Shown: positions 1 through 64,000 of the stretch, piece by piece
Layout of the letters: each line of letters starts with the position of its first letter
How positions within the stretch are numbered: the first letter of the stretch is position 1
Assembly: GCF_016767175.1 (NCBI RefSeq)
Contig: NZ_CP068564.1
Coordinates: 186,001-250,000 of the forward strand
Direction: 5' to 3'
DNA: 64,000 nt
Source: Keratinibaculum paraultunense
GTDB lineage: Bacteria; Bacillota; Clostridia; Tissierellales; Tepidimicrobiaceae
Program-made: the position numbers and the translations under genes
The notes under the pieces: model-generated
The model's input: the letters and a program-made list of their open reading frames with translations, nothing else
Databases searched by the model: none
Told to the model about the DNA's origin: nothing

Positions 1-3000
1 CTAGTATAGGCTCTATAGAAGGAGGATATCAAATTTTAATAGAAGGGAAAAACTTTGAAGATGATTCCAAAGTTTATATAGATGGGCTATTGGTACCAGC
101 TAGTGATGTAAAAAGAGAAATTAGATCAGGGGTAGACACTCTAATTATTACCAAAATGCCCCCTTACAGAAGAAATATGGCTGAAGAAGGCACAGATAGA
201 AAAGTAGTACCAGTAGTAGTAGAAAATGGAAATGGAGGTACTGCTTTAAGTAGATTTACTTATGTAATTCCTCCATCTGCTAAGCCTATTATAGATAAAG
301 TGGAATTTCAAAAAGAAACTCAAATAGGTTCTTCAGCAGGAAATGAGGTACTAACCATAACTGGAAGATACTTTAAATTTGAAGAACCTTGGAGTTTGAC
401 TAAAAAATATAGAGACTGGATAGAAGGAGAAAGAAATGGAGTTAAAATATATTTTGAAGATTTAGATGGAGATGGAGTTCATACTTCTTATTCCAATTGG
501 ATAGATTATATAGAAAAAGATGGAAGCAGAAAAAATTTACCTGTGCCAGTAGAAACTTTTGAAAAATATTTAGATTCTCCAGTACTTCCAAAGGTAAGAA
601 TAGGAGGAATAGAAGCTAAAATTGTAGAATTTGGCACCAACTATATAAAGGTAATAACACCGCAGATTACCCCAGGACGGCATGAGTTATATGTGGTAAA
701 CAATGATTTTGGAACTTCCAATAGGGTATTTGTGAACTTTGAAGGTTCTAAAATCACCATAGATAGAATAGTTGGAGATACAGGTAAAAAACAAGGAAGA
801 GATAATGTAGAAATAATTGGATCTGGCTTTCAAAATAGTCGAATTCGAGTTTTAGAAGAAGGAAATATTAAGGAATACTATATGCCTAAAGTTCGTTTTG
901 GTACTATAGGAGAGACTAAAGATATAAATAATAATAGAGCTCAAGTAACATTGGAAAATGGAGACTTTACTTTAGAATATGATAATTCTTCTGTTCATAC
1001 TGCACTAATAACTATGAGCGGAAAATACAATAAAAAAATATATAAAAAGACCTTTACTATAAATAATTATGATGGTGAGCCTATATATTTACCTGTGATG
1101 GAATTAAAAAATATTGATGGAGAAGCTTATCCAGGATATGAACTAGTAAAGATAGAAGTAAAAAATGGGAAATTAATAGTGGAAAAAGGGTATTCTCCAG
1201 AAACTAAATTAATTAATTCAGGACAAATATCATTAAAAACTCCTTCTTATTATACTATAGGAGAAGTACAGGTAGAAGTAGAAAATCCTGATGGAGGAAG
1301 GGCTACCACTAAATATAGATATACTAATCCTCAAAGTAAACCTAGAATTATAAATATTACAAAGGATGGAATGGACCCAGTTGTGGGAGATGACGGAAAG
1401 ACAAGGATAATTAGATTAGACTATAGAGGAGGACAAAATATTACTGTATTAGGAGAAGACTTTAGAGAAGGTGCTAGAATTCAAATAGGCAATATACTAA
1501 ATATAGAAAACAAGGACATAACAGAGACTTTAAATGCTTCACCAAATAAATTATCCTTTATAATGCCAAAGGTTAATGAAAATGCAATAGGAAAACTATA
1601 CAGATTAACAGTAATCAATGGAGATGGAGCTCAAACATCTTCAGATAATCCAAATAATATTTGGAATGCACCAATATATTTTCAATTTATAAAAGGAGAA
1701 TCTAATCCAGAATTAAATACTATAGAACCAGATAAAGGTCCTGCTACAGGAGGAACCAAAGTAACTATAAAGGGTAAAGATTTTAGAGATAAAATGGAAG
1801 GATATGAAGGAGAAGATTTAGAGATATTCTTTGGAGATAATAAAGTACCTTATAAAGATATAAAAATAGTAGATCACAGTACTATTGAAGTAATAGCACC
1901 TGAATCTCAAACATTAGGTCCTGTTAGGGTGAAGGTAGAAAACCCTGATGGAAGTTTAACTCAACAGGATTTAAAATTTACTTATATATCTAAACCTAAA
2001 ATAGATGATGTAAATCCTAAAAAATTATTTATAAATGACGATAAAACAGAAGTTACCATAACAGGAAGTCAATTTATTAAAGGGGCAAAAGTAATAGTAG
2101 GAGGAAAAATTATACCATTAAAAGATTTAAAATCTGGAATGGATGTAAAGGGACAAGGGATAATAGGAGTTGATTCTCAAGGGAACAATAAAGAAGTAGC
2201 TGTTATAGGAGGAATGGAAGGCAGTGCAGAGGTAGTAAGTGAAAACGAAATAAAGGTAAGATTTAAAGAACCTACTGATTTGGAAAATAGTAGTATAATA
2301 ATAATAAATCCTGATGAAGGAATATCTGATCCTTATGACGAATTTAAATATGAAAAACCTGTACCTTTAAAACCAATGGTATTAGAAGCTATTCCAGGAT
2401 ATGAATCTACTGTAATGCTTATTTGGAACAAATCAGATGAAGATTTACTAAATAAAGCTAGTAAATATGAAATATATGGAAGAAAGGCTTCAGAAAGTAG
2501 CAGTACTTTCATAGGTTCTACTACAGAAGCTCAATATTTAATAAAGGGCTTAGAACCAGACACAGAATATGTATTTCAAGTAAGAGCCTTAAACGAATAT
2601 GGAGCAGCAATAGATTTTGCAGAAGTGAAGGTAAAAACTTTAAGCATACAGGAAGATTATAAACAAAGAGAGAAAGAGCAAGAACTTAAAGATGAAGAAA
2701 AAAAATTAATAGAAAAAGGTAAAGAAGAAATAATAGGGAAAAAAATAATTAGAACTATAGGTATTGAGGATATAAAAAATAAAGTAGGGAATTTAGATTT
2801 TAATAAGTCCAAGTATAAGGATACTACAGAGTTAACAATAAATATTCCAATAGCATTAGCAAGGGATGACTCTACATTAAATATAAAATATGGAGAACTT
2901 CAAATGACTATAAATCCTAAAGATATGTATACTTATAGAGTTTCTACTTTGGACAAAGGGGATAAGGACTCTAATTTACAGATAAACATAAAAAGAGAAG

Positions 3001-3272
3001 GAGAAGCCCATATTCCAAGGGGAAAAAGAATAGCTTCAAGGGCTTATGAATTTAATTTTAAATTCCAAGTAGGGAAAAATATAATAGATATAGATAAACT
3101 ATTAAGAACAGGTAAATTAACCATAAATTTAGATAGCATAACTTATTCTAATGCAAAAAATGTAGCCTTATACAAATTTGATATACCTACTGGAAAATAT
3201 ATTAAAGTATCTAATAGTAAGATGACATCCTTTAACGAAAAGGGAAGATATATACTATTATCTGATAGATAA
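1..3272 (+). CDS. IPT/TIG-repeat and fibronectin III surface protein (5' partial)
   Basis: The reading frame is already open at base 3 and runs 1,089 residues to a TAA, so the start lies outside the window; the TTG at 90 is internal. I count six IPT/TIG-type repeats by their strand motif: QILIEGKNF at the very start, then LTITGRYF, VEIIGSGF, ITVLGEDF, VTIKGKDF and VTITGSQF. They are followed by one fibronectin type III domain (around PLKPMVLEAIPGYES to FAEVKVKT), a short charged coiled-coil linker (QREKEQELKDEEKK) and a C-terminal beta-rich domain. IPT and FN3 modules are extracellular binding or spacer modules. The gene sits 20 bp before an SLH protein in the same direction, so a role in the cell-wall surface layer is likely. 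No SLH domain or sortase motif is seen in the visible part, so its anchoring is unknown. Confidence 0.8.
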   Translation, partial: SIGSIEGGYQILIEGKNFEDDSKVYIDGLLVPASDVKREIRSGVDTLIITKMPPYRRNMAEEGTDRKVVPVVVENGNGGTALSRFTYVIPPSAKPIIDKVEFQKETQIGSSAGNEVLTITGRYFKFEEPWSLTKKYRDWIEGERNGVKIYFEDLDGDGVHTSYSNWIDYIEKDGSRKNLPVPVETFEKYLDSPVLPKVRIGGIEAKIVEFGTNYIKVITPQITPGRHELYVVNNDFGTSNRVFVNFEGSKITIDRIVGDTGKKQGRDNVEIIGSGFQNSRIRVLEEGNIKEYYMPKVRFGTIGETKDINNNRAQVTLENGDFTLEYDNSSVHTALITMSGKYNKKIYKKTFTINNYDGEPIYLPVMELKNIDGEAYPGYELVKIEVKNGKLIVEKGYSPETKLINSGQISLKTPSYYTIGEVQVEVENPDGGRATTKYRYTNPQSKPRIINITKDGMDPVVGDDGKTRIIRLDYRGGQNITVLGEDFREGARIQIGNILNIENKDITETLNASPNKLSFIMPKVNENAIGKLYRLTVINGDGAQTSSDNPNNIWNAPIYFQFIKGESNPELNTIEPDKGPATGGTKVTIKGKDFRDKMEGYEGEDLEIFFGDNKVPYKDIKIVDHSTIEVIAPESQTLGPVRVKVENPDGSLTQQDLKFTYISKPKIDDVNPKKLFINDDKTEVTITGSQFIKGAKVIVGGKIIPLKDLKSGMDVKGQGIIGVDSQGNNKEVAVIGGMEGSAEVVSENEIKVRFKEPTDLENSSIIIINPDEGISDPYDEFKYEKPVPLKPMVLEAIPGYESTVMLIWNKSDEDLLNKASKYEIYGRKASESSSTFIGSTTEAQYLIKGLEPDTEYVFQVRALNEYGAAIDFAEVKVKTLSIQEDYKQREKEQELKDEEKKLIEKGKEEIIGKKIIRTIGIEDIKNKVGNLDFNKSKYKDTTELTINIPIALARDDSTLNIKYGELQMTINPKDMYTYRVSTLDKGDKDSNLQINIKREGEAHIPRGKRIASRAYEFNFKFQVGKNIIDIDKLLRTGKLTINLDSITYSNAKNVALYKFDIPTGKYIKVSNSKMTSFNEKGRYILLSDR

Positions 3273-3292
3273 TTTTATAAAGGAGAATATAT

Positions 3293-5779
3293 ATGAACAG
3301 AAAAATTTCAATATTACTATTATCCATATTTATATTAAATATGTTTATGCCTACTGCTTTAAGCTGTGCTAAAAATATTAGCTATACTGATATAAATAAG
3401 CACTGGGCTAAAGGGGATATATTAAAGGTGTCAGCCTTAGGCTATATGGAAGGTAGCAAAGGGAAATTTTATCCTAATAGAAATTTAACCTATGGGGAGC
3501 TATTAACTACAGTTATTAGAGCCATAGGAAAAGAAGGGGAAGCTCAAAGGGCTGAACCTAAAAATTATATAGAAGGTGTATATAAAGTAGCTTATAGCTT
3601 AAAATTAATAGAAAAAGGCAAAGGTTCTAGCAAACTTTGCCCTTCCCCTAATACTAAAGTAACAAGAGCAGAAGCAGCAAATGTACTAGGAAGAGCCTTA
3701 GGAGTAGAGCCTCCCCTAGGGCATGAAATACGAGAAGTTAAAAAATTTAAAGATTATAATAAAATAAATGATTATAGATTGCCTTATGTGGAACTGATTT
3801 TGCAAAAAGGCTATATGAAAGGAAGATCTAATACTATATTTGATCCTAATAGTTATATTACTAGAGGAGAATTTGCAAAAGTTTTATCCAATGCTAGTGA
3901 TGATTTAATTCATTTTATAGGTATAACTAAAAAAATGGGACAAGTATCCAATAAAGAATTAGGAAACATTACCATATACAATACTGATACTACAAGCACC
4001 ATAGTAGGATATAAAGGGGAAGATGCTTTCCCAGTACAAAAAAATAAAAAAATTTATTCATCAGAAGTAATAAATGTAGGAGATTTTATTACCTATTATA
4101 TGGACTCAAATGGGAAAGTTATATATGGAGAAATAAACACTAATAAAGAATCCACCATAAAGGGTACTATTAGGCAAATTGATTTAAAAAATAGAGAAAT
4201 TACCTTATGGGGCTATAACAATAAAACTTATAAATTTAAGCTGGATCCTTTTATAGATATGGAAAATCTCTACTTTGAACAAGAGGTTTCCATTGTAACA
4301 AGAGGAAATCAGGTGGTTAAAATAACTGCATTTGACAATATAGATCCAGAAAGGGATGGATCTATAATTCCAGGGACTAGATTTAGAGTAGGCACAGTAC
4401 TTTCTGCATCGAATGATGAAATACAGATTAAAACTAATGAAGGAATAGAAAAATTTCAAATAGATCCTTTTTATACTACAGTATATAAAAGAGGGCAGAG
4501 GGCAGAACTATTTCAATTAAAAGAAGGAGATAGAATACTTTTAACTTTTGATGATATATATTCGCCTTTAGTTTCTGAAATAAAAATAGAAGATGAAGAA
4601 AAACATATTCAAGGAGTAATTAAAGGAAAAATAGAGTTGGTAGATTCAAGAAACAAAGAAATCCTAATCTCTGAACCTTATAGATTGGACAGAGGTAAGT
4701 GGATACCAATGAATGAAAAACAAAAGCTAAAATTAGGCACAGGAATAATCTATGAAGGCGGAAAAAAATTAGCCCTTCAAAATTTAAATAAAAGAAAGGG
4801 AGAAGAAGTTTATATAGCTTATGAAAATCCCTATGGATATATGAGCATATCTAAAATGCTTTTAAAATCTGGACCTTCTATGGAATATAAAGATAAAATT
4901 CAAGATATAGATTATGGTATAGGAAAAATAGTAGTGGATACTAATTCTTTCGATATTCATGATGGTACCATAGTTATTAAAGATAATAGATTGGTAGATC
5001 CTTTAAATTTAGACTTTAACCAAAATGTATATTTAGTTTCAGATTATAGATATGGTAAAAAAGGAGCTAGTGTAATTGCCATAGAAGATGTAGGCATAAT
5101 AGATGACAGAATAGATGGTACTAAACTATTAGTATATAAGGGGAAAATAGAAGATATATTTGATCATAAATTAACTTTAGGCAGATATAATTATAAATTA
5201 GATAAAGAAATATTAACATCTTCTGGATTTAAATCTAATCCAGGTTCTGAACAATTTACATTAACTTTAGATACATTAATATACGATAGTCAACTGGAAA
5301 AACAAGTTCCCACTAAATCCTTCTTGGATTCTAGATATATAGATATTATAGATATAAAGGATAAAGAATTAAGGGAAAGAATAGAAAAAGATTATTATAA
5401 AAATAAACCAGCATATGTAGTAGCAAAAGATACCCCTTATGGGAAACAAATACTTGCTATAAATTTAGTGCCTCAAGATTTAAACAAATACAATGAAACT
5501 GTAAGACTAGACCAAAGTATATCAGGAGAAATAAAGGAAATAAATGAAGATAACAAGACTATCACATTAACTAATACTAAAAGCTACAACAATTTAACTG
5601 GAAGATGGGAATATATTGAAGACAAGAACTTAAATTTAAATAAGGCTATAATTATAGTAAATGATAAACCGCTCCCTATAGAAGAAATATATAAACTTAG
5701 AAATAAAAGCAAAGCTTATGTAATAGAACATAATGATTCATCAGTAGATATACCTTATATAATATTGATAGAGGATTAA
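3293..5779 (+). CDS. SLH-domain surface protein with C-terminal beta-repeat region
   Basis: This 828-residue protein starts with a signal peptide (about residues 1-27, hydrophobic ILLLSIFILNMF). Three SLH repeats follow, at roughly 30-80, 90-140 and 155-205 (first: DINKHWAKGDILKVSALGY). SLH triplets bind pyruvylated secondary cell-wall polymer. The remaining 600 residues hold repeated short units of the form G-x-I-x-x-I-x-x...-I-T-L (for example GTIRQIDLKNREITLWG and SGEIKEINEDNKTITLTN), which look like small beta-barrel or hairpin repeats; I do not recognise a named domain. The RBS AAGGAGA lies 7 bp before the ATG. It follows the IPT protein by 20 bp and precedes another SLH protein by 44 bp, so the three are probably one operon. 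Function beyond surface anchoring is unknown. Confidence 0.8.
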   Translation: MNRKISILLLSIFILNMFMPTALSCAKNISYTDINKHWAKGDILKVSALGYMEGSKGKFYPNRNLTYGELLTTVIRAIGKEGEAQRAEPKNYIEGVYKVAYSLKLIEKGKGSSKLCPSPNTKVTRAEAANVLGRALGVEPPLGHEIREVKKFKDYNKINDYRLPYVELILQKGYMKGRSNTIFDPNSYITRGEFAKVLSNASDDLIHFIGITKKMGQVSNKELGNITIYNTDTTSTIVGYKGEDAFPVQKNKKIYSSEVINVGDFITYYMDSNGKVIYGEINTNKESTIKGTIRQIDLKNREITLWGYNNKTYKFKLDPFIDMENLYFEQEVSIVTRGNQVVKITAFDNIDPERDGSIIPGTRFRVGTVLSASNDEIQIKTNEGIEKFQIDPFYTTVYKRGQRAELFQLKEGDRILLTFDDIYSPLVSEIKIEDEEKHIQGVIKGKIELVDSRNKEILISEPYRLDRGKWIPMNEKQKLKLGTGIIYEGGKKLALQNLNKRKGEEVYIAYENPYGYMSISKMLLKSGPSMEYKDKIQDIDYGIGKIVVDTNSFDIHDGTIVIKDNRLVDPLNLDFNQNVYLVSDYRYGKKGASVIAIEDVGIIDDRIDGTKLLVYKGKIEDIFDHKLTLGRYNYKLDKEILTSSGFKSNPGSEQFTLTLDTLIYDSQLEKQVPTKSFLDSRYIDIIDIKDKELRERIEKDYYKNKPAYVVAKDTPYGKQILAINLVPQDLNKYNETVRLDQSISGEIKEINEDNKTITLTNTKSYNNLTGRWEYIEDKNLNLNKAIIIVNDKPLPIEEIYKLRNKSKAYVIEHNDSSVDIPYIILIED

Positions 5780-5823
5780 AGTTTTAAATTAACAATGTAA
5801 ATTTAAGAAAGGAAGATATAATT

Positions 5824-7302
5824 ATGAAAAAATCAATATTAACCCTAGCATTAGTACTAACACTTATACTAGTCCCCTTTGCATCCTTTGCATTAGAGCC
5901 TCCAGGCTATGAAGGAGGTATAAACAATGAAAACAATTATAAGGAAGTAATATTTATAACAGGAGAACCTATAGAGATGGAAGGGACTTTTACTAAAAAT
6001 ATAAAGGAAAGAAATAAAAAAGGAGTTAGAGAAAAAACCTATAATTACAATTATGACTTAAAAAATTTAAAACTAGGTGCCACATTAAAGAGGAAAGTTA
6101 CATTGACAGAAACTTATGAAGCTAATGGGAAGCAAACCACCTCTCAAAAAAATTTGGATAAATATTCGGAAACTTTTAAAATAGGTAATAAAACCTACAA
6201 AGTGGATACTGAGGACTATCAGTGGAATCAAGGGCAAGTAGTACAGGAAACTGGATTAGTGGAGTATTATGCAGGAGATTGGTCTGCAAGGAAAACTTAT
6301 AAGGTAGACAAAGGAGAAGAAATAGTAGCAGTTCAAACTATAGGAAATTTAGTAGGATATGATAGCCCTTGGTCAGCTACTCAAACTCAAACAATACACT
6401 ATATAATAGAAGGCAACAATAAACTTAAAGAAGAAGATGCTTGGGAAGGCACTGCTACAGTAGAAACCTCCTATAATAAAACTAAAGATTACAACTATGT
6501 GGAAAATGTTCCAAATCAAATATCTTTTAAGGGAGGATTCATGCTTACAGAAAAGCATGACAATGTGCTAAAATATTCATATGATCTTCCAAAATTAGAA
6601 GGTACAGGAAGAAATATGGGTCAAGGTTCTATGGGCATAGACACTAATCCTATAATTACAAGATTAAACATACCAGCTTTAAGGGATATAAGAGGATTAG
6701 ATTCTGAAAAGGAGATAATGTTAATAGCCAGTATGGATGGTTTCCCTCTCAATAATCAAATATTAGGTCCTCATACATCGGTAAGTAGAGGAGATTTTGC
6801 TAGGGCTTTGGCAAACACTATGGATATAGAACTTCCTGAAATGGAAGAAGAAACTAATACTAGAAGAAGCAGAAGAAACAAAAAGAATGAAGAAGAAAAA
6901 CCAAGATATATAGATGTGCCTAAAATTCACAGAAACTATCCTTATATAGAAGGAGTTTCCCAAAGAAATATTATGATAGGGGTAGGCAAAGGCAGATTTG
7001 AACCTGATAGGGAACTAACTAAAGCAGAAGCTACTACCATACTTATTAGATTATTAGGATTTCAAAATTTAGCTCCTATAGGAAATTATTCAACAGGGTT
7101 TAAAGATGATTCAAGTATTCCTCATTGGGCAAAAGACCATGTGTATATGGCAAAGGAACTTAATATAATACCAAAAACGGAATATTTTTATCCCAATAGA
7201 GCCATTACCAAAGAAGAAACAGCTCAGCTGTTGGTAAATTTTATAAACTATTTGCAGGAACAATTAAAGTATGATTATAGAGAAAACATACTAAATAATT
7301 GA
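5824..7302 (+). CDS. Secreted protein with C-terminal SLH triplet
   Basis: This 492-residue protein has a clear signal peptide (MKKSILTLALVLTLILVPFASFA). The first 275 mature residues are polar and beta-rich (many Lys/Thr/Tyr) and match no family I recognise. Three SLH repeats fill the C-terminal part, about residues 300-485 (IIASMDGFPL-like, YIEGVSQRNIMIGVGKGRFEPD, HWAKDHVYMAKELNIIPKTEYF). A basic-acidic insertion (RRSRRNKKNEEE) separates the first SLH from the second. The SLH block at the C-terminus, unlike the N-terminal block of the previous protein, suggests the two present opposite ends outward from the wall. The neighbours are SLH and IPT proteins upstream and an S41 protease downstream. 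The SLH assignment is firm; the role of the N-terminal region is not known. Confidence 0.8.
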   Translation: MKKSILTLALVLTLILVPFASFALEPPGYEGGINNENNYKEVIFITGEPIEMEGTFTKNIKERNKKGVREKTYNYNYDLKNLKLGATLKRKVTLTETYEANGKQTTSQKNLDKYSETFKIGNKTYKVDTEDYQWNQGQVVQETGLVEYYAGDWSARKTYKVDKGEEIVAVQTIGNLVGYDSPWSATQTQTIHYIIEGNNKLKEEDAWEGTATVETSYNKTKDYNYVENVPNQISFKGGFMLTEKHDNVLKYSYDLPKLEGTGRNMGQGSMGIDTNPIITRLNIPALRDIRGLDSEKEIMLIASMDGFPLNNQILGPHTSVSRGDFARALANTMDIELPEMEEETNTRRSRRNKKNEEEKPRYIDVPKIHRNYPYIEGVSQRNIMIGVGKGRFEPDRELTKAEATTILIRLLGFQNLAPIGNYSTGFKDDSSIPHWAKDHVYMAKELNIIPKTEYFYPNRAITKEETAQLLVNFINYLQEQLKYDYRENILNN

Positions 7303-7355
7303 TAATAGGCATAAACTTAGTGCTATACTATTAAAACAAATGGGGGTTTAATATA

Positions 7356-8489
7356 ATGAAAAATAAATTTCGTATAAAAAAGATATTATCCTTTATATTA
7401 GCTGTAGTAATATCCATATCTATCCTTCTTCCCTTGCCAGTTTTTGGGGAAGCTGTAGCAGAAGATGATTCTCCTGTAGACTTAGTATACTTTGTTCAAA
7501 TTATGGAATTTATAAAAAGTAATTATTTCAAAGATGTAAAGGAAGAACAGCTACTTGAAGGAGGCATTAAAGGACTATTTTATTATTTAGATGAAAATAG
7601 TAGCTATTACACTAAAGAGGAATTTGCACAACTTTTAGAAGAAATAACAGGAGATTTTGTAGGGATAGGAATATTTTTAAAAGAAGAAGATGGTAAAATA
7701 ATTGTAATAGACACTATAAAAAATGGTCCAGCCCATAAAGCAGGAATAAAACCTAATGATGTAATAATAGAAGTGGATGGACAAGATGTAAGGGGATTAT
7801 CTTTAGAAAAAGTAGTAGATTTAATGAAAGATAAACCAAATACTAAAATGAATATAAAGGTTCAAAGAGGAGACGAAATTAAAGAGTTTACATTAACTAG
7901 AGCAATTATAGTTTTAAGTACAGTAGATTATGAAATATTAGAGGATAATATAGGCTATATAAAGTTAAGTCAGTTTTCTCAATACAGCTATAATGAGATG
8001 ATAAATGCATTAAAGGAACTTGACAAACAAAAAATTTTCAGTATAATATTAGACTTGAGGGGGAATCCTGGAGGACTACTGGATTCCGTACTAGACATTT
8101 CTCGGTTATTCATTCCAGAAGGACCTATAGTTCACATAAAATATAGGAAAAATAATGTAGTAACCTATTACTCTAATTTAAAGAAGCCTAAGTATAAATT
8201 AGTGGTATTGGTAGATGAAAATTCTGCATCTGCTTCTGAAATATTTGCAGGAGCAGTTCAAGACAGAAAAGCAGGTACTGTAGTAGGGGTTACTACTTAT
8301 GGGAAAGGCACAGTACAGCAGATAATACCATTACTTAAAGGAGATGGAATGAAATTAACCATAGCAGAATACTTAACCCCTAACAAAAGAAGTATAAATG
8401 GAAAGGGGATAAAACCAGATATAATAGTAGAAAACAAATCTGGGAAGGATTTACAATTAAAAAAGGCAGTGGAGTTATTAACAAAATAA
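7356..8489 (+). CDS. S41 family C-terminal processing protease (CtpA-type)
   Basis: This 377-residue protein has an N-terminal signal or anchor segment (IKKILSFILAVVISISILLPLPV), then a PDZ domain at about 105-185 (GDFVGIGIFLKEEDGKIIV ... GPAHKAGIKPNDVI) and the S41 catalytic domain. The Ser-Lys dyad motifs are visible: ENSASASEIFAGAV carries the nucleophile Ser and TYGKGTVQ the general-base Lys. Family members cleave exported proteins near the C-terminus and act outside the membrane. Here it lies between SLH proteins and the main S-layer gene, so processing or quality control of these exported proteins is a reasonable inference. The length is normal for the family and it looks intact. RBS TGGGGG is about 11 bp before the ATG. 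Confidence 0.9.
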   Translation: MKNKFRIKKILSFILAVVISISILLPLPVFGEAVAEDDSPVDLVYFVQIMEFIKSNYFKDVKEEQLLEGGIKGLFYYLDENSSYYTKEEFAQLLEEITGDFVGIGIFLKEEDGKIIVIDTIKNGPAHKAGIKPNDVIIEVDGQDVRGLSLEKVVDLMKDKPNTKMNIKVQRGDEIKEFTLTRAIIVLSTVDYEILEDNIGYIKLSQFSQYSYNEMINALKELDKQKIFSIILDLRGNPGGLLDSVLDISRLFIPEGPIVHIKYRKNNVVTYYSNLKKPKYKLVVLVDENSASASEIFAGAVQDRKAGTVVGVTTYGKGTVQQIIPLLKGDGMKLTIAEYLTPNKRSINGKGIKPDIIVENKSGKDLQLKKAVELLTK

Positions 8490-8601
8490 AATTTGTAACA
8501 CAATTGTAATAGTATTCCAGTAAAATTTAGTGTATAATAGTATCACGTAAAGGAAATTTATCCTTTGCAATTAATATTACAATTAGATTACAATAGCATT
8601 C

Positions 8602-8625
8602 AAGATATTGACCTTATAATATCTT
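8602..8625. promoter_or_regulatory. Inverted repeat over the S-layer promoter (candidate operator)
   Basis: The 8-bp arms AAGATATT and AATATCTT are perfectly complementary and are separated by 8 bp. The repeat covers the -35 box (8608-8613) and most of the spacer of the promoter for the large S-layer gene. A dimeric regulator bound here would block or modulate RNA polymerase. The arms and the overlap are seen directly; regulator binding is inference. Confidence 0.4.
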
Positions 8626-8636
8626 AATGCTATAAT
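8608..8636 (+). promoter_or_regulatory. Strong sigma-A type promoter of the S-layer gene
   Basis: TTGACC (8608-8613), a 17-bp spacer, then TATAAT (8631-8636) with an extended -10 TG (TGC just before the hexamer). This is close to consensus. Transcription would begin near 8643, giving a leader of about 70 nt before the ATG at 8715. A second TATAAT lies at 8533-8538, but it has no acceptable -35 at the right distance. Confidence 0.75.
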
Positions 8637-8647
8637 ACTTTATAGAC

Positions 8648-8668
8648 TGCAAATGATACATATTTGCA
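8648..8668 (+). promoter_or_regulatory. 5' stem-loop at the start of the S-layer mRNA
   Basis: The arms TGCAAAT and ATTTGCA form a perfect 7-bp stem with a 7-nt loop. It begins about 5 nt after the predicted transcription start of the S-layer gene. Hairpins placed at the extreme 5' end are known to protect long-lived mRNAs in Firmicutes, and S-layer messages are typically very stable. The function here is inferred from position. Confidence 0.4.
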
Positions 8669-8714
8669 ACTATGAAGAAAAAATTTCAAAAATATTAAAG
8701 GAGGTCTTTGAAAA

Positions 8715-11700
8715 ATGAAGAGAAAACTATCATTACTTTTAGCAGTAGTAATGATTCTAGGGAGCTTCTCAATGGCTTTTGCAGCCGAGGAAGAAGTAAA
8801 TCCTGCGAAGTTCCTAGAAAAAGAAGGAATATTAGTAGGAAATGAATCAGGCGATTTAATGCTTGATGAGCCACTACTAAGAAGAGACGCAGTAGTTATA
8901 TTAAGTAGACTTATGAAAGCAGAAGACGAAGCAAAGAACTTTAAAGAAGAAGGTCTACCAACATTTAAAGACATAACAGACAAATACTACACACCATACT
9001 TAGCTTGGGCTCAATCCAATAAGTATATAAAAGGACACACAGAAGAAAAATTTGGTTTCAATGACAATCTAACAACTAAAGAATTTGCAGCAGTTCTTTT
9101 AAGAGCTCTAGGCTATTTAGAAGAAGCAGATGATTGGGAAGAATTATTTATAAAAGCTAAAGATTTAGGAATACTTGAAGGTGTAGAAAAAGAAGCAGAT
9201 ACAAAATTAGTAAGAAGAGAAGTAGCACAAATGATATACAACGCTCTTGGCGTTAAAATGAAAGATTCAGACAAGACATTGGCTGAATTCTTAGGAATTG
9301 AAATGCCAGAACCAAGCGTACTAGAAATAGAAGAAGTAAAAGCTGAAAACTTAAAGGAAATTACAGTAGTACTTTCCAATGCTAAATTAGTTAAAAATGA
9401 AATAGCAATAGAAGATGCAGATAACTACAGAACAAATGCTGGTAAAGTAGTAGACGTAAGACTTATTGATAATGAATTAAGATTACTATTAGATGGTGAA
9501 ATGAAACAAGGCAAGAAATATGACTTATCAATCAAAGATGTACAAAAAGAATTAGATGGTAAGTATGAATTTGTAGCTTATGATAATGAAGCACCAAAAG
9601 TAGAAGAAGTTAGAGTATTAGGTACACAAGGTATAAGAGTTACAATGTCAGAACCAGTTAAGAATCCTCATGAAAAAGACTTTAGATTAGATGGTAAAAA
9701 CTTTGTAATGAGAGTTAGAAACTATGGTAGAGATATTACTTTAATACCTTATAGAGAAAATGGAAAATTTGAAGAAGGCGAACATGAATTAACAGTAGGT
9801 CAATTAACTGACTATGCAGGATTCAAATCAAAAGAAGAAAAATTTGACATAAATATAGTAGAAGATACTACTAAACCAGTAGTTAAGAGAATAATAGCTA
9901 AAAATAATTCTGTAGTAGTTGAATTTGAACAAGAAGTACATCCAGATTCAATAAATAAGACTAATGTATCTTGGACACAAGTAAGAGGTAGAAAAGCTAC
10001 TGAAGCTGATGGATATGAAATTTTATCAGGAAATAGAGTAAAATATACTTTTGGTAAAGCAAAAGAATTACCAAAACCAGAAGTAGAAATAACAGTAAAA
10101 GGTGTTAAGAACTACTCAGGATATGAAATGGATCCACACACAGAAGTTGTACCATTAACACTAGATTTCTCAAGACCAGAAATAGTAGATTGGAAACTAC
10201 TAGATGATGATGTAATGAAATTAGTATTTAGCAAAGATTTAGACAAAAAGACAGTAGAAGATACATCCAATTATGTATTAAACAAATATAATGAAAGTAA
10301 AGAAACATATGAAGAAATAAGATATGCTGTTAAATCTGCAAAATTAGGAGATGCTAACAATATAGTATTAATTGAATTCAGTGAACCTTTTGTTCAAGGT
10401 GGAAAATATAGATTAGATGTATCAGGATTAAGAGATGACACTACTCTAAGAAATAGTATGATTGATGACGAAATATTCTTCACTTATGGAATAGGTGAAA
10501 ACTTAGATGTAACAGCAGTAGTAAAAAGAGATAAAGAACAAATTATATTACTATTCAACAAAGACTTAGTTAGAAGAGAAGCAGAAGAATTAAGAAACTA
10601 TGAATTTAGAGTAGACAATAAAGATGGCAAACTATTAAGAGCAGAAGATTTATCAAGAGAACCTAGTGTAATACTATACGGTGATGGAAGAACTGTAGAA
10701 ATCAACTTACCAGGAAACGAAAGAGATATACACTCAGTTGTATTAGGACTAAATATAACATCCTTAGATGGAAATAGAATGGAAGATAGAGAAGTTGTAC
10801 TAAAAGAATCTCGTTTAAGTATAACAAGTGCAGTATTATCTAAAGATGGTAAGACTATAACAGTAAGCTTTAACCAAGAAATAACAAAAGCACCAGAAAA
10901 AGATGAAGTAACATTAGAAGGTGCAGAGAAAGCATCAGACTTTAAAGTTGATGTAGTTAGAGGAAAATTAGAAATAACAGGATTTACAGGAGTTCCAACT
11001 AAAGTTGAGATAAAAGCAGGTTCATCAATAGAGTCTAAGTATGAAAATGGAAGTATAACTAAAAAGGCTATGAGTAAAAATATAACAGATGAAAGAGCAT
11101 TAGATGCTGAAATAGAAGCAAAACTAGATGCAGATAACGAATTAACAATAAAAGTTACACTAAACAAAACTATAACTGCAAGTCAAGAAGATAAAATAGA
11201 TGTATTAGTAGATGGTAATCTAATAGGCACTCTTGGAAGCTTTACTAGAGCTGGTAAAGAATACACACTTGAATTAAGTAATCAAGCAGGTGCTAAGAAA
11301 GTAAGAGTAGTTGGAGAAGGATTAGATGAAACAGTAGAGGTAGGACCAGCAGTACCACCAGCACCAGTAGAACCTAAAATAAGCTCAGCTAAAATAGTAA
11401 CAGCTGGACAAGATTATGAAGCAGGAGTGCAAGCAGTGCAAGCAGAATTGACTATTGATACAACAACAACAACACTTGATAATAATACTAACATAGAGAT
11501 AACATCAATAGAAGGTAGTAAATCAATATCTGATACTATAGATATTAGTGATGTACTTGATGATAATGATCCAACTAAAATAGACCTTAACAAATTAGCG
11601 ACAGCTATAGATAATTTAGGACTAGATATAACTGCAGAAGTGGTAACAGACACAAGTGGAACTAATTTAGTACTAAAAGGTTCAGAAGATGGAACAAACA

Positions 11701-12077
11701 ATATTAAATTTGAACAAAGTACTACTAGTCTAACTACTGTTAATGGTACAAATGGTACAGAAGGTAAACCAGCAGTGCCAGAAAAACAATTAATCCAACA
11801 AGAAATAGAATTTGGTTTCACTGCTGTACCAGGAATGTTAGAAATAGGGCAAAAAGTAACTATAAATGGTACTAGTAGTGGTGTTACTGGAGAAATAAAA
11901 TCAATAGATAGAACAAATAAAACTGTTGTAGTAAAATTAGATAAAGATTTAAACGATTCAACAAAAGTACAAAAATTAGCAGTAGGTGATACTATTAATT
12001 CATTTGAGGTAACAACAGAAGGATCAATAACAGTTACAATACCATTCGCAACAGCTACAGGAGTAACATTGCAATAA
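8715..12077 (+). CDS. Major S-layer protein: three SLH domains plus Ig-like repeats
   Basis: This 1,120-residue protein has a signal peptide cleaved after AFA (MKRKLSLLLAVVMILGSFSM...). Three SLH repeats span about 28-195 (for example FKDITDKYYTPYLAWAQSNKY), followed by a long array of beta-sandwich, SbsA/Big-like Ig units (VLGTQGIRVTMSEPVKNP, DDDVMKLVFSKDLDK, VLSKDGKTITVSFNQ). A proline-rich hinge (PAVPPAPVEPK) lies near 905 and the tail is Thr/Asp-rich. The architecture, the near-consensus promoter, the GGAGG ribosome site, the separate terminator and the greater use of C-ending codons (TAC, AAC, GAC) than its neighbours all suggest a very highly expressed structural S-layer subunit. It binds cell-wall polymer through the SLH domains. 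That it is the major S-layer protein is inference. Confidence 0.85.
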   Translation: MKRKLSLLLAVVMILGSFSMAFAAEEEVNPAKFLEKEGILVGNESGDLMLDEPLLRRDAVVILSRLMKAEDEAKNFKEEGLPTFKDITDKYYTPYLAWAQSNKYIKGHTEEKFGFNDNLTTKEFAAVLLRALGYLEEADDWEELFIKAKDLGILEGVEKEADTKLVRREVAQMIYNALGVKMKDSDKTLAEFLGIEMPEPSVLEIEEVKAENLKEITVVLSNAKLVKNEIAIEDADNYRTNAGKVVDVRLIDNELRLLLDGEMKQGKKYDLSIKDVQKELDGKYEFVAYDNEAPKVEEVRVLGTQGIRVTMSEPVKNPHEKDFRLDGKNFVMRVRNYGRDITLIPYRENGKFEEGEHELTVGQLTDYAGFKSKEEKFDINIVEDTTKPVVKRIIAKNNSVVVEFEQEVHPDSINKTNVSWTQVRGRKATEADGYEILSGNRVKYTFGKAKELPKPEVEITVKGVKNYSGYEMDPHTEVVPLTLDFSRPEIVDWKLLDDDVMKLVFSKDLDKKTVEDTSNYVLNKYNESKETYEEIRYAVKSAKLGDANNIVLIEFSEPFVQGGKYRLDVSGLRDDTTLRNSMIDDEIFFTYGIGENLDVTAVVKRDKEQIILLFNKDLVRREAEELRNYEFRVDNKDGKLLRAEDLSREPSVILYGDGRTVEINLPGNERDIHSVVLGLNITSLDGNRMEDREVVLKESRLSITSAVLSKDGKTITVSFNQEITKAPEKDEVTLEGAEKASDFKVDVVRGKLEITGFTGVPTKVEIKAGSSIESKYENGSITKKAMSKNITDERALDAEIEAKLDADNELTIKVTLNKTITASQEDKIDVLVDGNLIGTLGSFTRAGKEYTLELSNQAGAKKVRVVGEGLDETVEVGPAVPPAPVEPKISSAKIVTAGQDYEAGVQAVQAELTIDTTTTTLDNNTNIEITSIEGSKSISDTIDISDVLDDNDPTKIDLNKLATAIDNLGLDITAEVVTDTSGTNLVLKGSEDGTNNIKFEQSTTSLTTVNGTNGTEGKPAVPEKQLIQQEIEFGFTAVPGMLEIGQKVTINGTSSGVTGEIKSIDRTNKTVVVKLDKDLNDSTKVQKLAVGDTINSFEVTTEGSITVTIPFATATGVTLQ

Positions 12078-12120
12078 GATACAAGAAAGACTAAGATTTT
12101 ATAATAGATGAAATAAACAA

Positions 12121-12157
12121 AGAACCCTAAAGGAGAAATCCTTTTGGGTTCTTTTTA
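12121..12157 (+). terminator. Rho-independent terminator of the S-layer gene
   Basis: A 14-bp stem with one mismatch (AGAACCCTAAAGGA pairing with TCCTTTTGGGTTCT) closes on a GAAA tetraloop and is followed by TTTTT. It lies 44 bp after the S-layer stop codon and isolates that transcript from the next gene. Confidence 0.9.
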
Positions 12158-12158
12158 T

Positions 12159-12186
12159 TTGAAAATACAGCATATAGTGATACAAT
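12159..12186 (+). promoter_or_regulatory. Putative promoter of the stalk-domain gene
   Basis: TTGAAA (12159-12164), a 16-bp spacer and TACAAT (12181-12186) lie just behind the S-layer terminator and 40 bp ahead of the next ATG. Confidence 0.5.
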
Positions 12187-12225
12187 AAGAATAAGATGTA
12201 TTAATAACATTTTAGGAGGGATTTC

Positions 12226-13314
12226 ATGTTTAAAAAGGATAGGTTTAAAAAGGTATTGGTTCTTTCCATAGTATTAGTACTAGCTTTAAGTACTATTGCT
12301 ATAGCTGCTAATGAGGTTTACCAGAAGAAACTTACAGCTACCATTGGTAGGATTAAGTTTAAAGTGGATGGGGAAGATGTAACAAAGGAAATTGAAGAAA
12401 AGTATAAAGCACCTGCATTTACAGTTAAAGAATTTGACAGCCGTTCTTATGTCCCTGTAAGGGCTATTGCAGAGCTTATGGGTATGGAGGTCAAATGGGA
12501 TGATAAAACTCATACAGCAGAGATTATAGATGTTAAATCCAAGGTCTATGAGGAGGAAATAAAGAAAAAGGATAAAGAAATAGCTGAATTAAAAGAGGAA
12601 ATTAAAAAATTAAAAGAAGAAGTTGTAGAAGAAGATAAATTGCAAGTTTTAGAGGATAAATTAAACAATAAATATGGTACATACAAGGATGTAAATTTTG
12701 ATATAACATTAAAAGAAAGTAAAAACAATATTGATGTGAAAATATTAATAGACTTAAAGAATTATAATCAGGAGAAATATTGGAATAAAATGGATGTTAG
12801 CACTAAAAAAGCTATGATAGAGGATATAGTGGATACTATATCTAAAGAATATACTGACTACAATATTCATGGAAATATATATGACTTATATTATAAGAAG
12901 GAATTATTTACATTTAACAAGCCTAAAATTGGCAAACTAAGCATTACCCATGATGATAGATATACTGGCGGTTCCTATGATTCCTATATAGATGAAGTAA
13001 TATATGATGAATTTTATTATTATGGAATAAAGGATGTTTATATGTCTAATCTTGATGTAGACAAATATACTATATATTTTGATATTAATATTCCTTATAG
13101 ATATAGAAGTGAATGGAGAAGTTTAAGTAAAGTTGAAAAGGAAAATATATTAGACAGGATATCCAATAGAATAATGTATGATTACTACTACGATTATTAT
13201 GATTACTATGATTATTACAGATATAAAGATGTAAAGATTAGGGTTTATGTAGATGGTGAGTATCAAGGACAATATATAAGATACTATAATGAAAGTACTG
13301 GAAGCTTTAATTAG
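12226..13314 (+). CDS. Secreted stalk-domain (copper amine oxidase N-term-like) protein with duplicated Tyr-rich module
   Basis: This 362-residue protein has a signal peptide (KKVLVLSIVLVLALSTIAIAA). Next comes a stalk domain of the copper amine oxidase N-terminal-like type at about 35-100, with its signature RSYVPVRAIAELMGMEVKWD. A Lys/Glu coiled coil follows (EEIKKKDKEIAELKEEIKKL, about 108-135). Two related units of about 90 residues come after it: one with KYWNKMDVSTKKAMIEDIVDTI, the other with SEWRSLSKVEKENILDRISN. The second contains a run of Tyr/Asp (YDYYYDYYDYYDYYRY). Stalk domains are common in exported clostridial proteins and hold domains off the wall; no enzyme activity is expected. 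RBS AGGAGGG is 7 bp before the ATG. The function of the duplicated unit is unknown. Confidence 0.75.
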   Translation: MFKKDRFKKVLVLSIVLVLALSTIAIAANEVYQKKLTATIGRIKFKVDGEDVTKEIEEKYKAPAFTVKEFDSRSYVPVRAIAELMGMEVKWDDKTHTAEIIDVKSKVYEEEIKKKDKEIAELKEEIKKLKEEVVEEDKLQVLEDKLNNKYGTYKDVNFDITLKESKNNIDVKILIDLKNYNQEKYWNKMDVSTKKAMIEDIVDTISKEYTDYNIHGNIYDLYYKKELFTFNKPKIGKLSITHDDRYTGGSYDSYIDEVIYDEFYYYGIKDVYMSNLDVDKYTIYFDINIPYRYRSEWRSLSKVEKENILDRISNRIMYDYYYDYYDYYDYYRYKDVKIRVYVDGEYQGQYIRYYNESTGSFN

Positions 13315-13355
13315 TGGGACAGGGGGTCTGACCCCCTGTCCCACTATTTTTTTTT
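13312..13355. terminator. GC-rich perfect palindrome acting as bidirectional terminator
   Basis: 16-bp perfect arms (13312-13327 TAGTGGGACAGGGGGT; 13331-13346) close on a 3-nt loop and are followed by nine T on the + strand. It begins at the stop codon of the stalk-domain gene and ends at the stop of the convergent 1,799-residue gene. It is far more GC-rich than its surroundings, which suggests a small mobile, REP-like palindrome that now serves as terminator. Confidence 0.8.
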
Positions 13356-16300
13356 CATATTATATTAGCTAGTATATTAGATAATACATTTGCAAAACTT
13401 AAATCTTTAATTCCAAATTCTTTAATTCTTATAGAGGAAGCAAGATAAATAATTCCTTTTATTTCATCTTCAAATATAATTGGTACAGCTAATAGGGAAT
13501 TCCAATCTGGCAATCCAGTAATATTATCATATCTTTCTACTTTATCCCAATCTATCATATAAACACCTTGTTTAGTTTCAATTACAGATTCTACTATATT
13601 TTGATTATAATCAATGTTATCTATCCACTGTTCTTTATGAATTTTTCTTCCATATTTTTTTACTATTTTTCCATTATTGATTAGAAATATTATTCCTAAT
13701 TGTGCTTCCAACAGTTCTATAACCCTTCCAATAAAATAATAAATCTTTTTATCTTTATCTATATTTTTGGTGCTAAGTTCTATTAATTCTATAATAGCTA
13801 AAACATTTCTTGAGTCATGCACTTCATTTCCTGTTAAAATTCCATCTATAGTATTTATTGGCTTAACTATATTTGAAAAACTTTCATTCCAAAGTTGAGA
13901 TCTATTTTTGCCGGTTTCTTTAGCAATGTATAATGCTTGGTCTACTTTTTCTATAAGTTCATTTGTAGTCTGCCCATGAGCGGGATAAGATGCTACTCCC
14001 ATACTTACAGTAATATCTATTTCTTCTGCTAGTATTTTTTCATTTTCAATTTTTTTTCTTAAATTTTCTGCTATAGTTAAAGCTTCATCAGCATCAGTAT
14101 TGGGAAGTATTATTAAAAATTCTTCTCCTCCATATCTTCCTAGAATACCTTTAGAATTTATACTGTTCATAACAATTTTTGAAATTTTTTGTAATACTTT
14201 ATCACCTGTTAAATGTCCAAATTTGTCATTTACTCTTTTAAAGCTATCTAAATCATACATTATTATGCTAAATGTTTCACTATTATTTCTTGCTCTATTT
14301 AATACATTTTGTAAAGTATCTTCTAAATATTTTCTAGTTAATGCTCCTGTTAATTTATCAGTAGAAGCTTCAATTTCTAGTTTGCGTTTTTCTAATATTA
14401 AATATAATAAATTGGAAAAATGTAAACATATTTCAAGTCCTTTTTTATTTATGTTATTGAGCACTTTATTAGATTCTAAATATAGATAACCTAATATGCT
14501 TTGAGTAGAGGTTGAATTATTATTAATGATTGGCATGCATAAGTATGCCTTTTTATCTTTTAATAAATAATCAATGTCATTGTTTTTATATGTTTCTTTG
14601 TTTGATACTAAAATGGGTTCTTTTGTTGCTCTTATTTTATCAAAAATGTATTTATTATCTAAAATATTAAAATCATTTCCAATAGAATAAATTATATTTA
14701 AATCTTGTTTTTGTCCTTCTATAATTATTGCTCCTTTTGTGGCTAAGGTTATTGAAATTAAATATTTAGTTATCATGTCAATATCTTGGCTAGTATTACC
14801 AGTTAAATTTGCCAAAATATCCTTTTCAGTGTATATACCTTTTGGCATAAGCTGTTTGCTTAAAAAGTATAAAAAGTTCTTATTATTAATAAATTTATTT
14901 ATAGAATTGTTGTTTATTAATTCATTTAATTCTTCATGAGAATTTATATAAATATTAGTTTCAAATTTTGTATTATTTAAAACATTGCATTCATCAATAT
15001 ATTTTATTCTATAAAAGGGTAAACCAAGTTTATAATTATTTACAAATTTAAGCCTAAATTCTTTTGGAATTTGATATATTAATTTTTTAATTGTATTGCA
15101 AGCTTCTATATAATAGCTTACAGCTAGATAGTAGTTTTTTTGATTAAAATAATAATTACCTAATTCAATATTTATATTTGCAGTAAGTTTTTTACTTTTT
15201 TCTTTTTCAGCTAATTCTAGTGCTTTTTCAAGCATTAGTTTTGAGTTATTTTCTTCAACAATGGCTTTAGTATAGTAATATTTAGCTTTAATTTTAGAAT
15301 CAATTGATTTTGATATGTATTCTTCAGCTTTTGCTAATAATTTTTTGCTATTTTTAGTATCTTTTTTTTCTTTTAATATTACTGCAGTTTCGCACAATCT
15401 ATTTATTTTTAAATTGTGATCTTTAAGTTTATTTATATAAGTTAAAAATTCTTCAATATTAGAATCATAAGTATTTTTTTGTTTCAATCTTATACTAATT
15501 ATGTTAGAATCAATTACATTATATATATTTAAAGCATTATCTTTACTTTCATAAAAGCTGATTGCTTTAGAATAAAATTCATTTGCTTTTTCAAAGTCTC
15601 CATAAGCATTAAATAAATTTCCTGCTGATCTATAAAATTGGGGTATATATATTCCTCGATCTGGGTATTTTTCTAAATATTGTTTAGATAGTTTATAATA
15701 ATTATATGCTTCGTAATAGTTATCCATATCTACGCATAAATCAATTAATGAAATATATAAATAGAAAATCATATCTCGGTTGTCTAAATCTAGTGATTTT
15801 TCTAAAGCAATTTTAAAATGCTTGTAGGCTTTATCATAATTTAATTTAACATAATGAATAGATGCAATATTTATTAGTCCCAGCATTTCACCATTGATTA
15901 AATTATATTCTTCTCCTAAATTTCTAACTTTGATAAAGTAGTTTAATGCTTCTTCCAAATCATGATAATAATCTGAATAGATAGTTCCAATATTATTTAA
16001 TGCAATCAATATTCCTCTTGTATAATTGATTTTTTTAAACAATTCTATACTTTTTTTATATAATTCTACTGCTTCTTCAGTTTTATTTAAATGAGCGTAT
16101 GCAAAGGCTAAGCTCCTATAAGCATTTCCTTTTATTTTATCAAATTTATTACCACACTCATCAATTACTTCTAATAAAAGCTTTATACTTTCATTAAACA
16201 TATTTTTAGTTATAAGTTGAGTTGCTTTAATTCTTTTTAATTCTAAACTAGCTTTTTGATATTCAAAGTTCTCTAATGCTTTTTCTACTTTTTTTGTATA

Positions 16301-18754
16301 CTGTACAGTTTCTTCAGTCTTATAAAAAGAGTCTAATATTAGTGCAATATTTATATATATATCTATCAAATGTTTTTGATTTTTTGTTATTTTTGCTAGT
16401 TTTTCTGCTTTTTTAAAGTAATCCATTGCTAATTGAAATTTTTCAGTTTCTAAGTAAAGTGTTCCTAATCGTATTAGCAATTCAGTTTTTTCAAGTATAT
16501 TTGTGTTATCTGTAAATGAAATAGCTTTTTCTAAATTTTTAATTTCACCTTCAATATTTTTTAAATCTCGCATTTTTTCAGCATTTTTTAGACAATACTC
16601 TTTTGCTTTTAATTTATTATTTGAATTTTCTAGATGAAATATTATTTCATCAATACTAGGATTTAAATATTTTCCATCTTCAATTAAATCAGCTGCTATT
16701 TTATGTTTTTCAATTTTTTCTTTTTTGTCCATTTTGTTATATACTATGAATTTAAGCATTTTATTGTTTATATCATAAACAAAGTGTTCATCTTTGATTA
16801 TCTTATCTAATATTCCTTTATTGACTAATTTATCAATTAATTCTTTTAATTTATGCTTTTTTATATCAATAAATTCAAATATAATTTCTATGGGTATAGG
16901 ATTATTAAAAATAGAGATTATTTTTAATATTTCATAACTAACATTATCTAAATCTTTTAATTGTTTCAATAGTACTTCTTTTATATTTTTAGGTATTTTT
17001 AAGTATTCATAATAAGAATCTTCATCTTCTGATTTTTTTATATCAATGTTCCATAGTCCATTTTTATCATTTATATATATTTTTTTACTGTTAAATAACT
17101 CTTTTAAAATTTCAACTGTAAAAAGTGGATTGCCTTTGGATTGAGCATATATTCTACTTGAAAAAAATACAGGTGTATAGTGCATAGACATTGTTTCTTT
17201 AATTAGTTCTCCAGTTTCTTTTAAAGTTAAGTTTTTCATATAAATAGTTTCAGAGTCTTTTCTATTGCTAATATTTTTAATAAATTTTAAAAATTCTTCA
17301 CGTTCTAAAGCATTTCCTTCTTGGTAAGCAAATATTAACATTATATTTTTATTATCTAAAATAGTTTCACATAAATAAGTGAAAGTATTCAAAGTAAATT
17401 TATTTCCATAATTAATATCATCAATTATAAATACGGAAGGCTTGTTTTTTATGCTATCGTTTATGAATGAAACAATTCTATTCAATAATCTATATTCTAC
17501 AGTAGAGTCCATTAAATATTCTGAATCAGCATAAGACAATGTATCCTGTTTATTCATTGTTTCAGGAAGAAATTTTATAAGTTCATGCTTATATTTTTCA
17601 ATAGGTTCAGTATCAGATTCAGATATTAATTTTTTAACTAATTCAGTCCACAATTTATTATTGTTATCTTTTGAATTATTTAAAGCAAAGCTAGAGTAAA
17701 CTTTTGCATTTTTTAATTCTAATAGAAATTGTATTTCATTTAAAAAACGAGTTTTACCTGTACCTAAATCTCCATTTATTAAGAAAATTTTTTTACTAGG
17801 CTTAAATTCTATCATAGAGTTATAGGCTTTTACTATTTTGTTAATCTCATCTTCTCTATTTATTAATTTTGTACGTAAATTAAGTTTTTCTAATTCTTTT
17901 TTACAAAAAATTTTATAATTTTTGTTTAAAATGTTATTTAATCTGGAAACAAAATTATATATGTAATCTTTTTTATAAGGTTCATTAGAGGTAATAAATT
18001 CTTCAATAACTGAAAGTATTTGAATTATATAATCAATTTCTTTAGAAGTATAGTTAGTATTATTGTTTTTAATTTCTTCCATAAAAGATTGCAAGTCTTC
18101 TTTTGGATTTAATTCAGGATTTTTCTTTCGAAGCATTGTTAGCAGTATAATAGATAGAGAATATATATCAGATTTTCTGCTGGAGTTATTTTCAAATAAA
18201 GCAGTAGGGGATTTAAAATATGAATTATGTATTTTATTGTCCATGTAATAATTTTTTTCTAATTCTACTGTGGCTAGATCATTAAGTTTTATTTCGTAGT
18301 CTTTATTTTTTTCTGCAACAAAAATATTGTTTAAATTTAATTCATTATAAGTATAGCCTTTTAGATGAAGATAATTTACAGCACTGCATATTTCAATAAA
18401 CACATCTATAATTTCAAAGAGGTTCATATTTGAGATGAACTTTAATAGTCTCTTGGGTTTTTCAATGTACTCGTATGTATAAAAATATTGTTCTTCTTTG
18501 GCTTCTCTATTGTTAATTTTTAATACTCTATTAAAGTAGTAATCTTTAAGTATATTGCTACAATTGAGATTTACTAAGGATACAAATTCTTTTGAATAAA
18601 AATCTATCAATGAGCTTGGTGCAAAGTTAGCATTTATTATAGTTAGATTCATTTTTTTATTTTTATTCCATAGGTCTAAAGCTGTATAAGTTGAGAACAT
18701 CATATTTTGTTCTTCAATTTTAATTATTCTATATCGGTTATTGAGCAGTTCCAT
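13355..18754 (-). CDS. Pseudokinase-ATPase-TPR-GAF-GGDEF-GAF signalling protein (putative diguanylate cyclase)
   Basis: 1,799 residues. Residues 1-275 have a Ser/Thr-kinase fold, but the HRDxKxxN catalytic loop reads YNELNLNN (136-143) and DFG reads DLA (159-161), so it is probably a pseudokinase. Residues 295-600 hold an AAA/STAND-type ATPase with Walker A GDLGTGKT (about 328-335) and Walker B FIIDD (about 442-446). About 740-1290 is TPR-like helical repeats. A GAF domain follows (about 1290-1445), then a GGDEF domain with GRYGGEEF (1542-1546) that should be active for c-di-GMP synthesis. The upstream RxxD inhibitory site is replaced by NSKG. A second GAF-like domain ends the protein (about 1650-1799). 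No membrane segment is seen, so it is probably cytoplasmic. Strong RBS AGGAGGTACC precedes the ATG. It is a lone gene, convergent with the stalk-domain gene. Ligands are unknown. Confidence 0.85.
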   Translation of the reverse strand: MELLNNRYRIIKIEEQNMMFSTYTALDLWNKNKKMNLTIINANFAPSSLIDFYSKEFVSLVNLNCSNILKDYYFNRVLKINNREAKEEQYFYTYEYIEKPKRLLKFISNMNLFEIIDVFIEICSAVNYLHLKGYTYNELNLNNIFVAEKNKDYEIKLNDLATVELEKNYYMDNKIHNSYFKSPTALFENNSSRKSDIYSLSIILLTMLRKKNPELNPKEDLQSFMEEIKNNNTNYTSKEIDYIIQILSVIEEFITSNEPYKKDYIYNFVSRLNNILNKNYKIFCKKELEKLNLRTKLINREDEINKIVKAYNSMIEFKPSKKIFLINGDLGTGKTRFLNEIQFLLELKNAKVYSSFALNNSKDNNNKLWTELVKKLISESDTEPIEKYKHELIKFLPETMNKQDTLSYADSEYLMDSTVEYRLLNRIVSFINDSIKNKPSVFIIDDINYGNKFTLNTFTYLCETILDNKNIMLIFAYQEGNALEREEFLKFIKNISNRKDSETIYMKNLTLKETGELIKETMSMHYTPVFFSSRIYAQSKGNPLFTVEILKELFNSKKIYINDKNGLWNIDIKKSEDEDSYYEYLKIPKNIKEVLLKQLKDLDNVSYEILKIISIFNNPIPIEIIFEFIDIKKHKLKELIDKLVNKGILDKIIKDEHFVYDINNKMLKFIVYNKMDKKEKIEKHKIAADLIEDGKYLNPSIDEIIFHLENSNNKLKAKEYCLKNAEKMRDLKNIEGEIKNLEKAISFTDNTNILEKTELLIRLGTLYLETEKFQLAMDYFKKAEKLAKITKNQKHLIDIYINIALILDSFYKTEETVQYTKKVEKALENFEYQKASLELKRIKATQLITKNMFNESIKLLLEVIDECGNKFDKIKGNAYRSLAFAYAHLNKTEEAVELYKKSIELFKKINYTRGILIALNNIGTIYSDYYHDLEEALNYFIKVRNLGEEYNLINGEMLGLINIASIHYVKLNYDKAYKHFKIALEKSLDLDNRDMIFYLYISLIDLCVDMDNYYEAYNYYKLSKQYLEKYPDRGIYIPQFYRSAGNLFNAYGDFEKANEFYSKAISFYESKDNALNIYNVIDSNIISIRLKQKNTYDSNIEEFLTYINKLKDHNLKINRLCETAVILKEKKDTKNSKKLLAKAEEYISKSIDSKIKAKYYYTKAIVEENNSKLMLEKALELAEKEKSKKLTANINIELGNYYFNQKNYYLAVSYYIEACNTIKKLIYQIPKEFRLKFVNNYKLGLPFYRIKYIDECNVLNNTKFETNIYINSHEELNELINNNSINKFINNKNFLYFLSKQLMPKGIYTEKDILANLTGNTSQDIDMITKYLISITLATKGAIIIEGQKQDLNIIYSIGNDFNILDNKYIFDKIRATKEPILVSNKETYKNNDIDYLLKDKKAYLCMPIINNNSTSTQSILGYLYLESNKVLNNINKKGLEICLHFSNLLYLILEKRKLEIEASTDKLTGALTRKYLEDTLQNVLNRARNNSETFSIIMYDLDSFKRVNDKFGHLTGDKVLQKISKIVMNSINSKGILGRYGGEEFLIILPNTDADEALTIAENLRKKIENEKILAEEIDITVSMGVASYPAHGQTTNELIEKVDQALYIAKETGKNRSQLWNESFSNIVKPINTIDGILTGNEVHDSRNVLAIIELIELSTKNIDKDKKIYYFIGRVIELLEAQLGIIFLINNGKIVKKYGRKIHKEQWIDNIDYNQNIVESVIETKQGVYMIDWDKVERYDNITGLPDWNSLLAVPIIFEDEIKGIIYLASSIRIKEFGIKDLSFANVLSNILANII

Positions 18755-19099
18755 AAAGGGTACCTCCTAAATAATTCTTTATAACATTATATCATAAATA
18801 CAATACTAAAGTCCTATATAATATGAGACAAAATTACTAATTTAAAAAAATTATGATTTATAGTTAAGAATATTAAACATTTTATGTTTATATGTATTAA
18901 AAATATTAAATGTTATAATAATTCAATTTAAGCAATATGTAAAATATTAAAAAAATTTACAATTAATTAATTATTTGTCGAACTATTGAATTTTTTGTCG
19001 TTCACTTATATAATGTTAATTGTTATAAAACTAACTATCCATCCATTTCGTAATAATAGAATATAGTGCCGTTTCCAATAATGAAAAGGAGGTATAAAA
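18755..19099. other. 345-bp AT-rich divergent intergenic region
   Basis: No gene is seen here. It carries the upstream regions of the - strand signalling gene and the + strand permease. Apart from the promoter at 18986-19014 I found only AT-rich runs and short weak inverted repeats (for example AAACAT/ATGTTT near 18876). Confidence 0.6.
18986..19014 (+). promoter_or_regulatory. Putative promoter of the YjeM-type permease
   Basis: TTGAAT (18986-18991), a 17-bp spacer and TATAAT (19009-19014). The leader to the ATG at 19100 would be about 80 nt. Confidence 0.6.
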
Positions 19100-20602
19100 A
19101 TGGCAAAGAAAGATACATCAAAGCTTACATTAGTCTCATTAATTCTTATGATCTTTACTTCAGTATATGGATTTAATAATATTCCAAGATCTTTTTATAA
19201 GATGGGATATGCGGCAATTCCATGGTTTATTTTAGCTGGAATTACTTTTTTCATTCCTTTTGCATTTATGATGGCAGAATATGGTGCAGCTTTTAAGAAT
19301 GAAAAAGGTGGAATTTATTCATGGATGGAAAAATCAGTTGGTTCTAAATTTGCATTTGTTGGTACTTTTATGTGGTATGCATCATATATAATTTGGATGG
19401 TAAATGTATCATCAGGCTTATGGGTACCGTTATCAAATGCTATATTTGGTGAGGATACAACTGCAAGTTGGTCAATATTTGGACTTTCTGCAACTCAAAC
19501 CTTAGGAATATTAGGGATATTATGGATATTATTTGTAACTTATATATCTACTAAAGGATTGGATAAGATTAAGAAGATTAGTTCAGTTGGAGGTATTGCA
19601 GTTTCAGCACTTAATATACTACTTTGGGTAGGAGCAATTGCAGTATTGATATTAAATAATGGGGAATTTGCAGAACCTATAGTGGGTTTAAAATCTTTTA
19701 CACAGCCTCCTAATCCAGAATATGCTGGAAATATATTGTCATCTCTTTCTTTTGTAGTTTATGCTATTTTTGCTTATGGAGGTATAGAAGCAGTTGGAGG
19801 TTTAGTTGATCAAACAGAAAATCCAGAAAAAACATTTCCTAAGGGTGTAGCTATTTCAGCCGTTATAATTTCAGTAGGGTATGCAATAGGCATATTATTG
19901 ATTGGTGCATTTACTAATTGGGAAAACGTTATAAATCAAGGAAATGTTCATTTAGGAAATGCTAGTTATGTGGTTATGAGTAATTTAGGTATTGAATTAG
20001 GCAGAGCTTTAGGTGTGAAAGAGGCTACAGCTATAGCTATGGGCAAAGGGATTGCTAGATTCTTTGGATTTTCAATATTTTTAACATTAATGGGAGCTTT
20101 CTTCACATTAACATATTCTCCACTTAAACAATTAATAGAAGGTACACCAAAGGATTTATGGCCAGGTAAATTAGCTGAGACTAAAGATGGTATGCCAGTT
20201 AATGCTATGAAAGTACAAGCTATTATAGTTGTGTTTATAATAGCGTTAGTATCCTTTGGAGGAGATTCAGTATCTAAGTTCTTTGATATACTTGTTATAA
20301 TGACTAATGTTGCAATGACATTACCATATATGTTTTTGGCAGGAGCATTTCCTTCCTTTAAGAAGAAAAAGGATATAGAGAAGCCATTTGAAGTATATAA
20401 GAGTTATAATAGTGCATTAATTTCTACAATAATAGTTGTATTAACAGTTGGATTTGCTAATTTCTTTACAATATTGGAGCCAGCATTAAATGGAGATATT
20501 AAATCTGCAGCTTGGTCTATTGCAGGACCAATTATATTTACAATTATGGCTTTACTAATGTATTCAAAATATGAAAAGAAATCAAATAAATTGAAAAAAT
20601 GA
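19100..20602 (+). CDS. yjeM: APC-family amino-acid permease, YjeM type
   Basis: 500 residues with about 12 hydrophobic membrane segments. The N-terminus closely follows the YjeM pattern of the glutamate:GABA antiporter group: LTLVSLILMIFTSVYGF, then GYAAIPWFILAGITFFIPFA and MMAEYGAAFKNEKGGIYSWM. The glycine-rich first helix and the GGIYSW motif are typical of the APC superfamily, which moves amino acids with ions or by exchange across the cytoplasmic membrane. The substrate is not known from sequence; glutamate/GABA-like compounds are possible by family. RBS AAGGAGG is well placed. It is monocistronic, with its own promoter and a terminator at 20640. Confidence 0.85.
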   Translation: MAKKDTSKLTLVSLILMIFTSVYGFNNIPRSFYKMGYAAIPWFILAGITFFIPFAFMMAEYGAAFKNEKGGIYSWMEKSVGSKFAFVGTFMWYASYIIWMVNVSSGLWVPLSNAIFGEDTTASWSIFGLSATQTLGILGILWILFVTYISTKGLDKIKKISSVGGIAVSALNILLWVGAIAVLILNNGEFAEPIVGLKSFTQPPNPEYAGNILSSLSFVVYAIFAYGGIEAVGGLVDQTENPEKTFPKGVAISAVIISVGYAIGILLIGAFTNWENVINQGNVHLGNASYVVMSNLGIELGRALGVKEATAIAMGKGIARFFGFSIFLTLMGAFFTLTYSPLKQLIEGTPKDLWPGKLAETKDGMPVNAMKVQAIIVVFIIALVSFGGDSVSKFFDILVIMTNVAMTLPYMFLAGAFPSFKKKKDIEKPFEVYKSYNSALISTIIVVLTVGFANFFTILEPALNGDIKSAAWSIAGPIIFTIMALLMYSKYEKKSNKLKK

Positions 20603-20639
20603 AAGAAGTAGAATCATATAATTAATAATACTTTTATAA

Positions 20640-20676
20640 AAAGCACCTCACAGGTAAAATACTTGTGAGGTGCTTT
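20640..20676. terminator. Bidirectional terminator between convergent genes
   Basis: 17-bp stem (20640-20656 with 20660-20676, one G-T pair) and a 3-nt loop between the permease stop (20602) and the stop of the deacetylase gene on the opposite strand (20682). A-rich and T-rich flanks allow termination both ways. Confidence 0.8.
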
Positions 20677-20681
20677 AATAT

Positions 20682-21581
20682 TTATTCATAAATTCCATTT
20701 ACTATTCTTTTGAATCTGCTGAAAGGTACTTGAGGAGATATGCTAAATCTAGGTAATTCATATTTGTTTAAATCTTTAGTTACATATCCTGGTTTAATAG
20801 TAAATGCCATTTCGTAACCTGTATCTTTTAAGTATTTAATAGTGTTTTCATCATATACTCCATAAGGATATGAAAAATATTTAGCATTTAATAAATTTTT
20901 GCTCATAGTTAAGTCGTTTATAATAGTTTTTTTATCTGAAGCTAATAATAACTTGTTTCCATTTTTATCTACATCATGAAGTTTATATGTATGACTTTCA
21001 TAATCAAATACATCTTCATATTTATACGCTTCATGTATGCTTAAAGATTGGGTACTACTTGGATTAAAAGATGCTTGTATATCATCTACTCTATATCCTA
21101 ACATAAATATGGTGCCTCTAAAATTATATTTTTTCATTATAGGATAAGCATATAATGCATTGCTTAAATATCCATCATCAAAAGTTATAACTACAGTTTT
21201 TTCTGGGAAAGTAATTTCTCCATTTAAAAAGGATTGCAATTCGTCCAATGTTGCAGTATAAAAACCATTTTCATATAAATAATTCATTTGCTCTTCAAAA
21301 GTTTCTAAAGATAATACGCTATTATTTTCAGACCAATTATATTTATCTATGTCTTCTTGTTTTAATATGTGATGATATAAAAGTACTGGAATTTTTTCTG
21401 CCTTTTTTTCACTTATTTGATTTTTTAGTTTTAATATTTCATTACGCAATCTTTTATTTTCTTCATGGAGCAATTGATATTTTTCTTCTAAGTTTTCTAT
21501 ATTGTTTTCTGCATAGGCAATACCAATAGTTTGTCCTAATAAAATTATTGTTATTAGAAATATTATTTTTAATTTTTTCAT
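20682..21581 (-). CDS. Secreted polysaccharide deacetylase (NodB/CE4 family)
   Basis: 299 residues: signal peptide (KIIFLITIILLGQTIGIAYA), a coiled coil at about 28-60 (EKYQLLHEENKRLRNEILKL), then a NodB-homology domain. Catalytic motifs are present: TFDDGYLSN (base Asp and metal Asp), SHTYKLH (the HxxxxH metal pair) and YFSYPYG. CE4 enzymes remove N-acetyl groups from peptidoglycan or wall polysaccharide using a divalent metal, outside the cell. The coiled coil may oligomerise it or hold it near the wall. It looks intact. RBS GGAGTG precedes the ATG. Which wall polymer is the substrate cannot be told. Confidence 0.88.
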   Translation of the reverse strand: MKKLKIIFLITIILLGQTIGIAYAENNIENLEEKYQLLHEENKRLRNEILKLKNQISEKKAEKIPVLLYHHILKQEDIDKYNWSENNSVLSLETFEEQMNYLYENGFYTATLDELQSFLNGEITFPEKTVVITFDDGYLSNALYAYPIMKKYNFRGTIFMLGYRVDDIQASFNPSSTQSLSIHEAYKYEDVFDYESHTYKLHDVDKNGNKLLLASDKKTIINDLTMSKNLLNAKYFSYPYGVYDENTIKYLKDTGYEMAFTIKPGYVTKDLNKYELPRFSISPQVPFSRFKRIVNGIYE

Positions 21582-21625
21582 ATGAGCACTCCTTTTCTGT
21601 AAAATGAGTTGGAAAAACTAATGAA

Positions 21626-21659
21626 TAATAGTACTAGAGATATATCTCTAGTACTATTA
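21626..21659. terminator. 34-bp perfect palindrome, terminator of spoVS
   Basis: 17-bp arms with no loop bases (centre between 21642 and 21643; arm core AGTACTAGAGATA). It is positioned 10 bp after the spoVS stop on the - strand. There is no strong U-run after it, so it may also act as an mRNA-stabilising hairpin. Confidence 0.6.
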
Positions 21660-21668
21660 AAATTTTAA

Positions 21669-22013
21669 TTATATTATTTCTAAATTATCAGGTTCTTTTG
21701 TATCTTCTTCTACTTTTTCTAATTCAACATCTTCTTCGATTGATTGTTCTTTTTCTCGAGTTTCGACTATAAGTCTCATAGCAGTTCTATTTTCTCCGTC
21801 AATTTCTACATCTACAAAAGCGGGAATAGTAATTAAATCCACTTCATCTGATGTAATAAAGTTTCTAGCTGATGCTATTGCCTTTATAGCTTGATTTACT
21901 GCTCCAGCACCTATAGCTTGTAAAGCTACTTCATCTTCCTTTTCAAGAGCAGCTAATAATGCTCCAGCAACAGAAGCTGGTTTTGAATCACTTGCTACTT
22001 TTAATATAGTCAT
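21669..22013 (-). CDS. spoVS: Stage V sporulation protein S
   Basis: Residues 1-86 match SpoVS almost throughout: ILKVASDSKPASVAGALLAA, LQAIGAGAVNQAIKAIASAR, DLITIPAFVDVEIDGENRTA, MRLIVE. SpoVS is a small Alba-like protein needed for normal spore coat assembly and septation timing. The usual protein ends near residue 86; this one has about 28 extra acidic residues (EQSIEEDVELEKVEEDTKEP). RBS AAAGGGGG lies about 12 bp before the ATG. It stands alone, divergent from a small membrane protein and followed by a palindromic terminator. It supports a spore-forming host. Confidence 0.92.
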   Translation of the reverse strand: MTILKVASDSKPASVAGALLAALEKEDEVALQAIGAGAVNQAIKAIASARNFITSDEVDLITIPAFVDVEIDGENRTAMRLIVETREKEQSIEEDVELEKVEEDTKEPDNLEII

Positions 22014-22222
22014 TTAAAACATTTCCCCCTTTTAATATTTCATATTATTGCCTATATAAGAGTATATCATAAAAAAAGGGCTTAGTGAACTACTTATAAA
22101 GGATGAAATCAAATTATTTGAAAAGGTAAAAGACTATTGGTAAATATAATGATATAATTTACTTAGCATAGGTATATTCAATACTAATATGGGTATATAA
22201 TTCAATGTCAGGAGAGATATAT

Positions 22223-22381
22223 ATGATATTAGGATGTTTAATTACAATCATAGTTTTTATATTTGTACTTATTATTTTTATTTTTACAGGTACAGCTATT
22301 ACTTTTAGTTTAATGGCTAGAATATTAATTCCTCTGCTACTTATATGGCTAGGAATAAAGATTATTAAAAGCTTTTGTTAA
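22223..22381 (+). CDS. Small membrane protein (52 residues)
   Basis: An ATG at 22223 with RBS AGGAGAG opens a 52-residue frame starting MILGCLITIIVFIFVLIIFI. It has two hydrophobic stretches (about 3-24 and 30-48) split by a short polar turn, ending KIIKSFC. I recognise no family. It lies 33 bp upstream of the SDH-type membrane protease and probably shares its transcript. The good ribosome site and membrane-like composition argue that it is real, but with no homologue comparison the confidence is moderate. Confidence 0.55.
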   Translation: MILGCLITIIVFIFVLIIFIFTGTAITFSLMARILIPLLLIWLGIKIIKSFC

Positions 22382-22413
22382 AATTTTTAAATAATAAAAG
22401 GAGTGGTGTTAGT

Positions 22414-23240
22414 ATGTTGTGGAATATATTACTATTGTTTTTTATGATTTCAGCACTTCAACCTGCAATTAAACAGGCAGTATTAAAAGCTTCTAGGCAA
22501 AATTTAATATCAAAAATAGAAAAGAAACGTAATTCGAGAGTTATTACCCTTATCCATAGACAAGAGACCATAAGTTTACTTGGATTTCCAGTTATGCGTT
22601 ATATTGACATTAATGATTCAGAACGAATTATAAGTGTTATACAAATGACAGATCCTGATATGCCAATAGATGTGATATTACATACACCAGGAGGATTAGC
22701 GTTAGCTGCTTTGCAAATAGCCAGTGCTTTAAGAAAGCATAGAGGAAAGGTTACGGGGTACATGTACCTTATTATGCTATGTCAGGAGGCACTCTTATAG
22801 CTTTAGCAGCAGATGAGATAGTTATGGGAGAACATTCTACTTTAGGACCTGTAGACCCGCAGATTGGGCAGTATCCAGCTCCATCTATAGTTAATGTTCT
22901 AAAACAAAAAGATGTTTCAGATATTGATGATGAAACCCTTATATTGGCTGATATTTCACAAAAGGCAATAAATCAGTTGGAAGGTTGTATATTAAAACTT
23001 TTACCAGACAGGTATTCTGAAGAAGAAAAGAAAAATATTGCTGAAACATTAACTCAAGGTCGCTGGACTCATGATTTTCCAATTAGTGTTGATATAGCAA
23101 AAAGTTTAGGACTTAATGTAAATACTGATGTGCCAAAGGAGATATATGCACTTATGGATTTATATCCTCAACCAGTTAGAAGCAGTTCTGATATAAATTA
23201 TCAGCCTAAATATAGAGAAAAGCAAGAAAATGGAAATTAA
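22414..23240 (+). pseudogene. SDH/ClpP-class serine protease, broken by a frameshift
   Basis: Two adjacent frames encode one protein of the SDH (SppA/ClpP-like) serine protease family. The first (ATG at 22414, RBS AAAGGAG) gives a membrane anchor, HRQETISLLGFPVMRYIDI, HTPGGLALAALQIA and KHRGKVT. It then leaves the family pattern and stops at 22800. The second frame, read from about 22758, continues VHVPYYAMSGGTLIALAADE, which holds the nucleophile Ser, and PVDPQIGQYPAPS. The break falls at GGGG (22755-22758): removing two bases restores KVTVHVPYYAMSGG. The product as written lacks its active-site serine. A sequencing or assembly error at this run is the main alternative to a real mutation. 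No ribosome site precedes the internal ATG at 22779. Confidence 0.8.
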
Positions 23241-23259
23241 TTGCTACAATTTTAAGTAT

Positions 23260-23315
23260 AACTGGCTTATTTGCCTTTTGTAATCCTAATTTTCATGGGC
23301 TTTAAGCCAGTTTTT
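23260..23315. terminator. Possible long-loop terminator after the SDH protease
   Basis: 10-bp perfect arms AACTGGCTTA (23260-23269) and TAAGCCAGTT (23303-23312) are followed by TTT, with a 33-nt loop. It lies just after the protease stop and before the convergent phosphoesterase stop. Confidence 0.5.
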
Positions 23316-23341
23316 AAAATTTTCTTTTCAGTATTCACCTC

Positions 23342-24094
23342 CTATATGCCTAAAAATATTCTTTTATATAAAAAATTAGGAAGATTATTCTTTTTTATTT
23401 TCTGTGCAGTTTTTTCTATATCGTATGGAAGTCTAATATATTTTATGCTTTTTTCAACAGTATCATATATTACAAAACAACTTTTATTATTATAATCTCT
23501 AGGTTGTCCTACAGAGCCTATATTGAATATATAGCCTTTGTTTTCTTCTAATTGTATTTTATAATCGTAATCTATATGAGATGTCATCTCTATCGTTGCA
23601 GGAGAGTTACTTTTATCTAAAACATAGTATTTAGGAACATGGGTATGTCCTACAAATAATAATTTTGTTTCCATTACTTGAAAATTTTCGTATGCGTCAT
23701 ATATATTATATAAGTATAAAAATTCTTCTGGGTTTATCAATGTTCCATGAGATATGGTAAAGTTTTCTTCTTTATATAATTTTGTTAATGGTAAATTTTT
23801 TAATATATTTTTATTTTCTATTGTTAGTTCATTTATAGTCCAAAGCAAAGCTTCTTTAGCTATTGGATTAAAATAATCTAAAAATTCTATATGTGTTACA
23901 GCAAAATCGTGATTACCTTGTATGCAATCATATTTTTTTACAAGCTGTACACATTCGTTTGGATTTGCCATGTATCCTACTATATCTCCAAGAACTATTA
24001 TATTATTCACTTTTTCTTCAGTAGTTAAATATTCTAATACTTTTTCTAGAGCTTCCAAATTTCCATGAATATCGCTTATTAATCCAATTTTCAA
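23342..24094 (-). CDS. Calcineurin-like metallophosphoesterase
   Basis: 250 residues with the complete metallophosphoesterase signature: GLISDIHGNLEAL (DxH), VLGDIVGY (GD), CIQGNHDFAV (GNHD) and FVGHTHVP (GHxH). The size and the downstream AT-rich C-terminal strand pattern fit the YfcE/DUF2436-like single-domain phosphodiesterases. It is cytoplasmic and needs two divalent metals; the substrate (phosphodiester, nucleotide or phosphoprotein) is not predictable. The start is TTG with RBS AAGGAGG about 9 bp upstream. It lies downstream of pepV on the same strand, separated by a strong hairpin, so it may be transcribed separately. Confidence 0.85.
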   Translation of the reverse strand: MKIGLISDIHGNLEALEKVLEYLTTEEKVNNIIVLGDIVGYMANPNECVQLVKKYDCIQGNHDFAVTHIEFLDYFNPIAKEALLWTINELTIENKNILKNLPLTKLYKEENFTISHGTLINPEEFLYLYNIYDAYENFQVMETKLLFVGHTHVPKYYVLDKSNSPATIEMTSHIDYDYKIQLEENKGYIFNIGSVGQPRDYNNKSCFVIYDTVEKSIKYIRLPYDIEKTAQKIKKNNLPNFLYKRIFLGI

Positions 24095-24114
24095 TATAGT
24101 AGCCTCCTTATATT

Positions 24115-24164
24115 ATAAGATAATAAGACCATCTTACAAGTAAAAGATGGTCTTATTATCTTAT
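24115..24164. terminator. Strong 21-bp stem terminator of pepV
   Basis: Perfect 21-bp arms (24115-24135 and 24144-24164) with an 8-nt loop begin 4 bp after the pepV stop on the - strand. The core is AAGACCATCTT/AAGATGGTCTT. It also lies just upstream of the phosphoesterase ribosome site. Confidence 0.8.
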
Positions 24165-24167
24165 TAA

Positions 24168-25565
24168 TTATTTTGCTAATTCGTATATCGCCTTTCCATA
24201 TATTCTAGTTAAGAGCAATAGATGGTCTATAGATATAAACTCATTTGGCTGATGAGCTAATTCTTCTTGATCTGGAAGTACAGGTCCAAATGCTACTGCA
24301 TTTTCCATAGCCCTAGCATAGGTTCCGCCACCTATAACTAATGGTTCATTTTCTTCATCTCCTGTTTCTTCTCTATATACTTTCATCAATTTTTGAACTA
24401 AAAAATGATCTTCTGGAATATACAAAGGCTTCATTTCATCGTCGTCTTCAATTAGTTCAATCCCTGTACCCTTTAAATTTTCTCTAATTCCATCATATAC
24501 TTGTTGAGCTGTAAATGTAATAGGGTATCTTATATTTATGGATAGTACTATTTTGTCATCTTCCATGCGTATAACTCCTGGGTTGAAGTTTAATTTTCCA
24601 GATACTTCATCTTCAAATCCGCATCCTATTCCTTCGCCATGATGTTTAAAGGCTATTTTTTCATTATACATATTTATGAATTTACATATATCACATTCGC
24701 AATCTATTATGGTTCCTAAAAACTGCATTATATAGGTTATAGCATTTTTACCTTTTTCAGGAGTAGAACCATGAGCTGAAACTCCTTTTGCTTTTATTGT
24801 GAAAGTGAACCCTTTCCTTTCTAGAATCATTTGATATTGATTCTTTTCCATAAATTTATCAAAGGCGTCTTCCACTAGTTTACTATCTTTAGTTTCTAAT
24901 GTAACTTCACAGTAGTCTGGAACCATGTTTACTGCACTTCCACCTTTTATATTTTTTATTACTATATTGTTTGCACAATTGGTATTTATGTCTTTAACTA
25001 AATCAAATTTGATGATCCCTTTTTCGCCATGAATAACAGGGAAATTAGCATCGGGAGTAAATCCAATATCTGGAGATTTTTCGTGTTCAAAATAATATTT
25101 CATACATCCCCAGCCTGTTTCTTCATTAGTACCAAATATAAGTCTTACTTTTTTGTTTAAAGGTACTTTCATATCCTTTAGTATGTTCATAGCATGTAAA
25201 ACTGCCATAGCAGGTCCTTTATCATCTATAGAACCTCTACCATATAGTTTTCCATCATGTATTTCTGCTGCATAAGGTGGATATTTCCATCCATCTCCTT
25301 CAGGCACCACATCTAGGTGAACTAATATTCCTAATGTTTCTTCACCTTCACCAAATTCTGCATATCCTGCATATCCATCTAAATTTTTAGTTTTAAATCC
25401 CATTTGTTCTGCTAAATTTAGAGCATATTCTAGTGCTTTATAAGGACCTTCTCCAAAAGGCATACCTTCTTTTGGTTCATCTTCAACACTTTTTATTTTT
25501 ATAATCTCTTGAGTTGTGGATATTATATCATCTTTTCTTTGTTCTACCATTTCTTTAATATTCAT
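24168..25565 (-). CDS. pepV: Dipeptidase PepV (M20A)
   Basis: 465 residues from the ATG at 25565. The GTG at 25571 directly abuts the AGGAG ribosome site and is an unlikely start. PepV/M20A motifs are clear: GILVHLDVVPEGDGW (first Zn ligand His-Leu-Asp), LYGRGSIDDKGPA (bridging Asp), FGTNEETGWGCMKYY (catalytic Glu) and GGGTYARAM. A lid/dimerisation domain sits in the middle. The enzyme hydrolyses dipeptides in the cytoplasm, releasing amino acids after peptide uptake. The OPT peptide transporter lies about 0.5 kb upstream on the same strand, which fits peptide catabolism. Length and motifs are normal. Confidence 0.93.
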   Translation of the reverse strand: MNIKEMVEQRKDDIISTTQEIIKIKSVEDEPKEGMPFGEGPYKALEYALNLAEQMGFKTKNLDGYAGYAEFGEGEETLGILVHLDVVPEGDGWKYPPYAAEIHDGKLYGRGSIDDKGPAMAVLHAMNILKDMKVPLNKKVRLIFGTNEETGWGCMKYYFEHEKSPDIGFTPDANFPVIHGEKGIIKFDLVKDINTNCANNIVIKNIKGGSAVNMVPDYCEVTLETKDSKLVEDAFDKFMEKNQYQMILERKGFTFTIKAKGVSAHGSTPEKGKNAITYIMQFLGTIIDCECDICKFINMYNEKIAFKHHGEGIGCGFEDEVSGKLNFNPGVIRMEDDKIVLSINIRYPITFTAQQVYDGIRENLKGTGIELIEDDDEMKPLYIPEDHFLVQKLMKVYREETGDEENEPLVIGGGTYARAMENAVAFGPVLPDQEELAHQPNEFISIDHLLLLTRIYGKAIYELAK

Positions 25566-25613
25566 ACACACTCCTGGTATTTATAATTACCAGGATTTCA
25601 CCACCTTTCTTTT

Positions 25614-25970
25614 TTATTCAATGAATTTAATAAAATCATTGCTTTTTAATATATTAACATATTGTATCAGTCTTTCATATAAAGGCTCTGCTTTTTCACC
25701 AAATTTTTCTTCTATAAGTTTACCAATTTGATATATATTATTGTTACCATCTATGTTGCTCCATATAAAGCTACCTATTTCATCTAAATCGATTTTTAAA
25801 TTTTCAGGAGCAAAGAATAACTTTATAGCTATTTTTTCAATAAAAGAGTCTCTGGGAACTATCAATTGAATATTACCATTACTTTTTACTTTATATTTAA
25901 TTTTTTCCGATTTAATAGGTATAAGTGTTAAGTAGTTTTTATCCTTTTTTTCTTTTTTATTTCGTATCAA
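25614..25970 (-). CDS. PqqD-family small protein
   Basis: About 118 residues from a TTG at 25970, which has AGGTG 10 bp upstream; the longer frame to 25988 would start inside that ribosome site. The C-terminal half (LDEIGSFIWSNIDGNNNIYQIGKLIEEKFGEK) is typical of the PqqD fold, a winged-helix-like recognition element that binds leader peptides for radical SAM or other modifying enzymes. Here no radical SAM partner or precursor peptide is nearby: it lies between pepV and an OPT transporter. Stand-alone PqqD-like proteins are common in clostridia and their role is not known. The N-terminal 45 residues are Lys-rich. Confidence 0.65.
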   Translation of the reverse strand: MIRNKKEKKDKNYLTLIPIKSEKIKYKVKSNGNIQLIVPRDSFIEKIAIKLFFAPENLKIDLDEIGSFIWSNIDGNNNIYQIGKLIEEKFGEKAEPLYERLIQYVNILKSNDFIKFIE

Positions 25971-25993
25971 TTTTATTATACACCTCAATTAGG

Positions 25994-26029
25994 AAAAATT
26001 ATCTTGGGGATGTCCCCAAGATAATTTTT
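25994..26029. terminator. Palindromic terminator overlapping the OPT gene stop
   Basis: Perfect 17-bp arms (25994-26010 and 26013-26029) around a 2-nt centre; the inner core is CTTGGGGA/TCCCCAAG. It overlaps the stop codon of the - strand OPT gene and provides a U-run on that strand. Its G4/C4 core resembles the other palindromes at 13312 and 55557. Confidence 0.8.
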
Positions 26030-27980
26030 AGTTTTCTTCAGTTTTTTTCCATAGTGAATTTTTTAATAGACTTATTGCCAATAGTGTGAAAAATACTATT
26101 GCTCCGACCTTGCCTAAAGCTTCATTACCAAATGCTATTTTATCTGCTACTGTTAGTGCTTCTCCTTTAGCATTTGTTCCAGCTGGAATTATTGCAAGTA
26201 CTGCAAGTATAATTCCTATAACGCCTTCTCCAGCTATAAGTCCTGAAGAATATAATACTCCGCTGTCAATTTTTTCTTGAGCAACTTTTTCATCTAATTT
26301 CTTGTTGTTTTTCTTACTATCTAATATACCTCTTATAATTCCACCTATCATTATAGGGGTACTTAAGTGGATTGGCAGATATAATCCTACTGCAAATGGA
26401 AGTATTTGAACTCCTAATAATTCTACTACTACTCCTATACCTACTCCCATAAATACTAATGCCCATGGAAGATTACCTTCCATAACTCCTTCTATTACAA
26501 GTCTCATCATAGCAGATTGTGGAGCAGGAAGTTCTTTAGATCCAAATCCCCATGCACTATCTAGTAGAATTAATACCCATCCTATTACTAATGCTGCTGC
26601 TACAACACCAATAAATTCACCAATTTGTTGTTTTTTAGGAGTTGCTCCTACTAAATATCCAGTTTTTAAGTCTTGTGACATATCACCTGCTATAGCAGAA
26701 ATGATACATATAACTGTACCTACCATTAAGGCACCTATCATTCCTTCTTCGCCAGTAAATCCGATAGCTTTAAATATTATACTTGTAATTAGAAGAGTAG
26801 CTATTGTCATACCAGAAACAGGGTTATTACTACTTCCTATTAATCCCACAAGTCTAGCAGAAACTGTTGCAAATAAGAATCCAAATATTGCAATTATAAT
26901 TGCTCCAGCTAGTCCAACAGGTATAACAGGGGTTATTGCTATGAATAATATTATTATTATTATACCAATTAATGCTGTTCTCATAGACATATCTTGTTCT
27001 GTTCTCAATGTTGAAATTTCACTATCTCTATTTTTTAAATCTGATAAAGATTCTTTAAAAGTTTTTACAATTAAAGGTAAGGATTTAATAAGGCTTAATA
27101 TACCTCCAAAAGCTACTGCTCCTGCACCAATATATCTTAAGTAATTTTCCCATATTTCCCAATATCCTAGTTCAAGTAATGGTTTTGTTGCAGGATATAT
27201 TATATCTGGTATATATTGTCCAAGATGTGCAAAGAGTGGCATAATTACAAACCAACCTAAAACTGCACCTGCAAGCATATATGCAGAGATAGCAGGTCCA
27301 ACTATAAATCCAACACCTAATAGTGCAGGGAGTACATCAATTCCTATTGCAGAACCTTTATACGGTTTTATTTCCCATTCTATTTCGCTAGGGAATATTT
27401 TAAATCCATCAGCTATAAATTTATATAAAGCACCTATTCCTAAGCCAGAAAATACAGTTTTTGCTTTTACTCCTCCTGTTTCTCCTGCTTTTAATACTTC
27501 TGCACAAGCTGTTCCTTCTGGATAAGGTAAAGTACCATGTTCATTAACTATAAGAGCTTTTCTAAGAGGAAGCATGAAGAATACTCCTAGTATACCTCCT
27601 ATAAGGGCAGTAATAGTGATTTCCATCATATTAGGTTCTGCCATTCCTAATTCTTGAGCCCATATAAATAGTGCAGGTAATGTAAATATTGCTCCTGCTG
27701 CTAAAGATTCTCCAGCTGATCCTATAGTTTGTACCATGTTGTTTTCGAGTATAGATTCTTTTTTCATTATGCCTCGTATAACACCCATTGAAATTACTGC
27801 TGCAGGTATGGAAGCACTAATGGTCATACCTACCCTTAATCCTATATAGGCATTTGCAGCACCAAATACTACAGACATTATAATTCCTAAAATAATTGAT
27901 GTGGTAGTAAGTTCAGGCATTGTTTCATTTGCTGAAATATAAGGGGTAAATTCATTATTTTTATTACTTTCATTATCCAT
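26028..27980 (-). CDS. OPT-family oligopeptide transporter
   Basis: 650 residues with about 14-16 membrane segments. Family features include FGAANAYIGLRVGMTISASIPAAVISM near the N-terminus, NNMVQTIGSAGESLAAGAIFTLPALF, LPYPEGTACAEVLKAGE and GDMSQDLKTGYLVGATPKKQQ. OPT carriers move oligopeptides or metal chelates with protons across the cytoplasmic membrane. The size is usual for the bacterial EspB/YSL-like branch. RBS AAGGAGG is 7 bp from the ATG. With PepV and a PqqD-like gene downstream, uptake and hydrolysis of peptides is the likely context. Substrate range cannot be deduced. Confidence 0.92.
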   Translation of the reverse strand: MDNESNKNNEFTPYISANETMPELTTTSIILGIIMSVVFGAANAYIGLRVGMTISASIPAAVISMGVIRGIMKKESILENNMVQTIGSAGESLAAGAIFTLPALFIWAQELGMAEPNMMEITITALIGGILGVFFMLPLRKALIVNEHGTLPYPEGTACAEVLKAGETGGVKAKTVFSGLGIGALYKFIADGFKIFPSEIEWEIKPYKGSAIGIDVLPALLGVGFIVGPAISAYMLAGAVLGWFVIMPLFAHLGQYIPDIIYPATKPLLELGYWEIWENYLRYIGAGAVAFGGILSLIKSLPLIVKTFKESLSDLKNRDSEISTLRTEQDMSMRTALIGIIIIILFIAITPVIPVGLAGAIIIAIFGFLFATVSARLVGLIGSSNNPVSGMTIATLLITSIIFKAIGFTGEEGMIGALMVGTVICIISAIAGDMSQDLKTGYLVGATPKKQQIGEFIGVVAAALVIGWVLILLDSAWGFGSKELPAPQSAMMRLVIEGVMEGNLPWALVFMGVGIGVVVELLGVQILPFAVGLYLPIHLSTPIMIGGIIRGILDSKKNNKKLDEKVAQEKIDSGVLYSSGLIAGEGVIGIILAVLAIIPAGTNAKGEALTVADKIAFGNEALGKVGAIVFFTLLAISLLKNSLWKKTEEN

Positions 27981-28087
27981 AAAAACGCCTCCTTGTTTAA
28001 ATTTTATAAATAGTACTACTATTAAATAATATATTATATTAAAAAAAAATTGTCAAATACAAGGAGACAGTGAAACATATAGGAAAA

Positions 28088-28918
28088 TTATAAAATTCTA
28101 AGAGCATTTTTTCCTAAAACTTTAGCTTGTTCAGTAGGATTTAGCCCTGAATTTTCAATTTCTTTAATGTAACGTTTCATAGATATAAGTGGGAAATCGC
28201 TACCAAATAATATTTTGTCTAAAATACCAATTTCTTTTGCAACTCTGTATATGCTTTTGTCATATAAAAAAGGGGATGCAGCAGTATCATAATATACATT
28301 TTTATTTTGTGCTTTTATTTCTGGCATTAATTCATAAAATAATAGTCCTCCACCCCAATGGGCAAATATTATTTTAAGATCAGGAAAGCTTTCAGCAAAT
28401 TTATATGCTTTAACAGGTGTTGTATCAGTTTTGCCACTATAATAATGTCCTACTGGTTCATTTGTGTGAATTATTACAGGTAAATTTCGTTCTATACAAA
28501 TATTTGCTAAATTTTTCATTTCATTAGGGTTTGATATATCAAATCCTTGACCATCGGGAAAAAGTTCTCCTATTCCACATAAACCTTTATCCATACATCT
28601 GTCTATTTCTTTTTCAAGTTGATTAGAATTTGGTACAACTGAAATATACCCTATAAATTTATTAGGATATTTTTTTATAGATTCAATTACATAATCATTT
28701 ACATATTGACAAAGTCCCATGTCTTTAAAAGCAAAACCAAATATAACTGATTTGTCAACGGAAGACTTTTCCATTTCTTCAACTATATTTTCAGCTGTTG
28801 CAAATTTGTTTACTGGGCTTTCACTTAGAAGCTTAAAATAATCTTCTTTTTGAGCAACTTTTTCCCAATTTTCTATTATATAAGGTGGTGTTACATGAAC
28901 ATGAAAATCTATTCTCAT
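28088..28918 (-). CDS. Amidohydrolase-2 family TIM-barrel hydrolase
   Basis: 276 residues. Metal-site motifs of the amidohydrolase (ACMSD-like) group are visible: RIDFHVHVTPP (HxH), PVIIHTNEPVGHYYSG (His), KIIFAHWGGG (His) and ILFGSDFPLI (Asp). Members hydrolyse or decarboxylate small cyclic or carboxylated substrates in the cytoplasm; nothing here identifies the substrate. RBS GGAGGAATAAGT precedes the ATG. It is divergent from the YwlG-type gene and upstream of the OPT gene on the same strand, with 107 bp between, so co-transcription is possible but not shown. Confidence 0.8.
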   Translation of the reverse strand: MRIDFHVHVTPPYIIENWEKVAQKEDYFKLLSESPVNKFATAENIVEEMEKSSVDKSVIFGFAFKDMGLCQYVNDYVIESIKKYPNKFIGYISVVPNSNQLEKEIDRCMDKGLCGIGELFPDGQGFDISNPNEMKNLANICIERNLPVIIHTNEPVGHYYSGKTDTTPVKAYKFAESFPDLKIIFAHWGGGLLFYELMPEIKAQNKNVYYDTAASPFLYDKSIYRVAKEIGILDKILFGSDFPLISMKRYIKEIENSGLNPTEQAKVLGKNALRIL

Positions 28919-29068
28919 ACTTATTCCTCCATTTTTATTAATTTATTTATATAATTATAAAAGTTAAACTTAAAGCTTATATATATAGTATAATATATTT
29001 ATAGTAGTAGGGGAAATTAAAAAATAACATTACTATTAGATTTAAATTTTAGAAAGAGGTGTTAATTA

Positions 29069-29614
29069 ATGGTGGAATTAGAAAAATTAAAGATAGATTT
29101 TGCTAAAGCTGTAGAAGAATTATTAAAAGTAGCAAAATTAAAGGAAGAGGATATTTTAGTTATAGGCTGTAGTACTAGTGAAGTAGCAGGGAAATCTATT
29201 GGTTCTTCGTCTTCGCCAGAAATGGGAGCGGAGTTTATAAAAAGTATAATGCCTATTATTGAAAGGGAAAATATTTTTCTAGCTGTCCAATGTTGTGAGC
29301 ATTTAAATAGGGCATTGGTAGTGGATGAAAGATGTGCAGAAAAATATAATTTGACAATTGTTTCTGTAGTGCCTTATTCTGATGCTGGAGGATCTTTAGC
29401 ATCTGCTTATTATAGATATTTAAAAAATCCTGTAGTAGTAGAAGACATACAAGCTCATGCAGGTATAGATGTAGGGGATACTTTTATTGGTATGCATTTA
29501 AAAAAGGTTGCTGTACCAGTTAGATTATCCAGTAAAAGTATTGGTTCAGCTCATTTGACAGCAGCCAGGACAAGACCAAAGCTTATAGGTGGGGAAAGGG
29601 CAAGATACAAGTAA
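29069..29614 (+). CDS. YwlG/UPF0340 (TIGR01440) family protein
   Basis: 181 residues matching the UPF0340 family closely: VIGCSTSEVAGKSIGSSSSP, VQCCEHLNRALVVDE, VPYSDAGGSLASAYYRYL, IDVGDTFIGMHLKKVAVPVR and TAARTRPKLIGGERARYK. Known members (B. subtilis YwlG) are conserved in Firmicutes but have no established reaction; the fold is related to alpha/beta hydrolase-like aminoglycoside acetyltransferase relatives. RBS AAAGAGG lies 9 bp before the ATG. It is a single gene ahead of the heat-shock pair. Family assignment is sure, function is not. Confidence 0.88.
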   Translation: MVELEKLKIDFAKAVEELLKVAKLKEEDILVIGCSTSEVAGKSIGSSSSPEMGAEFIKSIMPIIERENIFLAVQCCEHLNRALVVDERCAEKYNLTIVSVVPYSDAGGSLASAYYRYLKNPVVVEDIQAHAGIDVGDTFIGMHLKKVAVPVRLSSKSIGSAHLTAARTRPKLIGGERARYK

Positions 29615-29707
29615 TTTATACTAAATGAAAAAATAAGAAAAAGCAAGAAATTTTAATATATTTCAAGGAAATCGAAAATATTTACACTATATCAACTTTA
29701 TTAATAC

Positions 29708-29736
29708 TTGAAATATTATCCATATTACGATATCCT
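29708..29736 (+). promoter_or_regulatory. Putative promoter of the hsp20 pair
   Basis: TTGAAA (29708-29713), a 17-bp spacer and TATCCT (29731-29736) lie 24 bp upstream of the CIRCE element, the usual arrangement for HrcA-controlled vegetative promoters. Confidence 0.5.
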
Positions 29737-29759
29737 ATATATTGGATTGAACATTTGTA

Positions 29760-29786
29760 TTAGCACTCACCAAATGAGAGTGCTAA
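29760..29786. promoter_or_regulatory. CIRCE operator (HrcA binding site)
   Basis: TTAGCACTC, a 9-bp spacer and GAGTGCTAA: the exact consensus CIRCE inverted repeat. It lies 27 bp before the start of the first Hsp20 gene. HrcA repressor binding here would make the small heat-shock genes heat-inducible together with groE/dnaK elsewhere in the genome. Confidence 0.96.
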
Positions 29787-29812
29787 CAAAAAACAAATGG
29801 AGGTGGTAAACT

Positions 29813-30292
29813 ATGGCAAGTTTATTACCATTTGATCCTTTTAGAGAATTAGACAGAATTCGTAAAGAAATGGATGATTTCTTTGACAGATCCCTTGTTA
29901 ATTTACCAGAGGAAAGAGTGATGATTGCTGTACCAGAAGTAGATGCTTTCAAGACAGATGATAAATTACTTATGTATGTTGAGGCACCTGGACTTAGTAG
30001 TGATGATATAGAAGTTACTGCTACTGAGGATACTATAAATATTAGAGGAGAATTTAAATTACCAGAAGTTCCAGATGGTGCTGAAGTATTAATGCGTGAA
30101 CGTAAATATGGTGAATTTAACCGTACATTTAAATTGCCAGTATCAATAAAACCAGAAGAAGTAAAAGCTTCTTACAAAAATGGAGTTTTAGAAATAAGCA
30201 TACCATTAGCAGAAAAGCATAAGACTCATAGTATAGAAATTAGCGTAGAAGATGATGAAGATAAGAAAAAGATAAGTGGCAAGAAAAATTAA
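29813..30292 (+). CDS. Small heat-shock protein Hsp20 (first of pair)
   Basis: 159 residues with an alpha-crystallin domain: VPEVDAFKTDDKLLMYVEAPGLSSDDIEVTATEDTINI is the conserved entry, and YKNGVLEISIPLAEK carries the GVLxIxxP motif. An N-terminal FDPFRELDRIRKEMDDFF segment is typical. These ATP-independent chaperones hold unfolding proteins in the cytoplasm. RBS GGAGGTGG is well placed. A consensus CIRCE site immediately upstream indicates HrcA control. It is followed 19 bp later by a second Hsp20. Confidence 0.95.
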   Translation: MASLLPFDPFRELDRIRKEMDDFFDRSLVNLPEERVMIAVPEVDAFKTDDKLLMYVEAPGLSSDDIEVTATEDTINIRGEFKLPEVPDGAEVLMRERKYGEFNRTFKLPVSIKPEEVKASYKNGVLEISIPLAEKHKTHSIEISVEDDEDKKKISGKKN

Positions 30293-30311
30293 TTTACGGA
30301 GGTGATGTTTG

Positions 30312-30797
30312 ATGGCAAACATTACTAGAAGGGATCCAGTATTTGATGAAGGAAGATCTTTACTTTCATTGCAACGTAATATGGATAAATTATTTGACGA
30401 GCTATTTAGATGGAGCGAAAGTATGTGGCCTTTTGTAGAAAGAGGCGATGAAGGATATATATATGTTGATATAATAGATAAGGAAAAAGATATTGTAGTT
30501 AAAGCGAATGTGCCAGGATTTAGAGAAGAAGATATAAATATTGAAGTGGCAGAGGATAGCTTAATTATCAGCGGAAAGATTGAAGAAGATACAGATAAAA
30601 AAGAAAAAGAAAAAGAAGAAATAAGATATATACTTAAAGAACGTCCACAAAAAATGGCTTTTGAACGAGTAATACCTTTGGGCGTTAAAGTAATGCCAGA
30701 TAAGGCTAAAGCTACATTAAAAAACGGAGTTTTAGAAATAACAATTCCTAAGGCTGAAGCAACTGAAAAGAAAACAATAAAGATTGAAGTAGAATAA
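30312..30797 (+). CDS. Small heat-shock protein Hsp20 (second of pair)
   Basis: 161 residues from the ATG at 30312. GGAGGTG lies 9 bp upstream; a TTG one codon earlier is a less likely start. The alpha-crystallin domain reads IIDKEKDIVVKANVPGFREEDINIEVAEDSLIISG and ends with LKNGVLEITIPKAE. Compared with its neighbour it has a Lys/Glu-rich insert (DTDKKEKEKEE) in the loop that mediates dimer exchange. Divergence from the first copy suggests paralogues that may form mixed oligomers. Co-transcribed from the CIRCE-regulated promoter; a strong terminator follows. Confidence 0.95.
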   Translation: MANITRRDPVFDEGRSLLSLQRNMDKLFDELFRWSESMWPFVERGDEGYIYVDIIDKEKDIVVKANVPGFREEDINIEVAEDSLIISGKIEEDTDKKEKEKEEIRYILKERPQKMAFERVIPLGVKVMPDKAKATLKNGVLEITIPKAEATEKKTIKIEVE

Positions 30798-30809
30798 TAA
30801 AATATATTT

Positions 30810-30850
30810 AACCTCCCAATTTAAACAAAAGTTTAAATTGGGAGGTTTTT
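30810..30850 (+). terminator. Terminator of the hsp20 operon
   Basis: Perfect 17-bp arms (30810-30826 and 30831-30847) on an AAAA loop, followed by T residues, 12 bp after the second Hsp20 stop. Confidence 0.92.
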
Positions 30851-30916
30851 GTTTAAAAAATTCTACATATTTGCTATAATATAGTAAATAGATAAGAAGA
30901 AAGTAGGCGATAATAT

Positions 30917-31576
30917 ATGTTACCTCTTAGAGATACTGCTTCTAGGCGGAAATTGCCAGTTGCTACTTTAACTATTATAACTGTAAATGTGATAGTATTT
31001 ATAAATCAAATGATATTACCTTATAATGAAGCATTGGAAATGATATATAAATATGCATTTATACCATCTAGATTTGTAAAAGGATTTAAACACATAGAAT
31101 CCTATATTCCATTGTTTACTAGCATGTTTATGCATGGGGATATAGTGCATATTATAAGTAACATGTGGTCTTTATGGTTGTTTGGAGATAATGTTGAAGA
31201 TCATATGGGAGCATTTAGATTTTTTGTTTTTTATATACTTACAGGTTTAATAGCAGGATTTGCTCATTTTATTTTTAATCCTATGTCTGATTTACCAACA
31301 GTAGGAGCCTCAGGAGCTATTGCAGGAGTAATGGGAGCTTATTTTATTATGTTTCCCCATTCTAGGATAATAAGTTTAATACCATTTTTTCCATTTTTCA
31401 TAGGGGTGCCTGCTCCTATATATTTATTTATATGGTTTATAAGTCAACTTCGTTCAGGAATAATGTCAACTATTGTAGGAGTTATAGGAGGAGTGGCTTG
31501 GTGGGCTCATATATTTGGATTTTTAGCAGGCATGTACTTATATAAATACTTTATAAAAATAGATAGGAGATGGTAA
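30917..31576 (+). CDS. Rhomboid-family intramembrane serine protease
   Basis: 219 residues with six predicted membrane helices. Catalytic features are visible: PTVGASGAIAGVMGAYF carries the nucleophile Ser, WWAHIFGFLAGMYLY the His, and HGDIVHIISNMWSLWLFGDNVED the oxyanion-side HxxxN. Rhomboids cleave membrane-spanning substrates within the bilayer. The short N-terminus without extra domains is typical of small clostridial rhomboids. The TATAGTAAATAG region upstream could hold a promoter but the ribosome site is weak (AAGTAGGCG). The substrate is unknown. A hairpin overlaps its stop codon. Confidence 0.9.
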   Translation: MLPLRDTASRRKLPVATLTIITVNVIVFINQMILPYNEALEMIYKYAFIPSRFVKGFKHIESYIPLFTSMFMHGDIVHIISNMWSLWLFGDNVEDHMGAFRFFVFYILTGLIAGFAHFIFNPMSDLPTVGASGAIAGVMGAYFIMFPHSRIISLIPFFPFFIGVPAPIYLFIWFISQLRSGIMSTIVGVIGGVAWWAHIFGFLAGMYLYKYFIKIDRRW

Positions 31577-31607
31577 ATACTTCAAACTGTAGTTTGAAGT
31601 GTTTACC
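31572..31607. terminator. Hairpin overlapping the rhomboid stop codon
   Basis: Arms GGTAAATACTTCAAAC (31572-31587) and 31592-31607 pair with one G-T wobble; the TAA stop lies within the left arm. The U-run is weak, but the position between convergent genes supports a terminator role. Confidence 0.6.
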
Positions 31608-31671
31608 ATAAGCTTTTGAAACCTAATTTTTAATATTTTTAAATATATATTAAATAGAGCTTCAAGGAGGA

Positions 31672-33054
31672 TTAGTCTACAATTGCCTTATCTCTCCATT
31701 TGCCTTTTTTATAGAAGAATATATTAATTACTGCTCCAGATATCCAAGCAATTAATAAGGATACAAAAACTGATTCTGGTCTTCCTGCAGGATATTCTGG
31801 ACTTTTTGTAAAGTGTGCAATTGTATATGCAATAGGTACTCTTAATACGATAGTGGTAATAAAGGATATCCACATGGGTGTTAAAGTATCACCTGCACCA
31901 CGCATTACTCCTGATAGACATTGAGTTATTGCCATTGCAATATATCCTGCTGCAAGAATACGCATCATATGCATACTTAATTCAATAAGTTCATTGGTGT
32001 TAGTAAATAGAGCCATAAGATGTTTCCCAAAAGTTAAAAGAATTATAGTAATGATAGTTGAAACACCAACTGCTATTTTTAGACCATCTTTTACTCCTTT
32101 TTCAACTCTATCCATTTTATTAGCACCTATATTTTGTCCGACAAAAGTTGTCATAGCATTTCCAAAGGTAAAATTAGGCATCATGGCAAATCCATCTACA
32201 CGCATTACAATAACATTAGCTGCAATTACCATCTCACCAAAACTGTTAGTAAGGGATTGTACAGCAATCATTGCAAAAGAAAATATTGCTTGAGTTAAAC
32301 CAGAAGGTAAGCCTAACTTTATAAGCTTAACAACATACTCTTTTACTGGTTTTAACATCTCTAAATTTAATTCAAAAATATCTTTCATTTGTCTTAATTT
32401 TATAAAACAAAGTATTGCTGATATTCCTTGTGCAATTATAGTTGCTAAAGCAACTCCCCCAACTCCCATATTGAACTTTGCAACAAATAATATATCCAAT
32501 ACTACATTTATACTGGTAGAGATTAGAAGAAATACAAGAGCTGATATAGAATCACCTAAACCACGTAAAATTCCTGATAAAATATTAAAATAGGAAAATC
32601 CAGCTATACCTAAGAAAAATATTTTTAAGTATTCTTCAGCCCAATATATTATTGATTCTGGTGTATTTAAAAATGTGAGGAAGGGTTTTACAATCAATGT
32701 TCCTATTATCATAATTATAACTGAAACTATTGCAGTAATAGTTATTGAAACTCCAATAGAACGGGATAAGGATTCCTTATCTTTTGCACCAAAGTATTGT
32801 GCAACCATTATACTTGTACCTGTAGCAACTCCTACAAAGAAAACTAGCAACATGTGCAATACTGGTGCAGCACTTCCTACTGCAGCAAGAGCATTGTCCC
32901 CTATATATTTCCCAACTATTATTGAGTCAACAGTATTATATAATTGCTGAGCAATATTTCCAATTAGTAATGGAATTGCAAATTCAATAATTCTTTTCCA
33001 AGGGGTACCTTTAGTCATATCTTTTGGAGCAAGTAGCTGTTTAATATTTATCAT
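31672..33054 (-). CDS. MATE-family efflux transporter
   Basis: 460 residues from the ATG at 33054. GGAGGG lies 7 bp upstream, and the ATG two codons earlier abuts it. Twelve membrane segments, two-fold repeated, with the MATE hallmark IIEFAIPLLIGNIAQQLYNTVDSIIVGKYIG and its second-half counterpart LIKLGLPSGLTQAIFS. MATE proteins export cationic drugs or metabolites using Na+ or H+. The substrate is unknown. The gene is single, convergent with the rhomboid gene. Its 5' leader contains a short hairpin with a U-run (near 33083). Confidence 0.92.
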   Translation of the reverse strand: MINIKQLLAPKDMTKGTPWKRIIEFAIPLLIGNIAQQLYNTVDSIIVGKYIGDNALAAVGSAAPVLHMLLVFFVGVATGTSIMVAQYFGAKDKESLSRSIGVSITITAIVSVIIMIIGTLIVKPFLTFLNTPESIIYWAEEYLKIFFLGIAGFSYFNILSGILRGLGDSISALVFLLISTSINVVLDILFVAKFNMGVGGVALATIIAQGISAILCFIKLRQMKDIFELNLEMLKPVKEYVVKLIKLGLPSGLTQAIFSFAMIAVQSLTNSFGEMVIAANVIVMRVDGFAMMPNFTFGNAMTTFVGQNIGANKMDRVEKGVKDGLKIAVGVSTIITIILLTFGKHLMALFTNTNELIELSMHMMRILAAGYIAMAITQCLSGVMRGAGDTLTPMWISFITTIVLRVPIAYTIAHFTKSPEYPAGRPESVFVSLLIAWISGAVINIFFYKKGKWRDKAIVD

Positions 33055-33266
33055 ACGCATCCCTCCATTTGCAATTAAAAAAGACCTAAAAAGGTCGCAA
33101 CAAAAATTAAGTTTTATAAGTTTTATTTACTACATTATATAACATAAAAAAATAATTGTCACGTAAAATATTTCGATAGTCTAAAAAGTATATAATATGA
33201 TATAATTCTTATTATGAGGATGTCTTATATATAAGTATAAAAATATTAATTTGTAGGTGATATACT

Positions 33267-33866
33267 ATGAGGTTTTTTGGTGGTATTTTTTATGATATAG
33301 AAGATGAAAGGGTAATAGAAGCAATTAGATCTATTCCTAGGGAATTATTTGTACCAGATGAGTTTAAAGATTATGCTTATGTAGATAGTGCATTGCCTAT
33401 TGGATATGGGCAGACAATTTCCCAGCCATCTTTGGTAGCATATATGACTCAGTTGCTTGAACTTGACAAGAACAAAGAGGTATTGGAGATAGGTACTGGC
33501 TCTGGGTATCAAACTGCCTTATTAGCAAAATTAGCTAAAAAAGTATATACTGTTGAGATTATAGAAGAACTTCAAAAAAGGGCAAAAAAGATATTGGATA
33601 AGTTAGGATTAGACAATATAAAATATAAAATAGGTAATGGATATGAAGGATGGGAAGAATATGCTCCTTATGATGCTATAATGGTTACAGCTGCACCGCC
33701 TGAAGTTCCAGAAAAACTATTGGAACAACTTAAAGATAGTGGCAAAATGGTTATACCAGTAGGGAAACCTGGTCATACTCAAGTACTTAAACTTATAATA
33801 AGAGAAGGAGATAAATTTATTGAAGAGGATCTTCAATATGTTAGATTTGTGCCAATGGTTAAATAA
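33267..33866 (+). CDS. pcm: Protein-L-isoaspartate O-methyltransferase
   Basis: 199 residues, the usual size. Family motifs: IPRELFVPDEFKDYAYVDSALPIGYGQTISQPSLVAYM (substrate side), VLEIGTGSGYQTALLA (SAM-binding motif I) and YDAIMVTAAPPEVPEKLLEQL (motif II/III). The enzyme uses SAM to methylate isoaspartyl residues in aged proteins, starting their repair. It lies 21 bp ahead of a GATase-DUF1284 fusion and pepC, in a likely three-gene operon. Intact. Confidence 0.93.
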   Translation: MRFFGGIFYDIEDERVIEAIRSIPRELFVPDEFKDYAYVDSALPIGYGQTISQPSLVAYMTQLLELDKNKEVLEIGTGSGYQTALLAKLAKKVYTVEIIEELQKRAKKILDKLGLDNIKYKIGNGYEGWEEYAPYDAIMVTAAPPEVPEKLLEQLKDSGKMVIPVGKPGHTQVLKLIIREGDKFIEEDLQYVRFVPMVK

Positions 33867-33887
33867 TTAATTAAAGGGGGTTTTATA

Positions 33888-34931
33888 TTGATACTTATAA
33901 TAAATTGTTTATTGGAGGAAAAAAGCATTTTAAAATTTAATGAAGCTCTGAAATATAATCTAGGGGATTTACATATTGATTATGAGATTATAAGAGCAGT
34001 AAGTATGGATGAAATATCTGATTTAAATAAATATACCCATTTAATCATATCAGGCTCAGCAGCTTCAGCTAAAGAGGATAGACCTTGGAATTACAATCTA
34101 GAAAATGCAATAATACATTTTATAAATAATAAAAAACCAATATTGGGAATATGTTATGGACATCAATTTCTTGTTAGAGTATTAGCTGGAGTAGAACATG
34201 TAAGAGTTGCTGAAAGAGGAGAAATTGGTTTTGCAAGAATTGATATAGATGATAATGAATTGTTTGAAGGAATAGAAAATCCTGTATTTTGTGTATCTCA
34301 TTATGAGGAAGTATTTGACTTAAACGATGATTTTAATATAATTGCTAGAAACAAAAATTGTTCTGTTCATGGATTTCAATATAATAATTTGCCAATTTGG
34401 GGTACTCAATTTCATCCAGAATATAGGGTAGAGGATATGATGGAAAGCATTAAAAAGAAGCAAAAAGAAGATCCTGATTTTAAAAAGTATTATATAAATG
34501 AATTAAAAGATGAACGAGAAATGCTACAAAATAAATTAATATTTAAGAATTTTGTAAATTCCAATAATATTTGTCTAAGACCTCACCATCTAATGTGTAT
34601 TCAATCTTATGTAGGTAAAGGTTATAGTGAAAAATTTATAGAGAATATGGATACTGTAGTTGAGAATTTAAAGGAAAATCCAAATCAAATTATTAGGATA
34701 GTTAAGGGAAATGATCATATATGTAATTATTGCCCTCATAATTTGCATGGAGTAAAATGTGAATCAGATGATAAAGTAAATATCATGGATAAAAAAGTAT
34801 TGGAATATTTAAATATTGCACCAGGCAAATATAGTTATAGTGAATTGCTCAATAGGCTGAAAGAAATAAGAAATGAAGAAGTTTTTAAGAATATATGTAG
34901 AGATTGTGAGTGGTATACTCTATGTTATTAA
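33888..34931 (+). CDS. Class I glutamine amidotransferase fused to DUF1284
   Basis: 347 residues from a TTG at 33888, preceded by AAAGGGGG. Residues 1-200 are a class I glutamine amidotransferase (GATase) domain: LIISGSAAS, the nucleophile elbow ILGICYGHQFL and the His/Glu pair in GTQFHPEY are all present. About 225-347 is a DUF1284-type domain that opens ICLRPHHLMCIQSYVGKGYSEKFIENM. It has Cys clusters (HICNYCPHNLHGVKC and NICRDCEWYTLCY) that could bind Zn or an iron-sulphur cluster. GATases deliver ammonia from glutamine to a partner active site; here the partner may be the DUF1284 domain. The reaction is unknown. It sits between pcm and pepC with about 20-bp gaps, so the operon links it to protein turnover. 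Confidence 0.75.
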   Translation: MILIINCLLEEKSILKFNEALKYNLGDLHIDYEIIRAVSMDEISDLNKYTHLIISGSAASAKEDRPWNYNLENAIIHFINNKKPILGICYGHQFLVRVLAGVEHVRVAERGEIGFARIDIDDNELFEGIENPVFCVSHYEEVFDLNDDFNIIARNKNCSVHGFQYNNLPIWGTQFHPEYRVEDMMESIKKKQKEDPDFKKYYINELKDEREMLQNKLIFKNFVNSNNICLRPHHLMCIQSYVGKGYSEKFIENMDTVVENLKENPNQIIRIVKGNDHICNYCPHNLHGVKCESDDKVNIMDKKVLEYLNIAPGKYSYSELLNRLKEIRNEEVFKNICRDCEWYTLCY

Positions 34932-34951
34932 ATATTAGGAGGTTTTAAAAA

Positions 34952-36292
34952 ATGGGTAAAAAATCAATATCTAATGAGCTTATTAAGAAATGTTCTGAGT
35001 ATTATAATTCTGATTTAAATAACAAGGTATATTCAGATGCTGTGATAAGAAATGGACTTGTGGATGTAGCATTAAGGCATGATGCCATTGCAAATATGCA
35101 TTTTCATTTTTCTGAGGAAATTGATGTGGGAAAAGTTACAAATCAGAAGAAGACTGGAAGATGCTGGATGTTTGCTGGTTTAAATTGTATACGTCATAGT
35201 ATTTCTAAAAAGTTACAAATGGAAGAAAAGGATTTTGAGCTTTCTCAAAATTATATATTTTTTTGGGATAAGCTAGAAAAATCAAATTTATTTTTGGAAA
35301 ATATTATAGCTACTATTGACAAGGATTTAGAAGATCATGAAGTTATAGGATTACTAAGTTCACCTGTTCAAGAAGGTGGAAGATGGGGACTATTTGCAAA
35401 ACTTATAGAAAAGTATGGAGTAGTTCCTAAGTATGCAATGCCAGATTCTAAAGCTTCAGAGGATTCAAAGATGCTTAACGAAATACTTAATTACAAAATG
35501 AGAGAATATGCTAAAATATTAAGGGGAATGTATAGAGAAGGTAAATTAATTGATGATATAAGGGAAGAAAAAGAAAGCATGTTAATTGATGTATATAATA
35601 TTTTATGTCGATTTATGGGAGAACCACCAAAGACTTTTGACTTTGAATATAGGGATGTTGATGGAGACTTTCATAGAGAAAGGAATATAACACCTTTAGA
35701 TTTTTATAATAGATTTTCAGATGTAAAGCCAAAAGATTATATTGTATTGGTAAACTATCCCACAGAGGATAAGCCTTTTGGGAAAACCTATACTTTAAAA
35801 TATCATGGTAATGTAGTTGACGGTGAACCAATTAAATATTTAAATATGGATATAGATGTATTAAAAGAACTGGCTATAGCTCAAATTAAAGGTGGAGAAC
35901 AGGTTTCATTTGGTTGTGATGTAGGTAAGATGTCTCATAGGGAATTTGGAATTATGGATACTAACTTGTTCAATTATGAAACTGTTTTGAATACTAAGTT
36001 TATTATGGATAAATCCGATAGACTTATGTATAGGGCTAGCGGTTCTTCCCATGTAATGACCTTTGTTGGTGTTAATCTTGTAGATGGAAAGCCTAATAGA
36101 TGGAAAGTTCAAAATAGTTGGGGAGAATCAGAAGGAAATGAAGGGTTTTATGTAATGAGTGATGAATGGTTTGATGAATATGTTTTAAGAGTTGCTATAA
36201 ATAAAAAATATGTACCTAAAGAAATAATAGAAGCTTATGAACAAGAGCCAATAGTTTTAAGTCCATGGAATACATTAGGTCCAGTGTTTTAG
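34952..36292 (+). CDS. pepC: Aminopeptidase C (bleomycin hydrolase family, C1B)
   Basis: 446 residues, standard for PepC. The papain-type triad is visible: Cys in QKKTGRCWMFAGLNCIRH, His in GSSHVMTFVGVN and Asn in WKVQNSWGES. The C-terminal arm of PepC/bleomycin hydrolase (ending LSPWNTLGPVF) reaches into the active site and gives aminopeptidase activity; the enzyme is a cytoplasmic hexamer. RBS TTAGGAGG. Third gene after pcm and the GATase fusion. It fits the peptide-degrading theme of the window. Confidence 0.94.
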   Translation: MGKKSISNELIKKCSEYYNSDLNNKVYSDAVIRNGLVDVALRHDAIANMHFHFSEEIDVGKVTNQKKTGRCWMFAGLNCIRHSISKKLQMEEKDFELSQNYIFFWDKLEKSNLFLENIIATIDKDLEDHEVIGLLSSPVQEGGRWGLFAKLIEKYGVVPKYAMPDSKASEDSKMLNEILNYKMREYAKILRGMYREGKLIDDIREEKESMLIDVYNILCRFMGEPPKTFDFEYRDVDGDFHRERNITPLDFYNRFSDVKPKDYIVLVNYPTEDKPFGKTYTLKYHGNVVDGEPIKYLNMDIDVLKELAIAQIKGGEQVSFGCDVGKMSHREFGIMDTNLFNYETVLNTKFIMDKSDRLMYRASGSSHVMTFVGVNLVDGKPNRWKVQNSWGESEGNEGFYVMSDEWFDEYVLRVAINKKYVPKEIIEAYEQEPIVLSPWNTLGPVF

Positions 36293-36341
36293 TTGTAATT
36301 CATAAAAATCAAATTGTTTATTAGATAATTAGATAAATTGG

Positions 36342-36396
36342 AGCTATACTTTATAGGCTTGATTTATATAGTGTCACCTGAGAGTATAGCTTTTTT
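36342..36396 (+). terminator. Terminator after pepC or leader attenuator of the nucleoside hydrolase gene
   Basis: Arms AGCTATACT (36342-36350) and AGTATAGCT (36383-36391) are followed by six T; the 32-nt loop could fold further. It ends 48 bp before the nucleoside hydrolase start. An ordinary terminator is the simpler reading. Confidence 0.6.
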
Positions 36397-36444
36397 ATGC
36401 AAGTGTACTTTAATTCTATTATATTTAAGGAGGCATATATTTAA

Positions 36445-37371
36445 GTGGATACTTTGAATAAAAGAAAATTAATCATTGACACGGATCCAGGTATCGATGA
36501 TGTAGTAGCTATTGCCATAGCATTATTTGATGAAACTTTAGATGTAGAACTTATTACAACGGTTGCAGGCAATGTAGATGTAGAGAGAACTACCAATAAT
36601 GCGTTGAAATTAGTGGAGTTTTTGGGGAGAGATGTGCCAGTAGCCAAAGGAGCTAGAAAGCCTTTAATGGTGGACTTGGAAAATGCTAGTGAAATTCATG
36701 GGAAATCAGGATTGGATGGATATGAATTTAAAGAACCTAGTAGAAAGCCTTTAGAGGATAAGGCGATTGTAGCTATGAAAAATGTAATTATGGAGTCAGA
36801 TAGTGCTATTACATTAATGGCTATAGGACCACTTACTAATATTGCTTTATTGCTAAGTGTATATCCAGAGGTAAAGAAAAATATTCAAGAGATAGTGTTT
36901 ATGGGTGGTTCTACTACTCGAGGAAATAAAACACCTATGGGTGAATTTAATATGGTTACAGATCCTGAGGCAGCAGATATAGTGTTTAAAAGTGGGTTAC
37001 CAATAGTGATGTGTGGTTTAGATTTAGGGGAAAAAGTTCTCATTTATTTAGAAGATAGCGAGAAGATAAGAAAATTAAATAAAACTGGTGAAATGATATA
37101 TTCTTTATTTAAACATTATAGGGGAGGAAGTTTTTATAAAGGCTTAAAGATATATGATAGTTTTGCTATAGCTTATATATTAAAGCCTGAAATGTTTGAA
37201 ACAAAAGATTGTTATGTAGCAATAGAAACTTTTTCATCTTTAACTAGGGGGTGCACAGTGGTAGATTTAAATAATTGTTGGAGAAAAGAGCCTAATGTGA
37301 AGGTATGTTTAAATGTGAATGAAAGTGAATTTAAAAAATGGCTTATTGAAGCTATAGCTAAATGTATATGA
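36445..37371 (+). CDS. Inosine/uridine-preferring nucleoside hydrolase
   Basis: 308 residues from a GTG at 36445 with AAGGAGG 10 bp upstream. The Ca-binding DTDPGIDDVVAIAIA motif opens the protein, and further active-site segments are LMAIGPLTNIALLL, EIVFMGGSTTRGNKTPMGEFNMVTDPEAADIVF and ligand residues around IYDSFAIAYI. The family splits ribonucleosides into base and ribose for salvage. Which bases are preferred cannot be read from sequence. A purine permease is found 6 kb downstream but is not linked. A hairpin lies in its leader. Confidence 0.9.
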   Translation: MDTLNKRKLIIDTDPGIDDVVAIAIALFDETLDVELITTVAGNVDVERTTNNALKLVEFLGRDVPVAKGARKPLMVDLENASEIHGKSGLDGYEFKEPSRKPLEDKAIVAMKNVIMESDSAITLMAIGPLTNIALLLSVYPEVKKNIQEIVFMGGSTTRGNKTPMGEFNMVTDPEAADIVFKSGLPIVMCGLDLGEKVLIYLEDSEKIRKLNKTGEMIYSLFKHYRGGSFYKGLKIYDSFAIAYILKPEMFETKDCYVAIETFSSLTRGCTVVDLNNCWRKEPNVKVCLNVNESEFKKWLIEAIAKCI

Positions 37372-37528
37372 AATAAGAGTAATCTTATGGATAAAATAGC
37401 AGTTATAGGGATTTAGTGTAAGTTAATGAAAAATCTGAGAACTCTAGGAGAACGTATGTATTGATATATCTGATAAAATATGATAATCTATACTAAAAAT
37501 GAATTAAAGAATAAGGAGAGGAGTATTA

Positions 37529-39118
37529 ATGATTAATAAACAAGAAGAATTAATGACAATTCAAGAAGCAAGTGAATGGGCAAGTAATTATTTAGATAGA
37601 GAAGTAACTGCATCTAATATATCTTATTTAATACAATATGGACGAATAAAAAAAATAGAAAAGAATGGAAGAATTCAAATATCAAAAAAAGATTTAAAAA
37701 ATTATTATGAATCTTATTTAGGGAAAAGAGAAATAAAATGGAAAAAACAATTAGGGGATGATTTAAATTGGGAATTATCTTTTGATAATTTAAAAGAAGC
37801 AGATACTACAAAACACGTACATAGGTTGCATCCTTATAAAGGGAAGTTTATTCCGCAATTAGTAGAATATTTTTTAGATGATCATACTGATGCGTATAAG
37901 GATGAAGTTTATTTTAATAAAGGTGATATTGTTCTTGATCCTTTTTGTGGTTCAGGAACTACTCTTGTTCAAGCTAATGAATTAGGTATACATGCTATAG
38001 GAATTGATATTTCAGAATTTAATACGTTTATTAGTAATGCTAAGATTACAAGATACAATTTGGAAGATATTGAGTATGAAACTAATAGAATATTAAAAAT
38101 GTTAAATGAAATGGATGAATCATCAAATATAGTAAAGTTTGAAAATGAATTATCAGATGTGTTATCGAAATTTAATAATAGATATTTCCCTTCACCAGAA
38201 TATAAGCGTAAAGTAAGAAACAAAGAGATAGATGGCAAAAAATATGGAAAAGAAAAAGAAAAAGAATTTTTACCTATATATTATAATTTAGTAAACAAAT
38301 ATGGAATAAAATTAAAACAAGATAATGATGAAACTTTTTTAGATAAATGGTATATAAGCAATGTACGTAAAGAAATAGATATGACTTTTGACTTGATTAA
38401 AGATATTAAAAATATAAATACAAAAAAAATAGTAGCTTTAATTTTAAGTAGAACCATGCGTTCTTGTAGAGCAACTACTCATTCTGATTTAGCAACATTA
38501 AAAGCTCCTGTATTAACTACTTACTATTGCCATAAACATGGGAAAATTTGCAAACCTTTGTTTACTATATCTAATTGGTTTTCTAGATATAGTAATGATA
38601 CTATAAAGAGATTAAGAGAATTTGATAAATTGAGGACTGATTCATATCAAATATGTTTAAGTGGAGATTCAAGAAATATGGATATTTTTGAAGTAATAAA
38701 AGAAAAAAATAAGTTGTTTTATGAATTATTAAGGGAAAATAAAATAAATGGCATTTTTACTAGTCCCCCTTATGTAGGTTTGATAAATTATCATGAACAA
38801 CATGCATATGCTTATGATCTATTTGGATTTAATAGGCGAGATGATTTAGAAATAGGACCTCTTTTTAGAGGAAGGGGAAAAGAAGCTAGAAAATTATATG
38901 TACAAGGTATTTCAGATGTGTTAATAAATTGTAAAAGATTTTTGGTAGATGATTTTAATATTTTTATAGTAGCTAATGATAAATATAATTTATATCCAGA
39001 AATTGCAAAGAAGTCTGGATTAAAAATAGTTAATGAATTTAAAAGGCCGGTTTTAAATCGAACAGAAAAAGATAAAAAAGCCTACTCTGAGATAATATTT
39101 CATATGAAAAGGAGATAA
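37529..39118 (+). CDS. Type II DNA methyltransferase (amino-MTase) with N-terminal HTH
   Basis: 529 residues. The first 60 form an excisionase-like helix-turn-helix (LMTIQEASEWASNYLDREVTASNISYLIQYGRI). The SAM-binding motif DPFCGSGTT is at 137-145 and the catalytic SPPY at 412-415 (TSPPYVGLINYHEQ), with about 270 residues between them that should hold the target-recognition region. S-P-P-Y motifs are typical of N4-cytosine methyltransferases, though N6-adenine cannot be excluded. The enzyme would protect host DNA from the nuclease encoded 3 bp downstream. RBS GGAGAGG. The HTH may let it autoregulate or aid binding. The modified site is not visible from sequence. Confidence 0.88.
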   Translation: MINKQEELMTIQEASEWASNYLDREVTASNISYLIQYGRIKKIEKNGRIQISKKDLKNYYESYLGKREIKWKKQLGDDLNWELSFDNLKEADTTKHVHRLHPYKGKFIPQLVEYFLDDHTDAYKDEVYFNKGDIVLDPFCGSGTTLVQANELGIHAIGIDISEFNTFISNAKITRYNLEDIEYETNRILKMLNEMDESSNIVKFENELSDVLSKFNNRYFPSPEYKRKVRNKEIDGKKYGKEKEKEFLPIYYNLVNKYGIKLKQDNDETFLDKWYISNVRKEIDMTFDLIKDIKNINTKKIVALILSRTMRSCRATTHSDLATLKAPVLTTYYCHKHGKICKPLFTISNWFSRYSNDTIKRLREFDKLRTDSYQICLSGDSRNMDIFEVIKEKNKLFYELLRENKINGIFTSPPYVGLINYHEQHAYAYDLFGFNRRDDLEIGPLFRGRGKEARKLYVQGISDVLINCKRFLVDDFNIFIVANDKYNLYPEIAKKSGLKIVNEFKRPVLNRTEKDKKAYSEIIFHMKRR

Positions 39119-39121
39119 AAA

Positions 39122-40171
39122 ATGAATTTACCTAAAGATAAAGTAGAAAAATTATCACATCTGGTAATAGAGGTGTTGTTTAAACGATTTGAGACTTTTC
39201 CTGATGATTCAATGAATAATAGAAATGCACCTTTTCATGAAGCTTTTTTAAAAGCATTTTCTGATAAGCTTAATGGTAAAGTGATTGATATACCTTTTTT
39301 TATAAGCCTTAGTAGTTGGTTACATGGGTTAAACACTACATTAGGACAGACTTTTTTTGAAAAAGCTGCTCATATATTATCAGATGGAGAAAAAAGAGAA
39401 TATACTTCCAAAAAATTAGGGAATTTACAAATTTCAAAAGTACAGAAAGACAATATTAATAAGCTTATGACTGAATTAAGTACTTCTGTTAGAAAACCAA
39501 ATTTGATAGAAGAAAATAGAATTCTTTTTGTTGAGGATTCTTCGGAAAGAGAAAATGCTAATAATTTTTCGTGTGATGTTTTTATTGAAGATGAGAATGA
39601 AATAATTGCTATTGAATTAAAATCTGTCAAGCCCAATTCTGGAGAAATGGCAGGAGAGAAACGTAAGATATTAGAAGGGAAAACTGCATTATTTGAGAAT
39701 TTTCCAGGCAAAAAGATTAGATTTTATATGGGCTTCCCATTTGATCCAACGGCTATGAAACCTTTTGAAAATAATAAAGATAAATTTATGAATTCTATTA
39801 TTAACTGTAGGAAATATTTTGATAGGGATGAAATTTTATTAGGGGATGAATTATGGGATTTTTTATCTGGAACGAATAATACTATGCAAGAATTAATAAA
39901 CATAATAAATATAATTGCAACTACTGATTTTTTAGATAAATATAATTTTATTAATGATAAATCAAATATATGTTTAAATGGATATGAAAAACAGCTTAAA
40001 ACATGGAATCTATTTTCAGAATTAGAGTTGTTAAGTAATAATAATATAATTAATGAGAAAATAAAAGGTAATAATAGATTAAATAGAATTTATAATCAAA
40101 AAGCTTTTAATAAGGGAAAATATAATTGGAATAGGTATTATACTTTAATGAAATTAATAGATAATGGCTAG
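39122..40171 (+). CDS. Type II restriction endonuclease, probably TdeIII-like
   Basis: 349 residues starting 3 bp after the methyltransferase stop, with AAAAGGAG as ribosome site. A PD-(D/E)xK nuclease core is visible: Asp152 in SCDVFIEDENE and Glu165-Leu-Lys167 in IIAIELKSVKPNSGEM. The order Asp, about 12 residues, ExK is right for this fold. The stretches KSVKPNSGEMAGEK and FYMGFPFDPTAMKPF recall the TdeIII group (known specificity GGNCC). That group name is from memory and needs a profile search. The pair looks intact and would cut unmodified foreign DNA. Its position between housekeeping genes suggests acquisition by transfer. Confidence 0.7.
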   Translation: MNLPKDKVEKLSHLVIEVLFKRFETFPDDSMNNRNAPFHEAFLKAFSDKLNGKVIDIPFFISLSSWLHGLNTTLGQTFFEKAAHILSDGEKREYTSKKLGNLQISKVQKDNINKLMTELSTSVRKPNLIEENRILFVEDSSERENANNFSCDVFIEDENEIIAIELKSVKPNSGEMAGEKRKILEGKTALFENFPGKKIRFYMGFPFDPTAMKPFENNKDKFMNSIINCRKYFDRDEILLGDELWDFLSGTNNTMQELINIINIIATTDFLDKYNFINDKSNICLNGYEKQLKTWNLFSELELLSNNNIINEKIKGNNRLNRIYNQKAFNKGKYNWNRYYTLMKLIDNG

Positions 40172-40261
40172 CTAAATATAGTATTGAATAGTTTTAAATT
40201 TAATTTGTAGTAGATTTTTTACAGAAAAAAAGTCAAACTTTTAAGGGGGGTTCCACAGCAT

Positions 40262-41647
40262 ATGCGTTTAGAAATATTTGATTTTATTGATGATACCATT
40301 GAATTAGTTGAAAGTCATAACGCTATTCTTCATAAAGGTGCTAAAGAAATAGAAGATTTTTTTGAAGATATATTTTTAAGTTGTGATAATGTATTAAATA
40401 TTACTTCTAGAGTTAAATCCTCTACAAGTTTGAAGGAAAAGATACTAAGAAATGACTTTTATTTGAAGTATAAATCCCCAGAAATCCTTTTTGAAAATCT
40501 ATCAGATTTAATAGGAGTAAGAATAGAATGTAGATTTATTGAAGATGAAAAAAATGTGTACGAAAAATTATTAGAGTTATTTGATATTTCTTATGGGAAG
40601 GATTATTATTATAATGAAAAAAAGCCAAATATATTGTTAAAACTAGATGATACTCAACCTCAGCTGCAAAAAAATGGGTTTGAAATATATAGAATAGATG
40701 GAAAATATGTAAAGGGTGATATTGCTATTAATTTCGAATTGCAAATTCAATCTTTGGTAAATGTATTTTGGGGTGAAGTAGAGCATAAGGTACTATATAA
40801 AAATTATAAATATTTGCTTACAGAAGATTTTTTTAAAGATGTAATGTATTCTTTGAGGGAAAATTTAAATATGATAGATGGACAACTTATGATATTATAT
40901 AATCATTTAAGAGATATGGATGAATCTAATGAACAAAAAAGAAGAGAACAGCTAGAGGCTCTTTTATCTAAAATTGTATATGAAATATATTCAGAAAAAA
41001 CTAAAGAGGAATTTGGATTTATAGTAGATTATAGGAAGACTTGTGATGTTATAGTATCTTATGTTTTAAGAAAGAATGGTTCTTGCGAGGGAAACAATTA
41101 CAATGATGTATTTATTAGGGTTTTAGAGAGAATATATGAAATTGAAGATCAAGAAGTACATTTTGATAGTTATATTGAATTTGAAAGAGAAATAAATTAT
41201 GAGGATGAATTTTGTAAAAGAATAGGGGAAGGGATTTTAGAGATAATAAACAAAGATTTTAAATGGAATTTATTTTTTAAAATTATATTTCAAATTGAAT
41301 TGGGGAATAATGCAGAAGCTTTTGAAGGATTTTTAATATTTTTAAGAGATAGATTTATTAATAATTTAAATGACAACCCAATACTAAATACTAGATTTAA
41401 TAAAGAACAAAAAGAAGAATTTATAGATTATGTTATGGATCTTATAGCTAAAAGTTTTATAGAAAATAGGCATATAGAATTTATAAATGATGATAATATT
41501 GATTGTATAAATAGAAATATAAATGTTACTTTAAATAAAATTGCAAATTATGAAATGTGGAAAGAAAATATCAATTATTTTACAGATGAACTTTTAATGA
41601 AATTAAAAATTGATTCTGAAAATGTTAAATTATTAGTCGAAGTTTAA
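40262..41647 (+). CDS. RelA/SpoT synthetase-domain protein with atypical G-loop and C-terminal extension
   Basis: 461 residues. The N-terminal 215 have the nucleotidyltransferase core of small alarmone synthetases: SRVKSSTSLKEK (Arg50, Lys52, Ser56, Lys60; ATP site), NLSDLIGVRIEC (Asp82; metal), FELQIQS (Glu159) and WGEVEHKVLYK (Glu174, His175). The usual G-loop YxSxH, which stacks the GDP/GTP base, is not seen; the position reads NGFEIYR (138-144). No hydrolase domain is present. The C-terminal 240 residues are helical, charged and unrecognised. Either it makes (p)ppGpp with altered acceptor preference, or it modifies another acceptor as toxic SAS enzymes do. It lies 90 bp after a restriction-modification pair and 51 bp before gltX. 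RBS AAGGGGGG is rather far (about 12 bp) from the ATG. Confidence 0.75.
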   Translation: MRLEIFDFIDDTIELVESHNAILHKGAKEIEDFFEDIFLSCDNVLNITSRVKSSTSLKEKILRNDFYLKYKSPEILFENLSDLIGVRIECRFIEDEKNVYEKLLELFDISYGKDYYYNEKKPNILLKLDDTQPQLQKNGFEIYRIDGKYVKGDIAINFELQIQSLVNVFWGEVEHKVLYKNYKYLLTEDFFKDVMYSLRENLNMIDGQLMILYNHLRDMDESNEQKRREQLEALLSKIVYEIYSEKTKEEFGFIVDYRKTCDVIVSYVLRKNGSCEGNNYNDVFIRVLERIYEIEDQEVHFDSYIEFEREINYEDEFCKRIGEGILEIINKDFKWNLFFKIIFQIELGNNAEAFEGFLIFLRDRFINNLNDNPILNTRFNKEQKEEFIDYVMDLIAKSFIENRHIEFINDDNIDCINRNINVTLNKIANYEMWKENINYFTDELLMKLKIDSENVKLLVEV

Positions 41648-41698
41648 AAAGTGTTATAATATACTATAGTTTAATATTACATGAAGGGAGTCTTTTTA

Positions 41699-43144
41699 GT
41701 GAAAGATATTAGAGTTAGATTTGCTCCTAGCCCAACGGGATATTTACACATAGGTGGAGCTAGGACTGCACTTTTTAATTATTATTTTGCTAGAAAATAT
41801 GGAGGAAAATTTATATTAAGGATAGAAGATACTGATAGGGAAAGGCTTAAAGAAGATTCTGTACAACAGATACTTTCAAGTATGAAATGGCTAGGAATAG
41901 ATTGGGATGAAGGACCAATTTATCAATCAGATAGATTAGATTTATATAGAAAAGAAGCTAATAGATTAGTAGAAGAAGGAAAAGCTTATTATTGTTTTTG
42001 CACCCAAGAGGAGATGGAAAAAGATAGGGAAGAACAGAGAAAACGTAGAGAGCCTTTTAGATATTCTGGTAGATGTTTAAATCTTTCGAAGGAAGAAATA
42101 GAGAAAAATTTAAGAGAAGGAAAGCCCTATGTAATTAGAATAAAAACTTCAAAAGAAGGAACTACGGAAATAGAAGATTTGATTAGAGGAAAGGTATCTT
42201 TTGATAATAGCCAGATGGATGATTATATCATATTAAAATCTAATGGAATGCCTACCTATAATTTTGCTTGTGTTGTAGATGATCATCATATGGGAATTAC
42301 CCATGTTATAAGGGGAGAAGAACATCTGTCCAATACCCCTAAGCAGGTATTGATGTATAAAGCTCTAGGTTATGATATACCACAGTTTGCTCATATTTCT
42401 ATGATACTTGCTCCTGATAGAAGTAAATTAAGCAAAAGACATGGTGCTACTTCAGTAGAAGAATTTAGAGAAAAGGGATATTTAAAAGAAGCGTTGGTTA
42501 ATTATCTTACTCTATTAGGTTGGTCTCCAGGAGATGAGACTGAGATATTTAGCATGGAGGATACTATTAGTAAATTTTCTTTAGATAGAATAAACAAAAC
42601 AGCTGCTATATATGATATAGATAAGCTTACTTGGATGAATGGAGTTTATTTAAGGAAACTGGATTTAGATTATATTACTCAAGAGGCAATTCCTTATTTA
42701 ATAGATAAAGGATTAATAAAGAAAGAAGAAGTTGAGGAAAAATACGAATATATTAAGAGAGTAGTAGATGCTGTTAGAGAAAAGGTAAAACTTCTTCCAG
42801 AAATAGCAGACGCTAGTGAATACTTTTTTAAAGATATTGAGGAATATGATCCAAAGGGCGTCAAAAAAAGGTTTAAAAAAGAAGGAGTTGTGGATCTACT
42901 TGAAAAAGGAAAGATTGCATTAGCAAATGCACCATCTTTTGATGTAGAAACTGTGGAAAAAGTTTATAGAGATTTAATTGCTGAATTGGGAATAAAAGGT
43001 GGAGATATTATTCATCCTACTAGATTAGCTATTTCAGGAAGAACTGTAGGTCCTGGACTTTTTGATATTATATCAATATTGGGAAAGGAAACTGTTATAG
43101 AAAGAATGGATAAAGCTATAGATTTTATTAATAAAAATTGTTGA
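41699..43144 (+). CDS. gltX: Glutamyl-tRNA synthetase
   Basis: 481 residues from the GTG at 41699. The upstream in-frame ATG at 41681 contains the ribosome site AAGGGAG itself and is not the start. Class I synthetase signatures: [21 protein letters not shown] (HIGH-type) and [11 protein letters not shown] (KMSKS-type). A probable Zn-binding knuckle reads YCFC...RYSGRC. The enzyme charges tRNA-Glu with glutamate. In Firmicutes lacking GlnRS it is usually non-discriminating and also makes Glu-tRNA-Gln for GatCAB; that is family knowledge. It is followed by a tRNA-Gln and a tRNA-Glu gene, which fits this dual role. Confidence 0.95.
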
Positions 43145-43190
43145 AATTTATAGCAAAAAAGAGTATAATGTATATTGTTCAAATAATAGT

Positions 43191-43265
43191 TCCGGGATTG
43201 TGTAGCTGGTAGCACATGTGACTCTGGATCACAGAGCCTAGGTTCGAATCCTAGTCCCGGAGCCA
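43191..43265 (+). tRNA. tRNA-Gln (anticodon CTG)
   Basis: A 75-nt cloverleaf with CCA encoded. Acceptor TCCGGGA pairs with TCCCGGA. The anticodon stem TGTGA/TCACA encloses loop CTCTGGA, giving anticodon CTG (codon CAG). T-arm CTAGG-TTCGAAT-CCTAG. It lies 46 bp downstream of gltX, probably co-transcribed. Confidence 0.95.
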
Positions 43266-43277
43266 CTTTAAACATTT

Positions 43278-43352
43278 GGCCCCATGGTCAAGAGGTTAAG
43301 ACATCGCCCTCTCACGGCGAAGACAGGGGTTCGATTCCCCTTGGGGCTACCA
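43278..43352 (+). tRNA. tRNA-Glu (anticodon CTC)
   Basis: A 75-nt cloverleaf with CCA encoded. Acceptor GGCCCCA pairs with TGGGGCT (G1-U72 wobble). The anticodon stem TCGCC/GGCGA encloses CTCTCAC, giving anticodon CTC (codon GAG). T-arm AGGGG-TTCGATT-CCCCT. It lies 12 bp after the tRNA-Gln. Both tRNAs read G-ending codons, which are less used in this AT-rich genome. Confidence 0.95.
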
Positions 43353-43355
43353 GTT

Positions 43356-43402
43356 AAATAACTATCAAAAAAGGTGCCAGGCACCTTTTTTGATAGTTAT
43401 TT
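43356..43402. repeat. RAYT-associated palindrome, copy 1
   Basis: Perfect 23-bp arms around a single central A, with core GGTGCC-A-GGCACC and outer ends AATAACTATC / GATAGTTATT. It starts 3 nt after the CCA of the tRNA-Glu. The family element itself is the central 45 nt (43357-43401). With T-runs on both sides it could also terminate the gltX-tRNA transcript. Confidence 0.9.
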
Positions 43403-43443
43403 TTGTGAGGAGATATAATTTTAATTTTCACTCCGAACCTAAG

Positions 43444-43472
43444 TAGACATATAAAATTCCTTATGCTATAAT
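43444..43472 (+). promoter_or_regulatory. Promoter of the NCS2 permease gene
   Basis: TAGACA (43444-43449), a 17-bp spacer and TATAAT (43467-43472) with an extended TG before the -10. The leader to the ATG at 43580 is about 100 nt; I could not find the conserved core of a purine riboswitch in it. Confidence 0.65.
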
Positions 43473-43579
43473 TTTTATAATAAGTATAAAAATAGGGAAG
43501 CAGGTATAAAGTGGAATAATACAGAAAAATTGATAAAAATATGAAAATTGCTGTAAATAGTTTTTAAGGAGGGTTTTAT

Positions 43580-44902
43580 ATGTGTGGTAAATCTGGTATT
43601 AATGGATTTTTTGAAAGATGTTTTAAACTTAGTGAGCATGGTACTGATACTAAGACAGAAATTATGGCAGGAATTACTACTTTTATGACTATGGCGTATA
43701 TTTTAATAGTAAATCCTAATATACTATCAAAAACTGGAATGGATTGGGGAGGAGTATTTACTGCTACAGCTATTTCTTCCATAATAGCTATACTTATGAT
43801 GGCGTTTTATGCTAATTATCCCTTTGCTTTAGCACCTGGTATGGGACTTAATGCATTTTTTACTTATTCTGTTGTAGTGAAAATGGGTAAATCTTGGCAA
43901 TTTGCATTAACGGCAGTATTTTTAGAAGGGATTATATTTATAATATTATCTTTTCTTAATGTAAGAGAAGCTATATTTGATGCGATTCCTGTGAATTTAA
44001 AGAAAGCAGTGTCTGTAGGCATTGGATTATTTATTGCACTAATTGGCTTTTCAAATGCAGGAATAGTACAAGCTGGAGACGGCACTATATTAGAATTAGG
44101 TAATTTAACTAGTAAAGGACCACTTTTAGCATTAATAGGTTTAATAATAATGGGAGTATTATTAGCGAAAAATATAAAAGGAGCTTTGTTAATAGGGATA
44201 CTTGCAACCACTATAATAGGAATTCCAATGGGAATAACTCAACTTCCGGATGCAGTATTTAAATTACCGCCATCTATATCACAAGTAGCTTTTCAGTTTG
44301 AATGGGAAAATATATTTACTTGGGATATGCTAATTGTAGTATTTACATTTTTATTTGTTGATGTATTTGATACAGTAGGAACATTAGTGGGAGTTGCTTC
44401 TAAGGCTGATATGTTAGATGAAGAAGGTAAACTTCCAAGAGTTAGTGAAGCTTTGCTTTCGGATGCTGTAGGGACTGTAGTTGGTGCTTGTTTAGGGACT
44501 AGTACTGTAACTACTTATGTAGAATCGGCAGCAGGAGTAGCTGATGGAGGAAGAACAGGGCTAACGGCATTGTCTACAGCTGGAATGTTTTTTTTAGCAT
44601 TATTTTTCTCTCCAATATTTGGGATGGTACCAGGAGAAGCAACTGCTCCAGCTTTGATATTAGTGGGATTATTTATGATAAGCCCAATTAAAGAGATAGA
44701 TTTAGATGATTTTACAGAAGCAATACCTGCGTTTTTAACTATAGTTATGATGCCTTTTGCTTATAGTATTGCAGAAGGTATAGTATTTGGGATGGTATCC
44801 TATGTGATACTAAAACTTATAACTGGAAAGAGGAAAGATATATCAATAGTGATGTATATACTAGCAATATTATTTATATTAAAAAATATAGTGGGGATAT
44901 AA
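43580..44902 (+). CDS. NCS2-family purine (hypoxanthine/guanine-type) permease
   Basis: 440 residues with about 12-14 membrane segments. AzgA/PbuG-type motifs are clear: EIMAGITTFMTMAYILIVNPNILS, PFALAPGMGLNAFFTYSVV, SVGIGLFIALIGFSNAGIV, FLFVDVFDTVGTLVGVASKA and GTSTVTTYVESAAGVADGGRTGLTA. These carriers take up purine bases (adenine, guanine, hypoxanthine) with protons. The exact base is uncertain. RBS AAGGAGGG precedes the ATG. Single gene with its own promoter. Confidence 0.92.
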   Translation: MCGKSGINGFFERCFKLSEHGTDTKTEIMAGITTFMTMAYILIVNPNILSKTGMDWGGVFTATAISSIIAILMMAFYANYPFALAPGMGLNAFFTYSVVVKMGKSWQFALTAVFLEGIIFIILSFLNVREAIFDAIPVNLKKAVSVGIGLFIALIGFSNAGIVQAGDGTILELGNLTSKGPLLALIGLIIMGVLLAKNIKGALLIGILATTIIGIPMGITQLPDAVFKLPPSISQVAFQFEWENIFTWDMLIVVFTFLFVDVFDTVGTLVGVASKADMLDEEGKLPRVSEALLSDAVGTVVGACLGTSTVTTYVESAAGVADGGRTGLTALSTAGMFFLALFFSPIFGMVPGEATAPALILVGLFMISPIKEIDLDDFTEAIPAFLTIVMMPFAYSIAEGIVFGMVSYVILKLITGKRKDISIVMYILAILFILKNIVGI

Positions 44903-45031
44903 GGAAAGTAGTATTTTTTATTTCGACAAATTGATCCTTTTTCAAATATATTTCCCGGGAAAAAATAAAATTTAAAAATTATGTAGAATAGTACAAATAT
45001 TAAATGCTAGGTATTTTGGGGAGGGGTACTG

Positions 45032-45874
45032 ATGGGAAGAAAGCCTAGAATTGAGTACTATGGTGCTATATATCACATAATTCAAAGGGGCAATAATAGA
45101 GAAGCAATTTTCAAAAGAGATGAAGATAAAGTATGTTTATTGAAAATTTTAAGTGAAACTAAAGAAATGTATGATTTTAAAATATTTGCTTATGTAGTAA
45201 TGAATAATCACTATCACTTTTTAATTCAAACCCTTAATATACCTATTAGTAAAATAATGCATCAAATAAATACTAGATATGCTAAATATTATAACTATAG
45301 TACTGGAAATACTGGTCCAGTATTTGAAGATAGATATAAGGGAATATTAGTACAAGATGAGTCTTATTTATTAGCTCTTATAAGATATATACATAATAAT
45401 CCAGTGGCTGCAAAAATATGTCCTATTATGGAACAATACAAGTGGAGTAGTGATATGTTTTATAGAATGAATATGGATAATATGGTGGATATAGACGAAT
45501 TTTTAAATATATTATCACCTAATAGAGTAGAAGCTATTAGAATATATATAAAATTAATGGATAAAGATGATTTAGAATATCAAATTTTAGAAGAAATATA
45601 TGAAAAAAATGATGTAATAGGAAATGAAAAATTTAGAAAGTCATTGGAAGGCACAATGGAAGTGTTAAGTTTGGATGAAATATTAAAAAAAGTATGCCCT
45701 ACACCGGTAGAGTACGATTTAATAAAAGCTGGTTCAAGAAAAAGATATTTAAGTAAATACAAAAGGGAATATATAGTTTGGGGAAGGGAAGAAGGTTATT
45801 CTTACAGTGCCATAGGTAGTTTTATAGGCATAACTTCAGCAGCTGCTAGAAATTTAGTAGAAGAAGGGGATTAA
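45032..45874 (+). CDS. REP-associated tyrosine transposase (RAYT, Y1/HUH family)
   Basis: 280 residues. N-terminal signature RIEYYGAIYHIIQRGNNREAIF; HUH motif in YVVMNNHYHFLIQT (His-Tyr-His); catalytic Tyr region RYAKYYNYSTGNTGPVFEDRYKG; and IRYIHNNPVAAKI. This is the TnpA_REP type, a single-strand endonuclease that acts on short palindromes and is usually not flanked by IS ends. A C-terminal extension (about 190-280) ends in a helix-turn-helix-like YSYSAIGSFIGITSAAARNL. RBS GGGGAGGGG. Three related palindromes lie within about 8.8 kb (43357, 48795, 53818), the likely substrates. It is intact and lies 32 bp ahead of an ABC importer operon. Confidence 0.92.
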   Translation: MGRKPRIEYYGAIYHIIQRGNNREAIFKRDEDKVCLLKILSETKEMYDFKIFAYVVMNNHYHFLIQTLNIPISKIMHQINTRYAKYYNYSTGNTGPVFEDRYKGILVQDESYLLALIRYIHNNPVAAKICPIMEQYKWSSDMFYRMNMDNMVDIDEFLNILSPNRVEAIRIYIKLMDKDDLEYQILEEIYEKNDVIGNEKFRKSLEGTMEVLSLDEILKKVCPTPVEYDLIKAGSRKRYLSKYKREYIVWGREEGYSYSAIGSFIGITSAAARNLVEEGD

Positions 45875-45906
45875 CATAATGAAAAATTGGGTAATGGAGG
45901 ATTTAG

Positions 45907-46914
45907 ATGAGTAAAAGGGAGAGAAAAGATTATATATACATATTTATCATATTATTGATAATATCATTTTTCATTTCATTTGGTATAGGAAGATATCCAG
46001 TATCTATTGATCAATTGTTAAAGGTTTTAAGTTCTAAAATATTTCCCATAGAGAAGAATTGGCCAGATACCATAGATACCATAGTATTTCAAGTGAGACT
46101 TCCTCGAATAATAGGGGCAATATTAGTTGGAGCTTCCTTATCCCTTTCAGGTGCAGTATATCAAGGCATGTTTAAAAATCCATTGGTTTCTCCAGACATA
46201 TTAGGAGTTTCATCAGGAGCAGCTTTTGGAGCAGCTTTAGCTATCTATTTATCTTTTAATACAGTAGGTATACAAATAACTTCATTTATATTTGGACTCA
46301 TAGCAGTTGGGTTAGTTTATTTGATTAGCAGTAAAATAAAAGAAGAACCTATAATATCTTTGGTAATTACTGGAGTATTAGTAGGTTCTATATTCACTTC
46401 TCTTACATCTTTAATAAAGTATTTAGCAGATACGGAAGATAAGCTTCCTACTATAACCTTTTGGTTGATGGGTAGTTTATCTAGTATTTCCCCTAGAGAT
46501 ATAAAAGTCATAGTCGTTCCTATAATATTAGGTATTATCCCTTTATTTATATTGAGATGGAAACTAAATGTATTATCTTTGGAAGAAGATGAAGCTAAAA
46601 CTTTAGGGCTTGATACAGGAAAGACTAGAATAATTGTAATAATATGTTCTACACTTATAACGGCTGCTTCTGTATCTATATCTGGGATGATAGGTTGGAT
46701 TGGCTTGGTGATACCTCATTTAAGTAGAATGATAGTAGGACCAGATTATAGGATATTGATTCCTACAACCTTATTATTAGGAAGTACTTATTTACTATTG
46801 ATAGATAATATAGCTCGAGGATTGACAACGGTGGAAATTCCTTTAGGAATACTTACCTCATTGATAGGTGCACCTTTCTTTATATTTTTACTTTTGACCA
46901 ATAAAAGGAGCTGA
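45907..46914 (+). CDS. FecCD-type ABC importer permease
   Basis: 335 residues with about 9-10 membrane segments. FecCD/BtuC motifs: FQVRLPRIIGAILVGASLSLSGAVYQGMFKNPLVSPDILGVSSGAAFGAALA, FWLMGSL, and GMIGWIGLVIPHLSRMIVGPDYR (contact with the ATPase). It forms the membrane channel of a siderophore, heme or cobalamin importer. The operon order is permease, ATPase (4 bp gap), binding protein (18 bp gap). No cobalamin riboswitch is visible upstream. The substrate is not identifiable. Confidence 0.92.
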   Translation: MSKRERKDYIYIFIILLIISFFISFGIGRYPVSIDQLLKVLSSKIFPIEKNWPDTIDTIVFQVRLPRIIGAILVGASLSLSGAVYQGMFKNPLVSPDILGVSSGAAFGAALAIYLSFNTVGIQITSFIFGLIAVGLVYLISSKIKEEPIISLVITGVLVGSIFTSLTSLIKYLADTEDKLPTITFWLMGSLSSISPRDIKVIVVPIILGIIPLFILRWKLNVLSLEEDEAKTLGLDTGKTRIIVIICSTLITAASVSISGMIGWIGLVIPHLSRMIVGPDYRILIPTTLLLGSTYLLLIDNIARGLTTVEIPLGILTSLIGAPFFIFLLLTNKRS

Positions 46915-46918
46915 GAAT

Positions 46919-47692
46919 ATGATACATGTGGATAATTTAAGCTGTGGTTATAAAAATAAAAAAATATTAAAAAATGTATCTTTTCAAGGGGAATCAGGAG
47001 ATATAATATGTATTCTTGGACCTAATGGCTCAGGAAAATCTACTTTAATAAAGACCATAGTAGGTTTATTAGAGCCTATAGAAGGGAAAGTGTGTATAGA
47101 AGGTGAAAATATAAAAGATTGGAGTTTTAATAGAAGATCTAAAAATATTAGTTATATACCTCAAACCTTTAGTTCTACTTTCCAATATACAGGTTTAGAT
47201 ATAGTACTTATGGGGCGTACTTCTTATTTAGGATTTGGTTCTTCTCCTACTGAAGAGGATGAGAAAATAGCACTAGATGCTATGAAAATGTTAAATATAT
47301 TGGAGTTGAAAGATAAAATATATTCAAATATGAGTGGTGGAGAACGACAATTGGTTAAAATTGCTCAATCTATTGCTCAACAAGCTAAAATAATAGTGAT
47401 GGATGAACCAACTAATAATTTAGATTTTGCTAATCAAGTAATTATGCTAAATTATCTTAAAGAGTGTGCTAAAAAAGGCATGATAATTATTATGGCTACT
47501 CATTTTCCAGAACAAGTATTGTCTTTTGGGACTAAAACTCTTTTGGTAAAAGATGGTATAGTCAAGGTAGTAGAGGATCCTCAGAAAAATTTAAAAGATA
47601 AAGATCTTAAAAATTTATATGGTATAGATATAAGGATAGTAGAGTTAAGTATTGAAAATAAAACTGTAAAGATGTGTTTACCTATATATTAA
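46919..47692 (+). CDS. ABC importer ATPase (FepC/BtuD type)
   Basis: 257 residues with all nucleotide-binding motifs: Walker A LGPNGSGKST, Q-loop YIPQTFSSTFQYT, signature MSGGERQLVKIAQ, Walker B IIVMDEPTNNLDFANQV and the switch His in MATHFPEQ. It powers the importer formed with the preceding permease. RBS AAAGGAG lies within the end of the permease gene, so translation is probably coupled. Intact and of usual length. Confidence 0.94.
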   Translation: MIHVDNLSCGYKNKKILKNVSFQGESGDIICILGPNGSGKSTLIKTIVGLLEPIEGKVCIEGENIKDWSFNRRSKNISYIPQTFSSTFQYTGLDIVLMGRTSYLGFGSSPTEEDEKIALDAMKMLNILELKDKIYSNMSGGERQLVKIAQSIAQQAKIIVMDEPTNNLDFANQVIMLNYLKECAKKGMIIIMATHFPEQVLSFGTKTLLVKDGIVKVVEDPQKNLKDKDLKNLYGIDIRIVELSIENKTVKMCLPIY

Positions 47693-47710
47693 AAAACTAG
47701 GAGGATTATG

Positions 47711-48790
47711 ATGAAAAAGAGAATTATATTCATATTACCTATTTTTATAATGATTTTTTCTCTAATAACAGGTTGTACTAAGAAATCTACCGAAGGTGAG
47801 GTTACTGAAAATTTCATAGAAATAGTTGATATGGCAGGAAGAAATGTTACTATACCAGCTAAAGTAGACACAATATTTTCTACAGGTCCAGTAGGTACTA
47901 TTTTGATATATTCATTAAATCCGGATAAAATGGTAGGATGGAATTATGAGTTAAGAGAAGGAGAAAAACGCTATATAGATGAAAAATATCATGATTTACC
48001 TAATTTAGGTGGTGCTGGTAAAGAATCCATAAATGTAGAAGAATTAATAAAGGTAGATCCAGATGTATTAATAGCTATGGGTACCATAGATGATACTTTT
48101 ATATCTCAGACAGATGAGCTACAGGAAAAGATAGGTAAATCAATAGTAATTTTGGATGGAGATATATATAAATTAGATGAAACCTATAAATTATTAGGGG
48201 AAATTATGAACGAAGAGGAAAAATCGAAACAATTAGGTAAATATTGTAAAGATACATTGGAGGATATAGAAAAGAAATCTATAAAAGTTACAGAGGATAT
48301 GAAGGTTAGTATATACTATGCTGAAGGACCTAATGGATTAGAAACTGAACCATCAGGTTCTAGGCATGTTTATGTTATAGATATAGTTGGAGGAAATAAT
48401 GTAGCTGAAGTAGAAATTAAAGGAGATAGGGGTAAATCAGAGGTATCTATAGAACAATTACTCTTATGGGATCCAGAGATAATTATATCTTGGGATGATG
48501 AAAGAGGAGGATATTATTCTGGAATACTTAAGGATCCAGCTTGGAAGGATATAAAGGCGGTTAAAGATGGAGAGGTGTATGAAATACCAAACAAACCTTT
48601 TAACTGGTTTGATAGACCTCCTTCTGTAAACAGGATATTAGGATTAAAATGGATTGGAAATCTTTTATACCCAGACATATATGACTATGATATGAGAAAA
48701 GAAGTAAAGGAATTTTATGATAAGTTTTACCACTATTCGTTAACTGAATATGAATTAGATGAATTACTTCAAAATAGTATAAGACATTAA
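47711..48790 (+). CDS. ABC importer substrate-binding lipoprotein
   Basis: 359 residues from the second of two adjacent ATGs; GGAGG sits 7 bp from it and only 4 bp from the first. A lipoprotein signal (IFILPIFIMIFSLITGC) gives lipidation at Cys. The two-lobe TroA-like fold is suggested by ITGC...VDMAGRNVTIPAKVDTIFSTGPVGTILIYSLNPDKMVGWN and VDPDVLIAMG. The C-terminal EFYDKFYHYSLTEYELDELL is typical of iron/heme-type binding proteins (HemV-like group). It captures the ligand outside the membrane for the permease. The ligand, probably a ferric chelate, is inferred. A palindromic repeat follows the stop. Confidence 0.88.
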   Translation: MKKRIIFILPIFIMIFSLITGCTKKSTEGEVTENFIEIVDMAGRNVTIPAKVDTIFSTGPVGTILIYSLNPDKMVGWNYELREGEKRYIDEKYHDLPNLGGAGKESINVEELIKVDPDVLIAMGTIDDTFISQTDELQEKIGKSIVILDGDIYKLDETYKLLGEIMNEEEKSKQLGKYCKDTLEDIEKKSIKVTEDMKVSIYYAEGPNGLETEPSGSRHVYVIDIVGGNNVAEVEIKGDRGKSEVSIEQLLLWDPEIIISWDDERGGYYSGILKDPAWKDIKAVKDGEVYEIPNKPFNWFDRPPSVNRILGLKWIGNLLYPDIYDYDMRKEVKEFYDKFYHYSLTEYELDELLQNSIRH

Positions 48791-48792
48791 GA

Positions 48793-48841
48793 ACAATAAG
48801 TATCTTTTACGGTGCCTGGCACCGTAAAAGATACTTATTGT
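48793..48841. repeat. RAYT-associated palindrome, copy 2
   Basis: Perfect 24-bp arms around a central T, with core GGTGCC-T-GGCACC and outer ends AATAAGTATC / GATACTTATT (family element 48795-48839). It starts 3 nt after the stop of the binding-protein gene. It differs from copy 1 at six arm positions, and each change is compensated in the other arm. Confidence 0.9.
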
Positions 48842-49003
48842 ATTGATTAAATGAAGTTGGTATGGGTAATTTTAATATTAGAGGGAAAATTATATGAAGT
48901 TTTACAAATATTTTACGTATGTGTTTAACAAATTTTACAAGGGACTGTTAAACTTATATTAAGAATTACCCATAAATTTTATAAATGTAAGGGAGGAAGT
49001 TTA

Positions 49004-50737
49004 ATGAATTTTAAAAATAAACGAATACTTAGTATCTTTCTATCTTTGGCATTAATAATATCTATATTATTACCTGTAGGAAATAAGGTTTTTGCCGAAG
49101 AAGCAAAGTCTACAAAGATTACTATTGTTCATACTAATGATGTTCACAGTAGAGTGGAAGGTGATGAAAAAGAGCTAATTGGTTATGCAAAGCTGGCAAC
49201 TAAAATAAAAGAATTGAAGGAAGAAAATCCAAATGTATTGGTATTAGATGCAGGTGATACAATTCATGGATTGCCAATGGCAACTATATCTAAGGGTGAA
49301 TCTATAATAAAGCTTATGAATCAAATAGGCTATGATGCTATGGTACCAGGCAATCATGATTTTAATTATGGCTATGAAAGATTACTGGAATTAAAGGAAA
49401 TAGCAGAGTTCCCTATTTTAGCAGCAAATGTTGTTAGAGAAGATGGAACTAAAGATTTAGAAGAGTATATTATAAAAGAGATAGATGGAGTAAAAGTTGG
49501 TATATTTGGTTTAGCAACAGAAGAGACTAAATATAAATCCAATCCTAAAAACACTGAAGGCATAAATATTACTTCTCCTGTAGATACGGCTAAAGAGATG
49601 GTTAATAAATTAAAAGAGGAAAAAGTGGATATAATTATTGCACTAACTCATATAGGTTTGGATGAAGGAAGTGTTCCAAAATCTAGTGATATAGCAGATA
49701 AGGTTGAAGGTATAGATATTATTATAGATGGGCATAGCCATACTGTATTAGAGGAAGGCAAGATGGTGGGAAATACATTAATAGCACAAGCAGGTGAGCA
49801 TTTAAAAAATATAGGTATAATTAATATTGATGTTGTAGATGGGAAGATAGCTGATAAAAAAGCAAAATTAATAAAGTTTGATGAAGTGGTGGATTTAAAA
49901 GAGGATGAAAAAATTTCTAATGCAATTGAAGAATTAAAGAAAAAAAATGAGGAAGTAACATCAGTTGTTGTAGGAAAGACTAAAGTAAGATTAGTTGGAG
50001 AAAGAGAAGCGGTAAGAACAGGGGAATCTAATCTTGGAAATTTAGCGACAGATGCTATGTTGGATTTAACTGGTGCAGATGTAGCTATTACAAATGGAGG
50101 TGGGATTAGAGCATCCATCGAACCTGGAGACATAACAAAAGGTGATATATTGGAAGTATTTCCTTTTGGTAATTATATAGTAGTAAAGAAATTAAAGGGA
50201 ATAGATATATTAAATGCATTAGAGTATGGAGTAGATACTTATCCTGAACCAGCAGGAAAATTCCCCCATGTAGCTGGTATGACATTTAAAATAGATCCAT
50301 CTAAAGAAGCTGGAAATAGGATAGTGGATTTAAAAATTAAAGGAAAGCCAGTAGATTTAAATAAAACTTATACTGTTGCTACCAATGACTTTATGGCAAT
50401 TGGTGGAGATGGATATACTATGTTAGCTGAAGGAGAATTGGTTGGAGAATTTGAAGGATTAGATGAAGCGTTAATAAAGTATATTGAAAAAATAGGAGAA
50501 GTTGATTATGAGGTTGAGGGAAGAATTACAATTTTACAAACTCCTGTAGAAGAGCCAGATAAGGAAGTTGTAGTACCAGCACCAAAAGAAAAAGAATACA
50601 CAGTAAAACCAGGAGATGTGTTGTGGAAGATAGCTGAAAAATTTGGTACTACATGGCAAAAGTTAGCAGAATACAATAAGTTAAAAAATCCACATTTAAT
50701 ATTTCCGGGACAAAAGATATTAATACCTACTAATTAA
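49004..50737 (+). CDS. Secreted 5'-nucleotidase/cyclic phosphodiesterase with C-terminal LysM
   Basis: 577 residues: signal peptide (RILSIFLSLALIISILLPVGNKVFA), a metallophosphoesterase domain (VHTNDVHSRVEG, LDAGDTIHG, VPGNHDFNYG, DGHSHTVL), then the 5'-nucleotidase C-terminal domain with NGGGIRASIEPGDITKGDILEVFPFGN and FMAIGGDGYTM. A single LysM repeat ends the protein (YTVKPGDVLWKIAEKFGTTWQKL, about 530-575). LysM binds peptidoglycan, so the enzyme should sit in the wall and release phosphate and nucleosides from extracellular nucleotides. RBS GGGAGGAAG. Monocistronic, with terminator at 50745. Confidence 0.93.
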   Translation: MNFKNKRILSIFLSLALIISILLPVGNKVFAEEAKSTKITIVHTNDVHSRVEGDEKELIGYAKLATKIKELKEENPNVLVLDAGDTIHGLPMATISKGESIIKLMNQIGYDAMVPGNHDFNYGYERLLELKEIAEFPILAANVVREDGTKDLEEYIIKEIDGVKVGIFGLATEETKYKSNPKNTEGINITSPVDTAKEMVNKLKEEKVDIIIALTHIGLDEGSVPKSSDIADKVEGIDIIIDGHSHTVLEEGKMVGNTLIAQAGEHLKNIGIINIDVVDGKIADKKAKLIKFDEVVDLKEDEKISNAIEELKKKNEEVTSVVVGKTKVRLVGEREAVRTGESNLGNLATDAMLDLTGADVAITNGGGIRASIEPGDITKGDILEVFPFGNYIVVKKLKGIDILNALEYGVDTYPEPAGKFPHVAGMTFKIDPSKEAGNRIVDLKIKGKPVDLNKTYTVATNDFMAIGGDGYTMLAEGELVGEFEGLDEALIKYIEKIGEVDYEVEGRITILQTPVEEPDKEVVVPAPKEKEYTVKPGDVLWKIAEKFGTTWQKLAEYNKLKNPHLIFPGQKILIPTN

Positions 50738-50744
50738 ACAAATT

Positions 50745-50784
50745 AAGTCTCTGCTTTGGTATATACCTGAGCAGAGGCTTTTTT
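50745..50784 (+). terminator. Terminator of the 5'-nucleotidase gene
   Basis: 11-bp stem AAGTCTCTGCT / AGCAGAGGCTT (50745-50755, 50770-50780, one G-T pair) with a run of T after it, 7 bp beyond the stop. Confidence 0.85.
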
Positions 50785-50866
50785 AATTTTATGATAAAGA
50801 TTGGTAATATATGAAAAATAAGATATAATTAATATTATAAAAGTAAATGTATAAAGGAGCGATACA

Positions 50867-51919
50867 ATGTTAAAAACTTTAGAGTATAGAGATGGAAAAT
50901 TATATATAATAGACCAAACCAAATTGCCAACTGAAAAAGAAATAATAGCAATAGAAACAGTAGAAGAATGTTTTGATGCAATAAAAAAATTAAAGGTTAG
51001 AGGAGCACCAGCAATTGGAATTGCAGCTGCTTATGGTGTAGTTTTAGGAATAAAGGATTTAGAAGAAGATGATTTTAATAGTTTTTATAATGAATTAAAA
51101 AAGATCTCTAAATATCTTGGTTCATCAAGACCTACAGCAGTAAACTTATTTTGGGCGTTAGATAGAATGGAAAAAAAGGCTTTGGAAAATAAATATAAAC
51201 CAGTAGAAGAAATAAAAAAAATATTAGAAGAAGAAGCTATTAGTATACAAAGGGAAGATGAAAAAATATGCAAGAAGATTGGAGAAAATGGAATAGAAGT
51301 ATTAAAAGATGGATATACAATATTAACTCATTGTAATGCAGGTGTTTTAGCTACATCTAAGTATGGTACAGCTTTAGCACCTATTTATTTAGCTAAGGAA
51401 AGAGGATGGAATATAAAAGTATTTGCTGATGAAACAAGACCACTTTTACAAGGTTCTAGATTGACTACTTTTGAGCTAATGGAAGCAGGTATTGATGTTA
51501 CACTAATTACAGATAATATGGCAGCAATGGTTATGTCAAAAGGGTGGATAGATGTGGTAATAGTAGGTTGTGACAGAGTAGCTGCAAATGGAGATGTGGC
51601 TAATAAAATTGGTACTTATGGTGTAGCACTACTTGCGAAAGCTCACAATATTCCTTTTTATGTAGCTGGACCAACAACTACCATTGATTTAAAAACTCCA
51701 ACAGGAAAAGATATAGTTATAGAAGAAAGGGGTAGGGAAGAGATAATATGTGGTTTTGGAAAGCAAACTGCACCTTCCAATGTAAAAGTGTATAATCCTG
51801 CATTTGATGTAACTCCTAATGAATTAATTGATGGAATAATTACAGAAAAGGGAATAGTAAGGGCACCTTATGATATAAATTTAAAAACTATCTTTTCTGG
51901 TGCCGGGGGTGAAAATTGA
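50867..51919 (+). CDS. mtnA: S-methyl-5-thioribose-1-phosphate isomerase
   Basis: 350 residues with the family's active-site segments: [52 protein letters not shown] (catalytic Cys), [17 protein letters not shown] and [18 protein letters not shown] (catalytic Asp). MtnA converts methylthioribose-1-phosphate to methylthioribulose-1-phosphate in methionine salvage. The next salvage genes are not in the window, so it may act in a shortened pathway or on a related aldose phosphate. RBS AAAGGAG. It starts a run of four same-strand genes for amino-acid and peptide breakdown. Confidence 0.95.
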
Positions 51920-51958
51920 TAGTTATTTGTAATATTATTGTAATAAGAGGTGATAAGA

Positions 51959-52873
51959 ATGAAGTGGGGAATTATAGCTACTTGGGAAATGGCTTTGGAA
52001 GGTGTTACTAAGGGATTTAACGGATTAAAGAATGGTATGTCATGTGACAATGCTATAGAAGAAGCTATAAAAATAGTAGAAGATAATCCTAAATATAAAT
52101 CTGTAGGATATGGTGGTCTTCCTAATGAGGATTGTGAAGTGGAATTAGATGCAGCCTTTATGAATGGAGACACTTTATCCATAGGAGCTGTGGCTGGTAT
52201 TAGAAATTTTAAAAATCCTATTTCCATAGCAAGGCAATTAAGTAATGAGAGATTTAATTGTTTTTTAGTAGGATTTGGAGCTGAAAAATATGCTTTGGGT
52301 AAAGGATTTGAAGAAAGAAATATGCTTACTAAAGAATCTATTAATATATATGAAGAAAAAAGGAGAAAAGTAATTGAAGAAGAGTTTAATCCTTATGAGG
52401 GTCATGATACTGTTGGAATGGTATCTTTAGATGTAGAAGGGAAAATGTGTGCAGGGACTTCTACTTCTGGTCTTTTTATGAAAAGAAAAGGTAGGGTAGG
52501 TGATTCTCCTATACCAGGATCTGGGTTTTATGTGGATAGTTGTATAGGTGGTGCTGTGGCTACGGGTCTTGGTGAAGATATAATGAAAGGGTGTATCTCC
52601 TATGAAATAGTAAGATTAATGGGAGAAGGTCATAGTCCTAGTGAAGCAGCAGAAAAAGCAGTAAAAGATTTAAACGACAGGTTATTAAAAAGGCAAGGTA
52701 AAGTTGGAGATATATCTGTAGTGTGTATGAACAACAAAGGTGAATGGGGTGCAGCAACTAATATAGAAGAGTTTAGCTTTGTAATAGCTACTAATGATTT
52801 ACCTCCTACTGTATATTTGGTTAGCAATAAAGGCGGTGAATATATTGAAAGAAATAAAATTTATAGATATTGA
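51959..52873 (+). CDS. Asparaginase/aspartylglucosaminidase-family Ntn hydrolase (T2)
   Basis: 304 residues from the ATG at 51959; the GTG at 51950 lies inside the AGAGGTG ribosome site. The autoprocessing site and nucleophile are visible in YEGHDTVGMVSLD (Thr after Asp), with DAAFMNGDTLSIGAVAGIRNFKNPI before it and GDSPIPGSGFYVDSCIGGAVATG after it. Family enzymes cleave the Asn side-chain amide (N4-GlcNAc-asparagine or asparagine) after self-cleavage into two chains. No signal peptide is seen, so it works inside the cell. It overlaps the next gene by 29 bp, so the two are translationally coupled. Confidence 0.88.
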   Translation: MKWGIIATWEMALEGVTKGFNGLKNGMSCDNAIEEAIKIVEDNPKYKSVGYGGLPNEDCEVELDAAFMNGDTLSIGAVAGIRNFKNPISIARQLSNERFNCFLVGFGAEKYALGKGFEERNMLTKESINIYEEKRRKVIEEEFNPYEGHDTVGMVSLDVEGKMCAGTSTSGLFMKRKGRVGDSPIPGSGFYVDSCIGGAVATGLGEDIMKGCISYEIVRLMGEGHSPSEAAEKAVKDLNDRLLKRQGKVGDISVVCMNNKGEWGAATNIEEFSFVIATNDLPPTVYLVSNKGGEYIERNKIYRY

Positions 52874-53822
52874 AGGTATAAAGGTAGGGCATGCTCAAAA
52901 TATAGAAGCAGGAACTGGATGTACAGTTATTATATGTGAAGAAGGAGCTACTGCAGGGGTAGATGTAAGAGGTGGCTCTCCTGGAACTAGAGAGACAGAT
53001 TTATTAGATCCACAAAATTTAGTGGATAAAATTCATGCAGTAATGCTATCTGGAGGTTCGGCATTTGGATTAGATGCAGCTTCAGGCGCTATGAAATATC
53101 TAGAGGAGAAGGATATTGGATTTGATGTACAGGTAACAAAGGTGCCCATAGTGTGTAGTGCAGTATTATTTGATTTAGTAGTGGGAGACTATAAAGTAAG
53201 ACCAGATTTTAAAATGGGATATGAAGCTTGTGTAAATGCTACAAATAAGGAATGCCCCAATGGCAATATAGGAGCTGGTACTGGGGCTACAGTAGGAAAG
53301 TTTTTAGGAATAGAGAGGGCTATGAAAGGTGGGCTAGGCTCTTATGCTACACAAGTTGGGGATTTGAAAGTAGGAGCTATAGTAGCAGTTAATGCATTAG
53401 GTGATGTTATTGATCCTGAAACAGGAAAGATATTGGCTGGATTATTAGATGAAAAGGGAAACACCTTAATTGGAACAGAAAATGCTATGATTAAAAAATA
53501 TAATGAAAAGAAAAATATATTTAATGGAAACACTACTATAGGTGTGGTAGTTACCAATGGAATATTTACAAAATCTCAAATGAATAAATTAGCTTCTATG
53601 TCCCATAATGGCTATGCTAGAACTATACGACCAGCCCATTCTATATTTGATGGAGATACCATATTTACTATGGCTACATGTAAAGTAGAAGCGGATATAA
53701 ATGTGGTAGGTTTTTTAGCAGCAAGAACTATGGAAAGAGCAATAGTAAATGCTGTAAAGAGTGCTGAATCTGCTTATGGTGTTAAAGGATATGATGATAT
53801 ATATATTCATAAGAGACAATAA
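52845..53822 (+). CDS. P1-family peptidase (DmpA/BapA type)
   Basis: 325 residues from a TTG at 52845, chosen because GGCGGTG lies 6 bp upstream; the longer frame to 52794 has no ribosome site and overlaps the previous gene more. Family motifs: VGHAQNIEAGTGCTVI, GVDVRGGSPGTRETDLLDP, VMLSGGSAFGLDAASGAMKYLEE and the autoprocessing region GNIGAGTGATVGK. P1 peptidases are Ntn-like enzymes with aminopeptidase, beta-peptidase or amidase activity after self-cleavage. Intracellular by lack of a signal. Its stop codon lies inside palindrome copy 3. Confidence 0.88.
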   Translation: MKEIKFIDIEGIKVGHAQNIEAGTGCTVIICEEGATAGVDVRGGSPGTRETDLLDPQNLVDKIHAVMLSGGSAFGLDAASGAMKYLEEKDIGFDVQVTKVPIVCSAVLFDLVVGDYKVRPDFKMGYEACVNATNKECPNGNIGAGTGATVGKFLGIERAMKGGLGSYATQVGDLKVGAIVAVNALGDVIDPETGKILAGLLDEKGNTLIGTENAMIKKYNEKKNIFNGNTTIGVVVTNGIFTKSQMNKLASMSHNGYARTIRPAHSIFDGDTIFTMATCKVEADINVVGFLAARTMERAIVNAVKSAESAYGVKGYDDIYIHKRQ

Positions 53823-53862
53823 CTTTCAAAATAGGTGCCAGGCACCGACTTTAAAAGTTATT
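53818..53862. repeat. RAYT-associated palindrome, copy 3 (imperfect)
   Basis: A 45-nt element symmetric about 53840: core GGTGCC-A-GGCACC, outer ends AATAACTTT / AAAGTTATT paired, and three mismatches in the inner arms. It overlaps the last codon and TAA stop of the P1 peptidase gene, which uses the element's own TAA. Confidence 0.85.
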
Positions 53863-53897
53863 CAATATTCTGAAAATTATTAGAGAGGAGGAAGCCT

Positions 53898-55550
53898 ATG
53901 TATTTAAATTGTTTTGATGAAATAAAACATATTACTAAAGAATTGGTAAAGATACCTAGCATTGTAAAAACTAGTGGGGAGGCAGATTGTGCTAAGTGGA
54001 TATATGAATATTACAAAAAACTGACTTATTTTAAGGAAAACCCATCTCAACTTAAAATTATACAGACTATAGATGATGAAATAGAAAGATATATAGTAGT
54101 AACTCATGTAAAGGGAACTAAGGGAAATTCTAATAAGGCAGTGATACTTATGGGGCATTTGGATACTGTTGGTGTAGAGGATTTTGGATCTATAAAAGAA
54201 TATGCTTTTAATCCTGAGAGGTTATTGGAACATTTAAAGGAAATGAATTTAGAGGAAGAGGTAATGGAAGATATAAATTCTGGGGAATATATGTTTGGAC
54301 GCGGAGTTTTGGATATGAAGTCGGGACTGGCAGGACATATGTATTTAACTAAATATTTTTCTGAACATCCAGAAGAATTAAACGGACATTTGATAACATT
54401 GGCTGCTTGTGATGAAGAAGATAATTCTCATGGAATATTAACAGCATTAAAGGTTTTTAAGGAAATGCAAGAAGAAGGATTAGAATTTATAGCATGTATA
54501 AATGCTGATTATTCTACACCTTATTATAAGGGCGATGAAAATCGTTATGTATATTTTGGGACTGTAGGGAAGTTGCTACCTTCCTTTTATGTAGTAGGAG
54601 AGGAAGCTCATGTTGGGCAAGTATTTAGTGGATTAGATCCTAATTTGTTAGTGGCAGAACTAACTAGATTAATGTCTTATAATCCAGAATTATGTGATAT
54701 ATCTCAAGGTGAGGTTACTGTACCACCTGTATCTTTGAAACAATCAGATTTTAAGGAAAAATACACAGTTCAGACAGCTTTAACGGCTAATTCATATTAC
54801 AATTTCTTTACCTATAGTATGACTCCTAAAGATGTTATGAATAAGATGAAACAAAAAGGAGAAGAGGCATTTGATAATGTAATAGAATATTTAAATAATT
54901 CTTATAGAAAGTTTTGTGAAAAAGCTGATTATCCTTATAGAGATCTTTCTTGGGAGAAAAGGGTATATGCATGGGATGAATTTTACAATGAATTACATAC
55001 CATACATGGGGATAGATTTAAACTTTATATAGATAGTTTTGCGAAAGAATTAAATAGGGAAAATCCAGAACTAGACTTGAGAGAATTTAGTGTTAAAATA
55101 GTTGAGGAAGCTTGGAAGTGGTCAGTTGATAAGAGTCCTGCTATTATAATATATTTTTCATCTACTTATAGTGCAAGGATTGAAATAACTGGGGAAACAA
55201 AGTTAGAGAGAAATTTAATAGATAGCGTAAATAATTCTATAGAATTTGTTGGTAAATATTCAGATAAACCTATAGTAACTAAAATGTTTTATCCATATAT
55301 ATCAGATTTAAGTTTTATGTCTTTAAGTGATACTCCTGAAGATATATTATATCTAGAAAAGAACATGCCTGCTTGGGGCTCTAAATATTTTTATAATGTG
55401 GAAGATGTAATGGCAATGAATGTACCAATTGTAAATATAGGTAGTTATGGAAAGGATGGTCATAAGATGACAGAAAGAGTCCATATGAAGCATACTTTTG
55501 AAATTGTACCTAATATTACTTATAATACTGTAAAAACTTTATTAAGTTAA
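53898..55550 (+). CDS. RocB-like M20-family metallopeptidase
   Basis: 550 residues. M20 metal-site motifs: VILMGHLDTVGVEDFG (His, Asp), FGRGVLDMKSGLAGHMY (bridging Asp) and AACDEEDNSHG (catalytic Glu). The length and the extra C-terminal segments (KMFYPYISDLSFMSL, PIVNIGSYGKDGHKMTERVHM) match the arginine-utilisation protein RocB group rather than ordinary dipeptidases. RocB-like proteins are thought to deacylate or hydrolyse amino-acid derivatives; the exact reaction is not established. RBS GAGAGGAGG. It is the last of the mtnA-asparaginase-P1 peptidase run. Confidence 0.85.
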   Translation: MYLNCFDEIKHITKELVKIPSIVKTSGEADCAKWIYEYYKKLTYFKENPSQLKIIQTIDDEIERYIVVTHVKGTKGNSNKAVILMGHLDTVGVEDFGSIKEYAFNPERLLEHLKEMNLEEEVMEDINSGEYMFGRGVLDMKSGLAGHMYLTKYFSEHPEELNGHLITLAACDEEDNSHGILTALKVFKEMQEEGLEFIACINADYSTPYYKGDENRYVYFGTVGKLLPSFYVVGEEAHVGQVFSGLDPNLLVAELTRLMSYNPELCDISQGEVTVPPVSLKQSDFKEKYTVQTALTANSYYNFFTYSMTPKDVMNKMKQKGEEAFDNVIEYLNNSYRKFCEKADYPYRDLSWEKRVYAWDEFYNELHTIHGDRFKLYIDSFAKELNRENPELDLREFSVKIVEEAWKWSVDKSPAIIIYFSSTYSARIEITGETKLERNLIDSVNNSIEFVGKYSDKPIVTKMFYPYISDLSFMSLSDTPEDILYLEKNMPAWGSKYFYNVEDVMAMNVPIVNIGSYGKDGHKMTERVHMKHTFEIVPNITYNTVKTLLS

Positions 55551-55556
55551 AAATTA

Positions 55557-55589
55557 GTAGTGCAAAAGGGATTGTCCCTTTTGCACTAC
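55557..55589. terminator. Perfect palindrome and bidirectional terminator
   Basis: 14-bp arms GTAGTGCAAAAGGG (55557-55570) and 55576-55589 with a 5-nt loop, between the convergent RocB-like and chemotaxis receptor genes. The core GGG-ATTGT-CCC resembles repeat palindromes elsewhere in the window and its TAGTG/CACTA ends match those of the element at 13312. Confidence 0.8.
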
Positions 55590-55597
55590 CTTTTACA

Positions 55598-57682
55598 CTA
55601 AAATTTGATATTCCCAATTAACATTTGTAATTCTTCCGCTAATTTTGCGAGACTTTCTGTAGAAGAAGTAATTTCTTCCATAGATGCCATTTGTTCTTGA
55701 GATGCAGCTGAAGAATTTTGAATTTGAGCTGCAATTTCTTCACTCATATTTTCTATGGAGGTGGAAGAGCTTACTAATGAATCTACATAGTTTTCTACAC
55801 TGCCTATTGATTTTATGATTTCATTTATTGTATTATCTATTTGAACAATTAATTTTGAAATTTCATCAAATGTTTCTTTAGCTTCATTAACTCTATTAAC
55901 TCCTAAATTTACTTCTTTGCTACTGTAATCCATTTTATTATTGGTTTCTTTAATTATAGTGTTATTATTAATCAATAAAGTATATATTTCTTTAGTTGAA
56001 TTTTGGGTTTCTTCAGCTAATTTTCTTATTTCATCTGCTACTACTGCAAATCCTCTTCCAGCTTCTCCTGCTCTAGCAGCTTCTATAGCAGCGTTTAAAG
56101 CTAATAAATTTGTTTGTTCTGTAATATCTTGGATAACCTCTAATATTTTATTCATTTCTCTAGAACTAGAGGTTATATTATCTAAGGAACTTTTTACACT
56201 AGTAGTGCTATTTTCTATATTTCCCATTTGTATTATTACTTCATCCATTTTATCTTTTCCAACTTTAGTTTTTCCAAGCACATTTTTGGTAATATCTTCA
56301 GCATTGTTGGTTTCGGAAGAAACATGTTCTATTTGAGTAGATATGTTTTTTATGGAATTAGTTATATTTATAATTTCATTTAATTGATTATGAGAATTTT
56401 CAGCAATTTCACTAGAGCTTTCTGCTATATTAGTTGCTGCTGCGGTTGATTCTTCTGATATAGCTGCCAATTCTTCTGAAGCAGCTGCTACTTGATGAGA
56501 AGATTCTTGTATTTCTTTTGAAAAATTTCTCATATTGTCTATAACAATTTGTAAAGAATATGCTAACTTACCTAATTCATCTTTTCTTGATATTAATTTT
56601 TCATCTATATTTTCTCTTAAATTTAGCTGTGATATATTATAAGCTTGAGTTGTTATTTGAATAATGGGTTTTGTAATACTTTTACTAAATAATAAAGAAA
56701 AAACAATACCAACAATAATTGCAATTATTATTGTTATTATTAAAGTATTTCTCATAGAAGTTAATCCTGCTAATGCTTCTGATTGGCTTATATTAACTAT
56801 AAGAGTCCAATTTTTAGATTTAATAGGCGCAAATCCTAGGTAAATTATTTCACCATCTTTATTCATATACTTGCCTATACCAGGTTTACCTTTCATTATC
56901 ATATCTTCCATTTTTGCTATTTCATTTGAATATTTTTTAGATACTTTATTTTTTAAGTTAGTAAAATTTATGCTGACTTCATTATTTATATTTGTTTTAT
57001 CAGTTATAGTAGGATGAGATATTACATCAGCTGAGTCATTTAATATATATGCAAAGCCTTTTTCACCAATTTTTATATTTTTTGCTATTTTATAAAAGTC
57101 TTCTGCTGGTTTAAAACCTACTATGACACCTAAATTAACTCCTCTATATTTTATAGGTGCTGATATGGCTACTTCTAAATTTCCAGTTAATTCATTGACA
57201 AAAGGTTCAGAAAAATAATATTTTCCAGCATAAGCTTTTTTAAAATGTTCTGTTTCACGTATATCCATAGTTTTTCCATCTTCTAAAACAAATTGACCTT
57301 TTATATCTGCTATGCCAATACTGGATAAATTTAATTTACCTCTTTCTTCTTTTAATGTCTGTAATTTTTCTTCTTTTGGAATATCGGGATTAGCGATTAT
57401 TTCTAGGCTGCTTAAAGTAGCTATAGAGAGAGTGCTACTTTTAATTTGTTCATCTACTATGGTGGCAGAATCTACAGCTTTATTTAGCAACAGTTCTTCA
57501 TTAGTTTTAATTAATTCATGTTTTGATATGAAATATGTAGTTATTCCTAGCACTAAAGTTAATATTATTAATATAGAAGTAGTGGATATAATCATATTTC
57601 TACTAATACTTTTAATCTCTTTTTTATTTCTATTAAACTTATTAAATTTAGGCAACTTTGGTTTTTTTAATTTAAATTTCAT
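55598..57682 (-). CDS. Methyl-accepting chemotaxis protein with dCache sensor
   Basis: 694 residues: Lys-rich cytoplasmic start, membrane helix (about 30-52), extracellular double-Cache domain (about 60-310, with [19 protein letters not shown]), second helix (about 315-337), HAMP ([17 protein letters not shown]) and a long signalling coiled coil. The conserved hairpin tip reads [39 protein letters not shown], which docks CheA/CheW. It would bind small ligands such as amino acids outside the cell and control motility; the ligand is not known. No other chemotaxis genes are nearby. Convergent with the RocB-like gene. Confidence 0.94.
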
Positions 57683-57916
57683 TTTTCCACTTCCTTTTTT
57701 AATATATTATATATTATTTTGTTTATTATTTAAATATATAGAAAGTATTTTATATTTTAAATATTAGACAAAAGTTTATAATATCCTTCATTTTTTTGAA
57801 AAATGTTTTTAATTAGAAAAAAATATTATTGTAACCATAATGTAATTTATTAAGCACATATATGTGATATAATAAAAATGAAAGTTATATAAAAAGAAGA
57901 TTTGAGGTGTGATTAT

Positions 57917-58762
57917 ATGAGAAAAACATTGTCTATTATTTTAATATTTGTATTTATTTTATCCACAAGTAATATTGTTTTTGCAGACATAAATGACAAA
58001 TTATCAAACCATTGGGCTAAGGATAAAATAAGGAAAGATTTTGTAATAAAGTATTTTCCTTATTTAGCAAATGATGATTTTAAACATTTTAATCCCAATG
58101 GAACTATAAGAGAAGATGAATTTTTATTATCTTTTTCATCTTTATTGAAGGATAAAGGGTATAAAAATTCTATAGTTGGTGAGAAAATTAATTTAAATAG
58201 GGCAAAGATGGCTAACATAGTAGGTAAGAAACTTATTGAAGAATCTATAATCCCAGTAAGCAACGAAAAAACTACTTTTAAAGATATAAATCAATTGTCT
58301 AAAGAAGAAAAAGAAAGTATAGCAGCATTGTATAGTAAAAATTTAATATCTGGTATATCTAATACAAAGTATGCTCCTTTTAGAAATGTAACTCAAGCAG
58401 AAGCAATAATATTTCTTGAAAGAGTAAATGATTTGCTAAATGATGTGTCTAATATTTCATTTAAAGTTTTAGGTAGGGCAGAATCTTATTCAGGTAAAGA
58501 AGGTATCACAGTAAAAACAAAAAATAATAAAGTTTTAGTAACAATAACAAAATCTTTTCCAACTTCAGGCTATGATGTAACAGTAAATAAAGTGATAAAA
58601 AGCGGTAATGATTTAATTATTAGCTTAAATATATCTCCCCCAAGTAAAGGTAGCGACCAATTACAAGTAATAACATATAAAATCATAACTATAGAAATAG
58701 ATAAAAAAGATATTGGGAATCCCCCTTATAATTTTATAATGGGGGATATTTTTATGATATAA
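57917..58762 (+). CDS. Secreted SLH protein with C-terminal PrcB-like domain
   Basis: 281 residues from the ATG at 57917 (GAGGTG 7 bp upstream; the TTG at 57902 precedes the ribosome site). Signal peptide KTLSIILIFVFILSTSNIVFA. SLH-like repeats span about 28-180 (NDKLSNHWAKDKIRKDF; SKEEKESIAALYSKNLISGI). A PrcB C-terminal-type domain follows (about 190-281: KVLVTITKSFPTSGYDVTVNKV, KGSDQLQVITYKIITIEI). PrcB proteins modulate a surface protease in other bacteria; here the role is unknown. A terminator-like hairpin lies inside the last 15 codons. Confidence 0.8.
   Translation: MRKTLSIILIFVFILSTSNIVFADINDKLSNHWAKDKIRKDFVIKYFPYLANDDFKHFNPNGTIREDEFLLSFSSLLKDKGYKNSIVGEKINLNRAKMANIVGKKLIEESIIPVSNEKTTFKDINQLSKEEKESIAALYSKNLISGISNTKYAPFRNVTQAEAIIFLERVNDLLNDVSNISFKVLGRAESYSGKEGITVKTKNNKVLVTITKSFPTSGYDVTVNKVIKSGNDLIISLNISPPSKGSDQLQVITYKIITIEIDKKDIGNPPYNFIMGDIFMI
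58719..58752 (+). terminator. Terminator-like hairpin inside the 3' end of the SLH-PrcB gene
   Basis: ATCCCCC and GGGGGAT form the base of the stem, extended by TTATAA/TTATAA with one bulged T, and ATATTTTT follows. It lies inside the coding sequence, ending about 10 bp before the stop codon. Confidence 0.5.
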
Positions 58763-58803
58763 TATATAAATGTAATAAATAATAAAGCAGAAGGAGAATT
58801 TAA

Positions 58804-59467
58804 ATGACAAGACGTAAGAGAATAGAAGAGATAGATTATATTAGAGCTATAGCTGCCATAGGTATACTTATTATCCATGCAACTGGGGGCTTTGCTGTTC
58901 ATTCAGAATATGGATCTAAAGCTATGTATCTTGGAATTTTTTTAAATCAGTTTTTTAGATTTGGAAGCCCTATATTTATGATGCTTTCAGGTTTGGTTTT
59001 GTTTTACAATTATAGATCCATAAATGAACTTGATATTGGTAGATATTATAAGAAAAAAGTAAAATTTATATTTTTGCCTTATATAATATGGTCTTCGAAT
59101 AATCAATCGCTACTATTGGAAAACTTTATTTAGCTGGTGCTTTTATTTCATAGGGGGAGGAATAATAGGAATACATTACAATAAATTTGTGGATTTTATT
59201 GAAAAAAATATAAAGGGTATATTTATAGGATATATAGTTTCTGCTTTTCTTTATATTGGGCAAGTATATTATAATGGTAAATTTGGTTCTATTAGACCTC
59301 ATACTATGATATATGCTTTATTTACTTTGCCTTTACTTATTTGGATTACTAGAAGGATGGTGGGTAAATATGGTGCTATAAAACAATTTGGCATTTATTC
59401 TTTTGGGGTATATTTTTCCCATCCAAAATATATACCAAGAAATCGAAGAGAGGAAGAATATGTATGA
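58804..59467 (+). pseudogene. Acyltransferase-3 family membrane protein, decayed
   Basis: The first 98 residues are a normal acyltransferase-3 N-terminus (RIEEIDYIRAIAAIGILIIHATGG with the catalytic His, FFRFGSPIFMMLSGLVLFYNY, KVKFIFLPYIIWS), then a frame change and stop at 59133. In another frame the text resumes with FYFIGGGIIGIHYNKFVDFIEKN, which in intact homologues lies well over 100 residues further on, and continues to SFGVYFSHP before running into unrelated codons. Intact family members have about 340 residues. So an internal deletion with frameshift and a C-terminal truncation have removed the function, probably wall-polymer or peptidoglycan O-acetylation. RBS AGAAGGAG is still good. 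It abuts murJ. Confidence 0.8.
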
Positions 59468-61011
59468 CAAGCACTCGCAAAGTAGTACAATCAGCAGCCA
59501 TGATTGCAATATTTACATTAATAAGTAAGTTTTTAGGTTTTTTAAGGGAAGTATTAATAGCTTCTACATATGGTTCTGGTTATGAAACAGATACTTACTT
59601 TGTAGCTATGACAGCAACAGTAATTATAATGACTACCATAGGTTCTTCTTTAAACACCACTTTAATACCTATATTTACAGAAATAGAGGAAAAAAGTGGG
59701 AAAGAAGCCAAACTAAAATTTTTAAATAATGTGTTAAATATGGTATTTTTTATAACTATTATATTGGCTCTTTTAGGTTTTTTCTTGTCTCCATTAGTTA
59801 TAAAAGTATTAGCTAAGGGTTTTACAGGAGAACAATTTACTTTAGCGGTAAAATTAAATAGAATAGGTTTACCTATCATAGTATTTTTAGGATTTACCTA
59901 TGTGTTTTCTGGATACCTTCATAGCAGTGAGATATTTGGACCTCCAGCTATAATGGGACTTCCTTATAACTTAGTATATATAATATTTTTACTATTTTTT
60001 GCTGAAGAAGGGAATATACAAGGATTGATGTTAACTAGTGTAATAGCAGCGTCTACACAATTTTTAATTCAAGTACCAGCTATAAAGCATCAAGGCTATC
60101 GCTATAGTTGTGATATTGATTTGAAGGATCCATATTTAAAAAAGACATTAATATTAATATTACCAGTAATGTTAGGTTCAGCAGTGCAACAGATAAATAC
60201 AATAATAGATAAAACCTTAGCTTCTAGCTTGGTAGAAGGAAGTATTTCAGCTTTAACTTATGCTTCTAGGATAAGTGATATTATTATATCAGTATTTGTA
60301 ATGGCTATAACGACTGTAATATTTCCTATGTTATCTAGAGCATTTTCTCAAGAAGACAATATGCAAATTAAGAAAATAATGGGACAAGGTATAAATATAA
60401 TACTTATAGTAACGATTCCTGCTACTATTGGGATATTTATATTAGCTAAGCCTATGGTGAGGATATTTTTTCAAAGGGGAGCTTTTGATAAAGTAGCAAC
60501 TTATATGACTTCTCAAGCATTGATTTTTTATTCTGTGGGTTTGGTAGGTTCCTCGTTAAGGCTTATGTTAAATCGAGTATATTATTCTTTTCAGGATACT
60601 AAAACTCCAATGCTTAATGGGGTTTTAGCCGTTGGATTGAATATAGTTTTAAATTTAATTTTAATAAAGCCTATGGGACATTCAGGATTGGCTTTAGCCA
60701 CTAGTATATCTGCTACTTTTACTACTTTACTACTATTTATCGACTTGAAAAAAAAGTTAGGAAGGATAGGACTAAAAAGATATTTAAGTTGTTTTATAAA
60801 AACCTTAATTGCCTCTATTATAATGGGGATAGTAGTTTATTTTATGTATTTTGGTTTAGTAAGTTTATTGCCTAATAAATGGATAGTTGATCTATTAATA
60901 TTATTGCTTTCTGTAGTAGTGGGAGTGTTTTTATACGTTATTGTATGCTCTGCATTGAGAATAAGGGAGATGCGAATATTATTGAGAGCTTTAATTAAAA
61001 AGATGAGATAG
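59464..61011 (+). CDS. murJ: MurJ/MviN-family lipid II flippase
   Basis: 515 residues with about 14 membrane segments. MurJ signatures: SAAMIAIFTLISKFLGFLREVLIASTYGSGYETDTYFVAM at the N-terminus, GSSLNTTLIPIFTEIEEKSG, LPVMLGSAVQQINTIIDKTLASSL, RIFFQRGAFDKVAT and LRLMLNRVYYSFQDTKTPM. It belongs to the MOP superfamily and moves lipid II, or a related lipid-linked wall precursor, to the outer membrane face. RBS GAGAGGAAG lies within the tail of the broken acyltransferase, so the two were probably once one operon. Whether this is the essential MurJ or a paralogue for surface polysaccharide cannot be told. Confidence 0.88.
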   Translation: MTSTRKVVQSAAMIAIFTLISKFLGFLREVLIASTYGSGYETDTYFVAMTATVIIMTTIGSSLNTTLIPIFTEIEEKSGKEAKLKFLNNVLNMVFFITIILALLGFFLSPLVIKVLAKGFTGEQFTLAVKLNRIGLPIIVFLGFTYVFSGYLHSSEIFGPPAIMGLPYNLVYIIFLLFFAEEGNIQGLMLTSVIAASTQFLIQVPAIKHQGYRYSCDIDLKDPYLKKTLILILPVMLGSAVQQINTIIDKTLASSLVEGSISALTYASRISDIIISVFVMAITTVIFPMLSRAFSQEDNMQIKKIMGQGINIILIVTIPATIGIFILAKPMVRIFFQRGAFDKVATYMTSQALIFYSVGLVGSSLRLMLNRVYYSFQDTKTPMLNGVLAVGLNIVLNLILIKPMGHSGLALATSISATFTTLLLFIDLKKKLGRIGLKRYLSCFIKTLIASIIMGIVVYFMYFGLVSLLPNKWIVDLLILLLSVVVGVFLYVIVCSALRIREMRILLRALIKKMR

Positions 61012-61105
61012 AAACTCGGTGAGATTTTCTTATTTAATTTTAATTTCATTATGATATAATTTAATAACTATTAACAATAGAATAATACTAAGGGGAGGGA
61101 ATACT

Positions 61106-61786
61106 ATGAGTATACTGACTAGGTTTAAGGAGATAATGTCTAGTAATATAAATGCATTATTAGATAAAGCTGAAGATCCAGAGAAAATGATAGATCAGAT
61201 TTTAAGAAATTTAAACAGTGATTTAGGTAAGGTGAAGGCTGAAACTGCCTCTATCATGGCAGAAGAACAAAGAGCTAAAAGGGAACTAAGGGAATGTCAA
61301 GAGGATATAAGTAAAATGGAAAATTACGCCATAAAGGCTTTGGAAGCAGGAAATGAAGAGGATGCTAGAAAATTTTTAGAAAGGAAAGCTGAATTAGCAG
61401 AAAAAGAAAAAGGACTAGAAGAAGCCTACAATCTTGCTAAGTCCAATGCAGAACATATGAGAGAGATGCATGATAAGTTAATTTCTGATATTAATGAATT
61501 AGAAGCACGAAGATCCATGTTAAAAGGGAAAATGTCAGTAGCTAAAACTCAAGAAAAAATTAATAAAATTAGTTCTTCAGTATCAGATGCTAATCGTTCT
61601 ATATCTGCTTTTGATAGAATGGAAGACAAGGTAAATAGGGCATTAGATGAAGCGAATGCAATGGCTGAGTTAAATAGAGGACCTAAAGATGATATAAAGG
61701 ATTTAACTGCTAAATATGATAATAAAGATAATAATATAGATGAAGAATTAGCTATACTTAAGGAGAAAATAAAGAATAAGGAATAG
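61106..61786 (+). CDS. pspA: PspA/IM30 family membrane-stress protein
   Basis: 226 residues, nearly all long helices: MSILTRFKEIMSSNINALLDKAEDPEKMIDQILRNL is the diagnostic start, and EDARKFLERKAELAEKEKGLEEAY is the conserved coiled coil. PspA assembles into rods or scaffolds on the inner face of damaged membrane. RBS AGGGGAGGG. It heads a group that in order matches B. subtilis pspA(ydjF)-ydjG-ydjH-ydjI, a cell-envelope-stress operon there. A hairpin follows the gene, so PspA may be made in excess over the rest. Confidence 0.92.
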   Translation: MSILTRFKEIMSSNINALLDKAEDPEKMIDQILRNLNSDLGKVKAETASIMAEEQRAKRELRECQEDISKMENYAIKALEAGNEEDARKFLERKAELAEKEKGLEEAYNLAKSNAEHMREMHDKLISDINELEARRSMLKGKMSVAKTQEKINKISSSVSDANRSISAFDRMEDKVNRALDEANAMAELNRGPKDDIKDLTAKYDNKDNNIDEELAILKEKIKNKE

Positions 61787-61789
61787 TTT

Positions 61790-61838
61790 AATATTGAAGC
61801 TGTAGCCAAAGCTACAGCTTCAATATTGATTGTTTTTA
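61790..61838 (+). terminator. Terminator (probably partial) between pspA and the zinc-ribbon gene
   Basis: Perfect 17-bp stem (61790-61806, 61811-61827) with a CAAA loop, then GATTGTTTTT. It separates pspA from three downstream genes of the same module, a set-up that usually gives more of the first product. Confidence 0.85.
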
Positions 61839-61855
61839 ATAAAGGGGGTTTTAAT

Positions 61856-62881
61856 TTGGTAATCCACTATAAATGTCCTAATTGCGGAGCCGATATGGCT
61901 TTTGATGCTGAAACAGGAAAGTTATCTTGTTATAGTTGTGGTAGAGAAGATGATGTTGAAACTTTTCCTGATGAGTTTAGAAGTGCCCATTTTTCTGAAA
62001 ATGAAGCAAAAGAATATCATTGTAAAAATTGTGGTGCAGTGTTAATTACAGATGCTGATACTATGGCAACTACCTGTAGTTTTTGTGGTGCTGGGGTGGT
62101 TTTGGCTGATAAATTGTCTGGGAATATGGCGCCTTCCAAGGTAATTCCATTTACTATAAGTAAAGAGGAAGCTATAAAAGCTTTTAGGAAATGGTGCCGA
62201 AATGGTAAACTTACTCCAAAGGGATTTATGACTGCTGATAGAATAAAAAATATTACAGGTATGTATGTACCTTTTTGGTTGTATGATTTAAATTCTAGAG
62301 TACAGGTAAATGCCCTTTGCACTAAAGTTAGAACCTATGTTAGAGGAGATTATGTATATACAGAAACTAGATATTATGATGTATATAGAGATATAAATTT
62401 AGATTATTTAAAAGTTCCAGTAGATGCATCAGAAAAAATGAATGATGAGCTTATGGATAAATTAGAACCCTATAACTATCAAGAATTAAAGGATTTTAAA
62501 ACTCCTTATTTAGCAGGATATATTGCAGAAAAATACAATTATGATGAAGAAGAGCTTTTACCTAGAGCTAAAACTAAAATAGAAAACTATATAAATTCAT
62601 ATATAAATTCTACTATTACAGGTTATTCTTCCGTTAGATACAAGGATAAAAGGATTGATACTAGGAATACCCATGCTTATTATACTCTTCTCCCGGTTTG
62701 GATGCTTTATTATGATTATAATAAATCAGAGCATATTTTTGCTATGAATGGGCAGACAGGAAAAGTAGTAGGAAAACCTCCTATTAGCTTTGGAAAAGTT
62801 GTAGCTTGGTTTGGGGGAGTAGCTGGAGCTACATTTATAGTTCTTAAGATAATTGCTTTAATGCTGGGAGGTGGGCTCTAG
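61856..62881 (+). CDS. ydjG: Zinc-ribbon membrane protein, YdjG-like
   Basis: 341 residues from a TTG at 61856, chosen because AAAGGGGG lies 7 bp upstream. The ATT/ATG-less frame before it runs into the terminator. Two zinc ribbons open the protein: YKCPNCGADM...LSCYSCG and YHCKNCGAVL...TTCSFCG. The middle (YVPFWLYDLNSRVQVNALCTKVRTY) is a beta-rich domain of unknown function, and a hydrophobic C-terminal helix (GGVAGATFIVLKIIALML) anchors it. B. subtilis YdjG has this plan and works with PspA at the membrane. Its stop overlaps the start of the next gene by 1 bp (TAGTG). Confidence 0.82.
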   Translation: MVIHYKCPNCGADMAFDAETGKLSCYSCGREDDVETFPDEFRSAHFSENEAKEYHCKNCGAVLITDADTMATTCSFCGAGVVLADKLSGNMAPSKVIPFTISKEEAIKAFRKWCRNGKLTPKGFMTADRIKNITGMYVPFWLYDLNSRVQVNALCTKVRTYVRGDYVYTETRYYDVYRDINLDYLKVPVDASEKMNDELMDKLEPYNYQELKDFKTPYLAGYIAEKYNYDEEELLPRAKTKIENYINSYINSTITGYSSVRYKDKRIDTRNTHAYYTLLPVWMLYYDYNKSEHIFAMNGQTGKVVGKPPISFGKVVAWFGGVAGATFIVLKIIALMLGGGL

Positions 62882-63687
62882 TGAAGAGAAGATTTAGAGG
62901 TTATATTTTTATTATATTATTTATCATATTTATAAATTTAAGTGTTTCAATGGTATTAGCTAGTTCTAAAGTAAATAAAAGAGTATATGATTTTGCTAAT
63001 CTATTAAATGTAGATGAAATAGAAAAATTAGAGGAATTATCACAAAAATATAGTGCTAAAAGGGATACGGATTTTATCATATTAACTACATATGATACTG
63101 ATGGAAAAGATATAGTAGAATATACTGAAGACTTTTATGATGATAATGCTTTAGGTTATGACAAACCTTGTGGGAATGCAGTTATATTAACTATAGATAT
63201 GAATAATAGAGGTATATATTTAGCTGGTTTTTATAAAGGGGAAGAATATCTAGATGATTATAGGCTGGATCTGATTCGAGATAATATAGCTTTGGATTTA
63301 TCTAATGGAGATTTTTATAAGGCTTTTGAGAAATTTATAAAAACTTCTTATAAATACATGGGGATCAAACCAGGAGTTGATCCAGATAATATATTGTTTA
63401 AGACAAGTTTTCAAGTTGTTATGTCTTTAATAATTGCTGGAATAGTGGTAGGGTCTATGGCATATAATTCCGCTGGTAGATCAACAGTTTATGAAGGAAC
63501 CTACAGGGATTTTAGTACTTCTAAAATTATAAATAGAAGGGACATCTATTTGAGAACATCTGTTACTAAACATAAAAGAGTATCTAATAATAACAATAAT
63601 AGAGGTGGTAGCAGTGGAATTAGTAGAGGTGGTGGAGGAATAACTAAAGGAGGACATTCTCATAGTGGTAGTAAAGGCAATTTTTAG
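62881..63687 (+). CDS. ydjH: TPM-domain membrane protein, YdjH-like
   Basis: 268 residues from a GTG that overlaps the previous stop, with GGGAGGTGGG as ribosome site. A signal or anchor helix (YIFIILFIIFINLSVSMVLA) precedes a TPM domain (about 30-165: VYDFANLLNVDEIEKLEELSQKYSAKRDTDFIILTTYD). A second membrane helix (about 175-195) and a low-complexity Gly/Ser/His tail (SRGGGGITKGGHSHSGSKG) follow. TPM domains occur in extracytoplasmic, membrane-tethered proteins, some with phosphatase activity. Gene order equals B. subtilis ydjG-ydjH-ydjI. Confidence 0.82.
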   Translation: MKRRFRGYIFIILFIIFINLSVSMVLASSKVNKRVYDFANLLNVDEIEKLEELSQKYSAKRDTDFIILTTYDTDGKDIVEYTEDFYDDNALGYDKPCGNAVILTIDMNNRGIYLAGFYKGEEYLDDYRLDLIRDNIALDLSNGDFYKAFEKFIKTSYKYMGIKPGVDPDNILFKTSFQVVMSLIIAGIVVGSMAYNSAGRSTVYEGTYRDFSTSKIINRRDIYLRTSVTKHKRVSNNNNNRGGSSGISRGGGGITKGGHSHSGSKGNF

Positions 63688-63716
63688 ATAAATATCTAGG
63701 AAAGGGATGATGGTGT

Positions 63717-64000
63717 ATGATATTTAAAGGGCAGTTTGCTAATGTAGTAGAATGGGAAGAGTTTAGAGATGATATGATATTTTGGAAATGGACTAATAAG
63801 GAGATAAAAAAAGGAAGCAGGTTAATTATACGTCCAGGGCAAGATGCTATATTTTTATATAATGGTAAAATTGAAGGGATATTTAAGGATGAAGGAGATT
63901 ATGATATAGAATCAGAAATTATTCCATTTTTATCAACATTAAAGGGATTTAAATTTGGCTTTAATACAGGGATAAGAGCAGAGGTATTATTTGTAAATAC
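63717..64000 (+). CDS. ydjI: YdjI-like SPFH/virion-core family protein (3' partial)
   Basis: The ATG at 63717, after AAAGGGATG, opens a frame that is still open at the window end (94 residues visible). MIFKGQFANVVEWEEFRDDMIFWKW, GSRLIIRPGQDAIFLYNGKIEGIF and STLKGFKFGFNTG fit the YdjI-type SPFH-related proteins called virion core protein in older annotations. In B. subtilis YdjI helps recruit PspA to the membrane. The rest of the gene lies outside the window. Confidence 0.78.
   Translation, partial: MIFKGQFANVVEWEEFRDDMIFWKWTNKEIKKGSRLIIRPGQDAIFLYNGKIEGIFKDEGDYDIESEIIPFLSTLKGFKFGFNTGIRAEVLFVN

Follow-up and report, generated by a model that had tools for sequence, protein, structure and literature searches.

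Pseudokinase-STAND-TPR-GAF Scaffold Joined to a GGEEF Cyclase in Keratinibaculum paraultunense and Other Clostridia

Related multidomain proteins and the layout of the window protein

Bacteria and some fungi commonly encode proteins that combine a kinase, a STAND-like ATPase, TPR repeats, and GAF domains; these proteins are poorly understood. The cyanobacterial 'dual kinases' HstK and cbSTKIII (PMC2176072) and the CHK1-type kinases (Pfam TPR_CHK1) carry an N-terminal Hanks-type kinase, GAF, and a C-terminal signaling output. A 2005 survey (PMC1262709) listed a 1,826-aa 'Kinase + 6 TPR repeats + GGDEF' protein of C. thermocellum ATCC 27405 (gi 23020879). Because this survey excluded sequences judged to be without the catalytic Asp, the protein was presumably taken as a Ser/Thr kinase. 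DcsBis (4zmu) is a GAF-GGDEF cyclase with a chain of 338 residues.

The window is the whole stretch of DNA that was analyzed, 64,000 nucleotides of the Keratinibaculum paraultunense genome (NZ_CP068564.1, positions 186,001 to 250,000). An open reading frame on its minus strand has 1,799 codons, an ATG start, and no internal stop. Pfam matched Pkinase (residues 55–227, E 2e-13), AAA_16 (297–464, E 9e-8), TPR_12 and other repeats (about 877–1107), GGDEF (1463–1618, E 2e-43), and GAF (1678–1798, E 6e-8) in the protein. AlphaFold models were built from alignments of the collected homologous loci. The features are as follows, in window coordinates:

13355–18754, minus strand: whole ORF, pseudokinase-STAND-TPR-GAF-GGEEF-GAF protein, 1,799 aa, no transmembrane helix (ORF, Pfam, hydropathy scan)
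17897–18754, minus strand: pseudokinase domain, residues 1–286 (Pfam, AlphaFold, VIA Z 23.3, motif table)
17135–17866, minus strand: AAA_16/STAND-like P-loop NTPase, residues 297–540 (Pfam, invariant columns)
16685–17002, minus strand: winged-helix-like helical module after the NTPase, residues 585–690 (AlphaFold, Foldseek)
14885–16657, minus strand: TPR/helical repeat array, residues about 700–1290, best TPR_12 at 877–945 (Pfam)
14435–14842, minus strand: first GAF-like domain, residues about 1305–1440 (AlphaFold, profile match to PDE2A, hhalign to GAF2, alignment)
14363–14446, minus strand: long signaling helix joining GAF1 to the cyclase, residues 1437–1464 (AlphaFold)
13901–14368, minus strand: GGDEF diguanylate cyclase, GGEEF 1542–1546, metal Asp 1501 (Pfam E 2e-43, VIA Z 26)
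13358–13831, minus strand: C-terminal GAF, residues about 1642–1799, with family-specific IDW...PxW...KEF motifs (Pfam E 6e-8, alignment)

The order is thus a kinase fold, a P-loop AAA_16/STAND-like NTPase with a winged helix, a TPR array, a GAF domain, a GGEEF cyclase, and a second GAF domain. An earlier note had described a single 1,799-residue protein with an intact P-loop, a TPR array, two GAF domains, and a GGEEF motif, and the ORF, Pfam, and the models confirm it. The model of residues 1–690 is confident (pLDDT 87, pTM 0.87), whereas that of residues 1290–1799 combines a pLDDT of 85 with a pTM of 0.50, which makes the placement of its domains unsure. A 19-residue hydropathy scan found no transmembrane segment in the protein, which is probably cytoplasmic because the highest value was only 1.76, inside GAF2. 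A strong terminator-like hairpin of 16 pairs is located at 13312–13346, where it separates the end of the cyclase gene from a gene for a protein with a copper-amine-oxidase N-domain. The product of 8715–12077 in the window has 1,120 residues, a signal-like sequence at its N-terminus, and no Pfam match at 0.001.

To the extent of the survey's listing, the C. thermocellum protein has the domain order and length of the window protein, but the survey's architecture, which is the only description used here, includes neither an ATPase nor a GAF domain. Given this 2005 listing (PMC1262709) and dozens of full-length homologues, the earlier suggestion of an undescribed signaling architecture is not supported in that form. 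In contrast to HstK and the CHK1-type kinases, the window protein ends its signaling part in a GGEEF domain (GGDEF by Pfam) instead of a HisKA/HATPase histidine kinase, has lost kinase residues, and carries a second GAF domain after the output. DcsBis has the same GAF-helix-GGDEF arrangement, but its chain is too short to include a kinase, an NTPase, a TPR part, or a C-terminal GAF as well. Clostridial relatives that end in a histidine kinase share AAA_16 and repeats with the window protein. Two clostridial proteins of the kinase-AAA_16-GAF-GGDEF type, L116 and L117, have the same order through GGDEF, but their kinase motifs are intact (HKD, DFG) and they lie on a separate branch near histidine kinase-ending proteins. 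The window protein is read here, with a probability of about 0.6, as a cytoplasmic diguanylate cyclase that integrates signals on a pseudokinase-STAND-TPR-GAF scaffold, in which the kinase fold does not phosphorylate.

Kinase fold, NTPase, and cyclase

Structure prediction of the N-terminal part, which the earlier note had set as a check, gave a complete kinase fold over residues 1–280 of the 1–690 model. Its VIA Z was 23.3 to WNK3 (5o23, 2.8 Å over 247 residues) and about 21 against PknB and PknA. Threonine (Thr38) occupies the place of the beta3 Lys, the HRD trio reads YNE with Glu138 at the catalytic Asp position, and the Gly-rich loop is gone. The catalytic-loop Asn143 is kept, and DFG, now D159-L-A, retains its metal-binding Asp. 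The loss of HRD claimed earlier is therefore correct, while the claimed loss of DFG applies only to its Phe-Gly. A kinase fold without one or more catalytic residues is a pseudokinase, and the window domain is one; it does not hold the set of beta3 Lys, HRD Asp, Asn, and DFG Asp of an active Hanks-type kinase. The absent Lys and HRD Asp rule out an ordinary active kinase for the window protein. A WNK-like displaced Lys, considered because WNK3 was the top VIA match, was also ruled out, as the beta2 strand of the window protein shows no Lys.

Among 69 family kinase domains, the Lys is retained in 39, the HRD Asp in 3, the Asn in 43, and the DFG Asp in 55. Three of the four residues occur together in 29 domains, and all four in none. 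As GGEEF and the P-loop are near-invariant and the family forms one clade, the catalytic death of the kinase looks ancient, with the fold retained. In the Acetivibrio mesophilus protein (L083, 1,829 aa), which is inside the family clade, FKNLDH stands in place of HRDLK and the Asp is absent at that site. C. thermocellum is now classified in the genus Acetivibrio. Kinase death across the whole family is apparently previously undescribed; the literature searched, which included few subscription papers and no preprints, contained nothing relevant on pseudokinases with GGDEF and no functional study of any family member.

The retention of the DFG Asp (55/69), Asn171 (43/69), and three of four residues (29/69) would also suit a kinase-like domain that is active by an unusual route, with Glu138 or a shifted Asp as the base, and that controls the cyclase by phosphorylation in cis or trans. 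The pairing of an intact kinase with GGDEF in the sister proteins L116 and L117 points the same way. Nevertheless, this activity is improbable, because the HRD Asp survives in 3 of 69 domains, the window protein has Thr for the beta3 Lys and no Gly loop, the DFG Gly is Ala or Ile, and degeneration varies between members as expected without selection on catalysis. Less improbable, yet still unlikely, is a nucleotide sensor that binds ATP or ADP without transfer and reports the energy state to the cyclase. Many relatives keep the Lys, Asn, and DFG Asp and have lost the catalytic Asp alone, which is compatible with such a sensor, but the window protein also lacks the Lys and Gly loop and is expected to have weak nucleotide affinity. 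It is plausible that the pseudokinase acts as a ligand- or partner-binding switch.

The NTPase contains Walker A GDLGTGKT (328–335) and Walker B FIIDD, and GNP (541–543) follows directly after the domain. The glycines and lysine of the P-loop are near-invariant across the family alignment. Foldseek matched the NTPase-winged helix part to Cdc6/Orc1 (2qby, E 1e-8), in keeping with AAA+ plus a winged helix. The series GxxGxGKT, IIDD, GNP, winged helix (the 2qby match), and repeats is that of a STAND/AAA_16 protein, although AAA_16 and GNP also occur in other AAA+ proteins.

The cyclase domain resembles many diguanylate cyclase structures (VIA Z about 26) and keeps the fold, the GGEEF motif, and the metal residues (D1501, N1509). 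In the family alignment, the first Glu of GGEEF is present in 75 of 76 proteins and the second in all 76. At the RxxD I-site, which is common but not obligatory, the window protein has N1533 and G1536, while the Arg is present in 73/76 and the Asp in 74/76 aligned proteins. The first GAF domain has no Pfam match; it was recognized from the AlphaFold model and from two weak matches, one to a PDE2A profile (E 0.0016) and one by hhalign to GAF2 (68% probability). The alignment shows that the conserved RRK loop of GAF1 in relatives is missing from the window protein. Judged from the alignment, the I-site and RRK-loop losses are local to the window copy and not family design. The absence of RxxD noted earlier is thus real here, but not as a design feature, since 73–74 of 76 aligned proteins keep the I-site. 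With the I-site missing, the window copy probably lacks the usual product inhibition.

Family, scaffold relatives, and origin of the window copy

Full-length relatives with about 30% identity were found in about 33 of 61 related genomes, which rules out an undescribed singleton. At class level, roughly 45 of 391 genomes carry the family when near full-length kinase-NTPase matches are counted. It ranges over Tissierellales-like and other Clostridia and is sporadic elsewhere in the phylum, with members in Tissierella, Alkaliphilus, Caloranaerobacter, Geosporobacter, Acetivibrio, Clostridium, Paenibacillus, and Fusibacter. In the plasmid collection, only one record, of 2.6 Mb, gave a match, and this was confined to the C-terminal part. 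With intact-kinase relatives as a rooted outgroup, the family forms a single clade (support 100/100), and the window protein belongs to it by full-length collinear homology and position in this clade. The clostridial pseudokinase-STAND-GGDEF family is conserved and apparently uncharacterized.

Clostridial relatives with kinase plus AAA_16 differ in their C-termini. L114, L115, L119, L121, and L123 end in a histidine kinase and have an intact kinase; L125, L126, and L130 have the same end and a degenerate kinase; L116 and L117 combine an intact kinase with a GGDEF end. In L129, the same scaffold appears by eye to carry a LuxR-like C-terminus. These assignments come from Pfam for L115, L116, L117, L119, and L125 and from the alignment for the remaining proteins. 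They support the earlier statement that kinase-ATPase-GAF plans usually end in a histidine kinase, in that such relatives often do. As proteins on one scaffold end in either a histidine kinase or GGDEF, the output seems swappable, and the position of L116 and L117 near histidine kinase-ending proteins in the tree suggests that GGDEF was joined to the scaffold more than once. The degenerate kinases of the histidine kinase-ending L125 and L126 likewise suggest that kinase death occurred more than once. In both of these proteins, the degenerate kinase is without an N-lobe. In Treponema putidum (L102, 218–10534), there are seemingly two tandem related copies, each split across two or three ORFs, which suggests broken genes or sequencing frameshifts.

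In relatives, the family cyclase gene usually follows genes for a YegS-like kinase and MarR and is followed by LacI, histidine-degradation genes, CheW, DegS, and DegU; genes for bactofilin and M23 peptidase are often close by. Synteny with MarR, LacI, CheW, and DegS/DegU holds for most relatives, and the window copy is outside it. The K. paraultunense genome has this neighborhood intact at about 1.2145–1.232 Mb, where about 16 bases separate the MarR stop from the LacI start (L139 12669–12686, C1 about 1.227 Mb). A tblastn search of this locus found no remnant of a lost cyclase. In a genus-mate (L064), the family gene lies between MarR and LacI, and the flanking proteins are 82–86% identical. 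The window copy groups with Clostridium proteins (support 100/99), and vertical inheritance with the host family was rejected (AU p 2e-5). The simplest reading of the trees and gene order is that the native gene was lost and that a Clostridium-like version is present, either by transfer or as an old duplicate.

At 0.228, the window copy has a lower GC content than any other of the 29 window genes tested, and its identity is about 30% even to family relatives. Together with the lost I-site and RRK loop and the location outside the family locus, this could indicate an acquired gene that is decaying and has little function. Such decay is the least probable of the readings considered here, since 1,799 codons run without a stop, the family-invariant cyclase and P-loop residues are all intact, and codon usage is typical of the window. 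For a functional cyclase, the AT-rich, divergent sequence without the I-site and RRK loop means that regulation of the window copy may have changed.

Possible mechanism and the c-di-GMP setting of the host

In STAND proteins, ligand binding at the repeats releases the NTPase, which then oligomerizes. By analogy, it can be hypothesized for the signal-integrating cyclase that the TPR array, and the GAF domains, would sense a partner or small molecule and thereby free the STAND-like P-loop NTPase for ATP binding and self-association. Self-association would pair two GGEEF domains via the GAF1 signaling helix, and c-di-GMP would be made. The kinase-fold domain, which would not phosphorylate, may sit on the NTPase from the N-terminal side and serve there as a lid, a docking surface, or a nucleotide sensor. 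For the window protein, the NTPase-driven oligomerization, what the pseudokinase does, the signal that is sensed, and the physiological effect are inferred. A wider proposal is that, throughout a widespread clostridial family, the dead Hanks kinase has been kept as the fixed regulatory lid of a STAND NTPase, which in turn drives the synthesis of c-di-GMP. The result would be an NLR-like switch with a cyclic-dinucleotide cyclase as its output, which lineages could exchange by losing the native gene and taking up a distant one; this proposal is tentative, with the odds somewhat against it.

The predicted output of the family is one measurable small molecule, c-di-GMP, and with a kinase that is dead family-wide, what the N-terminal domain does can be studied apart from phosphorylation. 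Four GGDEF genes occur in the host genome, and the only EAL domain shares a reading frame with one of them. As the window gene is one of only four, a knockout could show a clear phenotype in pili and motility. Within the window, no c-di-GMP riboswitch was found at the gathering threshold, and only two tRNAs were returned. The genome has a single c-di-GMP-I riboswitch (L108 1791–1880; C1:950290-950379), with a type IV pilin-like gene about 140 bases downstream, and one PilZ gene, located between FlhG- and CheB-like genes; the names of these neighboring genes were read from sequence. In C. difficile, traits of this kind are under the control of c-di-GMP riboswitches (PMC6200980, PMC6366702). In K. 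paraultunense, c-di-GMP would be read by the riboswitch upstream of the pilin gene and by the PilZ protein of the flagellar operon, so that the host cell would probably change from swimming to an attached state.

Follow-up and report, generated by a model that had tools for sequence, protein, structure and literature searches.

A class-I glutamine amidotransferase fused to DUF1284, a cysteine-rich domain with a predicted role in biotin acquisition

Stand-alone glutamine amidotransferases (GATases) of the PRK09065 kind and of the GMP synthase subunit A kind belong to the family PF00117 and carry a GICYGHQ elbow together with an HPE motif. Gamma-glutamyl peptidase 1 and the PuuD-like amidases are likewise class-I GATase-type hydrolases, which act on amides without supplying a synthase; we know of no cysteine-rich partner domain for them. 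The domain family DUF1284, which we take to be COG3543, is encoded as a stand-alone protein in nearly all other genomes that we saw, often adjoining bioY, and many of these stand-alone genes share the gene order and operators of the BioY-BirA regulon (with BioR as repressor in Alphaproteobacteria). Our literature search found no paper naming DUF1284 or COG3543; most subscription papers lay outside its coverage, and an earlier mention is possible. The passages available from PMC4554459, PMC8831719, PMC545781, and PMC5343134 do not mention the domain.

We analysed a stretch of 64,000 nucleotides of the Keratinibaculum paraultunense genome (hereafter the window) containing a gene in which these two families are joined. 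Its product shares the PF00117 family, the GICYGHQ elbow and the HPE motif with the GATases named above, but scores below their cut-offs and bears DUF1284 at its C-terminus. Its DUF1284 half resembles the rest of that family in its full-length match, in all conserved cysteines and in its RxHH motif, whereas it differs by being fused, far from bioY and without an operator of the BioY-BirA type.

Domains and relatives of the fused protein

The fusion gene (33888..34931, forward strand, as are all its parts given below) is an open reading frame of 347 amino acids without internal stops; it begins with a TTG codon, with a GGGGG stretch ending seven bases upstream, and recurs in loci L097 and L098. 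The GATase domain occupies residues 17-184 (33936..34439) and matches PF00117 at 85.6 bits against a cut-off of 22.8. It contains both the nucleophile and the His-x-Glu pair of the class-I triad, namely Cys89 in GICYGHQ (34152..34154) and His176-Pro-Glu178 in QFHPEY (34413..34421), which are identical in all four aligned GATases: the window protein, the two other fusions described below and an unfused GATase of genome G430. Among sequences of solved structures, the best relatives of this half were the GATase subunits of GMP synthase (best E-value 2.2e-19), with gamma-glutamyl peptidase 1 further down. This half scored under the curated cut-offs of all 25 NCBIfam models among the matches listed, the best being PRK09065 (92.9 bits vs 205), and it missed the equivalog cut-off of GMP synthase subunit A (82.7 bits vs 198). 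Of the unfused GATases in 41 genomes, the nearest was the stand-alone G430 protein (42% identical); G430 has no bioY and, among the matches listed, falls outside the genomes of the order that contain DUF1284.

A linker (residues 185-228; 34440..34571), defined as the gap from the GATase match to the conserved DUF1284 motif, leads into the DUF1284 domain (residues 229-347; 34572..34928). The Pfam match proper covers residues 245-346 and the entire PF06935 model (positions 1-102) at 98.6 bits against a cut-off of 25, while the conserved half starts earlier, with the sequence LRPHHLMC at residues 230-237 (motif LRPHH-x2-C). From residue 226 onward the protein has eight cysteines (229, 237, 279, 282, 291, 337, 340, and 346). 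Seven of them, the exception being Cys229, were invariant among 71 aligned sequences, most of which come from Firmicutes. A wider alignment of 15 rows, which included Alphaproteobacteria, a Bacillaceae plasmid, an archaeon, and Coriobacteriia and Treponema MAGs, retained as invariant Cys237, 279, 291, 337, 340, and 346, together with G243, G245, Y246, D276, D301, and W342; R231, H233, and H234 were nearly invariant (one row begins after them) and C282 was missing in seven rows. The window protein has all six of these cross-phyla cysteines and the RxHH-x2-C motif. From cysteine conservation alone, DUF1284 would most likely bind a metal or Fe-S centre.

The predicted model of DUF1284 is of high confidence (mean pLDDT 94.8, pTM 0.87). 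A fold search with it gave no match at E ≤0.001 in PDB or BFVD, which is no proof of a new fold, and a VIA re-examination of 154 chains against the model returned a single row with a Z score of 2.1. The DUF1284 profile had no match among PDB sequences at E-values up to 10, and Pfam and NCBIfam scans of the 71 members recovered no other family above chance; matches to the SPASM Fe-S domain, at E-values of 0.09-0.2 and under the cut-off, appeared in two of the 71. In another architecture, an N-terminal DUF1349 is fused to DUF1284 in proteins of 323 amino acids (L189:406-1374, by Pfam, and the near-identical L200:4395-5363), so DUF1284 is portable.

Recurrence, origin and selection

Among 249 genomes of the order, 23 contained DUF1284 and three, belonging to three genera, contained the fusion: the window genome, G610 (an open frame of 358 codons, 69% identical to that of the window) and G611 (351 codons, 64% identical). 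We found no further fusion among the 67 DUF1284-containing genomes of 398 sampled across the phylum, nor among the 25 of 391 sampled across the class, these three samples having some genomes in common. In the phylum and class samples no DUF1284 frame exceeded 231 codons, a length that cannot hold two domains, apart from a 324-aa frame in G270 and a 352-aa frame in G333, which proved to be DUF1284 frames reading through an overlapping bioY. A scan of genome contigs confirmed 303 of 327 stretches as relatives, of which the best 80 included no GATase fusion; this collection may omit the window genome and its near kin. The whole fusion, searched against phage records, was covered to 80% in none of the 10 listed out of 20. 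Plasmids were searched with each half separately, 15 of 29 records being listed in one of these searches, so that a plasmid-borne fusion is conceivable. Relatives of DUF1284 also turned up in two phage entries, MT835897.1 and MT837888.1; both are human faecal contigs entitled 'Bacteriophage sp.', which lack annotation and may be bacterial DNA.

In a tree based on 133 columns, the DUF1284 domains of the three fusions formed one clade (SH-aLRT 92), which indicates a single origin of the fusion; with a support of 77, this clade neighbours the unfused copies from Anaerosalibacter and from a relative. No DUF1284 match was seen in the 19 further genomes listed for the family of the window genome, so its lineage either gained the gene or was alone in keeping it. 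Purifying selection acts on both halves: between fusions, the nonsynonymous proportion was 0.10-0.24 in both domains, as against a synonymous proportion of 0.47-0.79, and the nonsynonymous values were lower in the DUF1284 half than in the GATase half. A chance read-through is ruled out by this selection and by the recurrence in two other genera. The fusion is therefore a new architecture joining two known families, real but rare. An intact GATase triad and a DUF1284-type domain with eight cysteines, some in C-x2-C pairs, had been claimed in the original prediction and were found as described, PF06935 being over its cut-off across the full model in the C-terminal part, and the fusion turned out to be genuine and not confined to this assembly.

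DUF1284 genes, bioY and biotin-repressor operators

The first four stand-alone loci that we opened, chosen for kinship or for a long frame, all had bioY adjoining DUF1284. We then counted adjacent pairs, defined by a bioY gene in the same orientation and no more than 150 nt away from DUF1284. Adjacency by this definition occurred in 57 of 80 named loci (the best 80 of the 303 relatives, a similarity-ranked and Lachnospiraceae-rich set), in 18 of 68 loci of a phylum sample drawn evenly (70 loci, of which two fragments went undetected; own genome excluded), in 13 of 24 loci of the class sample (again without the own genome; the phylum sample has three of its genomes as well), and in four of the nine plasmid regions examined from among 15 records, all four from Alphaproteobacteria. 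In the even phylum sample, three more loci had bioY at 0.7-1.6 kb and seven had birA next door; 40 of the 68 had neither gene within 1.5 to 4 kb per side. Within the 57 pairs, the RxHH motif began at most 30 nt from the last bioY codon in 39 and 45-149 nt from it in eight, and DUF1284 was placed just ahead of bioY in the other ten. Given that bioY is present in 354 of the 398 phylum genomes, it is adjacency and not presence that counts as evidence, and this adjacency requires 17 changes on the DUF1284 tree.

The genomes with fusions, as well as the sister genomes G608 (Anaerosalibacter) and G609, also contain bioY. In the window genome, however, it lies 1.9 Mb along the contig from the fusion, and no bioY was found within 1.5 kb of the fusions of G610 and G611.

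Several other neighbours of DUF1284 were seen in particular sets of loci. A ferredoxin-oxidoreductase-like gene (by eye) is the constant upstream neighbour in L002-L007, and a thioredoxin-like gene (also by eye) in L017, L020, L026, L030, L072, and L090; none of these sets is represented among the eight singleton DUF1284 genes with operator scores of at least 13 described below. In one locus (L052:7153-10068) birA, bioY, DUF1284, and a carbon-nitrogen hydrolase gene stand in a row. The superfamily of this hydrolase includes biotinidase; none of 89 named loci had a hit to it, nor to the nitrilase adjoining DUF1284 in G270. The DUF1284 gene of G237 (L089:3809-4309), directly downstream of bioY, is interrupted by a TGA codon, by decay or by a sequencing fault.

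To score operators we used the 16 core positions of the published BirA consensus, TTGTAAACC-[N14/15]-GGTTTACAA, as given in part of PMC545781, with dinucleotide shuffles as control. A BirA-type operator of at least 14 of 16 preceded 39 of 86 bioY-DUF1284 pairs (0.2 in shuffles), against four of 97 singletons (0.3 in shuffles, at most 1), one of which (L177) is GC-rich and doubtful. At a threshold of 13, the counts were 52 of 86 pairs (3.15 in shuffles) and eight of 97 singletons (3.1 in shuffles, at most 5), a weak excess, so that the looser score tells little about the singletons. The stand-alone sister copies of the fusion, which are among these singletons, scored 16 of 16 in G609 and 14 of 16 in Anaerosalibacter G608. 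In the 2.8 Mb of G609, which belongs to the same family as the fusion-bearing G610 and G611, the exact pattern has two occurrences in all (none in the reversed control): on contig 28 at 15198-15228, 74 nt before the lone DUF1284 gene (match 14822-15124, minus strand), and on contig 2 at 154114-154144, 162 nt before a bioY match (154306). The sole exact site of G608 and that of G611 likewise stand before bioY. Whole-genome pattern searches found no exact site in G610 or in the window genome, whose bioY is preceded by two sites of 14 of 16. In the 400 nt ahead of each of the three fusions no BirA-type operator was present, the best score being 11 of 16. Lacking both an operator and a nearby bioY, the fused copy may have left the biotin regulon, may be constitutive, or may have changed in role.

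A different motif was found in two alphaproteobacterial pairs. Both plasmids tested, from Agrobacterium vitis and Rhodovulum, have an exact BioR-type site, TTATCTATAA, just before bioY-DUF1284, with a gene for a GntR/FCD regulator upstream. This sequence occurs in the BioR probes printed in the part of PMC4554459 available to us. The expression of DUF1284 thus reads as biotin-responsive in two phyla, under two different predicted repressors.

Possible functions of the fusion and its gene neighbours

The explanation that we tentatively prefer, and which we rate slightly short of an even chance, is that of a single-origin fusion between an amide hydrolase and a biotin-acquisition protein, DUF1284, in which an amide is cleaved for the reaction of DUF1284. 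The GATase half would be a Cys-His-Glu amide hydrolase, predicted to be probably glutaminase-competent, and DUF1284 a small cysteine-rich protein of biotin acquisition, encoded in many bacteria with BioY under biotin repressors. The amide cleaved would most likely be that of glutamine or of a biotin-like vitamer, and its cleavage would serve a reaction that DUF1284 performs or aids in biotin salvage. The parts of this explanation differ in strength. Gene order and predicted operators make it very probable that DUF1284 is a biotin-acquisition protein; that the fusion remains in biotin metabolism seems about evenly balanced. It appears rather unlikely that the GATase half is an amidase acting on a biotin-type amide, and about as unlikely that ammonia is delivered to DUF1284. 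A further, improbable possibility is that DUF1284 acts in biotin salvage, as a carrier or as an enzyme without a name so far, and is produced together with BioY under the control of BirA or BioR. The fusion would then reveal its partner chemistry, the cysteine amidase either freeing biotin from biotin amides such as biocytin and biotinyl peptides or feeding an amide-derived product to the cysteine-rich centre.

The main rival, less likely than the explanation above and on the whole doubtful, holds that the fusion is neofunctionalised: DUF1284 would have lost its biotin role and would now serve a general amidase of the gamma-glutamyl peptidase or PuuD-like type as a metal-binding module for regulation or docking. 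The three fusions without operator and without adjoining bioY are compatible with this, as are the portability of DUF1284, seen in its joining to DUF1349, and the place of gamma-glutamyl peptidase 1 among the solved relatives of the GATase half. However, the fusions keep all seven conserved cysteines and the RxHH motif, and it is the DUF1284 half that shows the lower nonsynonymous proportions.

A further alternative, which we regard as unlikely, is a glutamine-dependent synthase in which ammonia released by the GATase is channelled into DUF1284 and used there without ATP. Enzymes such as HisF and Pdx1 use channelled ammonia in this way, and the Q of GICYGHQ, which has a role in glutamine binding, is intact along with the triad in the four aligned GATases; the best solved relatives, being glutaminase subunits of GMP synthase, also agree with it. 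Against it, a GATase was almost never found near DUF1284 (a single hit among 89 named stand-alone loci, 530 nt away and on the opposite strand), Pfam recognised no known domain besides DUF1284 in the C-terminal half, and the closest unfused GATase stands alone in a genome outside those listed with DUF1284. Ammonia delivery is a sub-case both of our preferred explanation and of this alternative, so that the respective confidences overlap. The original prediction that ammonia from glutamine is used by or on DUF1284 is unsupported, and the biotin link of the domain had been missed.

The distribution of biotin synthase bears on the kind of biotin link. A bioB gene over the cut-off was commoner in the presence of DUF1284 (27 of 67 genomes) than in its absence (70 of 331; Fisher p 0.0016, kinship ignored), and it was absent from eight of the 18 genomes with bioY-DUF1284 pairs. 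The window genome, in which no bioB over the cut-off was found, should rely on biotin uptake, and together with the eight paired genomes it favours uptake or salvage over synthesis. A plasmid of D. shibae bears a bioY-DUF1284 pair, and this species is described as a biotin auxotroph in the available part of PMC8831719. That DUF1284 aids biotin synthase, by supplying Fe-S or sulfur to BioB, and is linked to synthesis instead of uptake would fit the commoner occurrence of bioB with DUF1284, but is made very improbable by D. shibae and by the paired and window genomes without bioB.

If DUF1284 acts in biotin acquisition, as we consider very probable, an uncharacterised family gains a concrete and testable place. 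Gut species and roseobacters are among the bacteria that depend on biotin import, which gives interest to a protein that recurs as a partner of BioY and seems to respond to the same repressors. The fusion hints at the chemistry of DUF1284, the biotin link of the domain being the more useful result of the two.

The immediate neighbours of the fusion in the window, on the same strand, are pcm (protein-L-isoaspartate methyltransferase; 33267..33866), 21 nt upstream, and a gene for a C1B-type peptidase (PF03051, pepC; 34952..36292), 20 nt downstream. They had been taken as a clue to the modification or turnover of damaged peptides, an operon logic that we dropped because the loci viewed do not conserve it. 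pcm was not a conserved partner in the loci examined and pepC was absent beside the two other fusions, which adjoin a gene for a substrate-binding-type protein in G610 and an endonuclease/phosphatase-like gene in G611 (both named by reading the sequence). In turn, the two best full-length pcm orthologues in 20 relatives had neither pepC nor the fusion within ~1.5 kb on each side. As the neighbours differ among the three fusions, the pcm-pepC setting tells little. A pcm match in G417 (L231) contains one TGA, four TAG, and three TAA codons and is decayed-looking or poorly aligned.

Farther away in the window, a DNA N6/N4 methyltransferase gene is directly followed by a gene for a TdeIII-type restriction endonuclease (37529-40171), forming an ordinary type II restriction-modification pair, and two tandem small heat-shock-like genes (29813-30797; Hsp20-type, by eye) lie downstream of a DUF436 gene (29069-29614).
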